The notes under the pieces are model-generated. The model made no database searches and was not told the DNA's origin. It was given only the letters and a program-made list of their open reading frames with translations. Shown piece by piece: positions 1 through 40,890 of a stretch of 40,890 nucleotides of DNA (positions are counted from its first letter, which is position 1; each line of letters opens with the position of its first letter). Both the position numbers and the translations under genes were made by a program. The DNA is from Candidatus Korarchaeota archaeon NZ13-K (lineage in GTDB: Archaea > Korarchaeota > Korarchaeia > Korarchaeales > Korarchaeaceae): positions 1-40,890 of the forward strand of contig MAIU01000004.1 of NCBI GenBank assembly GCA_003344655.1, written 5' to 3'.

Positions 1-1
1 C

Positions 2-280
2 TTCAGGGGGAGGATAGCAATCATAGAGGTGAAGGTCTCCTCCAAAGAGGCCGTCTACATCCCTCCTGAGGAGATCAGGTCTATGAGATCACTCGCGGAG
101 GTCATGGGGGCCGATCCTTGGCTGGCCGTGAAGTTCACATCGGAGAGGAGGGGTAACTTTTACATGCTGAGGCTAGAAGAGGCCAGAGAGCTCAAATCAG
201 GATACAGAGTCGTGGACATCGATCTCGCGAGAGCTAAAGGGATGTCCGTCGAGGAGTTCGCGAGGGGACTCATGGCTTGA
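2..280 (+). CDS. hjc: Holliday junction resolvase Hjc, C-terminal part (5' end outside window)
   Basis: The reading frame is open from base 2, so the gene begins upstream of the window; 92 residues are visible. The visible part starts with a beta-strand reading IAIIEVKVSSKEAVYI, which matches the EVK catalytic strand of archaeal Hjc and related PD-(D/E)xK nucleases, followed by a helix, a GADPWLAVKF strand and a final region typical of the family end. Hjc cuts four-way DNA junctions as a homodimer during recombination and fork repair. The GTG at 29 lies inside the catalytic strand and is not the true start. The 3' end overlaps the convergent EndA gene by 11 bases. Family identity rests on the EVK strand and overall fit; the N-terminal Glu and Asp residues cannot be checked. 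Confidence 0.8.
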   Translation, partial: FRGRIAIIEVKVSSKEAVYIPPEEIRSMRSLAEVMGADPWLAVKFTSERRGNFYMLRLEEARELKSGYRVVDIDLARAKGMSVEEFARGLMA

Positions 281-1355
281 CCCACCTCACCTTGTAATTG
301 AGGACCTCATCCCCCGATACCAGCGAGACGACCAACTCCTTCCTGACGGATGTGGCGAGCCTTCCAGCTCTTATGAGATCGACGGGTCTTATCCTACCAT
401 CCAAAGAATCGGCTATGCAGAGATAGGGGGCGTGTTCGAGGCCGGGGCCCCTCTCGTAAACTATGTAGTCCACCCCGTACTTGGAGCCCGCCTTCGGGAC
501 GTACCCGAGATCCCTCCAGTAACTGTGCACCCTCTCCTTCATCCTGGCATTGTCCCTGACCTGTGAGAATCTATCCCTGAGCTCATCCATAGTGAGTTCA
601 TCACCCCCGGGCTCCCTAACGGTCATCCTCCCCTTAGATGCCAGGTAGAGGGCCTCAACTAGGGAGAGCTGGAGGGGGGAATCGTACACCTTGAAGGGCT
701 CGGGCTTCGGGACCCCTATGGGGTGGCCCCAGAAACCCCTCGCGTAAAGCTCCCCTGCTCCCTCGAAGACCAGGACCCTATCCCCTATCAGTATCCCGGA
801 CTTGATTGGTATCTCACTGGGATCGATGCCCCTCCTTGGACTCGGAATGAACTTCTCGATGGCATAGTAGGTGACGTTCATCTCATCATCTACCACAGCC
901 AATATTAGCTCCTTCCTAAGCCTCACGGCCTTCTCTAGGGAATCTAGCAGGTAAGAGTGGGGAACGGGCTGATCCTCGGATAATGGGAGGACCAGCTGCT
1001 TGGCGGGGGCCTCGCCCACGAGCGCCCCCTTGGGGTACAACCTGAGGAAATTCGTGGCCCTCTCGTAGACGACAACCCTGTTCCTCCTCCTGAGGTCACT
1101 ATAAACGATATACTTGAGAAATCCCGAGGGATCGTTGAGAATCATGGTAAGTAGATCCTTCAAACTCAAAGATTTTCCCTCATGATTCAGTATCTCGATC
1201 CTCTGACTGAAGACGAGATGTGCGGCCTCCAGCGGATGCATCTCCAGCTCACCATTGACCAACTCCCCATATCCCTGCTTGTAAAGCCTCTCGAACCCCT
1301 CCTTAACGTATATCATACCATCCACGAGGAATCCCCTATGGGGGGCCTTGCTCAA
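270..1355 (-). CDS. endA: tRNA-splicing endonuclease EndA, double-length form
   Basis: EndA excises introns from precursor tRNAs at bulge-helix-bulge sites. The 361-residue protein holds two copies of the endonuclease fold, residues about 5-180 and 185-361, the arrangement of the Archaeoglobus-type alpha2 enzyme, which acts as a homodimer. The C-terminal repeat has the catalytic triad in the expected order: Tyr300 (in IVYERG), His308 (in EHAPYL) and Lys339 (in SVRKELV). The N-terminal repeat keeps the fold and an RKELILAVVDD strand but lacks the KYG-type catalytic loop, so it is probably structural. The gene overlaps the upstream Gfo/Idh gene by four bases, so the two are probably co-transcribed. 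Crenarchaea usually encode two separate half-size subunits, so this form is notable in a TACK-like genome. The product meets archease (8180-8593) functionally, since RtcB and archease ligate the exons. Confidence 0.93.
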   Translation of the reverse strand: MSKAPHRGFLVDGMIYVKEGFERLYKQGYGELVNGELEMHPLEAAHLVFSQRIEILNHEGKSLSLKDLLTMILNDPSGFLKYIVYSDLRRRNRVVVYERATNFLRLYPKGALVGEAPAKQLVLPLSEDQPVPHSYLLDSLEKAVRLRKELILAVVDDEMNVTYYAIEKFIPSPRRGIDPSEIPIKSGILIGDRVLVFEGAGELYARGFWGHPIGVPKPEPFKVYDSPLQLSLVEALYLASKGRMTVREPGGDELTMDELRDRFSQVRDNARMKERVHSYWRDLGYVPKAGSKYGVDYIVYERGPGLEHAPYLCIADSLDGRIRPVDLIRAGRLATSVRKELVVSLVSGDEVLNYKVRWVKP

Positions 1356-2296
1356 GCGATCACCCTCTCCTCCTTAGCATCAAATATCGTGCTGAGGACG
1401 TCCTCAGCGAACTTGAAGCTGAATTCAGGCTCCCTTCCCTCCTTGACACTCTGGATGAAGTGGGAGAGCTCTCTGTAGAGGGGCTCCTCCCTTCTCAGCT
1501 TGGGTATGAGGACACCGTCCTCCCGATCGACCCTCAGGAACTGATCCGCATAATCCAGCGAGATGCTTCCGGAGTCACCCGTCACGGTCATCTGCCTTAT
1601 GCCCGCGGTGGTCAACCAATTCGCCTCTATCACCGTGACTACGCCGTTCCCGTAGGATGATATCAGTATGGCGAGGTCCTCTCCGTCCCCCTCATTCAAG
1701 AGCCTGGCCTTGTAGGCGTGCACCTCCCTCGGTCTACTTCCCATGAGGAAGCGGTGAACGTAGACCTCGTGGATCGCGAGATCCAAGGTGACGCCTATCC
1801 TCCAACCCAGCATCTTCTTCGCGAGCCTCCCGGCTCTCCTGGAGGAGATGGAGGAGATCCTCCCTATGAGCCCAGCATCAAGAAATTCTTTTAACTTAAT
1901 TACCGCTGGATTGAACAATTCTATGAATCCAGGCATGAAGATACCTCCTCTATTGACCAGGGAGGACAGGAGCGACAGTTCCGACCTGCTGGTGACTATG
2001 GGCTTCTCCGTGAGAACGGACAGGCCTGATTCCAATGCGACTCTGGTCACCTCGAACAGGTGCTGCGGGGTCACAGCCACGCTCACTGCATCCAATGACT
2101 CCTTGGACAGCATGCTCTCAACCGATGTGTAGTAGTTGATGTGATAAGTCTCGGCGAGCCTCCTGGCGGAGGCCTCATCCTTATCGGCCACAGCCACCAG
2201 CTTGGCATCGCCTATCGTCCTGTATACCCTAGCGTGAGCCGAGCCGAACCAACCGCACCCCACGACTCCTACTCTGACTTCCAACCGAGGTCCCAA
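1352..2296 (-). CDS. Gfo/Idh/MocA-family NAD(P)-dependent oxidoreductase
   Basis: This 314-residue protein has an N-terminal Rossmann fold with GVVGCGWFG at residues 10-18, an acidic residue after the second strand (VADKD, 36-40) and the family motif EKP at 97-99. The C-terminal half has the usual alpha/beta sheet domain with a DLAIHE segment that normally supplies the catalytic His. Members oxidise or reduce sugars, inositols, sugar acids or sugar nucleotides; the substrate cannot be told from sequence. The start is uncertain: TTG at 2296 gives 314 residues, while TTG at 2284 puts the beta-strand at the very N-terminus, as most relatives have. A minus-strand TATA-like TTTTTAA lies at 2316-2322. 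It precedes endA with a four-base overlap. Confidence 0.85.
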   Translation of the reverse strand: MGPRLEVRVGVVGCGWFGSAHARVYRTIGDAKLVAVADKDEASARRLAETYHINYYTSVESMLSKESLDAVSVAVTPQHLFEVTRVALESGLSVLTEKPIVTSRSELSLLSSLVNRGGIFMPGFIELFNPAVIKLKEFLDAGLIGRISSISSRRAGRLAKKMLGWRIGVTLDLAIHEVYVHRFLMGSRPREVHAYKARLLNEGDGEDLAILISSYGNGVVTVIEANWLTTAGIRQMTVTGDSGSISLDYADQFLRVDREDGVLIPKLRREEPLYRELSHFIQSVKEGREPEFSFKFAEDVLSTIFDAKEERVIA

Positions 2297-2298
2297 CG

Positions 2299-2333
2299 TT
2301 ATATTTTTACATGAGTTAAAAAGCGTTGGAGGT
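2299..2333. promoter_or_regulatory. Divergent promoter region, ubiA and Gfo/Idh gene
   Basis: The gap of about 45 bases holds a plus-strand TATA-like run TTATATTTTTA (2299-2309) and a minus-strand TTTTTAA (2316-2322). For the plus gene, a start site about 26 bases downstream of the TATA centre would fall near 2330, giving a short leader ending in the ribosome binding site GGAGGT (2328-2333) before ATG at 2341. Confidence 0.5.
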
Positions 2334-2340
2334 AACCTTG

Positions 2341-3195
2341 ATGGGGAAGCTCAGGGCCTATATGGAGCTCTCAAGACCCAAGAACGCGTTAATGTCGGTT
2401 CTGGGAGCTCTGACCGGATGGGTGAATTCAACCGGAGCTCTCGACTGGAGGCTCCTCCTAACGTGCGCGATCCCTCCCCTGATCCTGATGGCGGGAAACG
2501 CGGTGAACGACTACTTCGATGCTGAGGTTGATGCCATAAACAAGCCCCACAGACCCATACCGGCCGGTAAGATATCTAGGAGGGAGGCCATGAATCTCTA
2601 TGTAGCCTTCTCCATGATAGGAGTGGCTCTAAGCTCACTTTTAGGCGCCCTCGAGTTCCTTATAGCGGCAATCTTCTCATCGGCCTGGTACATCTACGCT
2701 AGGTGGCTGAAGGGCACTGGGATACCTGGGAACATTCTAGTTAGCTTAGGAGTAGCCTTCACGTTGATATTCGGATCCTTGGCGGCTGGGAACCCAACAA
2801 TTAAGGTGATCCTCTTCTCATCGATAGCCTTCACCTCTAACCTAGCTAGGGAATTTGTGAAGACCATCGAGGACCTACCCGGGGACAGGGCTCAAGGGAT
2901 AAGGACCTTAGCGGTGAGGATAGGCGTCAGGAGGACTGGATTTCTCGCATCGATTACGCTCTCAGCTGTCATGATTCTCACGCTCATACCAGCTCTCATG
3001 GGGCTGGTGGGATTACCATACATCCTGCTCTCCGTGATATCATCCCTGCCGCCGCTGACGCTGGCCGCGATCAGGTGCTGCCAGGATGATCTGGAGAGGA
3101 GGGCCGGGAGCGTGAGTAGCCTGATAAAAGTTTCCATGTTCTTGGGACTCTTGGGAATGCTCGCGGATCCCATAGTTAACGCATGGAGGGTCTAG
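2341..3195 (+). CDS. UbiA-family prenyltransferase, probable digeranylgeranylglyceryl phosphate synthase
   Basis: An integral membrane prenyltransferase of 284 residues. The first Asp-rich Mg/diphosphate site reads NAVNDYFDAEVDAINKPHR, with the HRPIPAG extension typical of the family; the second reads VKTIEDLPGDRAQG. About eight hydrophobic helices surround these loops. In Archaea the common member of this type adds the second geranylgeranyl chain to geranylgeranylglyceryl phosphate in ether-lipid synthesis; other archaeal UbiA proteins act in quinone or heme pathways, so the exact substrate is inferred. ATG at 2341 is chosen over an in-frame TTG at 2326 because GGAGGT sits seven bases before the ATG and overlaps the TTG. 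The gene is monocistronic and ends 54 bases before the convergent CBS operon. Confidence 0.85.
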   Translation: MGKLRAYMELSRPKNALMSVLGALTGWVNSTGALDWRLLLTCAIPPLILMAGNAVNDYFDAEVDAINKPHRPIPAGKISRREAMNLYVAFSMIGVALSSLLGALEFLIAAIFSSAWYIYARWLKGTGIPGNILVSLGVAFTLIFGSLAAGNPTIKVILFSSIAFTSNLAREFVKTIEDLPGDRAQGIRTLAVRIGVRRTGFLASITLSAVMILTLIPALMGLVGLPYILLSVISSLPPLTLAAIRCCQDDLERRAGSVSSLIKVSMFLGLLGMLADPIVNAWRV

Positions 3196-3249
3196 GTCCC
3201 TCAACGCGTTGATGGATCCGCAGGACTAAGCTATATCTCAGCCAGACCA

Positions 3250-4050
3250 TCAAAGAAGAGATCTGAGGAGGCTCCTCCTCTCAATGACACCGATGACCTT
3301 CTCATTGGCGTCTGTGACCGGTAGGGCCGGCAGCCCGGTGTTTAAGATGACGTCCTTGATGGTCCTAATGTCATCGCTCATCGTCAGCTTGTGTGGCGAT
3401 TCCATCATCACGTCCTCCACTATGATCCTCCTGGCCACGTCATCCATGTAAGTGGCCTCTACTCTATCTCTCAACTCAAAGAACGCCTTCGCCAGGATCA
3501 TCTCAGTCAGTAGACCTACCAGCCTTCCGGAATCCACCACAGGAAGTATTCTGGCCATTCTCTCAAGCATCAATGTTCTGGCGTGAACTATCCTCTCATT
3601 AGGCATTATCCTTGGGTGATCCCTCCTCAGGAAAGTGGAAGGATCTCCTTGGGGATCGCCATGCCTCAGGAGATCGCTCTCCGTGATCAAACCTATGAGT
3701 CTCCCATCGTTCAGCACGGGAAGGGCGCCTATTCCCCTTTCCAGCATCAACCTGATCGCCTCAAAGGCGCTCGCATCAGGTCCCACCGTTATGGGGGGTT
3801 CCGACATCAGGGCGCTCACGTAAATCCTCCTAGCTGGGATCCTCTCGAAGCGGGAGGAGCCCAGACCATCCATGAGGTCTCTCGAACTCAGAACCCCCAC
3901 TAGCCTGTCAGATGATGTGACCAGGAGGTGACTTATCCTATTCCTCTCCATGACCTCCAGCGCTCTCTCCACGGGCTCATCCTTGTCTATCGTCACAAGC
4001 TCCCTCACCATCAGATCCGAGACCCTCGCATTACGAAGCACGGGAGACAC
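3250..4050 (-). CDS. Four-CBS-domain protein (last gene of the NEMF/CBS operon)
   Basis: The 266-residue protein consists of four CBS repeats (about residues 9-60, 78-132, 140-190 and 208-266) and nothing else. Each repeat ends in a recognisable VGVLSSRDL, IGLITESDL, VGLLTEMIL or IGVIERRSL segment, the place where CBS pairs bind the ribose-phosphate of adenosine ligands. CBS pairs (Bateman modules) usually sense AMP, ATP, SAM, NAD or similar compounds; with no effector domain attached, this protein may act on a partner. The GTG start at 4050 lies inside the upstream CBS gene (20-base overlap) and follows GGTGAGGG, which supports translational coupling. Ligand and partner are unknown. Confidence 0.88.
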   Translation of the reverse strand: MSPVLRNARVSDLMVRELVTIDKDEPVERALEVMERNRISHLLVTSSDRLVGVLSSRDLMDGLGSSRFERIPARRIYVSALMSEPPITVGPDASAFEAIRLMLERGIGALPVLNDGRLIGLITESDLLRHGDPQGDPSTFLRRDHPRIMPNERIVHARTLMLERMARILPVVDSGRLVGLLTEMILAKAFFELRDRVEATYMDDVARRIIVEDVMMESPHKLTMSDDIRTIKDVILNTGLPALPVTDANEKVIGVIERRSLLRSLL

Positions 4051-4867
4051 CCCTCACCACCTCCTTCTTATCCACAACCCCTAGCATCCTCTCCCCATCG
4101 AAGACAGGCACGGCGGGAAGGCCCCACTCAAGCATGAACCTGGCGGCCTTGCTGGCATCATCCTCCGGCGTCACCCTGATCCTCAGCTCCTTCATGATGC
4201 TGCTGGCGGTGCTGACCCTGGCATTGAGAACGACCCTCCTGCCCACCCTCGAGGGTATTAGCACGTACCTCCTCGCCAGCTCAGGAACCCAGAGAGCAAG
4301 CTCACCCTCGGATATAATCCCATCGTACCTTCCATCCGGTCCTGAGACGAGCACAACCCTATAACCGCTTGCTATGAGCCTGGCCACCTTCTTTATGTTT
4401 GTATCGTACCTGACGACCCCGTACCTATCGCTCAGGAGGTCCCTAGCTCTGTACAGGCCCTTCATGTTCTCCTCGAAGAACCTGGTCACATCAGTCTCTG
4501 AGATGATCCCGATCAGCCTAGAGTCCTCCACCACGGGCAGGCCACCTATGCCCCTCTCCGCCATCATCCTGGCAGCGGAGGGGATCGATTCCTCGGGTCC
4601 CACGGTCACGGGATCCCTCGTCATGAACCTCCCGACCAAGGAGCTCTCGGGATCCCTCCACCTCCAAGGGGCGCCCCTCCTGGCTAGGGCCCTCGCGATG
4701 TCCGTGGCTGTTATGACACCGACCACCCTCTCGCCCTCAACGACCACGAGCCTCCTGACCCTTCTCTCCAGCATGAGGTTCCTGGCTTTCCCTATCGTGT
4801 CTGAGGGGGAGACTGCGAGGACTTCCTCCGTCATGTAGTCCCTGACCTTATCCCCCAAAGGCGGCAC
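4031..4867 (-). CDS. Four-CBS-domain protein
   Basis: A 278-residue protein of four CBS repeats, at about residues 8-62, 78-134, 142-196 and 222-276. Repeats one and two are canonical (VGVITATDI, IGIISETDV). Repeat three is divergent (YDGIISEGEL) and lacks the usual first motif, so the second Bateman pair may have a different or no ligand. It has no attached enzyme or DNA-binding domain. A GTG start at 4867 follows the stop of the two-CBS gene by three bases, with TAGGGGG as the likely ribosome binding site. It is a paralogue of the proteins at 3250-4050 and 4871-5359, and probably arose by local duplication. Confidence 0.88.
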   Translation of the reverse strand: MPPLGDKVRDYMTEEVLAVSPSDTIGKARNLMLERRVRRLVVVEGERVVGVITATDIARALARRGAPWRWRDPESSLVGRFMTRDPVTVGPEESIPSAARMMAERGIGGLPVVEDSRLIGIISETDVTRFFEENMKGLYRARDLLSDRYGVVRYDTNIKKVARLIASGYRVVLVSGPDGRYDGIISEGELALWVPELARRYVLIPSRVGRRVVLNARVSTASSIMKELRIRVTPEDDASKAARFMLEWGLPAVPVFDGERMLGVVDKKEVVRGVSRAS

Positions 4868-4870
4868 CCC

Positions 4871-5359
4871 CTAAACGAGCCCCCACCTTCCCCTGGATTG
4901 GGCTATCCTGAGCTCCTGGAGCAGGATGAACCATATGTGCGGGGCAACCTTGAGTATGTCCCGGGAGGAGACTATGCCGACCACCTTCCCATCGTAATTC
5001 ACCACGATGAGCCTCCTGATGTTGTTCTCTATCATTACCCTGGCGGCCTCATCTATGTCAGCGTTATCCCTTATCGTTATTGGATTCTCAGTCATTATCT
5101 CGGATACCCTGGCCTCCTCAGGCCTCCTCCCATCCTCCATCGCGATATACCTGGTTATGAGATCCCTCTCCGTCACTATGCCCTTTAGCTCTCCCTCTTC
5201 CATGACGACAACAGATCCTATGTTGTGCTCCTTCATCAGCTTGGCGGCCTCGTAGACAGTTCCCTCCGGCCTCATGGTTATTATGTTCCTGTTCATTATC
5301 TCGGATACCTTCATCCTTATCCTTAACTCCTCCTCCCTCTCAGGTATCAACGACCACAT
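4871..5359 (-). CDS. Two-CBS-domain protein
   Basis: A 162-residue protein with one Bateman pair: CBS1 at about residues 17-72 (starting VSEIMNRNIITM, ending KGIVTERDL) and CBS2 at about 84-138 (starting VSEIMTENPITI, ending VGIVSSRDI). Both repeats keep the Asp of the ribose-binding G-h-h-T/S-x-x-D motif, so ligand binding looks intact. The C-terminus is a short amphipathic tail with no known domain. It lies six bases after the stop of the NEMF gene, with GGAG just before the ATG, so it is clearly in the same transcript. It is the most canonical of the three CBS paralogues here. Confidence 0.9.
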   Translation of the reverse strand: MWSLIPEREEELRIRMKVSEIMNRNIITMRPEGTVYEAAKLMKEHNIGSVVVMEEGELKGIVTERDLITRYIAMEDGRRPEEARVSEIMTENPITIRDNADIDEAARVMIENNIRRLIVVNYDGKVVGIVSSRDILKVAPHIWFILLQELRIAQSRGRWGLV

Positions 5360-5365
5360 TCTCCA

Positions 5366-7243
5366 TCACTCCTCTAACTCCACCCTCCCGGGGGGCATCG
5401 ACCTGACTATCTCCTCCACTCCCAACTCATCGACTAGGGGTTCAGGGGAGCCGCTTATTTTAACGTTTCGCTCCAGGCAGCTCGCTAGTTTATTTTTTAT
5501 CCTAATCGCGGCCTCCTCCTTGCTCATGGATCCGGGCCTTATCCTCACCGAGCAGATGAAGGGAGCGTCGGGCGGGGCTGACGTTAGCTTGAGACCGTCT
5601 GGGGTCTCCTGAAGACCGACGGCGAGCTCCAGTTTAACCCTCAGGTAGTTCCTCTCCCCGCTTATGTAGAAGCTCCCCCTAGGGAGGTACATCCCGGGAG
5701 GGGCGTGCTTGGAGACCTGACTCCCTCTCACGTAGTAGACGTCCGCGTGGGAGAACCCCTCCCTCCAGGCTCTGGAGAAGGATGCTGCAGCAACGGCCGC
5801 CTGCTCTATCGATTTTCGATCCGGTTCGGCTCCGCCTGTCTTCAGGACAACGACTGCCCCTCCCGGCATGTCGACGTGAAAGAAGAGGTCATCATCGCTC
5901 ATGTACCTATTCACTATCTCCGAGTTTGTCTGAGCATCCCTGCCGCAGATCACCAACAGCTTGGAGGATGTGTAGAACCACCTGAACCTCTCGTACCATC
6001 TAACCCTCCTCCTGGGCCTCGGCTCCAACCTCAGGAGCTCCCTCTCAGCAGAGGACCTCATGGATCTGAGCCTCTCCTCGAGCTGTGATATCGCCTGATC
6101 TACCCTGGAAGCCTTTTCCCTCATCTTCTTCGCCTTATTGTAATAATCAGCGGCATTCTCTGATGCGGACCTCCTCAGGTCAAGCTCGATCTCCTCCCCA
6201 TCGAATATCGCGATAACCTTGCCCGACCTCCTATCTATAGACTTGACTCCTCCGGAGGAGCCTCCGGCCCTCAAGATCGCCAAGAGATCATCTATCTCAT
6301 GCAAGTGCATCATTATCAAATCCCCTATCCTCTTGAATCTCTCATAGGAGCTCAGGTATTCGCTCTTCAGGGACAGCTGCCTCTCGATCTCCCTCTCCAA
6401 GGAAGTCACCCTCCTGTCCTCGGGGAGGGATCTCTTGGATAGGTAGTAGCTCTCCACGGCATCTGAGAATGTCTCAACGCGCCTGATCTCGAGGGCCAGA
6501 CTTTTTAGCGGAAAGGCCGAGTACTCGACGATTTCCCCATCCCTCAAGTAAACGGAGGGCTCGGTTTCCCTGCTGAGGAGCTCTGATATCAATCGGGCGA
6601 TCGCGCCTGGACCCACGTCGGAGATCCTCGATTCGGCCCCGCAGCCCAGCATCGAGAGGGCCTCATCTAGGTAAGGCGGTCCCAAACCGAATGATATCAT
6701 CACCTTGGAGACCCTCTCATCTCTCGGAAGCTGCTCTATCGCTCTTAAGATGCTATCCTCGGATAGGTCATCCAGCTCAGGACCCCTGGCGGGTGGTGGT
6801 TTGTAGGTGACTCCGGCCCTTAACTCCCTGTCCCTGTACTCGGCCCTGCGGAGCGTGGCCAGTATCACGTCACCCGAGAGCAGGATAACGTTTCCACCAC
6901 CGAAGAGCTCTATCAGGAGCTTAAGGTCGTTTTTAGAGAACTCCAGGATCAGTATTCTCTCCAAACCCATCTGGGAGATCCTCTCCACCCTAGCGTTCTC
7001 CAGGTGCTTCCTGAGGACCATCGCGAAGGGGGAGGGGACCTGGGGCTTGCTCCACCTCAGCCTCGTCAGGAAGAGGGCGCCCCTGACATCTATGAGGAGC
7101 TCCCTCCTTCCCTCCCTCTCCGGATGGAACGTGAGTGAGAGCGTATTTCCGTCCATGCTGTAGAATTTCTTCACAAAAGTCTCCTCAATAAGCTTAAGTT
7201 CTCCAACCATATGCAGGAGATCCAAGCCAGTCATACCCCTCAT
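5366..7243 (-). CDS. NFACT/NEMF-family protein (archaeal Rqc2/NEMF/RqcH relative)
   Basis: This 625-residue protein has the three parts of the family: NFACT-N (about 1-220, with the GGGNVILL strand and a helix-hairpin-helix region), a long coiled coil (about 270-410) and NFACT-R (about 415-525, with RWYERFRWFYTSS, ICGRDAQTNSEIV and DDLFFHVDMPGGAVVV). The family binds stalled 60S/50S subunits carrying peptidyl-tRNA and, in bacteria and eukaryotes, adds C-terminal tails for quality control; archaeal members are assigned by homology. The DR-type motif of the catalytic NFACT-N core is not obvious here. ATG at 7243 is chosen because GGGGGAG precedes it; ATG at 7234 and a longer form to 7270 are alternatives. 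It heads an operon with three CBS genes. Confidence 0.85.
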   Translation of the reverse strand: MRGMTGLDLLHMVGELKLIEETFVKKFYSMDGNTLSLTFHPEREGRRELLIDVRGALFLTRLRWSKPQVPSPFAMVLRKHLENARVERISQMGLERILILEFSKNDLKLLIELFGGGNVILLSGDVILATLRRAEYRDRELRAGVTYKPPPARGPELDDLSEDSILRAIEQLPRDERVSKVMISFGLGPPYLDEALSMLGCGAESRISDVGPGAIARLISELLSRETEPSVYLRDGEIVEYSAFPLKSLALEIRRVETFSDAVESYYLSKRSLPEDRRVTSLEREIERQLSLKSEYLSSYERFKRIGDLIMMHLHEIDDLLAILRAGGSSGGVKSIDRRSGKVIAIFDGEEIELDLRRSASENAADYYNKAKKMREKASRVDQAISQLEERLRSMRSSAERELLRLEPRPRRRVRWYERFRWFYTSSKLLVICGRDAQTNSEIVNRYMSDDDLFFHVDMPGGAVVVLKTGGAEPDRKSIEQAAVAAASFSRAWREGFSHADVYYVRGSQVSKHAPPGMYLPRGSFYISGERNYLRVKLELAVGLQETPDGLKLTSAPPDAPFICSVRIRPGSMSKEEAAIRIKNKLASCLERNVKISGSPEPLVDELGVEEIVRSMPPGRVELEE

Positions 7244-7275
7244 CTTCCCTCTCCCCCAGCTCCAGGGCATCCCAA

Positions 7276-7286
7276 CGTTTATTATA
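7276..7286. promoter_or_regulatory. Shared TATA element between the NEMF operon and the membrane-protein gene
   Basis: The AT run TTTATTATATT is readable as a TATA box on both strands. Its centre (about 7281) is 26 bases before ATG 7307 on the plus strand, which predicts a leaderless transcript. It is about 38 bases from ATG 7243 on the minus strand, leaving a short leader with the GGGGGAG ribosome binding site. Confidence 0.5.
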
Positions 7287-7306
7287 TTGCGATGGGTCGC
7301 TGCCCG

Positions 7307-8176
7307 ATGAGACCTAAGTACAAGGTCTACGGCTTCAGACTGCTGGCATCTCTCATCGTGGGACTCCTGAACGGGCTGCTGAGGGTGGATCCATCCGTGG
7401 GGCTGCTCTCCTTCATCTTCGCATACTTCCTGGTCACACCGATGTCACTGAGGATATGGAGGGAGGAGCTGAAGGGGACGGGACTTATGGATCTCTACAA
7501 GGAGGCGATTGGCGCATCCATTTTGGTTCTGATCCTGACCTGGTCCCTTGCGATGAGCTTCACCGGATACGGGGTGGCCGTTTATGTAGTCAGAGCTAAG
7601 GGTAGTGGGATATACCCTATAGAGACGCAGGATGGTAGGATTCTGCCCCCCAATAATGAGGAGCTCTTCGGCTACAATGCAGTCTCACTTAACATCTCCG
7701 GCGGCGCGCTGAGGGGAGCCAAGGTGGGTGTGTGCTTGGAGGGCGAGGGGAACATCTCCCTCAGGATGGGAGACTACGACCTATCAATCAGGGGGGAAGA
7801 ACTCACGGTGAGGATGCGGCTGAATTTATCCAAGAGTGAGGAGAGGGATCTCCTAAAGAAGATCTTCGGAAACCTCACTCTCTACAGGAACGGGACGTTG
7901 GTGCTGAACGGGTCGAGCTTTCCCCCGGAAACCACTAGATACTTGGAGCTCGGTGCCTCCCACCTGAATATAACTCATAGAGGAATTTACATAGTCGAAT
8001 TGGAGCTCAGGACCACCTTGAAATCCCGAATGGAGTTCCCAGCTAACCTGCTCCTGAGTGAGGTCAGGAAGGAGGGCTCTCAGCTCTGCGTATTCGACGC
8101 CAAGGAGGTGAGGGTGGGGAGGAGGAGCCTCAATGTAAGGGATAGGTACTATGTGGTGGTCCTAGCAGAGGGATAG
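7307..8176 (+). CDS. Membrane protein with N-terminal transmembrane helices and extracellular domain
   Basis: I do not recognise this family with confidence. The 289-residue product begins with a basic MRPKYKVYG segment, then three hydrophobic helices (about residues 9-27, 29-48 and 63-87) with a short loop RVDPSVGL between the first two. After that comes a soluble domain of about 200 residues rich in beta strands and in NxS/T sites (NIS, NLS, NLT, NGT, NGS, NIT), which would lie outside the cell. The first two helices and tight loop loosely recall EMC6-like archaeal membrane proteins, but this is weak. ATG 7307 is preferred over ATG 7292 because it lies 26 bases after a TATA-like element, as expected for a leaderless archaeal mRNA. 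The archease gene follows after three bases, so the two are co-transcribed. Confidence 0.6.
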   Translation: MRPKYKVYGFRLLASLIVGLLNGLLRVDPSVGLLSFIFAYFLVTPMSLRIWREELKGTGLMDLYKEAIGASILVLILTWSLAMSFTGYGVAVYVVRAKGSGIYPIETQDGRILPPNNEELFGYNAVSLNISGGALRGAKVGVCLEGEGNISLRMGDYDLSIRGEELTVRMRLNLSKSEERDLLKKIFGNLTLYRNGTLVLNGSSFPPETTRYLELGASHLNITHRGIYIVELELRTTLKSRMEFPANLLLSEVRKEGSQLCVFDAKEVRVGRRSLNVRDRYYVVVLAEG

Positions 8177-8179
8177 GAG

Positions 8180-8593
8180 ATGGGGAGGAAGTTCCTGGAC
8201 CTTGAGGCTGATGTGGGCTTCGAGGTGTGGTCGGAGGATCTGAACCGTCTGTTCGAGGAGGCCGCCTTAGCCATGTACGAGATAATGGTAGACACGGATA
8301 AGGTGGATCCCAAGATTGAGAAGCGCCTTGAAGTGAACGCGCCGGATCTCGAGATGCTCCTTCATCACTGGCTCTCCGAGCTCCTCTTCATAACGGAGGT
8401 GGAGGGGCTGGTCTTCTCGAGGTTCGAGGTCTCGATAGCTGATGAGAATCGCCTGGCCGGGAGGGCCCTAGGGGAGCCCATAGATCCGGGAAAGCATGAT
8501 CCTAAGACTGAGATAAAGGCTGTAACTTATCACAGGTTGAGGGTGATCAGGGAGGGGGGCCTTTGGAGGTGCACGGTCGTGCTCGACGTGTGA
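8180..8593 (+). CDS. Archease (RtcB ligase cofactor protein)
   Basis: The 137-residue product matches archease over its full length, including the conserved C-terminal HDPKTEIKAVTYH segment and the WLSELLF helix. Archease speeds guanylylation and turnover of the RtcB RNA ligase that joins tRNA exons after EndA cleavage and repairs broken RNA. The Asp of the N-terminal metal-binding strand is present (LEADVGF, Asp11), but the usual His-Thr before it (in HTADVG) reads Leu-Glu. The C-terminal Asp (VVLDV, Asp136) is also present, so metal binding is probably retained. GGAG lies directly before the ATG. RtcB itself is not in the window. Confidence 0.88.
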   Translation: MGRKFLDLEADVGFEVWSEDLNRLFEEAALAMYEIMVDTDKVDPKIEKRLEVNAPDLEMLLHHWLSELLFITEVEGLVFSRFEVSIADENRLAGRALGEPIDPGKHDPKTEIKAVTYHRLRVIREGGLWRCTVVLDV

Positions 8594-8796
8594 GATCCAA
8601 GTTCATAGCGCGGTCATGTCAACAGCTCTTAATGAAAATTTCCTGAATTGAGGTCCAGATAAAGAGATAAATCTCTCTTATCACGATTCATCGTGGAAGA
8701 AGCTTACGAGAAGGGCCCGCTGGCGGCTCGGCCGTGGCGCATGAAACATTAATAAACTGGGAGTGCGCCTCCCCCTGATCCCAAAGAGGTGCCGAT
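8594..8796 (+). other. 203-base intergenic region with two adjacent hairpins and the uL3 promoter
   Basis: This is the longest gap upstream of the ribosomal cluster. A first inverted repeat at 8658-8682 forms GATAA-AGAGA / TCTCT-C-TTATC, ten base pairs with one bulged C and a TAAA loop. A second, CACGAT-TC-ATCGTG (8682-8695), starts at the last base of the first. Next comes a GC-rich stretch (8711-8740) and then the uL3 TATA box. No ORF with a plausible start and ribosome binding site was seen. The hairpins could end archease transcription, bind a regulator, or belong to a small RNA; sequence alone does not decide. Confidence 0.5.
8749..8756 (+). promoter_or_regulatory. TATA box of the uL3-uS19 operon
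   Basis: TTAATAAA preceded by GAAAC (BRE-like). The predicted start site is about 8779, giving an 18-base leader that contains GAGGTG (8785-8790) before the ATG at 8797. Confidence 0.6.
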
Positions 8797-9801
8797 ATGC
8801 CTAGGAGACATGGTTCGCTTCAGTACTATCCAAGGAAGAGAGCGGCCACTCAGAAGGCCGTGTTCAGATCCTACCCCGAACTCTCGGTCGATAGGCCGAC
8901 TCTAGTCGCCTTTCCTGGGTACAAAGCCGGGATGGTTCATGTTCTGATGAAGGAGGACAGACCAGGGAAGCTGAACTTAGGTCAGCAGGTCGTGCTGGCC
9001 TCTACGGTGATAGAGACACCTCCCATAGAGGTGGTGGGACTCAGGACCTACGGGGAGGATCACTATGGGTTGAAGCCGCTGGTCACAGCGGTCAAGATAG
9101 AGGGTAACGATCTGATCTCCCGGACGCTCACCGTGGGGAAGGGCGTCGACAACATGGAGGAGGCTTTATCCAAGCTCTCGAGCAGGAGGAGCCTCGTGAG
9201 GGAAGTCAGGGTACTGGCCTACACAAGGCCCGATCTAGCTGGTATCCATAAGAAGAAGCCTGAGTTCTTGGAGATACCGGTGAAGGGTGGGGAGATGGGT
9301 GATAGGATCGATCTGGCCCTCTCCCTGGTGGGCTCGCAGGTGAAGGTGACCAGCGTGTTCAAGGTGGGTCAGCTGGTAGACCTGACAGCCGTCACCAAGG
9401 GCCATGGGTGGCAGGGAGTCGTGAGGAGGTTTGGGGTGGAGCTCCTGAGGCATAAAGCCGGGAAGGGAAGATGGAGGATCGGTAGCTTGGGGTCCAGGCA
9501 TCCGCCCTACGTCACCTGGAGGGTTCCGAGGGCCGGACAGACGGGCTACCACAAGAGGACGGAATACAACAAGAGGATACTCATGATCGGGGATCTCACC
9601 GATGGAGGAATGGATCTAACTCCGAAAGGGGGCTTCAGGAACTATGGGGTTCTGAGAAGCCAGTATTTACTCATATCGGGATCCGTTCCCGGACCAGCCA
9701 AACGCTTCGTGTTCATAAGGCATCCGATAAGACCAAAGTACGGGGAGCTGCCGGCGCCTGAAGTGTACTACGTGAGCTCGGTGGGCTGGCTGGCGAGGTG
9801 A
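8797..9801 (+). CDS. rpl3: 50S ribosomal protein uL3
   Basis: At 334 residues this is the normal length for archaeal L3. It starts with the archaeal/eukaryotic signature MPRRHGSLQYYPRKRA, has the GYKAGMVHV strand, and has the central W-finger region (TKGHGWQGVVRRFG ... HKAGKGRWRIGSLG) that reaches toward the peptidyl transferase centre. uL3 is one of the earliest proteins to assemble on 23S rRNA. It opens a tight five-gene block (uL3-uL4-uL23-uL2-uS19) in the order shared by archaeal and bacterial S10-type operons. Its stop codon overlaps the possible GTG start of uL4. The promoter and GAGGTG ribosome binding site are directly upstream. Confidence 0.98.
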   Translation: MPRRHGSLQYYPRKRAATQKAVFRSYPELSVDRPTLVAFPGYKAGMVHVLMKEDRPGKLNLGQQVVLASTVIETPPIEVVGLRTYGEDHYGLKPLVTAVKIEGNDLISRTLTVGKGVDNMEEALSKLSSRRSLVREVRVLAYTRPDLAGIHKKKPEFLEIPVKGGEMGDRIDLALSLVGSQVKVTSVFKVGQLVDLTAVTKGHGWQGVVRRFGVELLRHKAGKGRWRIGSLGSRHPPYVTWRVPRAGQTGYHKRTEYNKRILMIGDLTDGGMDLTPKGGFRNYGVLRSQYLLISGSVPGPAKRFVFIRHPIRPKYGELPAPEVYYVSSVGWLAR

Positions 9802-9806
9802 GGGCG

Positions 9807-10595
9807 ATGGAGGTTCCCGTCTACGACCTGAGGGGAGAGGTGGTGGGGAGCATAGAACTTCCCTCGGTGTTCTCCCTCGAGGTGAGACCGGACGTCATAA
9901 GAAGGGTCTACCTATCGCAGCTCACCGCCAGGATCCAGCCGCAGGGCAGGGACCCCCTGGCCGGCCTCAGGACATCGGCTGAGTCCTGGGGAGCGGGGCA
10001 CGGTGTCGCCAGGGTTCCCAGGGTGAAGGGAAGGGGATACCCAGCCGCGGGCAGGGCTGCTAGGGCCGTCATGGCCGTCGGTGGGGCCAAGACGAAAGCC
10101 CCTAGGTCTTGGAAGGTTGTTTGGGAGAGGGTGAATGAGAAGGAGAGGAGGATGGCCATAGCATCAGCTATAGCTGCGACCAGGGTCCTGGATCTAGTGA
10201 GGGCCAGGCACAGGATGCCCGAGGGTTTGAAGGTCCCGATAGTCGTCGTCGATGAGGTAGAGTCCATAGGGAGGACATCAGAGCTCTACGGCCTCCTCCT
10301 GAGGCTGGGCCTGGAGGAGGAGCTGGATAGGTGCAAGAGGAGGTTCAGGAAGATAAGGGCTGGGAGAGGGAAGATGAGAGGGAGAGTTAGGCAGAGGGCC
10401 AGAGGGCCCCTCATAGTCTACCTGAATGAGGGATCCCCGCTCAAACTCGCTTCCAGGAACATACCTGGGGTGGACGCAGTCTCACTCAGGAACCTGACGG
10501 TGATGCACCTGGCCCCGGGAGGGGTTCCGGGGAGGCTGACGATATGGAGCGAATCCTCAATAAGGTCGCTGGAGGAGGTGAGGGTGCTTGCCTAA
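9807..10595 (+). CDS. rpl4: 50S ribosomal protein uL4
   Basis: This 262-residue product matches archaeal L4 (L4e/L1e). It has a globular domain and the long Gly/Arg/Pro-rich loop (GAGHGVARVPRVKGRGYPAAGRAARAV) that lines the exit tunnel, followed by the helical MAIASAIAATRVLDLVRARH segment. The C-terminus has the archaeal extension ending in LAPGGVPGRLTIWSESSI. ATG at 9807 is preferred; a GTG at 9798, overlapping the uL3 stop, would add three residues. GAGGTG (9793-9798) is spaced correctly for the ATG. The uL23 start lies inside the 3' end of this gene. Confidence 0.97.
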   Translation: MEVPVYDLRGEVVGSIELPSVFSLEVRPDVIRRVYLSQLTARIQPQGRDPLAGLRTSAESWGAGHGVARVPRVKGRGYPAAGRAARAVMAVGGAKTKAPRSWKVVWERVNEKERRMAIASAIAATRVLDLVRARHRMPEGLKVPIVVVDEVESIGRTSELYGLLLRLGLEEELDRCKRRFRKIRAGRGKMRGRVRQRARGPLIVYLNEGSPLKLASRNIPGVDAVSLRNLTVMHLAPGGVPGRLTIWSESSIRSLEEVRVLA

Positions 10596-10863
10596 GATGT
10601 TCAACCCATTCAGAGTGCTGAAGGCCCCCATATCGACCGAGAAGGTGGTCAGGATGATAAACGAGGAGAACAAGCTGGCATTCTACGTGGACATGAGGGC
10701 GACGAAGGCTGAGATAAAGAGGGCCGTGGAGGAGGCTTTCGAGGTGAAAGTGGTGAGTGTCAGGACACTGATAACTCCAACTGGAAGGAAGAAGGCTTAT
10801 GTGAAGCTATCCCCCGAGTTCAAGGCATCTGATGTCGCCTCCAGGCTGGGAGTGATAGGGTGA
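10588..10863 (+). CDS. rpl23: 50S ribosomal protein uL23
   Basis: The 91-residue product carries the L23 signature: APISTEKVVRMINEENKLAFYVDMRATK near the N-terminus (seen at residues 13-40) and VVSVRTLITPTGRKKAYVKL toward the end. uL23 sits at the tunnel exit and is the main docking site for SRP. The TTG start at 10588 is chosen because GGAGGTGA ends seven bases before it; it overlaps the uL4 stop by eight bases. An ATG three codons later (10597) is possible but poorly spaced. The uL2 gene follows after four bases. Confidence 0.96.
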   Translation: MPKMFNPFRVLKAPISTEKVVRMINEENKLAFYVDMRATKAEIKRAVEEAFEVKVVSVRTLITPTGRKKAYVKLSPEFKASDVASRLGVIG

Positions 10864-10867
10864 TCTC

Positions 10868-11605
10868 ATGGGTAAGAGGATACTCGTCCAGAGGAGGGGC
10901 AGGGGCGGCATACAGTTCAGGGCGAAGGATCATCTGAAGGTTGCGCCGGTCCGCTACCCTCAGGACGGCATGAACGAGCTCCTCAGGGGGGTGATCAAGG
11001 AGTTCTTGCACGAGCCTGGGAGGCACACGCCAATATCCTTGGTCGAGCTGGAGAACGGGCAGGAGTTCTATTACATTCCCCCAGAGGGGGTTCACGTCGG
11101 TCAGGAGATACAGATAGGCCCTGGAGCCGAGGTTAAGACTGGCAACATCCTTCCCCTATCCGATATACCGGATGGAACCCTGGTCTGCAACGTTGAGATA
11201 AGGCCCGGGGACGGGGGAAAGATAGCTAGGAGGAGCGGAACCTATGCCATAGTCTTCTCCCACGAGGGGGACAGGGTCATACTTAGGTTGCCCTCCAGGA
11301 AGGAGAAGCTCGTTGACGCAAGATGCAGGGCCACCATAGGCGTCGTGGCTGGCAGCGGGAGAATAGAGAGGCCCTTCATGAAGGCCGGCACCAAGTACTA
11401 TCACGAGAGGACCCACCCGAAGAGGTGGCCAGTGGTCAGGGGAGTGGCGATGAACCCAGTGAGCCATCCGCACGGGGGAGGATCCCACAAGAGACCTGGC
11501 AAGCCCACCACAGTTGCTAGGACAGCTCCTCCCGGGCAGAAGGTCGGTCATATAGCTGCTAGAAAGACGGGAAGGGCGAAGAGGAGGGCGGTGACCAGGA
11601 AGTAA
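10868..11605 (+). CDS. rpl2: 50S ribosomal protein uL2
   Basis: The 245-residue product is a full-length archaeal L2, with MGKRILVQRRGRGG at the N-terminus, the OB-fold and SH3-like domains, and the conserved peptidyl-transferase-proximal stretch GVAMNPVSHPHGGGSHKRPGKP (read at about residues 193-214). The His in SHPHGGG is the residue implicated in peptidyl transferase function. The basic C-terminal tail is GRAKRRAVTRK. uL2 is needed for subunit association and tRNA positioning. It lies between uL23 and uS19 with minimal gaps. Confidence 0.98.
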   Translation: MGKRILVQRRGRGGIQFRAKDHLKVAPVRYPQDGMNELLRGVIKEFLHEPGRHTPISLVELENGQEFYYIPPEGVHVGQEIQIGPGAEVKTGNILPLSDIPDGTLVCNVEIRPGDGGKIARRSGTYAIVFSHEGDRVILRLPSRKEKLVDARCRATIGVVAGSGRIERPFMKAGTKYYHERTHPKRWPVVRGVAMNPVSHPHGGGSHKRPGKPTTVARTAPPGQKVGHIAARKTGRAKRRAVTRK

Positions 11606-11637
11606 GTTAATAAGTGGTGGGGGGGAGGAATCGGCGT

Positions 11638-12036
11638 ATGTCGTCGAGGGAGTTCACCTACCGGGGCTACACGCTCGAGCAGCTTCAGGCCATGACCTTG
11701 GATGAGCTGGCCGAGGTGATGCCAGCTAGGATAAGGAGGACGTTGAGGAGGGGCCTATCTCCGGAGAACAAGAAGCTCTTGGAGAAGATCAGGAGGTACA
11801 AGGCCATGGGAATAGATAAGGTCATAAGGACGCACAGGAGGGATATGCCGATCCTACCGGAGATGGTGGGCTCAAAGATAGCCGTCCACAACGGGAAGGA
11901 CTTCGTAGAGGTGACCATAGTCCCGGAGATGATAGGGCACTACCTAGGGGAGTTCGCGATGACGAACAAGATAGTGAGGCACGGGAAGCCGGGCAAGGGA
12001 GCGACCAGGTCCAGCAAGTTCGTGCCGCTCAAGTGA
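11638..12036 (+). CDS. rps19: 30S ribosomal protein uS19
   Basis: At 132 residues this is a typical archaeal/eukaryotic S15e-type S19. Signatures are [15 protein letters not shown] near the start, the RRTLRRGLS segment, and the C-terminal signature ([15 protein letters not shown] followed by GHYLGEF). uS19 forms part of the 30S head and contacts the A-site tRNA region. ATG at 11638 is chosen: a GGGGGAGG run lies nine bases upstream, whereas the earlier in-frame GTG (11614) has no ribosome binding site. The usual next genes uL22, uS3 and uL29 do not follow; a tRNA gene does. uS19 therefore closes the block here. Confidence 0.96.
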
Positions 12037-12048
12037 TCCGTCAGGAAC

Positions 12049-12056
12049 ATTTTTAA
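12049..12056 (+). promoter_or_regulatory. TATA box of tRNA-Ser gene
   Basis: ATTTTTAA in the 50-base gap between uS19 and tRNA-Ser, 31 bases before the first tRNA base. The position fits independent transcription of the tRNA with a short 5' leader trimmed by RNase P. Confidence 0.5.
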
Positions 12057-12086
12057 TCTCTTCCCCTCGACAGCTCATCAGGGCCA

Positions 12087-12173
12087 GCCGGGGTGGCCGA
12101 GCCAGGACCAAGGTGCCCGCCTTGAGAGCGGGTGGCCCTCCGGGCCGCGAGGGTTCGAATCCCTCCCCCGGCG
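12087..12173 (+). tRNA. tRNA-Ser (anticodon UGA)
   Basis: This class II tRNA is 87 bases long. The acceptor stem GCCGGGG (12087-12093) pairs with CCCCGGC (12166-12172) and is followed by discriminator G. The anticodon stem CCCGC/GCGGG encloses the loop CTTGAGA, giving anticodon TGA, which reads UCA. A long variable arm (TGGCCCTCCGGGCCGC) is the mark of tRNA-Ser. The T arm is GAGGG-TTCGAAT-CCCTC. There is no intron, and the 3' CCA is not encoded, so it must be added by CCA-adding enzyme. It lies immediately after uS19 with its own TATA-like element. Confidence 0.97.
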
Positions 12174-12212
12174 CATAACCTTTCCTCACTGGATCTCGGG
12201 GATCATGAGGGT

Positions 12213-13460
12213 TCAGATCTTAGGTCTCGGTAGGAGCTCCGGGGAGTTCCTCATCACACCAACCCGCGGTTTCCCATGCAATCTCCTTAACTCCCTCCTT
12301 ATCGCCTCTTCCAGATCCCCATACCATTCAAAACCCATGGATCTAACTTCACGCTCATCCAAGCCCTCGGAGACTATCACAACCCTTATCCTAGACCTCA
12401 CCTTCGACCAGACCATGGAGTTCGCGGCCCCTATAAGGTCCCTCACGAGACCCTCCCTGACCCTCCTATCTATCTCCTCCGGCGGCAGCCCTGCCAGCTC
12501 CACCACCTCCGGGTGTGTCTTAGAGACCCCCTCAGGGCAAGGGGTCGCGAGTATCAGGGTGCCTCCGTCCCTGAGCACGATATCTGCTGGGTAGAGAGCT
12601 TTATGGGCCTGCCAAAAGTCGATATCTGCTGGATAACTCGTTGTTATGACGAGATCTAGCTCTCCTGGGGCTTCCACCTCGTAGACCCTCCTTGATTCCC
12701 TCACGGCCTGCCTGAAGACCTCCCTGAAGCCGCCGCATCCCACCCAAGTGGGCCTGCCCGCTCCATCAACAACAAGCTCTATCAATCCCCTTAATCCGGA
12801 TCTCTCAGCAACCAAGTCCATGAGATCCCTCACCTCATTGCTCTCGATTCCAAGGAAAGATCTTCTCAATCTTGCGCTCATCAAATGCATCTCACCGACG
12901 GTTCTCTCCCCGGAGACGCCCGGGAGTATTATCTTGGAGCCCCCGGAGAACCCGGAGACGTGGTGAGGTGTGACGCAACCTATGCCTATTGAGAGATCCG
13001 CCTTTGATAGCTCCCTGGCCACCTCTATAGGGGCACCGCTCGGCATGACCCCGACCCTGACCTGCCTCTCAGGATCCCTGAAGTCCGGCTGGATGACCTC
13101 GATCCTGCTCAAGGCATCACCGTACTTCAACTCGAGCTCCGACTGGGTCATCGGCCTGTGAGTCCCGAGAGCGACCAAAAGGGTTAATTGCTCATCCCTT
13201 ATCCCGATCTCATTCAGGAAGTCCAGGAAGATGGGAAGTATTCGAGCGGTGGGCGTGGGTCTAGTTATATCGTCAGCCACTATGGCTATCCTCCTTCCAG
13301 GCTTCAGAAAATCGCCCAGATTTCGAAGAGAAATTCTCAGGTCATTTTCTAAATTTGTCAAAGGCTTCACGTCTTTCGGTTCTATCATATTCACTTGTAG
13401 ATCGTCGGGTAGGCTGAAATGAACCCTGGAGTTCCCGTAAGGTAGGGAGAGCTCAGGCAT
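12213..13460 (-). CDS. LarA-family nickel-pincer-dependent hydroxyacid racemase/epimerase
   Basis: This 415-residue product belongs to the LarA/DUF2088 superfamily, whose founding member is the nickel-pincer lactate racemase of Lactobacillus. The expected residues are present: DDITRPTP (Arg67), GTHR (His101), PHHVSGFSGGSK (His166/167 and Lys176, the residue that carries the pincer cofactor) and GEMHLMS (His192). Known members racemise or epimerise alpha-hydroxyacids including short aldonates. The start overlaps the end of the PdxA-family gene by eight bases, so the two are translated together, and DUF1537 kinase lies upstream. The context suggests that the substrate is a four-carbon sugar acid rather than lactate (inference). 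The cofactor genes larB, larC and larE are not in the window. Confidence 0.85.
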   Translation of the reverse strand: MPELSLPYGNSRVHFSLPDDLQVNMIEPKDVKPLTNLENDLRISLRNLGDFLKPGRRIAIVADDITRPTPTARILPIFLDFLNEIGIRDEQLTLLVALGTHRPMTQSELELKYGDALSRIEVIQPDFRDPERQVRVGVMPSGAPIEVARELSKADLSIGIGCVTPHHVSGFSGGSKIILPGVSGERTVGEMHLMSARLRRSFLGIESNEVRDLMDLVAERSGLRGLIELVVDGAGRPTWVGCGGFREVFRQAVRESRRVYEVEAPGELDLVITTSYPADIDFWQAHKALYPADIVLRDGGTLILATPCPEGVSKTHPEVVELAGLPPEEIDRRVREGLVRDLIGAANSMVWSKVRSRIRVVIVSEGLDEREVRSMGFEWYGDLEEAIRRELRRLHGKPRVGVMRNSPELLPRPKI

Positions 13461-14406
13461 GCTCCCGGCCGGACAGCCTGCGGGCCAAGCTTATAGCGTT
13501 TACCATGCTGCCCTCATCAGCTAGGCAGCTACCTGCTATATCATATGCGGTACCGTGATCGACGGAGGTCCTCACGTAAGGCAATCCGAGGGTCACGTTG
13601 ACCGCCCTGTTGAAGCCTAAGAGCTTCACTGGGATGTGGCCCTGGTCATGGTACATCGCCACAACAGCGCGAAACTCCCCCCTGAGAGCTCTCAAGAATA
13701 TCGTATCGGCTGGGATTGGGCCTTCAACATCATACCCCAATTCCCTGAGCTTCTCGACGGCCGGCCTTATTATGGATATCTCCTCATTTCCAAATAAGCC
13801 GCCTTCGCCCGCATGGGGATTGAGAGAGGCTATGCCGATCCTCCCGGACTCCCCCAACCTCTCCAGGAATGCGAAGGTCTGCTCGGCGGTGAACACTATC
13901 TCCTCCTCCGATAGGACATCGGGGACCTCCCTCAGGGATATGTGGGTGGTGACGTGGGCCACTCTGAGCTCATCCAGGTAGAGAAGCATCTTGGTCCTCC
14001 TAACACCCGCCAGCTCAGCTAGAAGCTCCGTGTGACCTCTGAAGGGTATCCCGGCCATGTTGATGGCCTCCTTGCTGACGGGTCCCGTCACCAGTGCGTC
14101 GGCCTTCCCTTGGAGGATGATCTCAGAGGCCCTCTTTATGCAGAGGTAGGAGTGAAGTCCTCCCTGCGGGGTGGGGCCGGCCCGGGGTATCTCCACGTCC
14201 CCCGGGTCGATGACGGGAAAGGAGTCCGGTAAGATCCTCGGCTCGGTGACCTCGGTGAACCTCATATCGATTCCGCAAATGTCGCAAGCTCTCCTGAGGG
14301 CTCTGATGCTTCCTATCACTGTGACTGGATGGTTGATCCTCCTCAGGGCCTTGACGGTGACCTCAGGACCAATGCCAGCCGGATCCCCTGCCGTGATCAA
14401 TATCAT
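13453..14406 (-). CDS. PdxA-family dehydrogenase, probable D-threonate/D-erythronate 4-phosphate dehydrogenase (PdxA2 type)
   Basis: The 317-residue product is a clear PdxA homologue. It starts with ITAGDPAGIGPEV, and has the metal-site His of FRGHTELL and the C-terminal signature YHDQGHIPVKLLGF followed by LPYVRTSVDHGTAYD. True PdxA acts in the DXP-dependent vitamin B6 pathway, which Archaea do not use. The paralogue PdxA2 oxidises four-carbon acid-sugar 4-phosphates, with decarboxylation to dihydroxyacetone phosphate. A DUF1537 kinase gene 39 bases upstream supports the PdxA2 role. ATG at 14406 is preceded by GGGGTG at seven bases; a TTG at 14421 is a weaker choice. The stop codon overlaps the LarA-type gene. 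Confidence 0.88.
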   Translation of the reverse strand: MILITAGDPAGIGPEVTVKALRRINHPVTVIGSIRALRRACDICGIDMRFTEVTEPRILPDSFPVIDPGDVEIPRAGPTPQGGLHSYLCIKRASEIILQGKADALVTGPVSKEAINMAGIPFRGHTELLAELAGVRRTKMLLYLDELRVAHVTTHISLREVPDVLSEEEIVFTAEQTFAFLERLGESGRIGIASLNPHAGEGGLFGNEEISIIRPAVEKLRELGYDVEGPIPADTIFLRALRGEFRAVVAMYHDQGHIPVKLLGFNRAVNVTLGLPYVRTSVDHGTAYDIAGSCLADEGSMVNAISLARRLSGREHA

Positions 14407-14445
14407 TGGCGAGCACCCCAATGAATCCTGCGTACCTGCTGAACA

Positions 14446-15513
14446 TCAGCCGAGTTCTTTAATGATCCTCAGGACCCTCAACAGCGTCTCTGGATCTCCG
14501 AAACCCCCAGCTTTCGATATCAGAGGAGTTCCATCGAGGGGGCCACCCACGATCCAGCCCGCTGCCACCCCGTCCTCAGGATAGCTGCCCATCCTTATCG
14601 CCGAGACCTCGAGCTGTCTGAGAACAGCCCTCAGGGTCTCTCCACCGACCACCACGAGAGCGCTAGGCCTCGAATCGATTATGAGATCCACGAGCTCACG
14701 GATCCCCTTCAAAGCCTTACCTAGATCGAAGAGCATCGCGGCATCAGCACCTTCCAAGAGCCTCCTCCTGGAGGACCTGATCCCTTCCTCATCGTAGCCG
14801 AATACGGGCACCTCCCTGGCCAGGACGGAGAACTGCTCCCTAGTTACCTCGTTCCCGGATCCGGATAGAAAGAGCACCGGGCCGTGGGCTCTGACCTCAT
14901 CCCCCCTCTCGCATCCCAAGAACTCTGAGAGCTCAATAGCTAGACCGGCGCTTCCCCCCATCACCCTGAGGCCCTCATCGATTATGGTCTCCATGGCCTC
15001 CGAGAGGTCCCTCCTCTCCCTGATGTTCCTGAAGGTCCTTATCATCGCATCCCGATCCTCCCAGTAACCAACGCGGAGGTTAGTGGTGGATCTCAGGATC
15101 TCCAGAATGTTAGAGGAAGTTATCGGAAGTTCTTTGGCGTATGAGGTCTCCTCAAGGAGCTTTCCCCTCACGTAGAGAGTTCCATCTATCACGATCCTGC
15201 CCTGCTCTGGGTAGGCTGGTGTGAACGGCATCTCAGCGTTAAGGAATTCGCATATCTCGCCAAGTTCAGCTCCAACGTTCCCTCTCATGGTGGAATCCAC
15301 CTTCTTATAGAGGTACTGCCAGGAGGGAAACAGATTCAGGATCTCTCTGACGCGAGACCTGGCCTCCTCCGGCCTAAGTAACCTGCTGTCCGTCGTGACT
15401 CCTACGAAGTCCGCATCCGCCTCCCCCGAGAGGAGGACGGCTGAACCCTTACCGAACCTGCACGTCGTATCCAGAGCGCCTGTAAGGTCGTCCGCTATTA
15501 TGAGGACCCTCAT
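14446..15513 (-). CDS. Four-carbon acid sugar kinase (DUF1537 family)
   Basis: At 355 residues this is somewhat shorter than bacterial members (about 420). N-terminal domain signatures are ADDLTGALD (residues 7-15), KKVDSTMRGNVG (70-81) and a PAYPEQGRIVIDGTLYV segment. The C-terminal domain carries VVVGGETLRAVLRQL and ends with SKAGGFGDPETL, the ATP-binding end of the family. Members phosphorylate D-threonate or D-erythronate and related acids at C4. Together with the PdxA-family and LarA-family genes it forms a short catabolic cluster. The ATG follows GGTTAGGG. No clear TATA box lies in the 60 bases to uS10, so it may be read from the aEF1A/uS10 transcript. Confidence 0.9.
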   Translation of the reverse strand: MRVLIIADDLTGALDTTCRFGKGSAVLLSGEADADFVGVTTDSRLLRPEEARSRVREILNLFPSWQYLYKKVDSTMRGNVGAELGEICEFLNAEMPFTPAYPEQGRIVIDGTLYVRGKLLEETSYAKELPITSSNILEILRSTTNLRVGYWEDRDAMIRTFRNIRERRDLSEAMETIIDEGLRVMGGSAGLAIELSEFLGCERGDEVRAHGPVLFLSGSGNEVTREQFSVLAREVPVFGYDEEGIRSSRRRLLEGADAAMLFDLGKALKGIRELVDLIIDSRPSALVVVGGETLRAVLRQLEVSAIRMGSYPEDGVAAGWIVGGPLDGTPLISKAGGFGDPETLLRVLRIIKELG

Positions 15514-15549
15514 CGGGTGTCCCTAACCGTCAACCCTCGGAGAAACGAA

Positions 15550-15583
15550 GCTCATGCTGTCATTAGGTGGAGCTCACATGAGC
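15550..15583. repeat. Inverted repeat at the uS10 end, upstream of the DUF1537 kinase
   Basis: GCTCATG (15550-15556) and CATGAGC (15577-15583) are perfect inverted copies separated by 20 bases. They overlap the last codons and stop of the uS10 gene. They could be an operator for the acid-sugar cluster or a hairpin between the two transcription units; chance is possible at this length. Confidence 0.3.
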
Positions 15584-15885
15584 ACTATGCTTATCTTCAC
15601 GTCCTCCGGGAGGGAGATCCCCATTATGCTCCTTATATAGCGCTCATCCGGGTTAGGGATGTCCAGTATCCTCTTGTGGATCCTCAGCTCGTACTTATCG
15701 TACTTGTTCGTCCCCTCCCCCGAGGGGTTCCTCAGGGCGGTCACCCTCAGCCTCTTGGTCGGCAGGGGTATGGGCCCCTTCACCCTGACCCCCATCTTCT
15801 CGGCTATGTCCTTGAACATCCTGCTGACTCTCTCCAAGCTCTCAGGGTTCGTGCTGACGAGCTCTATCCTCAAGACCTCGGTCAT
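15574..15885 (-). CDS. rps10: 30S ribosomal protein uS10
   Basis: This 103-residue product is archaeal/eukaryotic S10 (S20e type): LRIELVSTNPESLERV at the start, GPIPLPTKRLRV in the middle, and the KYELRIHKRILDI strand near the rRNA- and uS14-contacting loop. It follows aEF1A in the same direction after about 54 bases, the standard archaeal tuf-rps10 arrangement. The ATG at 15885 is preceded by GGTGAT; a GTG three codons upstream (15894) is possible. The AT-rich gap before it (15895-15939) may hold a secondary promoter or weak terminator. Confidence 0.97.
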   Translation of the reverse strand: MTEVLRIELVSTNPESLERVSRMFKDIAEKMGVRVKGPIPLPTKRLRVTALRNPSGEGTNKYDKYELRIHKRILDIPNPDERYIRSIMGISLPEDVKISIVLM

Positions 15886-15899
15886 CCGGATCACCTTCC

Positions 15900-15938
15900 A
15901 AATATAAGTAAAAATCTTTGTTTATTTTTGAGATAATG
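15900..15938 (-). terminator. T-rich gap after aEF1A, possible partial terminator or internal promoter
   Basis: On the minus strand, the bases after the aEF1A stop include the T run ATTTTTACTTATATTTGG. T-rich tracts end transcription in Archaea, but this one also resembles a TATA box (TTATATTT) about 20 bases before uS10. It may reduce read-through, add uS10 transcripts, or both. Confidence 0.3.
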
Positions 15939-15939
15939 C

Positions 15940-17211
15940 TCACTTTTTCTTCCTCTCAAGCGGAACCACGTCAAGCACTATGCCTGCAGCTACCGTGATC
16001 CCCATGTCCCTGACCGCGAACCTACCGAGCGGCGGGAATTCGCTGTACTTCTCGATCACGAAGGGCTTGAGGGGCTCGAACTTCACTATGGCTGCATCCC
16101 CCCTCCTTATAAAGCTCGGTTTCTCCTCTATGACCTGACCGCTCCTCGGATCTATCTTCTTCTCTATTGAGACCATCTTGCACGCCATGTGGCCCGTGTG
16201 GGCGTGGATCACCGGCGTGTAGCCAGGTGCTATTGCCGTTGGGTGCTGGAGGACAACTATCTGGGCGGTGAACTCCTTGGCCACCGTCGGTGGGTTATTC
16301 GGGTGCCCTATCACGTCGCCCCTCTTTATCTCCTTCTTGTCTATCCCCTTTATGTTTATCCCTATGTTATCCCCTGGCTCGGCCTTATCTAGCCTCTCAT
16401 GGTGCATCTCGATGCTCTTGACCTCGGCGGTCTTGCCCAGGGGCTCTATCACTATTGTATCTCCGGGCTTCAGGACCCCGGTCTCCACCCTGCCCACGAC
16501 GACCGTTCCGACGCCAGTTATGGAGAACACGTCCTGTATGGGTATCCTCAATGGCTTGTCCAACGGTTTCGGTGGTGCGACGAACGTGTCCAGGACCTCA
16601 TAGAGAGTTGGCCCGTTATACCAGGGCATCTTGTCGCTCCTATTGACCACGTTGTCTCCCTGAAGACCGCTGGTGGGCACGAAGTGTATCTTGGAGGGAT
16701 CGTAACCCACCCTCTTGAGGAGGTCCGAGACCTGGGCCTTCAGCTCCTCATACCTCTCCTTCTTGTATCCGACGGTGGGGTCATCCATCTTGTTTATGGC
16801 CACGGCCAGCTGATTGACCCCCAGCGTCTTTATCAGGAAGACGTGCTCTATAGTCTGAGCCTGCACTCCCTCCCCGGACTTCGCGGAGACCACGAGTATA
16901 GCGGCATCAGCCTGGCTGGCGCCAGTTATCATGTTCTTAACGAAGTCCCTGTGCCCCGGGGCATCTATCACCGTGATCATCTTGTGGGGGGTCTCGACCT
17001 TCGTGTGGAAGAGGTCTATCGTCATTCCCCTCTCTCGCTCCTCCTTGAGCCTGTCCACCACCCAAGCGAACCTTGCGTCCGCGGCTAGCTCCTCAGGGGG
17101 GAGTTCCTCCACCAGTTTCAAGTCGTAGAAGAGTCTCCCGATTATTGTGGACTTCCCATGATCCACGTGGCCCACGAATATCAGGTTCACGTGCTCCTTC
17201 TCCGGCATCAT
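15940..17211 (-). CDS. tuf: Translation elongation factor aEF1A
   Basis: The 423-residue product brings aminoacyl-tRNA to the ribosome as a GTP complex. GTPase motifs: GHVDHGKST (residues 14-22), DAPGH (83-87) and NKMD (140-143). The switch-I region RGMTIDL precedes [10 protein letters not shown], a slight variation on the common AHWKFETPK. Domains 2 and 3 are complete, with [10 protein letters not shown] and the final VVPLERKKK. Two consecutive ATG codons lie at the start (17211 and 17208); GGGTGAT upstream is spaced better for the second. A minus-strand TATA box at about 17258-17265 predicts a leader of roughly 25 bases. The gene is co-oriented with uS10 and is separated from uS12-uS7, which lie at the far end of the window. 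Confidence 0.98.
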
Positions 17212-17516
17212 ATCACCCTGCCACTATCGGCACCTTCACTTCCGATGAGCCGCGCATTTTTAAATATGATTGGAGATTGCGTCGGCTTCAAGATATCCTG
17301 AAATACGTCGATGGAGGTGAGCCAACCTCAAGTGGGCTTTTCATGATCGATGCCATGGATGGAAATACCTTGCAGGTTGCGGAGCGGAATATCCGGTCAT
17401 TCTGGCGATCCCGCGGGACTTCGATGGAGCTCTTAGGATCGAAGGAAGGTTCGAAGGCTTAGGCCTCGGATCCTGCGGAGAATAATATTTTTAAGATCAG
17501 GGGGGGACCTCCAACG
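17212..17516. other. 305-base gap holding two divergent promoters and a possible decayed ORF
   Basis: The left part carries the aEF1A promoter (minus-strand ATTTAAAA, about 17258-17265). The right end carries TATTTTTAA at 17486-17494, centred 27 bases before the ATG at 17517, which predicts a leaderless mRNA. Between them about 200 bases show no gene with a ribosome binding site. One plus frame, open for about 50 codons and ending at TAA 17481-17483, reads GAEYPVILAIPRDFDGALRI; it looks protein-like but has no good start. It may be a gene remnant or chance. Confidence 0.45.
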
Positions 17517-17984
17517 ATGCCGGAGGATGCGTTGGAGCTTAGGTATAAGGAGATCACCGCTTGGATGCTCACGCTACCACCGTTCCTAGCTCTGCTATCC
17601 TGCTACCTCTCCCTCAGCGTTCACCCGTTCGACAGGGATCTCGGTGCTAGGATAAGCATAGTGCTCATGATAACAGCTATGTTCTTATTTATAACAGCAG
17701 ATAGGTATATAAGGCTATTTATTTCACCAAATGTGGAGGATAGGTCTCAGATAGTGATGCTCTACAGGAGGGCGATGGTGCTCTTGGGCGTGGTCATACC
17801 GGTGCTCGGCTTAATCTCAACGCTGGCGGTGGGCTACCCTGATGCCCCGCTGACCGCCCTCTCCTTCACAGCGATATCCCTGAGCGGACTGGGCTCCGCC
17901 TGGAAGAGGTTCTATGATAAACTGACCGGAAAGATGATACCGCCTCCCGAGGAAAAGAAGGAAAAGAAACCCGTGAGGAAGTGA
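17517..17984 (+). CDS. Small four-helix membrane protein of unknown function
   Basis: I do not recognise the family. The 155-residue product has four hydrophobic segments (about residues 16-32, 43-62, 84-104 and 110-126), a short acidic N-terminus and a strongly charged C-terminal tail (PPPEEKKEKKPVRK) that is probably cytoplasmic. No catalytic motif, signal peptide or cysteine pair is evident. A TATA-like TATTTTTAA lies about 27 bases upstream of the ATG, so the mRNA is probably leaderless, although a G-run is also near. It stands alone between aEF1A and the convergent phosphohexomutase gene, with two bases between the two stop codons. Confidence 0.7.
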   Translation: MPEDALELRYKEITAWMLTLPPFLALLSCYLSLSVHPFDRDLGARISIVLMITAMFLFITADRYIRLFISPNVEDRSQIVMLYRRAMVLLGVVIPVLGLISTLAVGYPDAPLTALSFTAISLSGLGSAWKRFYDKLTGKMIPPPEEKKEKKPVRK

Positions 17985-17986
17985 TC

Positions 17987-19327
17987 TCAGCTCAGCAACT
18001 TACTTATCTCCTCCATTAACCTCTCAGCATCCCTCCTCTCGATCCCCTCAACGAGGACCCTCACCTTATGCTCCGTCTTCGATGTCCTGACGAGGGCCCA
18101 GAGCTCCTCAGATGACATCCTGATACCGTCAGTCAAGTCCAGGTCCATGCCCTCCCTCTCAGCCATCCCGATGAGCTCCCTCTCAATCTCCTTCCACTCC
18201 TTGACGAGCGGGAAGTTCCTCCTGAGGACGTGATACTTGGGGAACTCCCCGACGATCTCGCTCAACTTGGAGCCCCTCGATGACATGAGCTCGAGTATCA
18301 GGGAGGCGGCCAGGGGACCGTCCCTGCCCAGGTGGAACTCCGGTAGTATGACGCCGCCGCAGCTCCCCTCGCCGCCGACGGTGGCCCCAACCTCCCTCAT
18401 CTTGTGGGCGACGTAGGCCTCACCCACCGGGGTCCTGTAGATCTCGGCACCCCTCCTCCTCGCTATGTGGTCGAATACCCTCGAGGAGGCCACGTTAACC
18501 ACGAGCTTCCCGCCTCCCCTCCTCTCCAGCACGTAATCGACGACCAGGGCTAGAGTCATGTCCTCAGGAAGGACATCTCCCCTCTCCGTGACTAGAGTGA
18601 GCCTGTCAGCATCAGTATCGTGAGCTAGGCCAAGATCCGATCCCGTGGCCACCACGATCCTGGAGAGGTCCTCCAAGGTATCGGGTCTCGGCTCCAACTC
18701 CCTCACGAATATCCCGGGAGCGGAGTTGATCGTTATGGTCCTCACTCCGAGCTCGTTGAGGAGATAGGGCGTCACGTAAGCACCTGCTCCCCCGTTAACA
18801 TCCAGGCAAGCCTTCAGCCCGCTCCCTCTCACCCTATCGGCATCAACGAACCTGAGCAGGTCCTCGATGTACTCAGCGGTGACGTCGTAACTCTCCTCCC
18901 TACCCACCTCGTTCCAGGGCACGGACTCGAAGCGACCCCTCTGGAACTCATCCCTCAGAGATTCCATCTCATCCGGGTGTAGAAGCACTCCATCACTTCC
19001 AAGGAGCTTCAAAGCGTTCCATTCGGGTGGATTGTGGCTCGCTGAAATTATAACGCCCCCATCGGCGCCGTACCTGTCCGTAGCCCACCCTATGGCCGGC
19101 GTGGGCGCTATCCCTATGTTCAGCACGTTGACACCGGCGGACAGGAGACCTGCGACGACAGCCCTCTCCACGGCCTCACCGCTGGGCCTGGTGTCCCTGC
19201 CGACGACGACGAGGGATCCCTTCCCCAGCCTCCTCCCGAACACGTTGGCGAGCAGCATGGCCACATTAGCGTCGAAACCGCTGCCAAAGACACCCCTAAT
19301 CCCCAGGGGCGTGAATATCAGGCTCAT
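17987..19327 (-). CDS. Phosphohexomutase (phosphoglucosamine/phosphomannomutase family)
   Basis: The 446-residue product is an alpha-D-phosphohexomutase with all four family motifs: LGIRGVFG near the N-terminus, the active serine in ISASHNPPEWN, the Mg site DTDADRLTL, and the sugar-binding GGEGSCGGVI. The C-terminal phosphate-binding loop is RTSKTEHKVRV. Archaeal members interconvert glucosamine, mannose or glucose 6- and 1-phosphates; the SASHNPP and GEGSCG forms are shared by GlmM- and ManB-like proteins, so the substrate is not fixed. GlmS at 37474 would supply glucosamine-6-phosphate. The ATG lies 32 bases inside the upstream OPT-like gene, and the GIRG motif is too close to the start to allow a later codon, so the overlap is real. 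Confidence 0.93.
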   Translation of the reverse strand: MSLIFTPLGIRGVFGSGFDANVAMLLANVFGRRLGKGSLVVVGRDTRPSGEAVERAVVAGLLSAGVNVLNIGIAPTPAIGWATDRYGADGGVIISASHNPPEWNALKLLGSDGVLLHPDEMESLRDEFQRGRFESVPWNEVGREESYDVTAEYIEDLLRFVDADRVRGSGLKACLDVNGGAGAYVTPYLLNELGVRTITINSAPGIFVRELEPRPDTLEDLSRIVVATGSDLGLAHDTDADRLTLVTERGDVLPEDMTLALVVDYVLERRGGGKLVVNVASSRVFDHIARRRGAEIYRTPVGEAYVAHKMREVGATVGGEGSCGGVILPEFHLGRDGPLAASLILELMSSRGSKLSEIVGEFPKYHVLRRNFPLVKEWKEIERELIGMAEREGMDLDLTDGIRMSSEELWALVRTSKTEHKVRVLVEGIERRDAERLMEEISKLLS

Positions 19328-21272
19328 CCGAGACCCTCCCGGACCTCGCGTAAGCTCTAACCGCTGGGAGCATCACGGCCAGTATTATGAGGGAGCCGAT
19401 CACCCATGAGAAAGATGATATAGGGCTGGCTTTGGCGATCAGGACCAAGCTGGTGCCCATCGCATTCAGGACGCCTCCCACCGCGAAACCGGCGAGGAAG
19501 GGTATAGCCCTCCTGCGCATGAAATCACCACCCCCGTACCTCTCGGCGAGGTACCTCAGCAGGCTGGTCATCATGTATAGGGCGGCGTATTGTGGCAGAA
19601 GGAGCCCCAGGAGAACCCCTATCGCGCTGACTCCGAACACCGGAAAGAGGGTTCTCAATGCGAAGGCGAGGGCGCCCACAGCGAATCCCTCCATGAAGTG
19701 ATCGAGCCTCCACCCCATCATCTCACCCATCATCATGAGCAGGCCCTCCTCCGGGTACGTCGTCTCCGCCATCTCCAAGGGCCTCTTGGCGGCGCCCCAG
19801 AGGTGGAATGATGTAATCAGCAGCAGTCCCCCAGCCACGGCCCCAAAGAGCATCCCGAGGACCTGGGCCCTCAGCATGGTCTTCGCCCTCATTCCTGTAT
19901 CCGATGAGAACTTGAATCCCTCAGCTGAAGCTGTCGGTTGGGCCGAGATGGAATCAGTTATCATCGCATTGGCGGCGCCAGAGAAGAAGGCATCGGCCGA
20001 TGCCCTGCTGAAGATCCCGGATGAGAAGAAGGTGCTGTAAAGTAAACCCCTCACGCCCAAGTTGACGGGTACTATCCAGTTGCTCATGCCCAGGGTCCAT
20101 ATGTAACCCTGCCAGTACACCAGCTGAAGCACCAGTATCGCTGAGGCCAGGACGGGACTCATCCCCAGGACTGATAGCAGGAATGAGCTCCCTATGAACG
20201 TGAGGATCCATCCCAGTAGAACCCACCTCCTGGGTAGGGGCTCGTCCCTCCACTCCCTGAAGCTCCTGAGCAAGTATCTGCCTCCTAGGAGGATCGGGAT
20301 GACACCAACGGCGACGTAGAGACCCGTGCTCAGGTGATACCATGGTACGGGACCGTTAAGAGCTGAGTTGGAGACGTAGAAGGAGAAATCATGACCTGCC
20401 TCATAGGGGAGCAGGCCCATCCTCACGAGGACCGGGGGTATCAGCAGGTAGGCGACGATCGCGGTCACCCAAACGGAAACCTGAACCCCTAGGGGTATGA
20501 GGAAGGACCAGGCGATGAGGTCAGGGGTTATCTGTGCAGCGCTATCCATTCCAAAGGCCCCTCCAGGGAAAGGTCCCTGGAGGTGGGGCGTGAGGTCGAA
20601 CCTGAGGTCGACGGCCGGGAACTCCTCCCATATGGCCTCCAGGAGGTGACCCTTCTGGAAGAGCGCTATCGTGAAGCCCGAGAGGATGCCAAGCCAGAGG
20701 AATCTGAGCTCCCTCCCCCTCTCCCTCACTATCTTGGAGAAGCTCGCCGCCACCGTGGCCACGGGGAATACCAGCTTCTCCCTCTCTATGTAGAACCTCC
20801 TCAGGGGTATCACGTTGAAGTAGGAGAATAGTGAAAGGACTATCGCAAACAGCATAGCGTATATCAGGGGGAGGGCCCAGGCCCCCCAGTTGAGATCACC
20901 TCCAAGCAGGAGGCTCCTGAGGGCATCCTCCTCCCTCGGCACCAGGAAACTGGGAAGGATCTGCTTCAGAGGGAAATCCCTGGAGAGGGCAGCTACGGCC
21001 CAGGAGGGGAGCAGGTACTGCCAGCCTATGAACAATACTGTGATCACCTCGACGGATCCGAAGATGACGCCAATCTCACCCAGGGATAGTGGCCTCCTGC
21101 TCAGACTTGAGATGGCATAAGATACGGCTATCACCACGAGAGCGGCCTCCCCGGTCCAGCTGTAACCCCCAGCCCCCCTTATCACGCTCTGACCGAATAT
21201 TATCAGGAGTCCGAAGACCATCGATAGGAGGATCGCCCTTGGAGTAAAGGATGCCTCCTGAGACTCCTCCAA
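19296..21272 (-). CDS. OPT-like polytopic membrane transporter
   Basis: The 658-residue protein has roughly 14-16 hydrophobic helices. It resembles archaeal and bacterial OPT-related membrane proteins (DUF6785-type): a FNVIPLRRFYIEREKLVFPVA segment (about residues 150-170), the LNGPVPWYHLSTG loop and the GVSAIGVLLGLLLP helix near the C-terminus. OPT proteins move oligopeptides or metal chelates, but this branch is uncharacterised, so the substrate is open. The TTG start at 21272 follows GGTGATCC. It is 13 bases after the GAPDH-like gene and overlaps the phosphohexomutase gene by 32 bases, all in one leftward operon from pgk. Confidence 0.7.
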   Translation of the reverse strand: MEESQEASFTPRAILLSMVFGLLIIFGQSVIRGAGGYSWTGEAALVVIAVSYAISSLSRRPLSLGEIGVIFGSVEVITVLFIGWQYLLPSWAVAALSRDFPLKQILPSFLVPREEDALRSLLLGGDLNWGAWALPLIYAMLFAIVLSLFSYFNVIPLRRFYIEREKLVFPVATVAASFSKIVRERGRELRFLWLGILSGFTIALFQKGHLLEAIWEEFPAVDLRFDLTPHLQGPFPGGAFGMDSAAQITPDLIAWSFLIPLGVQVSVWVTAIVAYLLIPPVLVRMGLLPYEAGHDFSFYVSNSALNGPVPWYHLSTGLYVAVGVIPILLGGRYLLRSFREWRDEPLPRRWVLLGWILTFIGSSFLLSVLGMSPVLASAILVLQLVYWQGYIWTLGMSNWIVPVNLGVRGLLYSTFFSSGIFSRASADAFFSGAANAMITDSISAQPTASAEGFKFSSDTGMRAKTMLRAQVLGMLFGAVAGGLLLITSFHLWGAAKRPLEMAETTYPEEGLLMMMGEMMGWRLDHFMEGFAVGALAFALRTLFPVFGVSAIGVLLGLLLPQYAALYMMTSLLRYLAERYGGGDFMRRRAIPFLAGFAVGGVLNAMGTSLVLIAKASPISSFSWVIGSLIILAVMLPAVRAYARSGRVSDEPDIHAPGD

Positions 21273-21285
21273 AGGATCACCTGAC

Positions 21286-22041
21286 TCAGTGAAGCAGCCC
21301 GCTTTTTATACTTAAGTGATGGTCCGTGATGGAGGAGGAGATCTCCCTGCTCACCCCTACGGACTCTCTCATGGTGTCTATAGCCTCCGGTATCGTGGAG
21401 AATATCCCATAAAGCGAGAGGAGGCTGAGAGATCTCCCGTCATCTGAGAGCTGCAGGGATCTGAGGAGGACTATCAGCGAGAAGAGGGTGTGGCTCCTGA
21501 AGAAGGGGTAGTAAATGCAGAGGTCACTCAGGTCAACCTCCTCATTCAAGGAGCTGATCCTCCTAGCTGAGAGGAGGGAATCCACGAGGAACTCGCGGCT
21601 CTCCTCCCTAGAGAGCTTCACGTCCAGCAAGGCCGGCCTGAAGAAGGGGCAGCAGTAGAGGGAGCTTGAGACCCACCTTATGGAAACCTCGGCCAGGGGG
21701 AGATCCGCCAACCTGTATGAGGTCACATCCCTGGGATCCAGCCTGACTCCAGTCCCCTCGAAGGTGAGCCTCACGCTCAAGTCTCTTGGATCGTACTCAA
21801 GCAGGAAATCCACACCCTCAAGGAGGTCCTCAAGGAAACCACTTATCCTGATTCCCTTCTCCTTGAAAAACTCGAACTGGGATCTGCTGCAGAACAGGTC
21901 ACCGATGCCGGCCAACTCCCTCGAGAGGAAAGTGGGTCCGTGCGAGTAGAAGCCCACGACCTCGATGTCCGGCTGCCTCCTCAGGGCCTCAGCTATGTGC
22001 GGGGTATGGGGATCATGCCCCAGTATCCCAACCCTTATCAT
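21286..22041 (-). CDS. Degenerate archaeal type II GAPDH relative, probably not catalytic
   Basis: This 251-residue product aligns by eye with archaeal glyceraldehyde-3-phosphate dehydrogenase (about 340 residues). Matching parts are the N-terminal pattern RVGILGH..AEALRRQPDIEVVGF (residues 3-31), GIRISGFLEDLLEGVDFLLE (63-82) and the C-terminal STIPEAIDTMRESVG (215-229). The NAD-binding GxGxxG loop has become GHDPHTP, the catalytic Cys of the SCNTTG motif appears to be Ser (RWVSSS, 122-127), and about 90 residues of the catalytic domain are missing. It starts four bases inside pgk, a typical GAPDH neighbour. It could be a regulatory or scaffold subunit, or a slowly decaying paralogue; the intact frame argues for retained use. 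The alignment is from memory of the family, not a search. Confidence 0.65.
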   Translation of the reverse strand: MIRVGILGHDPHTPHIAEALRRQPDIEVVGFYSHGPTFLSRELAGIGDLFCSRSQFEFFKEKGIRISGFLEDLLEGVDFLLEYDPRDLSVRLTFEGTGVRLDPRDVTSYRLADLPLAEVSIRWVSSSLYCCPFFRPALLDVKLSREESREFLVDSLLSARRISSLNEEVDLSDLCIYYPFFRSHTLFSLIVLLRSLQLSDDGRSLSLLSLYGIFSTIPEAIDTMRESVGVSREISSSITDHHLSIKSGLLH

Positions 22042-23246
22042 CTGGCCACGCTCTCCCTCAGCGCATCGACCGCGGGCAGGGGAAGACCCGCGAGCCCGTA
22101 CATCACGGCGCCCCCTGCCGTGTACACCCTGCTCCCCTTTGCGCCGACCATGTCAGCGGCCGCGCTCAGGTGACCCCCGCAGAGCACCGATATCTTGGCA
22201 AATTTTTCCATGGCATTCACTATCTCTAGGGTCCCTCTCCTGGACTCCGGTCTCTCGAAGATGCCCATCGGCCCGTTCGCTATCGCTATATCGGCGCCCT
22301 TGAGCCTCTCCTTATAGAGCTCAATGGTCCCCACTCCTATGTCCACGATCTCTCCGTTCTCGGGGATGGCGTAGACGGGGTAATTCTCGAGACTGCCGTC
22401 CTCACCCTTAACTAGGAAATCGACCGGGTAGAGGACCCTGCCGGAGGCCTCGCTCAGTATCTCCCTAGCCGCTGGGATCAGTAGGTCCAGATCCTTCATT
22501 TTCCTCATTTTACCATCGAGCTTATGACCGGCAGCCACGGCTAGGAGCATGCCCACGAGTCCTCCCGTGAGCACCTCCGCGGCCTTCCCGTTCCTTATGG
22601 AGTGGACCATGACCTTCAGCTTGTCGGGGACCTTCGCCCCCCCGAGTATCAGGATCCTCCTTCCCTTGACCGAGTCCAGCTCCAGCATCTCATTCAGCAT
22701 CTTCTGCATGTTCCTACCGGCGGCCGAGGGTAGGAGGTAGGGGAAGGCCACCAGCGAGGGCTGGCTCCTGTGGGCCGCCTGGAAGGCATCGTTGACGTAT
22801 GCATCGAACAGCGGGGCCAACCTCTGAACCAAGTGCGTCTTTATCAGATCCCTAGGATCACCCTCAATGTTCTCCTCGGCCATGAACCTGAGGTTCTCGA
22901 GCATCAGGACATCCCCTCTCTTCATGCTCATTATCTTGGACCTAACCTCGCTTGAGAACACCCCGTCAACGTATTCGACCTCTATCCCGAGCTCCTTGGA
23001 TAACTCGGCGGCGTGGGGCTCCGTTGTTATGAAATCACTGCTCCCAGGTCTACCTTGATGGGTCCCCACGACGACGGAGGCTCCTCTCTCAATCAACTCC
23101 TTTAACGTCTTCGCGGCCTGCTTTATCTTCTCATTATCCATGATCTCCCCGTTATCTCCAACGGGAACGTTCATATCTGCCCTCAAAAAGACCCTCTTGT
23201 TCTCGATGTAGAGGTCATCGAGGGTGGGTACCCTCCTGGTCTTCAT
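22038..23246 (-). CDS. pgk: Phosphoglycerate kinase
   Basis: The 402-residue product carries the family signatures: RADMNVPV (residues 23-30), the arginine-containing GTHQGRPG, ENLRFMAEEN, VNDAFQAAHR, GGAKVPDKLKVM and the nucleotide-binding ANGPMGIFE. It interconverts 1,3-bisphosphoglycerate plus ADP with 3-phosphoglycerate plus ATP in the cytoplasm. The ATG follows GGTGATGTC, and a TATA-like TTTAATTTT (23276-23284, minus strand) lies about 34 bases upstream, giving a leader of about eight bases. It is the first gene of an operon with the GAPDH relative (four-base overlap), an OPT-like transporter and a phosphohexomutase. Confidence 0.97.
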   Translation of the reverse strand: MKTRRVPTLDDLYIENKRVFLRADMNVPVGDNGEIMDNEKIKQAAKTLKELIERGASVVVGTHQGRPGSSDFITTEPHAAELSKELGIEVEYVDGVFSSEVRSKIMSMKRGDVLMLENLRFMAEENIEGDPRDLIKTHLVQRLAPLFDAYVNDAFQAAHRSQPSLVAFPYLLPSAAGRNMQKMLNEMLELDSVKGRRILILGGAKVPDKLKVMVHSIRNGKAAEVLTGGLVGMLLAVAAGHKLDGKMRKMKDLDLLIPAAREILSEASGRVLYPVDFLVKGEDGSLENYPVYAIPENGEIVDIGVGTIELYKERLKGADIAIANGPMGIFERPESRRGTLEIVNAMEKFAKISVLCGGHLSAAADMVGAKGSRVYTAGGAVMYGLAGLPLPAVDALRESVAR

Positions 23247-23275
23247 GACATCACCGCGGTTGTGCCCGGCCAGGA

Positions 23276-23284
23276 AAAATTAAA
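23276..23284 (-). promoter_or_regulatory. TATA box of the pgk operon
   Basis: TTTAATTTT on the minus strand, centred about 34 bases before the pgk ATG. The start site is predicted near 23254, with GGTGATGTC as the leader. Confidence 0.5.
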
Positions 23285-23314
23285 GTTTTGTTCTGTTGGC
23301 GGTTAGGCACTCAT

Positions 23315-23333
23315 CCAAAATGTTAAAAATTTA
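23315..23333 (-). terminator. T-rich tract after the MTA phosphorylase gene
   Basis: On the minus strand, AAATTTTTAACATTTTGG follows the MTA phosphorylase stop within ten bases. T-runs like this end archaeal transcription. It could also serve as a second TATA element for pgk. Confidence 0.4.
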
Positions 23334-23341
23334 CATCCTGG

Positions 23342-24154
23342 CTAGGTGAGGAACTCTGAGAGGGCATCCTTACAGGCGCATGCCCTCCGCTTAGGGATCC
23401 TCCTCACACTCTCCTCCAGGAGGACGATCAGATCATCCAATCTTCTTGAGAATATTTCTAAAACCTCCTTCTGTGTCAGCTTAACCCTCCCGCTGACACC
23501 AGCGGCGTAGTTCGTGACCAGGGAGATGCTGGCATAGCATAGGGCCAGCTCCCTGGCTAGGGAAGCCTCGGGACATCCTGTCATTCCGACGATGTCGCCT
23601 CCCAGGATCGAGAATGCCCTGATCTCGGCGGCTGTCTCGAACCTGTTGCCCTCAGTGCACACGTAGACCCCTCCATCCCTCAGGCCCAACCCGAGGCTCT
23701 CGGCGGCCTCCAGTATGGAGGACCTTATCTCAGGGCAGTACGTGTGGGGCGTCATCGAGACGTGCACAACACCGCCTATCTCCCTTCCCCTGACCCTTAT
23801 CCTCGTCTTCCCGTCGAAGAAAGTGAAGTCCCTGCACTTGGTCATGTCTATCAGGTCGTGAGGTATAACTATGGTCCCGGGCTCCAGATCCGGGTTTATA
23901 GCACCGACTGCATTCGTGGCTATCACTCTCTCAACTTCCAGCATGTTCAGGGCGTACAAGTTGGCCTTGTAATTCACCTTAAACGGGGGTAGCTCGTGCG
24001 CAGCGCCGTGCCTCGGTATGAAGGCCACCTCCTCACCCGCGAACTCACCCAAGCTCACATCGCACGAACCAAATGGAGTGTCCAATCTCACTATTTTGGG
24101 ATTCTTCAGAAGCTTGTAGAGGCCACTTCCTCCTATTATGGCTATTCTCACCAC
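23342..24154 (-). CDS. mtnP: S-methyl-5'-thioadenosine phosphorylase (or MTI phosphorylase)
   Basis: This PNP-family phosphorylase of about 270 residues has IIGGSGLYKLL at the start, the phosphate-binding IPRHGAAHELPP, NAVGAINPDLEPG, CTEGNRFETAAEI and GMTGCPEASLARE. It cleaves methylthioadenosine with phosphate, salvaging adenine and methylthioribose-1-phosphate from SAM use; some archaeal members prefer methylthioinosine, and the MTGCPEA form does not settle which. The C-terminal CACKD motif matches the CxC disulfide seen in hyperthermophilic MTA phosphorylase II enzymes. The start is a GTG at 24154 or 24151, six to nine bases after GGAGGTG; a GTG at 24163 overlaps that site and is unlikely. 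Confidence 0.9.
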   Translation of the reverse strand: MVRIAIIGGSGLYKLLKNPKIVRLDTPFGSCDVSLGEFAGEEVAFIPRHGAAHELPPFKVNYKANLYALNMLEVERVIATNAVGAINPDLEPGTIVIPHDLIDMTKCRDFTFFDGKTRIRVRGREIGGVVHVSMTPHTYCPEIRSSILEAAESLGLGLRDGGVYVCTEGNRFETAAEIRAFSILGGDIVGMTGCPEASLARELALCYASISLVTNYAAGVSGRVKLTQKEVLEIFSRRLDDLIVLLEESVRRIPKRRACACKDALSEFLT

Positions 24155-24190
24155 AATGACCACCTCCAGCGCTCCTGACCTTGGGGGTAA

Positions 24191-24222
24191 TTTTTATAAC
24201 TCATGCGCGTACGTGACCGCGC
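24191..24222. promoter_or_regulatory. Thermosome promoter with GC inverted repeat; shared TATA with the MTA phosphorylase gene
   Basis: TTTTTATAA (24191-24199) serves the thermosome (start site near 24222) and, read on the other strand as TTATAAAAA, the MTA phosphorylase gene (start site near 24170). Immediately downstream, GCGCG (24205-24209) and CGCGC (24218-24222) form an inverted repeat around TACGTGAC, placed between TATA and start site. That position is where archaeal heat-shock repressors such as Phr bind; whether one does so here is unknown. Confidence 0.45.
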
Positions 24223-24256
24223 CTAGAGCAACGTTCTGCTAACGGGGGGATCCGTG

Positions 24257-25921
24257 ATGGCCCTAGCTACAGTCGGTGGAAGACCAGTCCTGATATTGAA
24301 GGAGGGGACCACGAGGACAAGGGGTGATGAGGCGAGAAGGATAAACATAATGGCCGCCAGGGCGATAGCTGACGCCGTAAAGACGACATTAGGCCCCAAG
24401 GGAATGGACAAGATGATAGTCGACTCGCTCGGTGACATAACGGTGAGCAACGATGGAGCCACGATACTGCAGGAGATGGAGGTGGCCCATCCAGCGGCCA
24501 AGCTCATGGTGAACCTGGCCAAGGCGCAGGACAAGGAGGTTGGGGATGGGACAACCACGAGCGTCGTTCTGGCGGGAGAGCTCCTCACGGAGGCCGAGGC
24601 GCTCCTGCAGAAGGACATACATCCCACGGTGATAGTGGAGGGCTATGAGAGAGCCCTAAAGTTCGTTGAGAGTGAGTTGGAGAAGCTGGCGATAAAGGTG
24701 GATCCTGATAACGAGGAATGGCTTATCAAGGTGGCTGAAACTGCTATGAGCAGCAAGCTTGTGAGCGCTGAGAAGAAGAAGCTAGCGGAGATAGCTGTAA
24801 GAGCTGTTAAGGCCGTTGAGGAGATGAAGGGGGACAAGAGGTACGTCGACATAGATAACGTTAAGATCGTGAAGAAGAAGGGGAAGAGCCTCGCCGAGAC
24901 CGAGTTCATAAAGGGGGTGATACTGGACAAGGAGGTGGTTCATGGAGACATGCCTAAGAGGGTGAAGGACGCCAAGATAGCCTTGCTGAACGTTCCTCTT
25001 GAGATAAAGAAGCCCGAGATAGACATGGAGGTTCAAATATCATCTCCGCAGGAGCTCAGGGAGTTCATAGAGCAGGAGACGAGGATCCTGAGGGAGAAGG
25101 TTGAGAAGATACACTCGGTCGGTGCCAACGTTGTGTTCTGCCAGAAGGGCATAGATGAGGTGGCTCAGCACTTCCTGGCCAAGTACGGCATAATGGCCGT
25201 AAGGAGGGTGAGCGAGAAGGACATGCAGAGGCTGGAGAAGGCCACTGGAGGTAAGATAGTGAACAATCTGGACGATCTAACTGAGAATGAGCTTGGAAAG
25301 GCTGGACTTGTCGAGGAGAGGAAGATAGGAGATGACAAGATGGTGTTCATAGAGGAGTGCGAGAACCCAAGGGCCGTAACGATCCTGCTGAGAGCTGGAG
25401 CTGATACGATACTAGATGAGGCCGAGAGAGGTCTCAAGGATGCGCTCTACGTTGTCAGAAACGTGGTGGAGGATGGGAAGATCTTCTACGGCGGAGGATC
25501 GATACAGGAGCAGCTCGCCATAAGGCTCAGGGAGTATGCGCACACCGAGAAGGGTAAGGAGCAGCTTGCCATGGAGGCCTTCGCCAACGCCCTGGAGAGC
25601 ATCCCCAGGATACTGGCTGAGAACGCCGGCATGGACGCTGTGGATGCGATAGTGGAGCTGAGGAATGCCCACAAGTCTGGGAAGACCTCAGTCGGCATAG
25701 ATGTGCTCAACGGCAAGGTAGGGGACATGGCCGAGATAGGCGTCGTGGACACGTATAGGGGTGTGAAGAACGCCATAGCAGCGGCCACGGAGACGGCGAT
25801 ACTGATAATAAAGACGGACGACATAATAGCTGCGAAGCCTTACGAGGAGAAGGGTAAGGAGAAGGGCAAGGGCGGAGAGGAAGAGGAGGGTGGCGGTGAG
25901 TTTAAATCTGAATTCGACTGA
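24257..25921 (+). CDS. thsA: Thermosome subunit (group II chaperonin)
   Basis: The 554-residue product is a full-length thermosome subunit. Motifs in order: GDEARRINIMAARAIADAVKTT (about 24-45), TLGPKGMDKM, the ATPase loop NDGATIL, GDGTTTSVVLAGELL, and later GGGSIQEQLAIRL and GVDVL-like VGIDVLNGKVGDMAE. The C-terminal tail is the charged, Gly/Glu/Lys-rich type that fills the cavity. It assembles as a double ring and folds proteins with ATP. ATG at 24257 is preceded by a GTG (24254) and by GGGGGGAT. A membrane protein gene follows after 15 bases. Confidence 0.98.
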   Translation: MALATVGGRPVLILKEGTTRTRGDEARRINIMAARAIADAVKTTLGPKGMDKMIVDSLGDITVSNDGATILQEMEVAHPAAKLMVNLAKAQDKEVGDGTTTSVVLAGELLTEAEALLQKDIHPTVIVEGYERALKFVESELEKLAIKVDPDNEEWLIKVAETAMSSKLVSAEKKKLAEIAVRAVKAVEEMKGDKRYVDIDNVKIVKKKGKSLAETEFIKGVILDKEVVHGDMPKRVKDAKIALLNVPLEIKKPEIDMEVQISSPQELREFIEQETRILREKVEKIHSVGANVVFCQKGIDEVAQHFLAKYGIMAVRRVSEKDMQRLEKATGGKIVNNLDDLTENELGKAGLVEERKIGDDKMVFIEECENPRAVTILLRAGADTILDEAERGLKDALYVVRNVVEDGKIFYGGGSIQEQLAIRLREYAHTEKGKEQLAMEAFANALESIPRILAENAGMDAVDAIVELRNAHKSGKTSVGIDVLNGKVGDMAEIGVVDTYRGVKNAIAAATETAILIIKTDDIIAAKPYEEKGKEKGKGGEEEEGGGEFKSEFD

Positions 25922-25936
25922 AGGCACCGGATACGG

Positions 25937-26821
25937 ATGAAATGGATCGATAGAGAGTCAGGAAGGGTACTGGGAATAAACGCCTTCGATCTTTTTTTAC
26001 TCATCATAATCTCAATTCTCGGCGGTTATTACGCCTATGAGAACCTGGTCCCTCCCCCCCAGGAGGTGAGCTCCTTCTCCGGGTTGAACATAAGGAACGC
26101 TGCTCTCGAATTTAGCAGGCTATCGGGCCTCGGCTACTTGGTTTACGCCAAGATCGATGGGACTTGGACGGTCAATGCGACGGAGTTTCACGACGATGTC
26201 CTCATAACTTGGGCTTATGAGACCAGGCTGATGGGCTGGTACAGGGGTGGCAGGATCACCATAGGGGGACCCAACGCGTACGTTGAGGATATAGCTGCAA
26301 CCAAAATAACCTTCAAAACAGCCACTCCATCTGTAATAAGAATTTACATAAATCAGATTAATGGAAGCAGTTTATCAGAAATATCCGAGAAACTAGAGGA
26401 TATTTGCAGGGATATTGCGGGAGGATACGGGGTCAGGAACGTGCTGATAAGGTCCTCCCTCGTCCTCAGCGTCCCCGGGTTTAAGCCCAACGCCTTCATC
26501 TACAATGCTCTAAGGAACGCGATATACAGCAGGATACCCTGGGGCTATCCCTACTTCTCATTAGGCGATTCCTACATCGTGATGATATTCGATTACACCC
26601 AGAGGAACTTCCTGACGACTGAGGACCTGAGGAAGATAGATTCCATACTCAGGGAGCTCAACATAACGTACGATTCCGCCATTCTCAACGAGGGCTACGT
26701 CTTCATAGGTACCGAGAGACCCCTGACCGGGGTCTCCGTTTACGCCGAACTACTGGATAACGCTAGGAGGTACTCCAAGCTGCTCGACCTCTCGAAGCTA
26801 ACCTACACAGTCAAGCCCTAG
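25937..26821 (+). CDS. Single-span membrane protein with DUF4330-like N-terminus
   Basis: The 294-residue product starts WIDRESGRVLGINAFDLFLL, which resembles the DxxGRLFGKINIIDL opening of DUF4330 proteins, then one transmembrane helix (about residues 16-35). The rest is predicted to lie outside the membrane, with NAT, NGS and NIT sequons, and has repeated alpha/beta segments such as LEDICRDIAGGYGVRNVLIRSSLVL and DLRKIDSILRELNITYDSAIL (given in part) that may be two copies of one fold. The function of DUF4330 is unknown. It is followed after ten bases by two Wzy-like membrane genes, which suggests a role in surface glycan assembly (inference). Confidence 0.55.
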   Translation: MKWIDRESGRVLGINAFDLFLLIIISILGGYYAYENLVPPPQEVSSFSGLNIRNAALEFSRLSGLGYLVYAKIDGTWTVNATEFHDDVLITWAYETRLMGWYRGGRITIGGPNAYVEDIAATKITFKTATPSVIRIYINQINGSSLSEISEKLEDICRDIAGGYGVRNVLIRSSLVLSVPGFKPNAFIYNALRNAIYSRIPWGYPYFSLGDSYIVMIFDYTQRNFLTTEDLRKIDSILRELNITYDSAILNEGYVFIGTERPLTGVSVYAELLDNARRYSKLLDLSKLTYTVKP

Positions 26822-26831
26822 GGGATCGGAG

Positions 26832-28133
26832 TTGTTGCTGTCGATTCTTCTGAGATCCGCTAGGAGTTCATTCCTGGGGAGGAGACTGGCTGGGGTTGGT
26901 CCCTCGAAGTTGATCAGGGAGAGTATCACCTACAGGTCACTTCACTCATTATACAGCATCTTGAGCTCAGCTTACGAGGACTCCCACGCAGTGAGAGCGC
27001 TCAGGGGAATCTGTGGATCTATTGGGAAGCTCCCCGTGCCCTTCAGATCTGGGAGGGGTGAGGAGGAGAATCGGATCATCAAAAGGGTGCTTGATATACT
27101 CTTCTCGCCTCTCGCGCTCCCCATAGGTTTCCTGCTTTTCTTCACGATGTCCCTTGTCAGGATCTCAGGGGCCACCCTCCTGCTGCTGATCCTAACCTTG
27201 GCCTCAATGCTGCTCGGGATCGTCCTCGCTAGGGCCGAGGATGACATGGAGGTGAGGGAAGTCAGGGGGATCGTACTTCTGCTCGGAGTCATCATGTTCC
27301 TGGTGGGTTACGCCTCCTTCGTTGTGCAGCTCGTCAACTCCGGGGGGATACCCCTGCTAGATGAGCAGGTCAGGAGGAGGCTCTCAGCGATCCTCAATTA
27401 CCTCTCCTGGACCACCGTTCCGGGGGCAGCCTTCATCCTATCATCCTCCAAACTGAGGAGGTGCGATGCCATAGCCTTCTCGATAATAGGATTCATACCA
27501 TCCCTCCTATTGGCCTTCAGGACGGAGATGATAGCTTACCTGCTTGCCGTGACGTTGATACTTTACAGGAGGAGGCTTATCGGTCTTGGGTTCATCTTGC
27601 CAGCTCTCATGCTCGCTGTCATAGCCTTCGTCGGTGTGGGGGCGTTCAGGTCAGTGGCAACGGGACTCGTCCAGAACCCCATCCTCTCTGTCCTCTACAG
27701 GCCCACCATAACCGTCGCGGCCCTGGACACGATGGTCAGGATCTACGGGATGAGGCCCGTGACCAACGGATACGTGCATCTCGCGGCTATCTCCTCCTTG
27801 GGGCTGATAAGCGGCCCCAGGTACGGTCCCAGGAACCTCATAGGCATCTACACCATGGGTAGAGCTGATGTCTCGACGACGGCCACCCTCATAGGAGGAC
27901 CCCTCCTCGATTGGGGCCTGCCCGGGGCCCTGGTCGCGAGCCTCATCTACTCGTACATACTAGCCCTCTCGCAAAGGTTCTCCGGGAAATGCGATGCCCT
28001 CCTTGGCCCTCACGCTGTCATATATTCCTACGTGATGGTGGGTATCGAGACGGGAATACTGGACCTCAACGTCTACCTATACCTCCTGCTCTCAGCATCG
28101 ATAGTGGTGCTCTCTCTGAGGCCGGGGAGATGA
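26832..28133 (+). CDS. Wzy-like oligosaccharide repeat-unit polymerase family protein
   Basis: A 433-residue polytopic membrane protein: a soluble N-terminal stretch of about 90 residues, then about ten hydrophobic helices. The later part has an FRTEMIAYLLA helix start, then STTATLIGGPLLDWGLPGAL, the loop and helix pattern of the O-antigen/oligosaccharide repeat-unit polymerases. These enzymes join lipid-linked oligosaccharide units on the outer side of the membrane. The TTG start at 26832 is weakly supported by a GGAG that is too close; a later start before the first helix is possible. The next gene, a paralogue, overlaps its stop by four bases. Assignment is from helix pattern and motifs, so a general membrane glycan protein is the safer reading. 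Confidence 0.6.
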   Translation: MLLSILLRSARSSFLGRRLAGVGPSKLIRESITYRSLHSLYSILSSAYEDSHAVRALRGICGSIGKLPVPFRSGRGEEENRIIKRVLDILFSPLALPIGFLLFFTMSLVRISGATLLLLILTLASMLLGIVLARAEDDMEVREVRGIVLLLGVIMFLVGYASFVVQLVNSGGIPLLDEQVRRRLSAILNYLSWTTVPGAAFILSSSKLRRCDAIAFSIIGFIPSLLLAFRTEMIAYLLAVTLILYRRRLIGLGFILPALMLAVIAFVGVGAFRSVATGLVQNPILSVLYRPTITVAALDTMVRIYGMRPVTNGYVHLAAISSLGLISGPRYGPRNLIGIYTMGRADVSTTATLIGGPLLDWGLPGALVASLIYSYILALSQRFSGKCDALLGPHAVIYSYVMVGIETGILDLNVYLYLLLSASIVVLSLRPGR

Positions 28134-29320
28134 GGGACCTCCACAGCATCCTGCTGCATCCGTCCACCGGAATAGCTGGCTTACTCTCTCTCTTCCTCAT
28201 CTTAGGCACTATTAAGTTCGGCTTCTCGATTAGCTGGTTCATCTCATCGCTCTCGGGCATCCTGGCATTCACCGCGGGATCGGCACTATCGAGGCGCCTC
28301 GAGAGCCCCCTGATCCTACTTGCATCTTCCGAGCTCATGGTTTTCCTCGTGATATTCTTCTCCTTCTACAGGATGGCGGGTCAACTTTCTCTCCTCATAT
28401 CATCGGCCTGGCTGGCTGTCGCGAACGCATCCCCCCTCCTGGTCCGGCTCAAGCGAGTGAGACCCCCGGTTTACTCGATCCTCACCTTCTCCGTGGGATC
28501 CCTCATGACCGCTCACTCCTTCTTCACGATCCCCAGCGTGATAGAGCTGAGGTCCTCCTCCAGCATACCCCTCGAGGGGGCCTTCGGGATGTTCCTGATC
28601 TTCATATCCTATCCAAGCATACTCGAGTGGTTGCTGGATCTCGGTAAAAGGGCGGTCTCATCCTCCTTCTTCCTGCTCAGCGTGATCCTGATGCTGCTGC
28701 ACGGGTTCAGGGCGGATGCCATACTGATACTGCTCTCCACGTTCCTCATACTCTCGAGAAGGAGCAGAAAATTGGCATATCTGACCCTGTTATCCATATT
28801 TTTCTTGTACATAGGGATAGACGTCATGAGGACGGAACTCAAGGTTTCCGCGCTGGAGAGACCTCTATTCCGCATGAGCACCACCTACTATTACTCCAAG
28901 GAGCTCGCATCATACTTCCTGAGACCTTTCCCTGTGGAGCCATTCTGGCTCACATCGATCCCCCTACACCCATCCCAAACGATAGGGAGGGGGATATTCG
29001 GCAAGGACTTCGGGATAACACCAACGATCTTCATAGGCATGCTTATGGACCTGGGTTTCATAGGCATGCTCCTCCTATCGGCTCTCCTGGGCCTGATCTC
29101 AGGATACTCCTACGGGAAGTTCATGAGAGGGGAGGAAACTTTCTCCTATCCAATTGTATGGCCCCTCCTGATAACGAGGACCGAGATAGGGTTGACTCAG
29201 CTGGACATATCCATCATATTCGGCTCGGCGCTGTTCTCCCTACTACTCAACTTTTTTAATGGCTCCTCACGAGCTACACCGGGGGTCAAACCATGCCTTA
29301 CTACTACCACGGTCCCGTGA
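28130..29320 (+). CDS. Second Wzy-like oligosaccharide repeat-unit polymerase family protein
   Basis: The 396-residue product has about eleven hydrophobic helices and is a diverged paralogue of the upstream gene: FRADAILILLS corresponds to FRTEMIAYLLA there, and TPTIFIGMLMDLGFIGMLL to TATLIGGPLLDWGLPGAL. The ATG at 28130 overlaps the previous stop (ATGA), which marks a co-translated pair and rejects a longer upstream extension that only shadows the other gene. The 3' end runs 28 bases into the eS8 gene, and the last ten or so residues (VKPCLTTTTVP) are unlikely to be conserved. The eS8 promoter lies inside its last codons. Confidence 0.6.
   Translation: MRDLHSILLHPSTGIAGLLSLFLILGTIKFGFSISWFISSLSGILAFTAGSALSRRLESPLILLASSELMVFLVIFFSFYRMAGQLSLLISSAWLAVANASPLLVRLKRVRPPVYSILTFSVGSLMTAHSFFTIPSVIELRSSSSIPLEGAFGMFLIFISYPSILEWLLDLGKRAVSSSFFLLSVILMLLHGFRADAILILLSTFLILSRRSRKLAYLTLLSIFFLYIGIDVMRTELKVSALERPLFRMSTTYYYSKELASYFLRPFPVEPFWLTSIPLHPSQTIGRGIFGKDFGITPTIFIGMLMDLGFIGMLLLSALLGLISGYSYGKFMRGEETFSYPIVWPLLITRTEIGLTQLDISIIFGSALFSLLLNFFNGSSRATPGVKPCLTTTTVP
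29252..29259 (+). promoter_or_regulatory. TATA box of the eS8-SRP19-Gar1 operon
   Basis: TTTTTTAA inside the 3' end of the Wzy-like gene. The start site is predicted near 29282, leaving an 11-base leader with GGGGGTC before the ATG at 29293. Confidence 0.45.
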
Positions 29321-29697
29321 TGCCGGGCGGTAGGAAGCCGACGGGTGGCAAGATAAGGGTCAGCAGGGGGAAGAGGAAGAGTGAGGCTGGAAGGGCGCCG
29401 GCCTTCACGAGGATAGGCGAGAGGAGGCTGAAGATCGTGAGGGTTAGGGGAGGAGGCCTTAAGCTGAGGCTGATAGCCGGGGATCAGATCAACGTGGCCT
29501 TGGGCGGAGGTGTCACCAGAAGGGCCAGGATCCTCGGGTTCATCGAGAACCCCTCTGACAAGGTGCTGAGCAGGAGGGGGATAATAACCAGGGGCGCTCT
29601 GGTCAGGACGGAGCTGGGTGTGGTCAGGGTGACCTCTAGGACGGGGCAGCACGGCATCCTCAACGGGGTCCTGGTGAGGGAGGAGGTTGCCTCGTAG
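29293..29697 (+). CDS. rps8e: 30S ribosomal protein eS8
   Basis: The 134-residue product matches archaeal S8e: PTGGKIRVSRGKRKSEAGR near the start, ERRLKIVRVRGGGLKLRL, and the C-terminal signature IITRGALVRTELGVVRVTSR followed by QHGILNGVLV. eS8 is absent from bacteria and binds 16S rRNA at the foot of the small subunit. The ATG at 29293 is preceded by GGGGGTC. It overlaps the end of the Wzy-like gene by 28 bases and the SRP19 gene by 11 bases. Confidence 0.95.
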   Translation: MPYYYHGPVMPGGRKPTGGKIRVSRGKRKSEAGRAPAFTRIGERRLKIVRVRGGGLKLRLIAGDQINVALGGGVTRRARILGFIENPSDKVLSRRGIITRGALVRTELGVVRVTSRTGQHGILNGVLVREEVAS

Positions 29698-29998
29698 GGG
29701 GAAGGTGATATATCCCTCCTACTTCGACTCCAGGCTCAGCAGGGGGGAGGGCAGGAGGGTACCGAAGGCCCTTTCCTTGAGGGGACCTACCCTCCAGGAA
29801 ATTGTGAACGCCCTTAAATCCCTCTCAATAAGCTTTGAGGTGGAGAGGGATAAGGCCAGACCCTCCAGATGGTACAAGTTCGAGGGGAGGGTCCTAGTGC
29901 ATTACGATGGGAGGAAGGAGGAGCTCCTGAGACTGCTGGCCGGGGAGATGGTGAGGCAGAGGATTGAGGTTCTTGGGAGAAGTGGTAAGGGTAACTAG
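29687..29998 (+). CDS. srp19: Signal recognition particle protein SRP19
   Basis: The 103-residue product has the SRP19 signature: VIYPSYFDSRLSRGEGRRVPKALS at residues 7-30 (quoted in part, VIYPSYFDSRLSRGEGRR), then GPTLQEIVNAL and GRVLVHYDGRKEELL. SRP19 binds helices 6 and 8 of the 7S RNA and prepares it for SRP54. The TTG start at 29687 lies inside the eS8 gene, right after GGAGG, closer than usual; a GTG at residue 6 is an alternative. Gar1 begins 35 bases before its stop, so all three genes appear translationally coupled. The 7S RNA is not in the window. Confidence 0.92.
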   Translation: MPRRGKVIYPSYFDSRLSRGEGRRVPKALSLRGPTLQEIVNALKSLSISFEVERDKARPSRWYKFEGRVLVHYDGRKEELLRLLAGEMVRQRIEVLGRSGKGN

Positions 29999-30269
29999 AT
30001 CCAGGAATTTCCTGGTGAAGCTCAAACCACCCATAAAAGGGGATCTGAAGGATCTGAAGGTCGCCCTCGATGATCTAACGGTGATAGGGGTGATCAGCGA
30101 CATAATAGGGCCGGTGCATGAACCCTATGCCCTCGTGAAGGTGCTCCTCCCCTTGGATGAGGCGAGAGGGGTTGTTGGGAGAAGGGTCTACCTGGTCGAG
30201 AGGGGGGATGAGAGGCTCGTCAAGCACCCTCCGAAGGGGATTAAGACCTCAGATCAGGTTGAGAGATGA
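29964..30269 (+). CDS. gar1: H/ACA RNP protein Gar1
   Basis: The 101-residue product has the Gar1 beta-barrel core: LGEVVRVTRSRNFLVKL (residues 4-20), GVISDIIGPVHEPYALVKVL (residues about 57-76) and GRRVYLVE. Gar1 binds Cbf5 and speeds substrate turnover in H/ACA-guided pseudouridylation of rRNA. The TTG start at 29964 lies inside the SRP19 gene, seven bases after GTGAGG. A TTG three codons later is possible. The 3' end overlaps the convergent THEP1 gene by 16 bases. Nop5 and fibrillarin of the C/D-box machinery are 2 kb away. Confidence 0.9.
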   Translation: MRFLGEVVRVTRSRNFLVKLKPPIKGDLKDLKVALDDLTVIGVISDIIGPVHEPYALVKVLLPLDEARGVVGRRVYLVERGDERLVKHPPKGIKTSDQVER

Positions 30270-30793
30270 AGGCATATCTTATCGAGGAGATACCTGGCGA
30301 CTTCCTCCGAATGTCCCCTCTCTATGTGGATGACCTCCGACAACCTTTTCAACTCCTCGACCTCGCTTATCCTGACCAGAGGGGCAGTTCCCACGGCGAT
30401 CACATCAGAATACCATATTCTCCTAACCTGCTCGATGAACCTCCTTGAGAGAAGCTCCATCTTACCTATCTCATCTATCACGATGACTTCGCACTCCTCG
30501 GCTGCCCTGATGAGCGCCGGTATAGCCACGGACTCGAACCTCCCCAGATCGACCACGTACTTTGACACTGAGGGGCCCCCACTGAACGTCGTCGATGCGA
30601 AGAGCTCCCTCTCCCCTGTCAGTATGTCCTCAACCAGGAACCCCGTCCTTATACCGCCCTCCCTGACCTCCGGGGTCCTTATCCCTCCAACCCTCACGCC
30701 CCTCTCCCTCAGCCCCTGAATCAGCGCCGCCACGCAGGTGGACTTGCCGGAGCCCGGCCTTCCGGTTATAATGAACTTCCTCCCCCTCACCAT
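30254..30793 (-). CDS. THEP1-family nucleoside-triphosphatase
   Basis: The 179-residue product has Walker A GRPGSGKST (residues 11-19), the family's GGIRTPEVREGG strand, and Walker B VIVIDEIGKMEL, all hallmarks of the THEP1 (NTPase family, DUF265) P-loop proteins, which hydrolyse NTPs in vitro with no settled role. The ATG at 30793 is separated from the divergent trm1 GTG by one base; its TATA box (TATATAA, 30825-30831 minus strand) lies inside trm1. GGAG precedes the ATG by six bases. The protein is complete at normal length. Confidence 0.9.
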   Translation of the reverse strand: MVRGRKFIITGRPGSGKSTCVAALIQGLRERGVRVGGIRTPEVREGGIRTGFLVEDILTGERELFASTTFSGGPSVSKYVVDLGRFESVAIPALIRAAEECEVIVIDEIGKMELLSRRFIEQVRRIWYSDVIAVGTAPLVRISEVEELKRLSEVIHIERGHSEEVARYLLDKICLHLST

Positions 30794-30831
30794 CGTGAGC
30801 TCCAGGGTAACGCTTAGCCTGCGCTTATATA
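30766..30831. promoter_or_regulatory. Interlocked promoters of THEP1 and trm1
   Basis: Plus-strand TTATAAT (30766-30772), inside THEP1, is centred 26 bases before the trm1 GTG at 30795. Minus-strand TATATAA (30825-30831), inside trm1, is centred 35 bases before the THEP1 ATG at 30793. Each gene's promoter therefore lies in the other's coding sequence. Confidence 0.55.
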
Positions 30832-31922
30832 GCGAGGGGAGGGTGTCGTTCTACTCCACGGATCTGGAGGAGCTGGAGAGGAGGGGAATACCCTACACGA
30901 AAGCCCCCGTTTTCTACAACCCCAGGATGAAGCTCAACAGGGATCTCTCAGTGACCGTGTTCTCATCCCTCAACCTGAGGAGCGCCGCCGACCTGATGGC
31001 GGCCTCGGGTGTCAGGGCCCTGAGGCTGAGGCTGGAGGGCGGGGCGGACGAGGTGATCGCGTGCGACTCCAACTGCCTCTCGGTGCAGGTCATGAGGATC
31101 AATGTCAGGCTGAACAGGGCGACTGGCATCAGGGTGAGATGTTCCGATGCAAGGCTAGAGGCGGAGAGGATGGCATGGGAGGGGGAGAGGGTGGATTACC
31201 TCGATCTAGACCCATTCGGATCCCCAGCTCCCTTCATAGACTCCTCCCTCAGGGCCGTGAGGGGCGGGGGGATCCTGGGGGTGACGGCGACGGACGAGCC
31301 CCCTCTCTTCGGGATTTATCCTAAAAAACTTTTCAGATATTACGGAGTTTCAGGTAGAAAACTACCATTTTGCAAGGAATTCGGAATAAGAGCCCTGATA
31401 TCCTTCGTGGTCAGGACCGCCGCCAGGCTGGATCTCGCGGCGGAGCCCCTCCTCTCCTACGGCGAGGCGCACTACATCAGGGCCTACTTCAGGATAGAGA
31501 GGGGGGCTAGCAGGGCCCAGAGATTGCTCGGGCAACTCGGCTGGCTGGCCCAGAGGGATGGGGGTTTCGAGTTGATGAGGGGGGTTGACGAGCTGCCCGG
31601 TTCCGGGGGTTGGATGGGACCGGTCTGGCTCGGTGGTCTCGTGAGCAAGGACTTCCTGGATGAGCTGAAGCCCATCAATGAGGAGGTTGAAAACTTGGTG
31701 GAGAGACTCAGGGAGGAGGCGGACGGGCCTCCCTTCTACTACAAGCTGGACGACATCTGCTCGGAGCTCAACATCAGGATCCCGAAGATCAGCATTGTAA
31801 TAGAGTCCTTGAGGGAAATGGGACACTTTGCGGCAAGGTCTCATCTTGATCCCCTTGGAGTGAAGACGACAGCCAGTAAAAGTGAGCTAGAGGATCTTCT
31901 GAGGAAACTCACTTCTTCCTAA
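30795..31922 (+). CDS. trm1: tRNA (guanine26-N2)-dimethyltransferase Trm1
   Basis: The 375-residue product is an archaeal Trm1, which makes N2,N2-dimethylguanosine at tRNA position 26 using SAM. Motifs: VFYNPRMKLNRDLSV (residues about 40-54), the SAM-binding RALRLRLEGGADEVIACD, the catalytic DLDPFGSPAPF, and PLLSYGEAHYIRAYFRI. A winged-helix-like C-terminus ends in FAARSHLDPLGVKTTA. GTG at 30795 is preferred: the region VTLSLRLYSEGRV aligns with the normal N-terminus, and a TATA box lies 26 bases upstream, predicting a leaderless mRNA. Residues before this in the same frame only shadow THEP1. The 3' end overlaps the convergent fibrillarin gene by 14 bases. Confidence 0.93.
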   Translation: MSSRVTLSLRLYSEGRVSFYSTDLEELERRGIPYTKAPVFYNPRMKLNRDLSVTVFSSLNLRSAADLMAASGVRALRLRLEGGADEVIACDSNCLSVQVMRINVRLNRATGIRVRCSDARLEAERMAWEGERVDYLDLDPFGSPAPFIDSSLRAVRGGGILGVTATDEPPLFGIYPKKLFRYYGVSGRKLPFCKEFGIRALISFVVRTAARLDLAAEPLLSYGEAHYIRAYFRIERGASRAQRLLGQLGWLAQRDGGFELMRGVDELPGSGGWMGPVWLGGLVSKDFLDELKPINEEVENLVERLREEADGPPFYYKLDDICSELNIRIPKISIVIESLREMGHFAARSHLDPLGVKTTASKSELEDLLRKLTSS

Positions 31923-32592
31923 AGACTATAATTGCGTGCTTAGGATCGTAGGGCGAGAGGTCCACCGTCTCGAGGAGCTCGTATCTCCCCGTCTCCAGAA
32001 CCTCCCTCTCGACCCTCTTGTAGATCTTCTTGGGAGGAAGCGTGACGTCTATGCTGCTAGCCTTGACGGCGATCATGGCGATCCCTCCGCTCTTGAGGAA
32101 GAGGTCGGAGTTCCTGAGGAGTATATCGACCTGATCGGGCTGGGCGACATCCTCATAAATGACATCGACCTCCGTCACCAGCCAGCTGTAGTTCTGGGGC
32201 CTTCTGGCGCTCTCAAGTATGGGGACTATGTTCTTCCTGAACTCGGCAACTCTCAGGAGATCCCTGATCACCCAGTGAGCTACTTCAACGCCGAATATGA
32301 TGCCGCTCTCCTCTATCACGTCGCTTATATGAGAAGCGGTCGTGCCCGAGGCTATCCCGAGGTACAGCACCCTCGAACCTTTCCTGAAAGGGAAGTTCCT
32401 CAGCCCGTTGTGAATGGCCGCGGCTAACTTCGACCTTTTCGGATTCCATATCCTGTACTCTATCCCCCCTATCTCCCTCAACGTCTCGTCGTAGACCCTG
32501 ATCCCCGGGGTTAGGCTCCTCGTAGCCAGCTGCTTCTTGCCGTCCACTATCCAATATACGTTCTTGAAGTTCTGATCCTCCTTAACCCTCAC
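31909..32592 (-). CDS. flpA: Fibrillarin-like rRNA/tRNA 2'-O-methyltransferase FlpA
   Basis: The 227-residue product is archaeal fibrillarin. The SAM-binding region reads RVLYLGIASGTTASHISDV (residues about 73-91), followed by the FGVEVAHWVIRDLL helix, VIYEDVAQPDQVDIL and the AMIAVKASSID strand; the catalytic Asp (YEDVAQ) and Lys (VKAS) are present. It methylates ribose 2'-OH groups in rRNA and tRNA guided by C/D-box RNAs together with Nop5 and L7Ae. The GTG start lies 11 bases inside the nop5 stop region, so the two partner subunits are translated together. Confidence 0.96.
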   Translation of the reverse strand: MRVKEDQNFKNVYWIVDGKKQLATRSLTPGIRVYDETLREIGGIEYRIWNPKRSKLAAAIHNGLRNFPFRKGSRVLYLGIASGTTASHISDVIEESGIIFGVEVAHWVIRDLLRVAEFRKNIVPILESARRPQNYSWLVTEVDVIYEDVAQPDQVDILLRNSDLFLKSGGIAMIAVKASSIDVTLPPKKIYKRVEREVLETGRYELLETVDLSPYDPKHAIIVFRKK

Positions 32593-33724
32593 CGCTCATC
32601 GCCTCCGTGTACCTCTTGATCTTCTCATCTATCTCCCTCCTCAGTTGATCCCCTATGTACTTCCCCCCTCCGTAGAAATCGACTCTGGCAGCTATCGCTA
32701 TCTTAGTGGCTAGGAGCCTGGCTATCTTCCCCCTCAAGCTCTTAGGAGCACTCCTGATCTCCTTCGCCTGGAAGATGACGCCGTGCTTCGGAGGCTTCGT
32801 TCCCTTGGTTAGGTGCATGAAGATGGCCTTGTGGGCCCCCAGGATCTGTATCGAGCTCGCCGGCAGGTTGGCCAGCCTCTCCAAACTGCCCGCTATCGCT
32901 ATCAACCTGGCCCCCACGAGGGGATGCACCACGGCCGAGAGGTTGGGTGCCGCCCTCCTCATGAGGTCCTCTATGTAGCTCTCCATCGCCCTCCTCGCTT
33001 CGTACAGGGCTATCCAGCTGGATGCCGCGCTCTTTATGGATTGGAGGTCGACTTCACTCAAGTCCGCTCCCATAGAATTCCTCGAGGCCTCAATGATCTT
33101 GCTTATCATCTTGTCACTGAATCCCGCTCTCCTGAGCGCATCCTCCCTCATCTTGTTCCTGTCGGGCTCTATCGAGACCAGCTTGATGAAATCGTAGTGA
33201 TCCTCAAGTATCTCATTAAGCTCCGGGAAGTGCACGGAGTACCACTCCCTTATGGTCGGCGCGATCATGTTCAATGCCTTGTTCGAGTGGTCGACGAAAT
33301 CTACCGCCTTGATCACCTGCTGATCGAGCGAGCTGAGCTGCTCCCTCACCCTTGCCCTGGTCACTAGGATCCCTATCTCATTAAGCAGGGAGAGGTAATC
33401 CCTCTGTTTCAGATCCCCCCACAGCTGGGAGGCGTATCTGAGCGGGGATCTCCTTAGGCTGGAGAAGGGCCTCTCCCCGGGGGATAGCGAGGCGTGAACC
33501 CCCATCTCGTCGAGCAGCTCCTTGAGCCTAGCGTCATTGACCACGATCTCATCGGCGTTTATCCTACCCATCAGCTCCTTCAGGGATCTCCTGAGGAACT
33601 CCCTGTCCCTCACGAGGTTTGAGATGGCTTCCGCATCCCTCGGGAAGGGGAGGCCCTCCAGGAGCTCCCCCCTCTCATCAAGCGCGATGAGGCCGAAGGG
33701 TTGTAAGGCTATGAACGCCCTCAA
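32582..33724 (-). CDS. nop5: C/D-box RNP scaffold protein Nop5 (Nop56/58 family)
   Basis: The 380-residue product has the three Nop5 parts: an N-terminal domain that binds fibrillarin (1-125), a long coiled coil for dimerisation (about 125-240) and the NOP RNA-binding domain, with GAHKAIFMHLTKGTKPPKHG and RGKIARLLATKIAIAARVD. The charged C-terminal tail common in eukaryotes is short here. It joins L7Ae-bound guide RNA to FlpA. The TTG start at 33724 follows GGGG by six bases and lies 16 bases after the eS30 stop, so eS30-nop5-flpA is one operon. Confidence 0.95.
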   Translation of the reverse strand: MRAFIALQPFGLIALDERGELLEGLPFPRDAEAISNLVRDREFLRRSLKELMGRINADEIVVNDARLKELLDEMGVHASLSPGERPFSSLRRSPLRYASQLWGDLKQRDYLSLLNEIGILVTRARVREQLSSLDQQVIKAVDFVDHSNKALNMIAPTIREWYSVHFPELNEILEDHYDFIKLVSIEPDRNKMREDALRRAGFSDKMISKIIEASRNSMGADLSEVDLQSIKSAASSWIALYEARRAMESYIEDLMRRAAPNLSAVVHPLVGARLIAIAGSLERLANLPASSIQILGAHKAIFMHLTKGTKPPKHGVIFQAKEIRSAPKSLRGKIARLLATKIAIAARVDFYGGGKYIGDQLRREIDEKIKRYTEAMSGEG

Positions 33725-33740
33725 CGAAACCCCTGCCTAC

Positions 33741-33908
33741 TCATATCGGATGCTGGCCCGGCTTCCTACCCAGCACGTATCTCTTGTGATACAGTGACCT
33801 GATCCTCGCTCTGGGAGGAGGGCTTCGCCTCTCCCTGGCCTCGACCTTGGGTGTCAGCGATCTCACCTTACCAGCCTTGTTCAGGGCACCGTGAGTTCCC
33901 CTAGGCAT
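33741..33908 (-). CDS. rps30e: 30S ribosomal protein eS30 (55 residues)
   Basis: A short gene found by reading the minus strand: it encodes 55 residues beginning MPRGTHGALNKAGKVRSLTP, with KVEARERRSPPPRARIRSLY after it and VLGRK near the end. The GTHGALNKAGKVR start and the PRxRxR middle are the archaeal/eukaryotic S30e signature (FAU family). eS30 lies at the shoulder of the small subunit near the decoding site. It is known from TACK Archaea and eukaryotes and is absent from most Euryarchaeota, which helps place this genome. GGTGGTGG precedes the ATG by two bases, and the TATA box ATATATTAA (about 33939-33947, minus strand) lies 35 bases upstream. It leads the operon with nop5 and flpA. Confidence 0.9.
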   Translation of the reverse strand: MPRGTHGALNKAGKVRSLTPKVEARERRSPPPRARIRSLYHKRYVLGRKPGQHPI

Positions 33909-34106
33909 TCCACCACCCGGCTACCAGTGGGCGTGCCATTAATATATGTTAGCCTCCGGGGTGAGGTTCGCCAGATACCCTATAAGATGCCCCGCTGAGG
34001 ATCCTGAGTGGGATGGGTTCCCATTCAGCGGTGCGGTGGAGAATGGAGAGACGCTCGGCTGAAGTACGCAGATGAGTAGAAGCAGGCTTTCATTGAACTC
34101 ATGGCC
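33909..34106. other. 198-base gap with a strong hairpin and the eS30 promoter
   Basis: The left end holds the eS30 promoter (minus strand). In the middle, CCGCTGA (33992-33998) pairs with TCAGCGG (34025-34031) around an inner stem, and CTGAGTGGG (34004-34012) can instead pair with CCCATTCAG (34020-34028) across a seven-base loop, so two structures compete. A plus-strand TATA-like CTATAAG (33980-33986) lies just upstream. No ORF longer than 25 codons with a ribosome binding site was seen, and no C/D-box motif pair fits. It may encode a small structured RNA or only a terminator. Confidence 0.4.
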
Positions 34107-36107
34107 TCAGCCCCCCTGCGCATCACACTCCCCCTGCCTTGCGAGTGACCGTCTGTAGTCGAGGATTATCCCCATCACGTCCAATCCCCTCCTCCCTACC
34201 CCAGGAGCCTCGGCCTCCTCGCTCCTAGCGAGCAGCTTCAGGGCCTCATCGAACGGGATCACTGGGGTCACACCGTTCCAGGCTATCCTGTAGTTGCTCT
34301 CGGAGTCCACGAATATACCCTCCTCGGAGGCCGCCTCCAGGAAGTCCGAGGGTGGAGGGCTCCCCCTATAGAGCAGGATTTTAACACCCAGGTTCTTCAG
34401 CCTCCTCGCGACGCTGCCGCTGGCACCCGATGCGTCGAGCACCAAGATGGCCTCGGCCCCCCCGGTCTCCGAGAGGGAGTCCACCCTCTCCTTGGATAGT
34501 GACGAGAGCACCCTCAGCCTTATCCCCGGGATCTCCTCCCTCGAATCCATCAGGCTCCTGAGCTGGGATCTCAGTATCTCGTTCTGCCACCTCTCCCTCT
34601 CCAGCTCCCTCTCCAGCTCCCTTATCCTTGAGTCCCTGATGGATATCCTCCTATCGATTTCAATCTCTAGGTTCCTCTCATCCTCCAGATACTCCAACCT
34701 CCTCCTAAGCTCAGCTATCTCCTCATCCTTCCTCCTGAGTAGTTCCTTATATCTCCTCAACTCCTCCCTGAGCTCCTCAATCTTCAGTAACAGCCTCCTG
34801 GCGTAATTGTCCGCTTTAGCCAGTTCCTTCCTCAATTCGAGATACCTGGACTCCCTGTGGGACTCCTCGTACTTCGAGGAGACCTCCTCTATGGCCACGG
34901 AGATTGGAGTTCCCCTGAGGACCTTGCTGACTATGGCATCTGAGTCCTTGGCGAGGCCAGCTTCCTCAGCCCTCGCCCTGGCCTTCGCTATCAGGTTCTT
35001 CACCCTGTAGTAGACCTTGAGGGCGGCAGCCAAAGAGTCCCTCTCGTGAGAGCTCCCGGCTCTCACACCTCTACTCTCCTCGTACTCCGCCACTATCCTC
35101 TTCTTCTCCTCGGAGCTCATATCGTACTTCGAAACCACGAGCTTTGCGTCGAACATGTTGGCTATTCTGATGACGCTCTTGGGAGGCGGATTCACATCCG
35201 TCGCTATTATTACGGGATAGCCGTGGTTCAATATCTCCTCTATGATCTCGGATCTCGAGGCCCTCCTCATCGTCCTCAATGCGAGTAGCTCTCCGTTCAG
35301 GTCTATCACAGCGAGGCCCACGGACATCCCGGGATCTATGCCAACTATGAGCGGTCTCGATCTGGGGATCGTTGAGAACTGCTCACCTGGAAACTTGACC
35401 TTGCTCCTCCAGGAGTGACTTATCTTTATCCTGAAGGGGGACCAGGAGCTGCTCTCCTTCACCACCTTCCTGACTTCCTCGGGATCCGCGTAAACTATGA
35501 ACTCCGCCCTTCTCAAGCCTCCTGAAGCCCTCTCAACGTATAGATCATAGTCCAGATTGGCCCTATCAAGCTCAGTGGCTATCCTGTTCGCCTCGCTCAA
35601 TATGCTGGCCTCTATGGACCTCCTCCACCTCTCGCTCCCGGAGCCTCCCTGCTTCACGCTCCTGTTCCTGGTCAACAGTATCCTCGTCTCAGGGTATATG
35701 GCGATGGCCTCCATTCCCACGCCCCTCAGAGCAAGCTGAGCCACCAGTCTGGCCGTGCTGAGCGGGTCGGAATGGGGCATGCTCAGACCCGCTTCCTTGG
35801 CCACCGAGGAGAGGGGCCTTATCCCCTGGGGCGAGCCGGTAACCTGGACCAGCTTGCACTTTGGAGGGAGGGAGTTGATGACCCTCCTCAGGTCATCGGA
35901 GTTCCGGGCTATCTCGAAAACGTTATCCGTGGCGAGGACGCTCACAGCGTACCTCCTGAGCAGCTCGAAGATCTCCTCCAGGGAGACCTCCTCAGCCTCA
36001 AATAATATCTCTCCCTCCCTCTGGATCGAGATGGAGTAAATGGGTTTCTCCTTTGACCTCGGAGATCCGGACTTTATGTCCACCCCAGCGACTATCAAAT
36101 CGCTCAT
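34107..36107 (-). CDS. DUF460 protein: RNase H-like domain with long coiled coil
   Basis: The 666-residue product is an archaeal DUF460 protein. An N-terminal domain (1-245) opens with VAGVDIKSG. Next comes an RNase H/RuvC-like domain whose first strand reads IVGIDPGMSVGLAVID (residues 254-269, with Asp258) and which has an ATDVNPPP strand later. A coiled coil of about 130 residues (roughly 400-530) rich in Arg, Glu and Leu follows, then a C-terminal alpha/beta domain with ILVLDASGASGSVARRL. The family is widespread in Archaea and its role is not established; a nuclease in DNA or RNA repair is often proposed from the fold. The ATG at 36107 lies 27-28 bases from the shared TATA box at 36131-36139, so the mRNA is probably leaderless. 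Confidence 0.85.
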   Translation of the reverse strand: MSDLIVAGVDIKSGSPRSKEKPIYSISIQREGEILFEAEEVSLEEIFELLRRYAVSVLATDNVFEIARNSDDLRRVINSLPPKCKLVQVTGSPQGIRPLSSVAKEAGLSMPHSDPLSTARLVAQLALRGVGMEAIAIYPETRILLTRNRSVKQGGSGSERWRRSIEASILSEANRIATELDRANLDYDLYVERASGGLRRAEFIVYADPEEVRKVVKESSSWSPFRIKISHSWRSKVKFPGEQFSTIPRSRPLIVGIDPGMSVGLAVIDLNGELLALRTMRRASRSEIIEEILNHGYPVIIATDVNPPPKSVIRIANMFDAKLVVSKYDMSSEEKKRIVAEYEESRGVRAGSSHERDSLAAALKVYYRVKNLIAKARARAEEAGLAKDSDAIVSKVLRGTPISVAIEEVSSKYEESHRESRYLELRKELAKADNYARRLLLKIEELREELRRYKELLRRKDEEIAELRRRLEYLEDERNLEIEIDRRISIRDSRIRELERELERERWQNEILRSQLRSLMDSREEIPGIRLRVLSSLSKERVDSLSETGGAEAILVLDASGASGSVARRLKNLGVKILLYRGSPPPSDFLEAASEEGIFVDSESNYRIAWNGVTPVIPFDEALKLLARSEEAEAPGVGRRGLDVMGIILDYRRSLARQGECDAQGG

Positions 36108-36130
36108 TCGCGCGAGTAGGGCATGAATCG

Positions 36131-36139
36131 TTTATTAAA
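36131..36139. promoter_or_regulatory. Single bidirectional TATA box between DUF460 and the surface-protein gene
   Basis: TTTATTAAA reads as a TATA box on both strands. Its centre (36135) is 28 bases from the DUF460 ATG (36107) and 26 bases from the surface-protein ATG (36161), so one element could drive leaderless transcription in both directions. Confidence 0.55.
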
Positions 36140-36160
36140 GTTTCCCGAGGGTGTGACGGG

Positions 36161-37471
36161 ATGGGTAAGAGGATTGCCCTGCTCATCCTCCTCTGCATCG
36201 CTCAAGCTTCACTGATGCCCGTCTCCTCTCAAGAGCCCGTTCAAATCCGCATAGATCCCAGGGAGCCATGCATAGCCGGATTCCCCTGTGAGCTAAACGT
36301 CTCCGTCACGAACATGGATGGCACGATACTGCTGAGCAAGCTGAGGCTCGCGACGCCCTGGGGACTATTCGTGAAGGACCTGGGCCTGAGGGAGCTGAGG
36401 GGAGGGGAGTCCCTGAGGATAGCAATCTCGGCGAACGTTAGCCTAGATTCGCTTGAGGGCCCGAACTTCGTGAGGGCCGAGCTGATATACTTCGTCAGGG
36501 GGGAGGTGGGTCTCAGGAGTGCCCTAGGGAACTCCTCATCCCTCATGGTCCAGAGGCCGAGGCTAAGCGTTAGCCTCCTGGCATCCCCCCTCAGCTACAC
36601 TATTCGCTTGGGTGAGCCACTGATCCTCGAGGGGAGCTACAGGGTTGATGGGATCCCGAGGGAGTTCAGGCCAACCATGATAGTTTATGTGAACGGGATT
36701 CCAGCGGTGGAAAGTGTGATGAACTCTACCCACGGGCTTTTCTCAATTCCAGTCCCTCTGAGCGTCCCCGGCTCTCACGAGGTTAACCTGACCCTCTCCT
36801 ACGGGATAGGTAAGGAGTCCAAGCTGTTCACGGTGATCGTCAGCCCGGGGCCAGCGGGCTACAGCAGGGAATACCTGTCTAGGGAACTTAACTCGACCAA
36901 GAGGGACTTTCAGTCGCTCCTAGCCCTCTACAGGAGCGCGATGGATGATCTGATACCCCTCCCGGGGGGGATCCTGTCGAACATATCGGCCATAGATTCC
37001 CTGCTGGCCGAGGCGGAGGCCAGGCTAGGCGGTGATCTGTCCTACGAGGACGCTCTTAGGATTGAGGAGCTTTTGAACAGGTCGGAGAAGCTGATCTCAA
37101 CCAACCTGAAGGTGATAGTGGAGTCCTACAGGGGGAAGCTACTGTCTGAGCTCTCAGAGCTGAGGGGTGAGATCGAGGCCCTGGCAAGGGTGGACGAGGG
37201 GGCTTACCGTAACCTCAGCGCCAGGCTAGATGAGATTCAAGGAAGGGTTAGGTCGATCTCCTCCGGGGATGACGTTCCAAAAATCTACGAGGAGATATCC
37301 GGCGAGATAAATGGGTTGAGGGAGCTCGTGAGGTCGAGGAGGGAGATGGTGCTGTCCGATGCAACCACGCTGGCAGTCCTCCTGCTGAGCTTGATCACGA
37401 TTTCGATCGTTTCTATAACAATACTTATCTTGAACCTCTGGAGGAGGAGCGCAGGGGAAGAGGTGTCCTAG
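36161..37471 (+). CDS. Secreted, membrane-anchored surface protein (unknown family)
   Basis: I do not recognise the family. The 436-residue product has a signal peptide (residues 1-23, MGKRIALLILLCIAQASLM followed by a cleavage-type region PVSSQ) and a beta-rich extracellular part (about 24-235, probably two Ig-like modules, with Cys pair CIAGFPC). A helical coiled-coil part with many Leu/Glu heptads follows (about 245-400), then one C-terminal transmembrane helix (about 407-427) and a short basic tail. It contains many NxS/T sequons, consistent with archaeal N-glycosylation. The architecture is like stalk or S-layer-associated proteins. ATG 36161 starts the signal peptide exactly and lies 26 bases after the bidirectional TATA box. 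GlmS follows after two bases. Confidence 0.7.
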   Translation: MGKRIALLILLCIAQASLMPVSSQEPVQIRIDPREPCIAGFPCELNVSVTNMDGTILLSKLRLATPWGLFVKDLGLRELRGGESLRIAISANVSLDSLEGPNFVRAELIYFVRGEVGLRSALGNSSSLMVQRPRLSVSLLASPLSYTIRLGEPLILEGSYRVDGIPREFRPTMIVYVNGIPAVESVMNSTHGLFSIPVPLSVPGSHEVNLTLSYGIGKESKLFTVIVSPGPAGYSREYLSRELNSTKRDFQSLLALYRSAMDDLIPLPGGILSNISAIDSLLAEAEARLGGDLSYEDALRIEELLNRSEKLISTNLKVIVESYRGKLLSELSELRGEIEALARVDEGAYRNLSARLDEIQGRVRSISSGDDVPKIYEEISGEINGLRELVRSRREMVLSDATTLAVLLLSLITISIVSITILILNLWRRSAGEEVS

Positions 37472-37473
37472 GG

Positions 37474-39270
37474 ATGTGCGGCATAGCCGGGATCACCAGG
37501 AGGAACGCTGGAGTGATCTCAGATCTGCTGAGAGCATTGAAGAACTTGGAGTACAGGGGATACGATTCTGCCGGGATTGCGGTATCGCTGAACGGTGAGA
37601 TCCTCGTGAGGAAGGGGGTCGGGACGATAGATCAGGTGATAGGCGGTGATCCGCTGGAGGATGGTGAGGTCGGGATAGGGCACACCAGGTGGGCGACTCA
37701 CGGTGGGGTGAGCGTGGAGAACGCCCATCCTCACACATCCTGCGACGGCAGGATAGCCCTGGTTCACAACGGAACATTGGACGGATTTGAGGAGCTCAGA
37801 GAGGAGCTGATGGCGAGAGGGCACTCCTTCAGATCGGATACCGATACCGAGGTGATAGTGCATCTGGTGGAGGAGGGCATCAGAGGCGGAATGGATCCCG
37901 TGAGCGCGCTGGCCAGCGCGCTAGGAAGGTTGGGGGGAAGCTACGCGGTGGCTATGATAGTGGCCGGTATGCATTCTATCTTCTTGGCCAGGTACAAGAG
38001 CCCGCTCGTCATAGGGTTGGGGAGGGGGGAGAACTACTGCGCCTCCGATGTAGCGGCGCTCCTCCACCTGACCAGGGAGTTCATATTCTTGGAGGATGGG
38101 GAGCTGGCTGAGCTGACCCCTGAGAGCATCAGGGTCTGGAGGCTGATGGAGGGAAGGCTTTTGGAGGTTGAAAAGACCGTGGAGAGGGTGGAATGGGTTC
38201 CTCAGCAGATGGACAAGGGGAGCTATGAGCACTTCATGCTGAAGGAGATATGGGAGCAGCCTCACATATTGAGGAAGATAGCCGAGACCGTTGAGTACTA
38301 CAGGAAGTTCTCAGAGAAGCTGAGGCTTGCCCTAGAAGGAGGATGGCTCTCAATAGTGGCAGCTGGCACATCTCTGCACGCTGGCATGATAGGGAAGTAT
38401 TACCTCTCCAGGATCTCCGGCCTTAGGTCTGAAGTGATTATAGCATCCGAGTTCCCGGACTGGTCGCACCACCTGGGCGAGGGCGACGTCGTTCTGGCCA
38501 TAAGCCAGTCTGGGGAGACCGCCGACGTCTTGGAAGCCGTGAGGATCGCCAGGAGGAAGGGGGCGAGGATCTTCTCGATAGTGAACGTACCGGGGAGCAC
38601 CCTAACGAGGCTCTCAGAGGATCACGTCTTCATACAGGCGGGTCCCGAGGTGGGGGTGGCCGCCACAAAGACCTTCACGGCCCAGGTGGCCACGCTGTAT
38701 GTGGTATCATCCCTCATATCCGACCCCGATTCCGGTGCTGATTTGAGGAGGGACCTCGAGGAGGTCTCCAGGGTGATCTTGGACAGCATGGAGGGGCTCG
38801 TTGAGGAGGCCAAGGATCTGTCCAAGGTCATGAAGCTCAGGAGGGATGCCTTCTTCCTCGGCAGGGGGGTGAACTACCCGACGGCCCTGGAGGGCGCCCT
38901 CAAGCTGAAGGAGATAAGCTACATACACGCCGAGGGTTACGCGGCTGGGGAGTACAAGCACGGACCCCTAGCGCTCATAGAGGAGGGAGTGCCGGTCATA
39001 GCGGTGATCCCAACCGAGACGGCCCTGATGAGCAAGATAGTGTACAACCTGATGGAGGTGAGGGCCAGGGGGGCCTTCACGGTAACGATCCAACCGCCTG
39101 AGGTGAGCCTACCATCCGATAGGAGGATCTGCGTCGATGTTAAGGATGAACTCACATCGCCGATTGTCTACGCGGTCCCCCTCCAGCTCATAGCCTACTA
39201 CACAGCGTTAGAACTGGGCAGGAATCCGGATAAGCCGAGGAACTTGGCCAAGAGCGTTACTGTGGAGTGA
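37474..39270 (+). CDS. glmS: Glutamine-fructose-6-phosphate aminotransferase (isomerising)
   Basis: The 598-residue product makes glucosamine-6-phosphate from fructose-6-phosphate and glutamine, the first step to UDP-GlcNAc. The N-terminal nucleophile is Cys2 (MCGIAGI), and the glutaminase domain (1-220) has YRGYDSAGIA, GIGHTRWATHG and NAHPH. Two SIS isomerase domains follow, with AAGTSLHAG, SQSGETADV and the C-terminal ending PRNLAKSVTVE. It is complete. It starts two bases after the surface-protein stop, so the two are probably one operon, which links amino-sugar supply to a glycosylated surface protein (inference). A phosphohexomutase for the next step lies at 17987-19327. The stop codon abuts the convergent LSm stop. 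Confidence 0.97.
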   Translation: MCGIAGITRRNAGVISDLLRALKNLEYRGYDSAGIAVSLNGEILVRKGVGTIDQVIGGDPLEDGEVGIGHTRWATHGGVSVENAHPHTSCDGRIALVHNGTLDGFEELREELMARGHSFRSDTDTEVIVHLVEEGIRGGMDPVSALASALGRLGGSYAVAMIVAGMHSIFLARYKSPLVIGLGRGENYCASDVAALLHLTREFIFLEDGELAELTPESIRVWRLMEGRLLEVEKTVERVEWVPQQMDKGSYEHFMLKEIWEQPHILRKIAETVEYYRKFSEKLRLALEGGWLSIVAAGTSLHAGMIGKYYLSRISGLRSEVIIASEFPDWSHHLGEGDVVLAISQSGETADVLEAVRIARRKGARIFSIVNVPGSTLTRLSEDHVFIQAGPEVGVAATKTFTAQVATLYVVSSLISDPDSGADLRRDLEEVSRVILDSMEGLVEEAKDLSKVMKLRRDAFFLGRGVNYPTALEGALKLKEISYIHAEGYAAGEYKHGPLALIEEGVPVIAVIPTETALMSKIVYNLMEVRARGAFTVTIQPPEVSLPSDRRICVDVKDELTSPIVYAVPLQLIAYYTALELGRNPDKPRNLAKSVTVE

Positions 39271-39278
39271 TCACTCCA
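39263..39278. terminator. 16-base perfect palindrome across the two stop codons of glmS and LSm
   Basis: TGGAGTGA/TCACTCCA is a perfect palindrome, and its halves contain the final codons and stops of the two convergent genes (no bases between stops). It could form a hairpin in both mRNAs, but has no T-run, so it is at best a structural 3'-end element. Confidence 0.35.
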
Positions 39279-39510
39279 ACGTGACGAAGAGGACGTTGTT
39301 TCCCCTTATGAAGAGCGTTCCCACGCTCCTCCTCACTTCCCCAGATATGGGATCGATCTCCCTGGCAGAGTCCAGAACCAGGTTCATCATCTCATCGTAT
39401 ACCACGAGCTTTCCGACTATCTGACTCCCGTTCTTCAGCCTGACCGTGACCTCCGCCCCATGGGACTTCTTGAGATGGGATAGCGGGAGGTTCCTGTTCT
39501 GACCCTCCAT
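39271..39510 (-). CDS. Sm-like archaeal protein (LSm/SmAP)
   Basis: The 79-residue product has Sm1 (AEVTVRLKNGSQIVGKLVVYDEMMNLVLDSA, read at about 19-49; quoted part VRLKNGSQIVGKL) and Sm2 (GTLFIRGNNVLFV). Archaeal LSm proteins form heptameric or hexameric rings that bind U-rich RNA 3' ends and take part in RNA processing. The key RNA-binding residues Asp and Asn of Sm1 (YDEMMN) and Arg-Gly of Sm2 (IRGNN) are present. ATG at 39510 is preferred to the GTG at 39519 because the GGTGAGGTGAT ribosome-binding region overlaps the GTG. It is the last gene of the nusA-rps12-rps7 series. Confidence 0.92.
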   Translation of the reverse strand: MEGQNRNLPLSHLKKSHGAEVTVRLKNGSQIVGKLVVYDEMMNLVLDSAREIDPISGEVRRSVGTLFIRGNNVLFVTLE

Positions 39511-39520
39511 CCGGATCACC

Positions 39521-40168
39521 TCACCTGCTGCTCAGGGCTATCCTCTCTATCTCCTCCTTCCTCCTTATGGCGAAGCTCCTGTTCCTGTCGTACTCGGCCG
39601 CTGCAATTATCTCCTCAGCCAGAGCCTCGGCCAGGCTCCTGGGACTTCTGAAGGCTTTCATGGCGGCTCCCTGGGCTATGTGCCTTATGGCCAGATCCAC
39701 CATCCTGCTGGGGGAGGTGTCAACGGCGTGGAAGTAGCTTATACCTCCGTACATTATCCTGGTCACCTCCTCCCTTATTATCGAGTTATCTATGGCGTCC
39801 AGGAAAACCTGTATAGGATTTTTACCTGTCCTCAGCTCTATTATCTCAAAGGCGTATTTCACGGTCCTCATGGCCTTCAGCTTCTTTCCCTGATTCTTGC
39901 TATTGACGTGATCCTTCCTGCTCCCGGCGTTGATCGCCTGTCCCATCAGCCTGTTGACCAACCTCTCCACTATGGGGATCTCCAGCTTCCCGAACCTCTT
40001 GTGCTCGTGTCTCCCTCCGGTGTGCGGCAGGTAAACCGGTTTGAGTGAGATCACGTTCCTGAGCGCTAGGTTCTCTATCCTCAGGCCCTCGTAACTCCAT
40101 CTCCCGAACAGCCTTATCTCTGGTCTGGACCCGGAGGTCCCGACCTGCTGACCCCTCTCCTCACTCAT
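39521..40168 (-). CDS. rps7: 30S ribosomal protein uS7
   Basis: The 215-residue product is a full-length archaeal S7 with an N-terminal extension. It has [17 protein letters not shown], the RNA-binding [31 protein letters not shown], and the helix near the end ([19 protein letters not shown]). uS7 organises the 3' domain of 16S rRNA and contacts E-site tRNA. The ATG at 40168 follows GGTGATCC; a GTG at 40177 overlaps the uS12 stop and is less likely. It follows uS12 with overlap or near-contact, as in the standard archaeal order. Confidence 0.96.
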
Positions 40169-40173
40169 GAGGA

Positions 40174-40614
40174 TCACCTGCTTGGCTTCTCCTTCTTACC
40201 CCGGAGTATCGCCTCCAGCGACACCCCATTGACCTTTATCACCTTGAACCTGACTCCTGGGATGTCGCCCATCGACCTGCCCCTGGAGCCACCGATCCCC
40301 TCAACCACCACCTCATCGTGCTCATTTATCACATTGAGGGCGCCGTCTCCCGGGGCGAAGGCCGTGATTATCACACCATTCTTGGCCAGCTGCACCTTAA
40401 CAGCCTTCCTCAGTCCTGAATGAGGCTGTCTAGCTTCAAGACCAACCTTCTCCAGCACTATGCCCCTGGCCATCGGGGCCCCCTCCAGGGGGTCGAATTT
40501 CTCCTTCAGCCTGTAGAGCCTCCTCCTTATCCTCCAGCTGTGCAGCCTCTTCTCCTTATACTTCTCCCTGAGCATCCTGGCGGCGTAGAGACCCAGCGGG
40601 GATTTCTTACCCAT
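40174..40614 (-). CDS. rps12: 30S ribosomal protein uS12
   Basis: The 146-residue product is archaeal/eukaryotic S12 (S23e type): [20 protein letters not shown] at the start, the decoding-loop region [21 protein letters not shown] (quoted in part) with the conserved Lys, and [20 protein letters not shown] at the end. uS12 sits at the decoding centre and controls accuracy. The ATG follows GGTGATGG at a tight spacing. It is the second gene in the nusA-rps12-rps7 series, with nine bases between it and the NusA gene stop. Confidence 0.97.
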
Positions 40615-40623
40615 CCCATCACC

Positions 40624-40890
40624 TCAAGGGTTATCAGGTGCCCACGTCGCTATTTTAATGTTGTCTATATCATACCACCTCTTGGCGAGGAGCTTGGCCC
40701 TCTTTATCCTCCTCCCGTTCCTCCCTATGGCCACGCTCTTGTCCTCATCCAAAACGTAGGCTATGGCAGTTATCCCATCGCTCTGCTGGACTATCCTCAC
40801 CTTCTTAACCCTTGCCGGGCTCAGAAGATTCATTATGAACCTCTCCGGACTGTCATCGAACTCCACCACCTCTATGTCATAATCCAGATC
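40624..40890 (-). CDS. nusA: NusA-like KH-domain protein, C-terminal part (5' end outside window)
   Basis: The frame is open to the last base of the window, so the start lies beyond it; 88 residues are visible. They contain the end of KH1, the linker DSPERFIMNLLSPARVKKVRI and the complete KH2, with the GRNG-type loop IGRNGRRIKRAKLLAKRWYDID. This is the archaeal NusA-related protein (two KH domains, about 140 residues), which normally precedes uS12 and follows the RNA polymerase large-subunit genes. A GTG at 40869 is internal: the residues upstream of it (DLDYDIEV) match the family's EIVE-type strand. Its role in Archaea (termination or RNA binding) is less clear than in bacteria. Confidence 0.93.
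   Translation of the reverse strand, partial: DLDYDIEVVEFDDSPERFIMNLLSPARVKKVRIVQQSDGITAIAYVLDEDKSVAIGRNGRRIKRAKLLAKRWYDIDNIKIATWAPDNP

Follow-up and report, generated by a model that had tools for sequence, protein, structure and literature searches.

The gene directly 3' of pgk in the 40,890-nt stretch of archaeal DNA analysed here (the window; contig MAIU01000004.1 of Candidatus Korarchaeota archaeon NZ13-K) is orthologous, by position and sequence, to archaeal type II GAPDH (GAPDH-II), has lost the catalytic residues, retains the GAPDH fold in a predicted structure and is under purifying selection, and the same genome encodes an intact type I GAPDH. We consider it very probable that the GAPDH-II of this genus was displaced by the type I enzyme and, at its original locus, became a conserved pseudoenzyme.

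Results

The short GAPDH-II relative (P0001) is an intact frame of 251 codons on the minus strand (22041 to 21286), with its ATG at 22041, its stop at 21286–21288, and a 4-nt overlap (22038–22041) between the pgk stop and its own ATG (Table 1). The preliminary description of this DNA, made from the sequence alone, had read the frame and its start four bases inside pgk correctly, and the strand can now be given as minus. The genes for pgk, the short protein, an OPT-type membrane transporter and a phosphohexomutase are all co-directional and look like a single operon. A chance reading frame is ruled out by homologues in 14 other genomes and by dN/dS values well below 1, and an artefact of assembly or of the MAG by the occurrence of the gene in G010, whose 1.59 Mb form one contig, as well as in two- and ten-contig genomes.

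Table 1. Positions of the short gene, its neighbors and selected sites in the window
Feature	Position	Strand	Basis or remark
Short catalytically empty GAPDH-II orthologue, 251 aa, P0001	21286..22041	-	Frame, profile match, predicted fold
pgk, phosphoglycerate kinase, 5' of short gene	22038..23246	-	Stop overlaps short-gene ATG
OPT-type membrane transporter (PF20581 / PF03169)	19296..21272	-	13 nt 3' of short gene
Phosphohexomutase (PGM/PMM family), last gene of likely operon	17987..19327	-	Overlaps transporter gene by 32 nt
Gap zone (~residues 100–130) where the SCNTT, RR, PSHHG segment is missing	21652..21744	-	Alignment; exact breakpoint uncertain
Former dinucleotide-binding loop, residues 8–13, G-H-D-P-H-T for G-Y-G-T-I-G	22003..22020	-	Alignment
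Cys51 codon; Cys51 and two further cysteines are invariant in the 15 short forms	21889..21891	-	Alignment
Cys131 codon, invariant C-P-x-F motif; full-length counterpart Thr or Val	21649..21651	-	Alignment
Cys175 codon, invariant; full-length counterpart mostly Ala or Ser	21517..21519	-	Alignment

Other parts of the window hold features of separate interest. A tight cluster on the minus strand (12213–15513) encodes a LarA-like lactate racemase homologue, a PdxA-family protein and a four-carbon acid sugar kinase-like protein (SBD_N/NBD_C); it resembles acid-sugar catabolism sets, and matching genes were found in that region in some genomes of the genus only. On the plus strand, two O-antigen polymerase-like membrane proteins (PF01901; 26832–28133 and 27911–29320) have listed frames that overlap by ~220 nt, and the true start of the second probably lies further downstream. 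Also on the plus strand, a 294-aa protein (25937–26821) that follows the thermosome gene and keeps its place across the genus had only a marginal match to a TrmB regulator domain.

A Pfam search with the short protein returned no family match, and the NCBIfam type II GAPDH models (NF003251/TIGR01546) matched residues 1–87 (E = 2.2e-10) with scores short of the family threshold (40.1 vs a curated cut-off of 185 bits; 32.3 vs 232.9 bits). These models were matched by all 15 members of the short family. GAPDH-II chains in the PDB align to the N-terminal part of the protein and, when the family profile is used, to the C-terminal part as well, so that the patterns of archaeal type II GAPDH initially recognized at both termini are confirmed, at the N-terminus by NCBIfam and at both ends by the PDB matches. 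Homology extends over the whole length: in hhalign, a profile of the 15 short proteins aligned end to end with eight full-length GAPDH-II proteins (columns 1–252 vs 1–340, E = 1.4e-19). An AlphaFold2 model (pLDDT 92.5, pTM 0.90, input alignment of 11 sequences) had archaeal GAPDH-II as its six best PDB matches (E = 9e-15 to 1e-11; TM 0.73–0.75 by query), ranked before type I enzymes. The predicted fold is thus that of GAPDH-II, and the Pfam and NCBIfam profile searches gave no match to any other enzyme family.

We compared residues between 15 short forms and 15 full-length GAPDH-II proteins. The short protein lacks ~90 residues, among them the SCNTT motif with the catalytic Cys, the paired arginines (RR) and the two His of PSHHG; in GAPDH, parts of the region lost here form the lining of the active site and contacts within the tetramer. 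SCNTT, RR, HH and GxGxIG are invariant in all 15 full-length proteins and absent from every short one. Where the full-length proteins have GYGTIG, the short form reads GHDPHTP, keeping only the first of the three glycines of GxGxxG. The alignment bears out the loop and the loss of ~90 residues as they were first described, but not the serine that had been placed at the position of the catalytic Cys: the whole SCNTT segment falls inside the missing part and has no aligned position, and the run of Ser at residues 125–127 is not conserved within the genus. The reading of Ser for Cys is an alignment artefact. Across the 15 short proteins 47 residues are invariant. Those kept from GAPDH-II belong mostly to the scaffold (G8, Q23-x-D25, G30, G63, G68, D78, R161, P218-E219, D222, R225, S235 and T239), and others are new to the short form, among them P11, C51-S52, K60, E82-Y83, R110-L111, C131-P-x-F, C175, S188, G212 and E226.

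A search of related genomes for the same form beside pgk found it throughout the genus. Apart from the source genome, the genus is represented by 15 genomes: 14 carry a ~250-aa form with ~38–76% identity and no internal stops, and the remaining one (G002) carries a strongly diverged 209-aa frame in the same slot after pgk (contig C10, L102/L048). Because this frame occupies the slot and matches the short-family profile end to end (E = 7.7e-5), simple gene loss in G002 is ruled out; the three otherwise invariant cysteines are missing from the corresponding positions, and shrinkage of the short protein may have gone further in this genome. In the pgk tree G002 branches off first within the genus, with modest support (87/88), a placement that the concatenated 24-gene tree, having no outgroup, cannot settle. 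Each of the eight genomes from the family's other genera has a full-length GAPDH-II, as does one genome of another family of the order, with SCNTT in those proteins that were read; in the family's other genera, pgk directly precedes gap wherever pgk was found at the locus. The ancestral order was thermosome-mtap-pgk-gap-pgm-EF1A, and the shared slot in sister genera, together with the end-to-end profile match, places the short gene in common descent with gap of the pgk-gap order. That the short gene is a paralogue beside a full-length GAPDH-II is ruled out, as no full-length protein was found in the 16 genomes of the genus. A motif-based scan of 84,980 species returned ten loci, all of the short type.

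The supposition that a true GAPDH lies elsewhere in the genome proved correct. The source genome carries a type I enzyme (G000:C49) with the catalytic motif SCTTN intact, and PF00044 exceeded its cut-off in 14 of the 16 genomes of the genus, the two without it being 63% and 70% complete. The type I genes of the genus are intact, with the motif SCTTN (SCTTT in G011), and no type I GAPDH exceeded the cut-off in any of nine further genomes examined from the family and order. The gene lies away from pgk; in G010 it stands between genes named by eye as a CDC48-like ATPase and a leucyl-tRNA synthetase-like gene. The solved structures nearest to the type I GAPDH of the genus are bacterial and mostly thermophilic, and the gene was likely acquired by transfer. 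Its gain and the loss of type II both predate the ancestor of the genus. A GAPN-like aldehyde dehydrogenase as a universal substitute is unsupported, being absent from several near-complete genomes of the genus; homologues of aldehyde ferredoxin oxidoreductase were found in nearly all of the genus genomes and beyond.

In G011 (contig C2, L090), SCTTT in place of SCTTN is accompanied by an altered N-terminal loop (GFGRTGRQ, INSRAE), unlike other members of the genus. A genome of the same class and a different family (G025; contig C43, L094) has a type I GAPDH ~54% identical to that of the genus, together with a distant OPT-type transporter and no detectable type II GAPDH. There may have been more than one acquisition of type I GAPDH in the phylum.

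By the NG86 method, dN/dS of the short gene was 0.055–0.117 in the 12 closest pairs (dS < 0.9) and did not exceed 0.173 in any of the 30 closest pairs whose dS was usable. The values for pgk in the same comparison were about 0.01–0.06, indicating that the short gene is constrained at the amino-acid level, less so than pgk. The test for selection among relatives that had been proposed for this gene therefore yields purifying selection (0.055–0.17). Because the short gene evolves fast and has a long stem (2.7 changes per column), some relaxed constraint is also likely.

The OPT-type transporter gene adjoins the short gene in all 16 genomes of the genus. Its place, with the short gene on one side and the phosphohexomutase gene on the other, is specific to this genus: where sister genera share the gene order, the transporter gene is absent from that place, and no homologue was found in the genomes of sister genera of the family. 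Covariation of evolutionary rates was assessed for 24 syntenic genes in 10 genomes (17 branches, 276 pairs), a set that replaced a first run of nine genes, which was a weak control; the signal persisted, and was less clean without the G002 branch. On the full set, rho for the short gene with the transporter was 0.66, first among the 23 partners of the short gene and in the top 0.7% of the 276 pairs, and without the fast G002 branch rho was 0.46, second of 23, with 5.8% of pairs as high. The corresponding values for the short gene and pgk were 0.08 and 0.00. Divergence ratios for G002 were 2.10 for the short gene, 1.43 for the transporter, 1.01 for pgk and 0.86 for gapI. As a sign of a link between short gene and transporter, the covariation is suggestive only.

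Discussion

In the explanation that we favor, the short gene is the genus's own type II GAPDH gene, descended in place within the ancestral gene order. When the genus radiated, an intact bacterial-type (type I) GAPDH was already encoded at another locus and could have carried catalysis, and we infer that it made the loss of type II possible. The native gene lost the segment containing the catalytic Cys, the His and the phosphate-binding arginines, along with the NAD(P) loop, and the remainder was kept by selection as a compact folded protein, very probably a pseudoenzyme, which presumably now acts by binding something. As to what it binds, we tentatively propose, as a fair possibility and from gene order and rates, that the short protein works with the OPT-type transporter encoded 3' of it, as a soluble sensor or regulator. 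Because the transporter gene lies directly 3' in this genus only and because its rate, unlike that of pgk, covaries with the rate of the short gene, regulation linked to the transporter is somewhat favored over a partnership with Pgk. The three new cysteines, which G002 does not have, could suit metal or thiol sensing, and such sensing would fit solutes carried by OPT-family transporters. Somewhat doubtful is the fuller proposal that a core glycolytic enzyme, after displacement by a foreign isoenzyme, came to serve in place and with no duplication as a sensing or regulatory subunit of an OPT-family transporter whose gene was a new insertion, tying a central carbon operon to solute uptake. A stand-alone ligand-binding role appears rather unlikely.

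The preliminary description had suggested a regulatory or scaffold partner of Pgk, or of a true GAPDH, rather than an enzyme. The non-catalytic character and the existence of a true GAPDH stand, but beyond gene order no specific link to Pgk emerged. A scaffold that regulates or channels 1,3-bisphosphoglycerate, whether through an ancestral contact with Pgk or a contact gained with the type I enzyme, would have a possible partner in the latter, and the short gene overlaps or nearly overlaps pgk across the genus. However, this neighborhood is inherited from the ancestral pgk-gap order, needs no new reason and is therefore no evidence of a new partnership. The lack of rate covariation with pgk, with or without G002, also speaks against such a scaffold, as do the unusual divergence of the short gene and transporter, and not of pgk and gapI, in G002 and the loss of the parts that line the active site and form the tetramer contacts, and we judge it unlikely. 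That the protein is instead a new enzyme, with the Rossmann-like fold kept and a different active site built from new invariant residues (C51, E82-Y83, R110, C131-P-x-F and C175), is improbable: three invariant cysteines and other invariant residues not common to the full-length proteins speak for it, but the dinucleotide loop is destroyed, the cysteines are not kept in G002 and no other enzyme family is matched. The fast evolution, the long stem and the still smaller G002 protein could also be taken for decay, with the remnant staying in frame only because ribosomes must pass through it for translation of pgk to be coupled to that of the transporter and phosphohexomutase genes, as its tight spacing with both neighbors would allow. 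A coupling spacer has no need of a conserved amino-acid sequence, though, and the dN/dS of 0.055–0.17, with purifying selection at the amino-acid level in every close pair, argues against both plain decay and such a spacer. The 47 invariant residues, new ones included, and the compact, confidently predicted fold also weigh against decay, which we regard as very improbable. The view of the gene as a non-catalytic GAPDH relative, intact across the genus, is thus sustained.

Displaced enzymes are usually lost. Here one gene slot in related genomes holds the full enzyme, a hollowed-out 250-aa form and a 209-aa form, with the incoming isoenzyme alongside, and the series offers a clean natural case of the use of an enzyme fold once catalysis has been removed. 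It also carries a risk for annotation: the short genes match GAPDH models and could pass for the glycolytic GAPDH of the genus, when the real one is the type I enzyme elsewhere. Our literature search found neither a GAPDH-derived pseudoenzyme in archaea nor a short GAPDH in Korarchaeum, and as far as the literature searched shows, the conversion of a displaced enzyme itself, in its own operon slot, to a smaller conserved pseudoenzyme is new.

With archaeal type II GAPDH (NF003251 / TIGR01546; PDB 1b7g, 1cf2, 2czc and 2yyy) the short protein shares its fold, a co-linear sequence and the slot after pgk seen in sister genera; it differs in being ~90 residues shorter, in having no catalytic Cys, His, phosphate-binding arginines or GxGxxG loop, and in scoring far under the family cut-off. 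Type I GAPDH among archaea is almost confined to saccharolytic haloarchaea according to a 2024 paper (PMC10817205), which describes haloarchaeal gapI as glycolytic and gapII as gluconeogenic, both being working enzymes. Both cases involve a bacterial-type GAPDH in archaea that had the type II enzyme as well; however, haloarchaea keep gapI and gapII both working, whereas in the present genus the gapII slot holds the catalytically empty short form alone. Pseudoenzymes in general (reviewed in PMC10211241) conserve a fold without its catalytic motifs and are kept by selection. The short form resembles them in having lost its catalytic residues while keeping the predicted fold, and in being maintained by selection (dN/dS 0.055–0.17; intact in 14 of the 15 other genomes of the genus). 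It differs in that the protein retained here is the displaced orthologue itself and not a duplicated copy.
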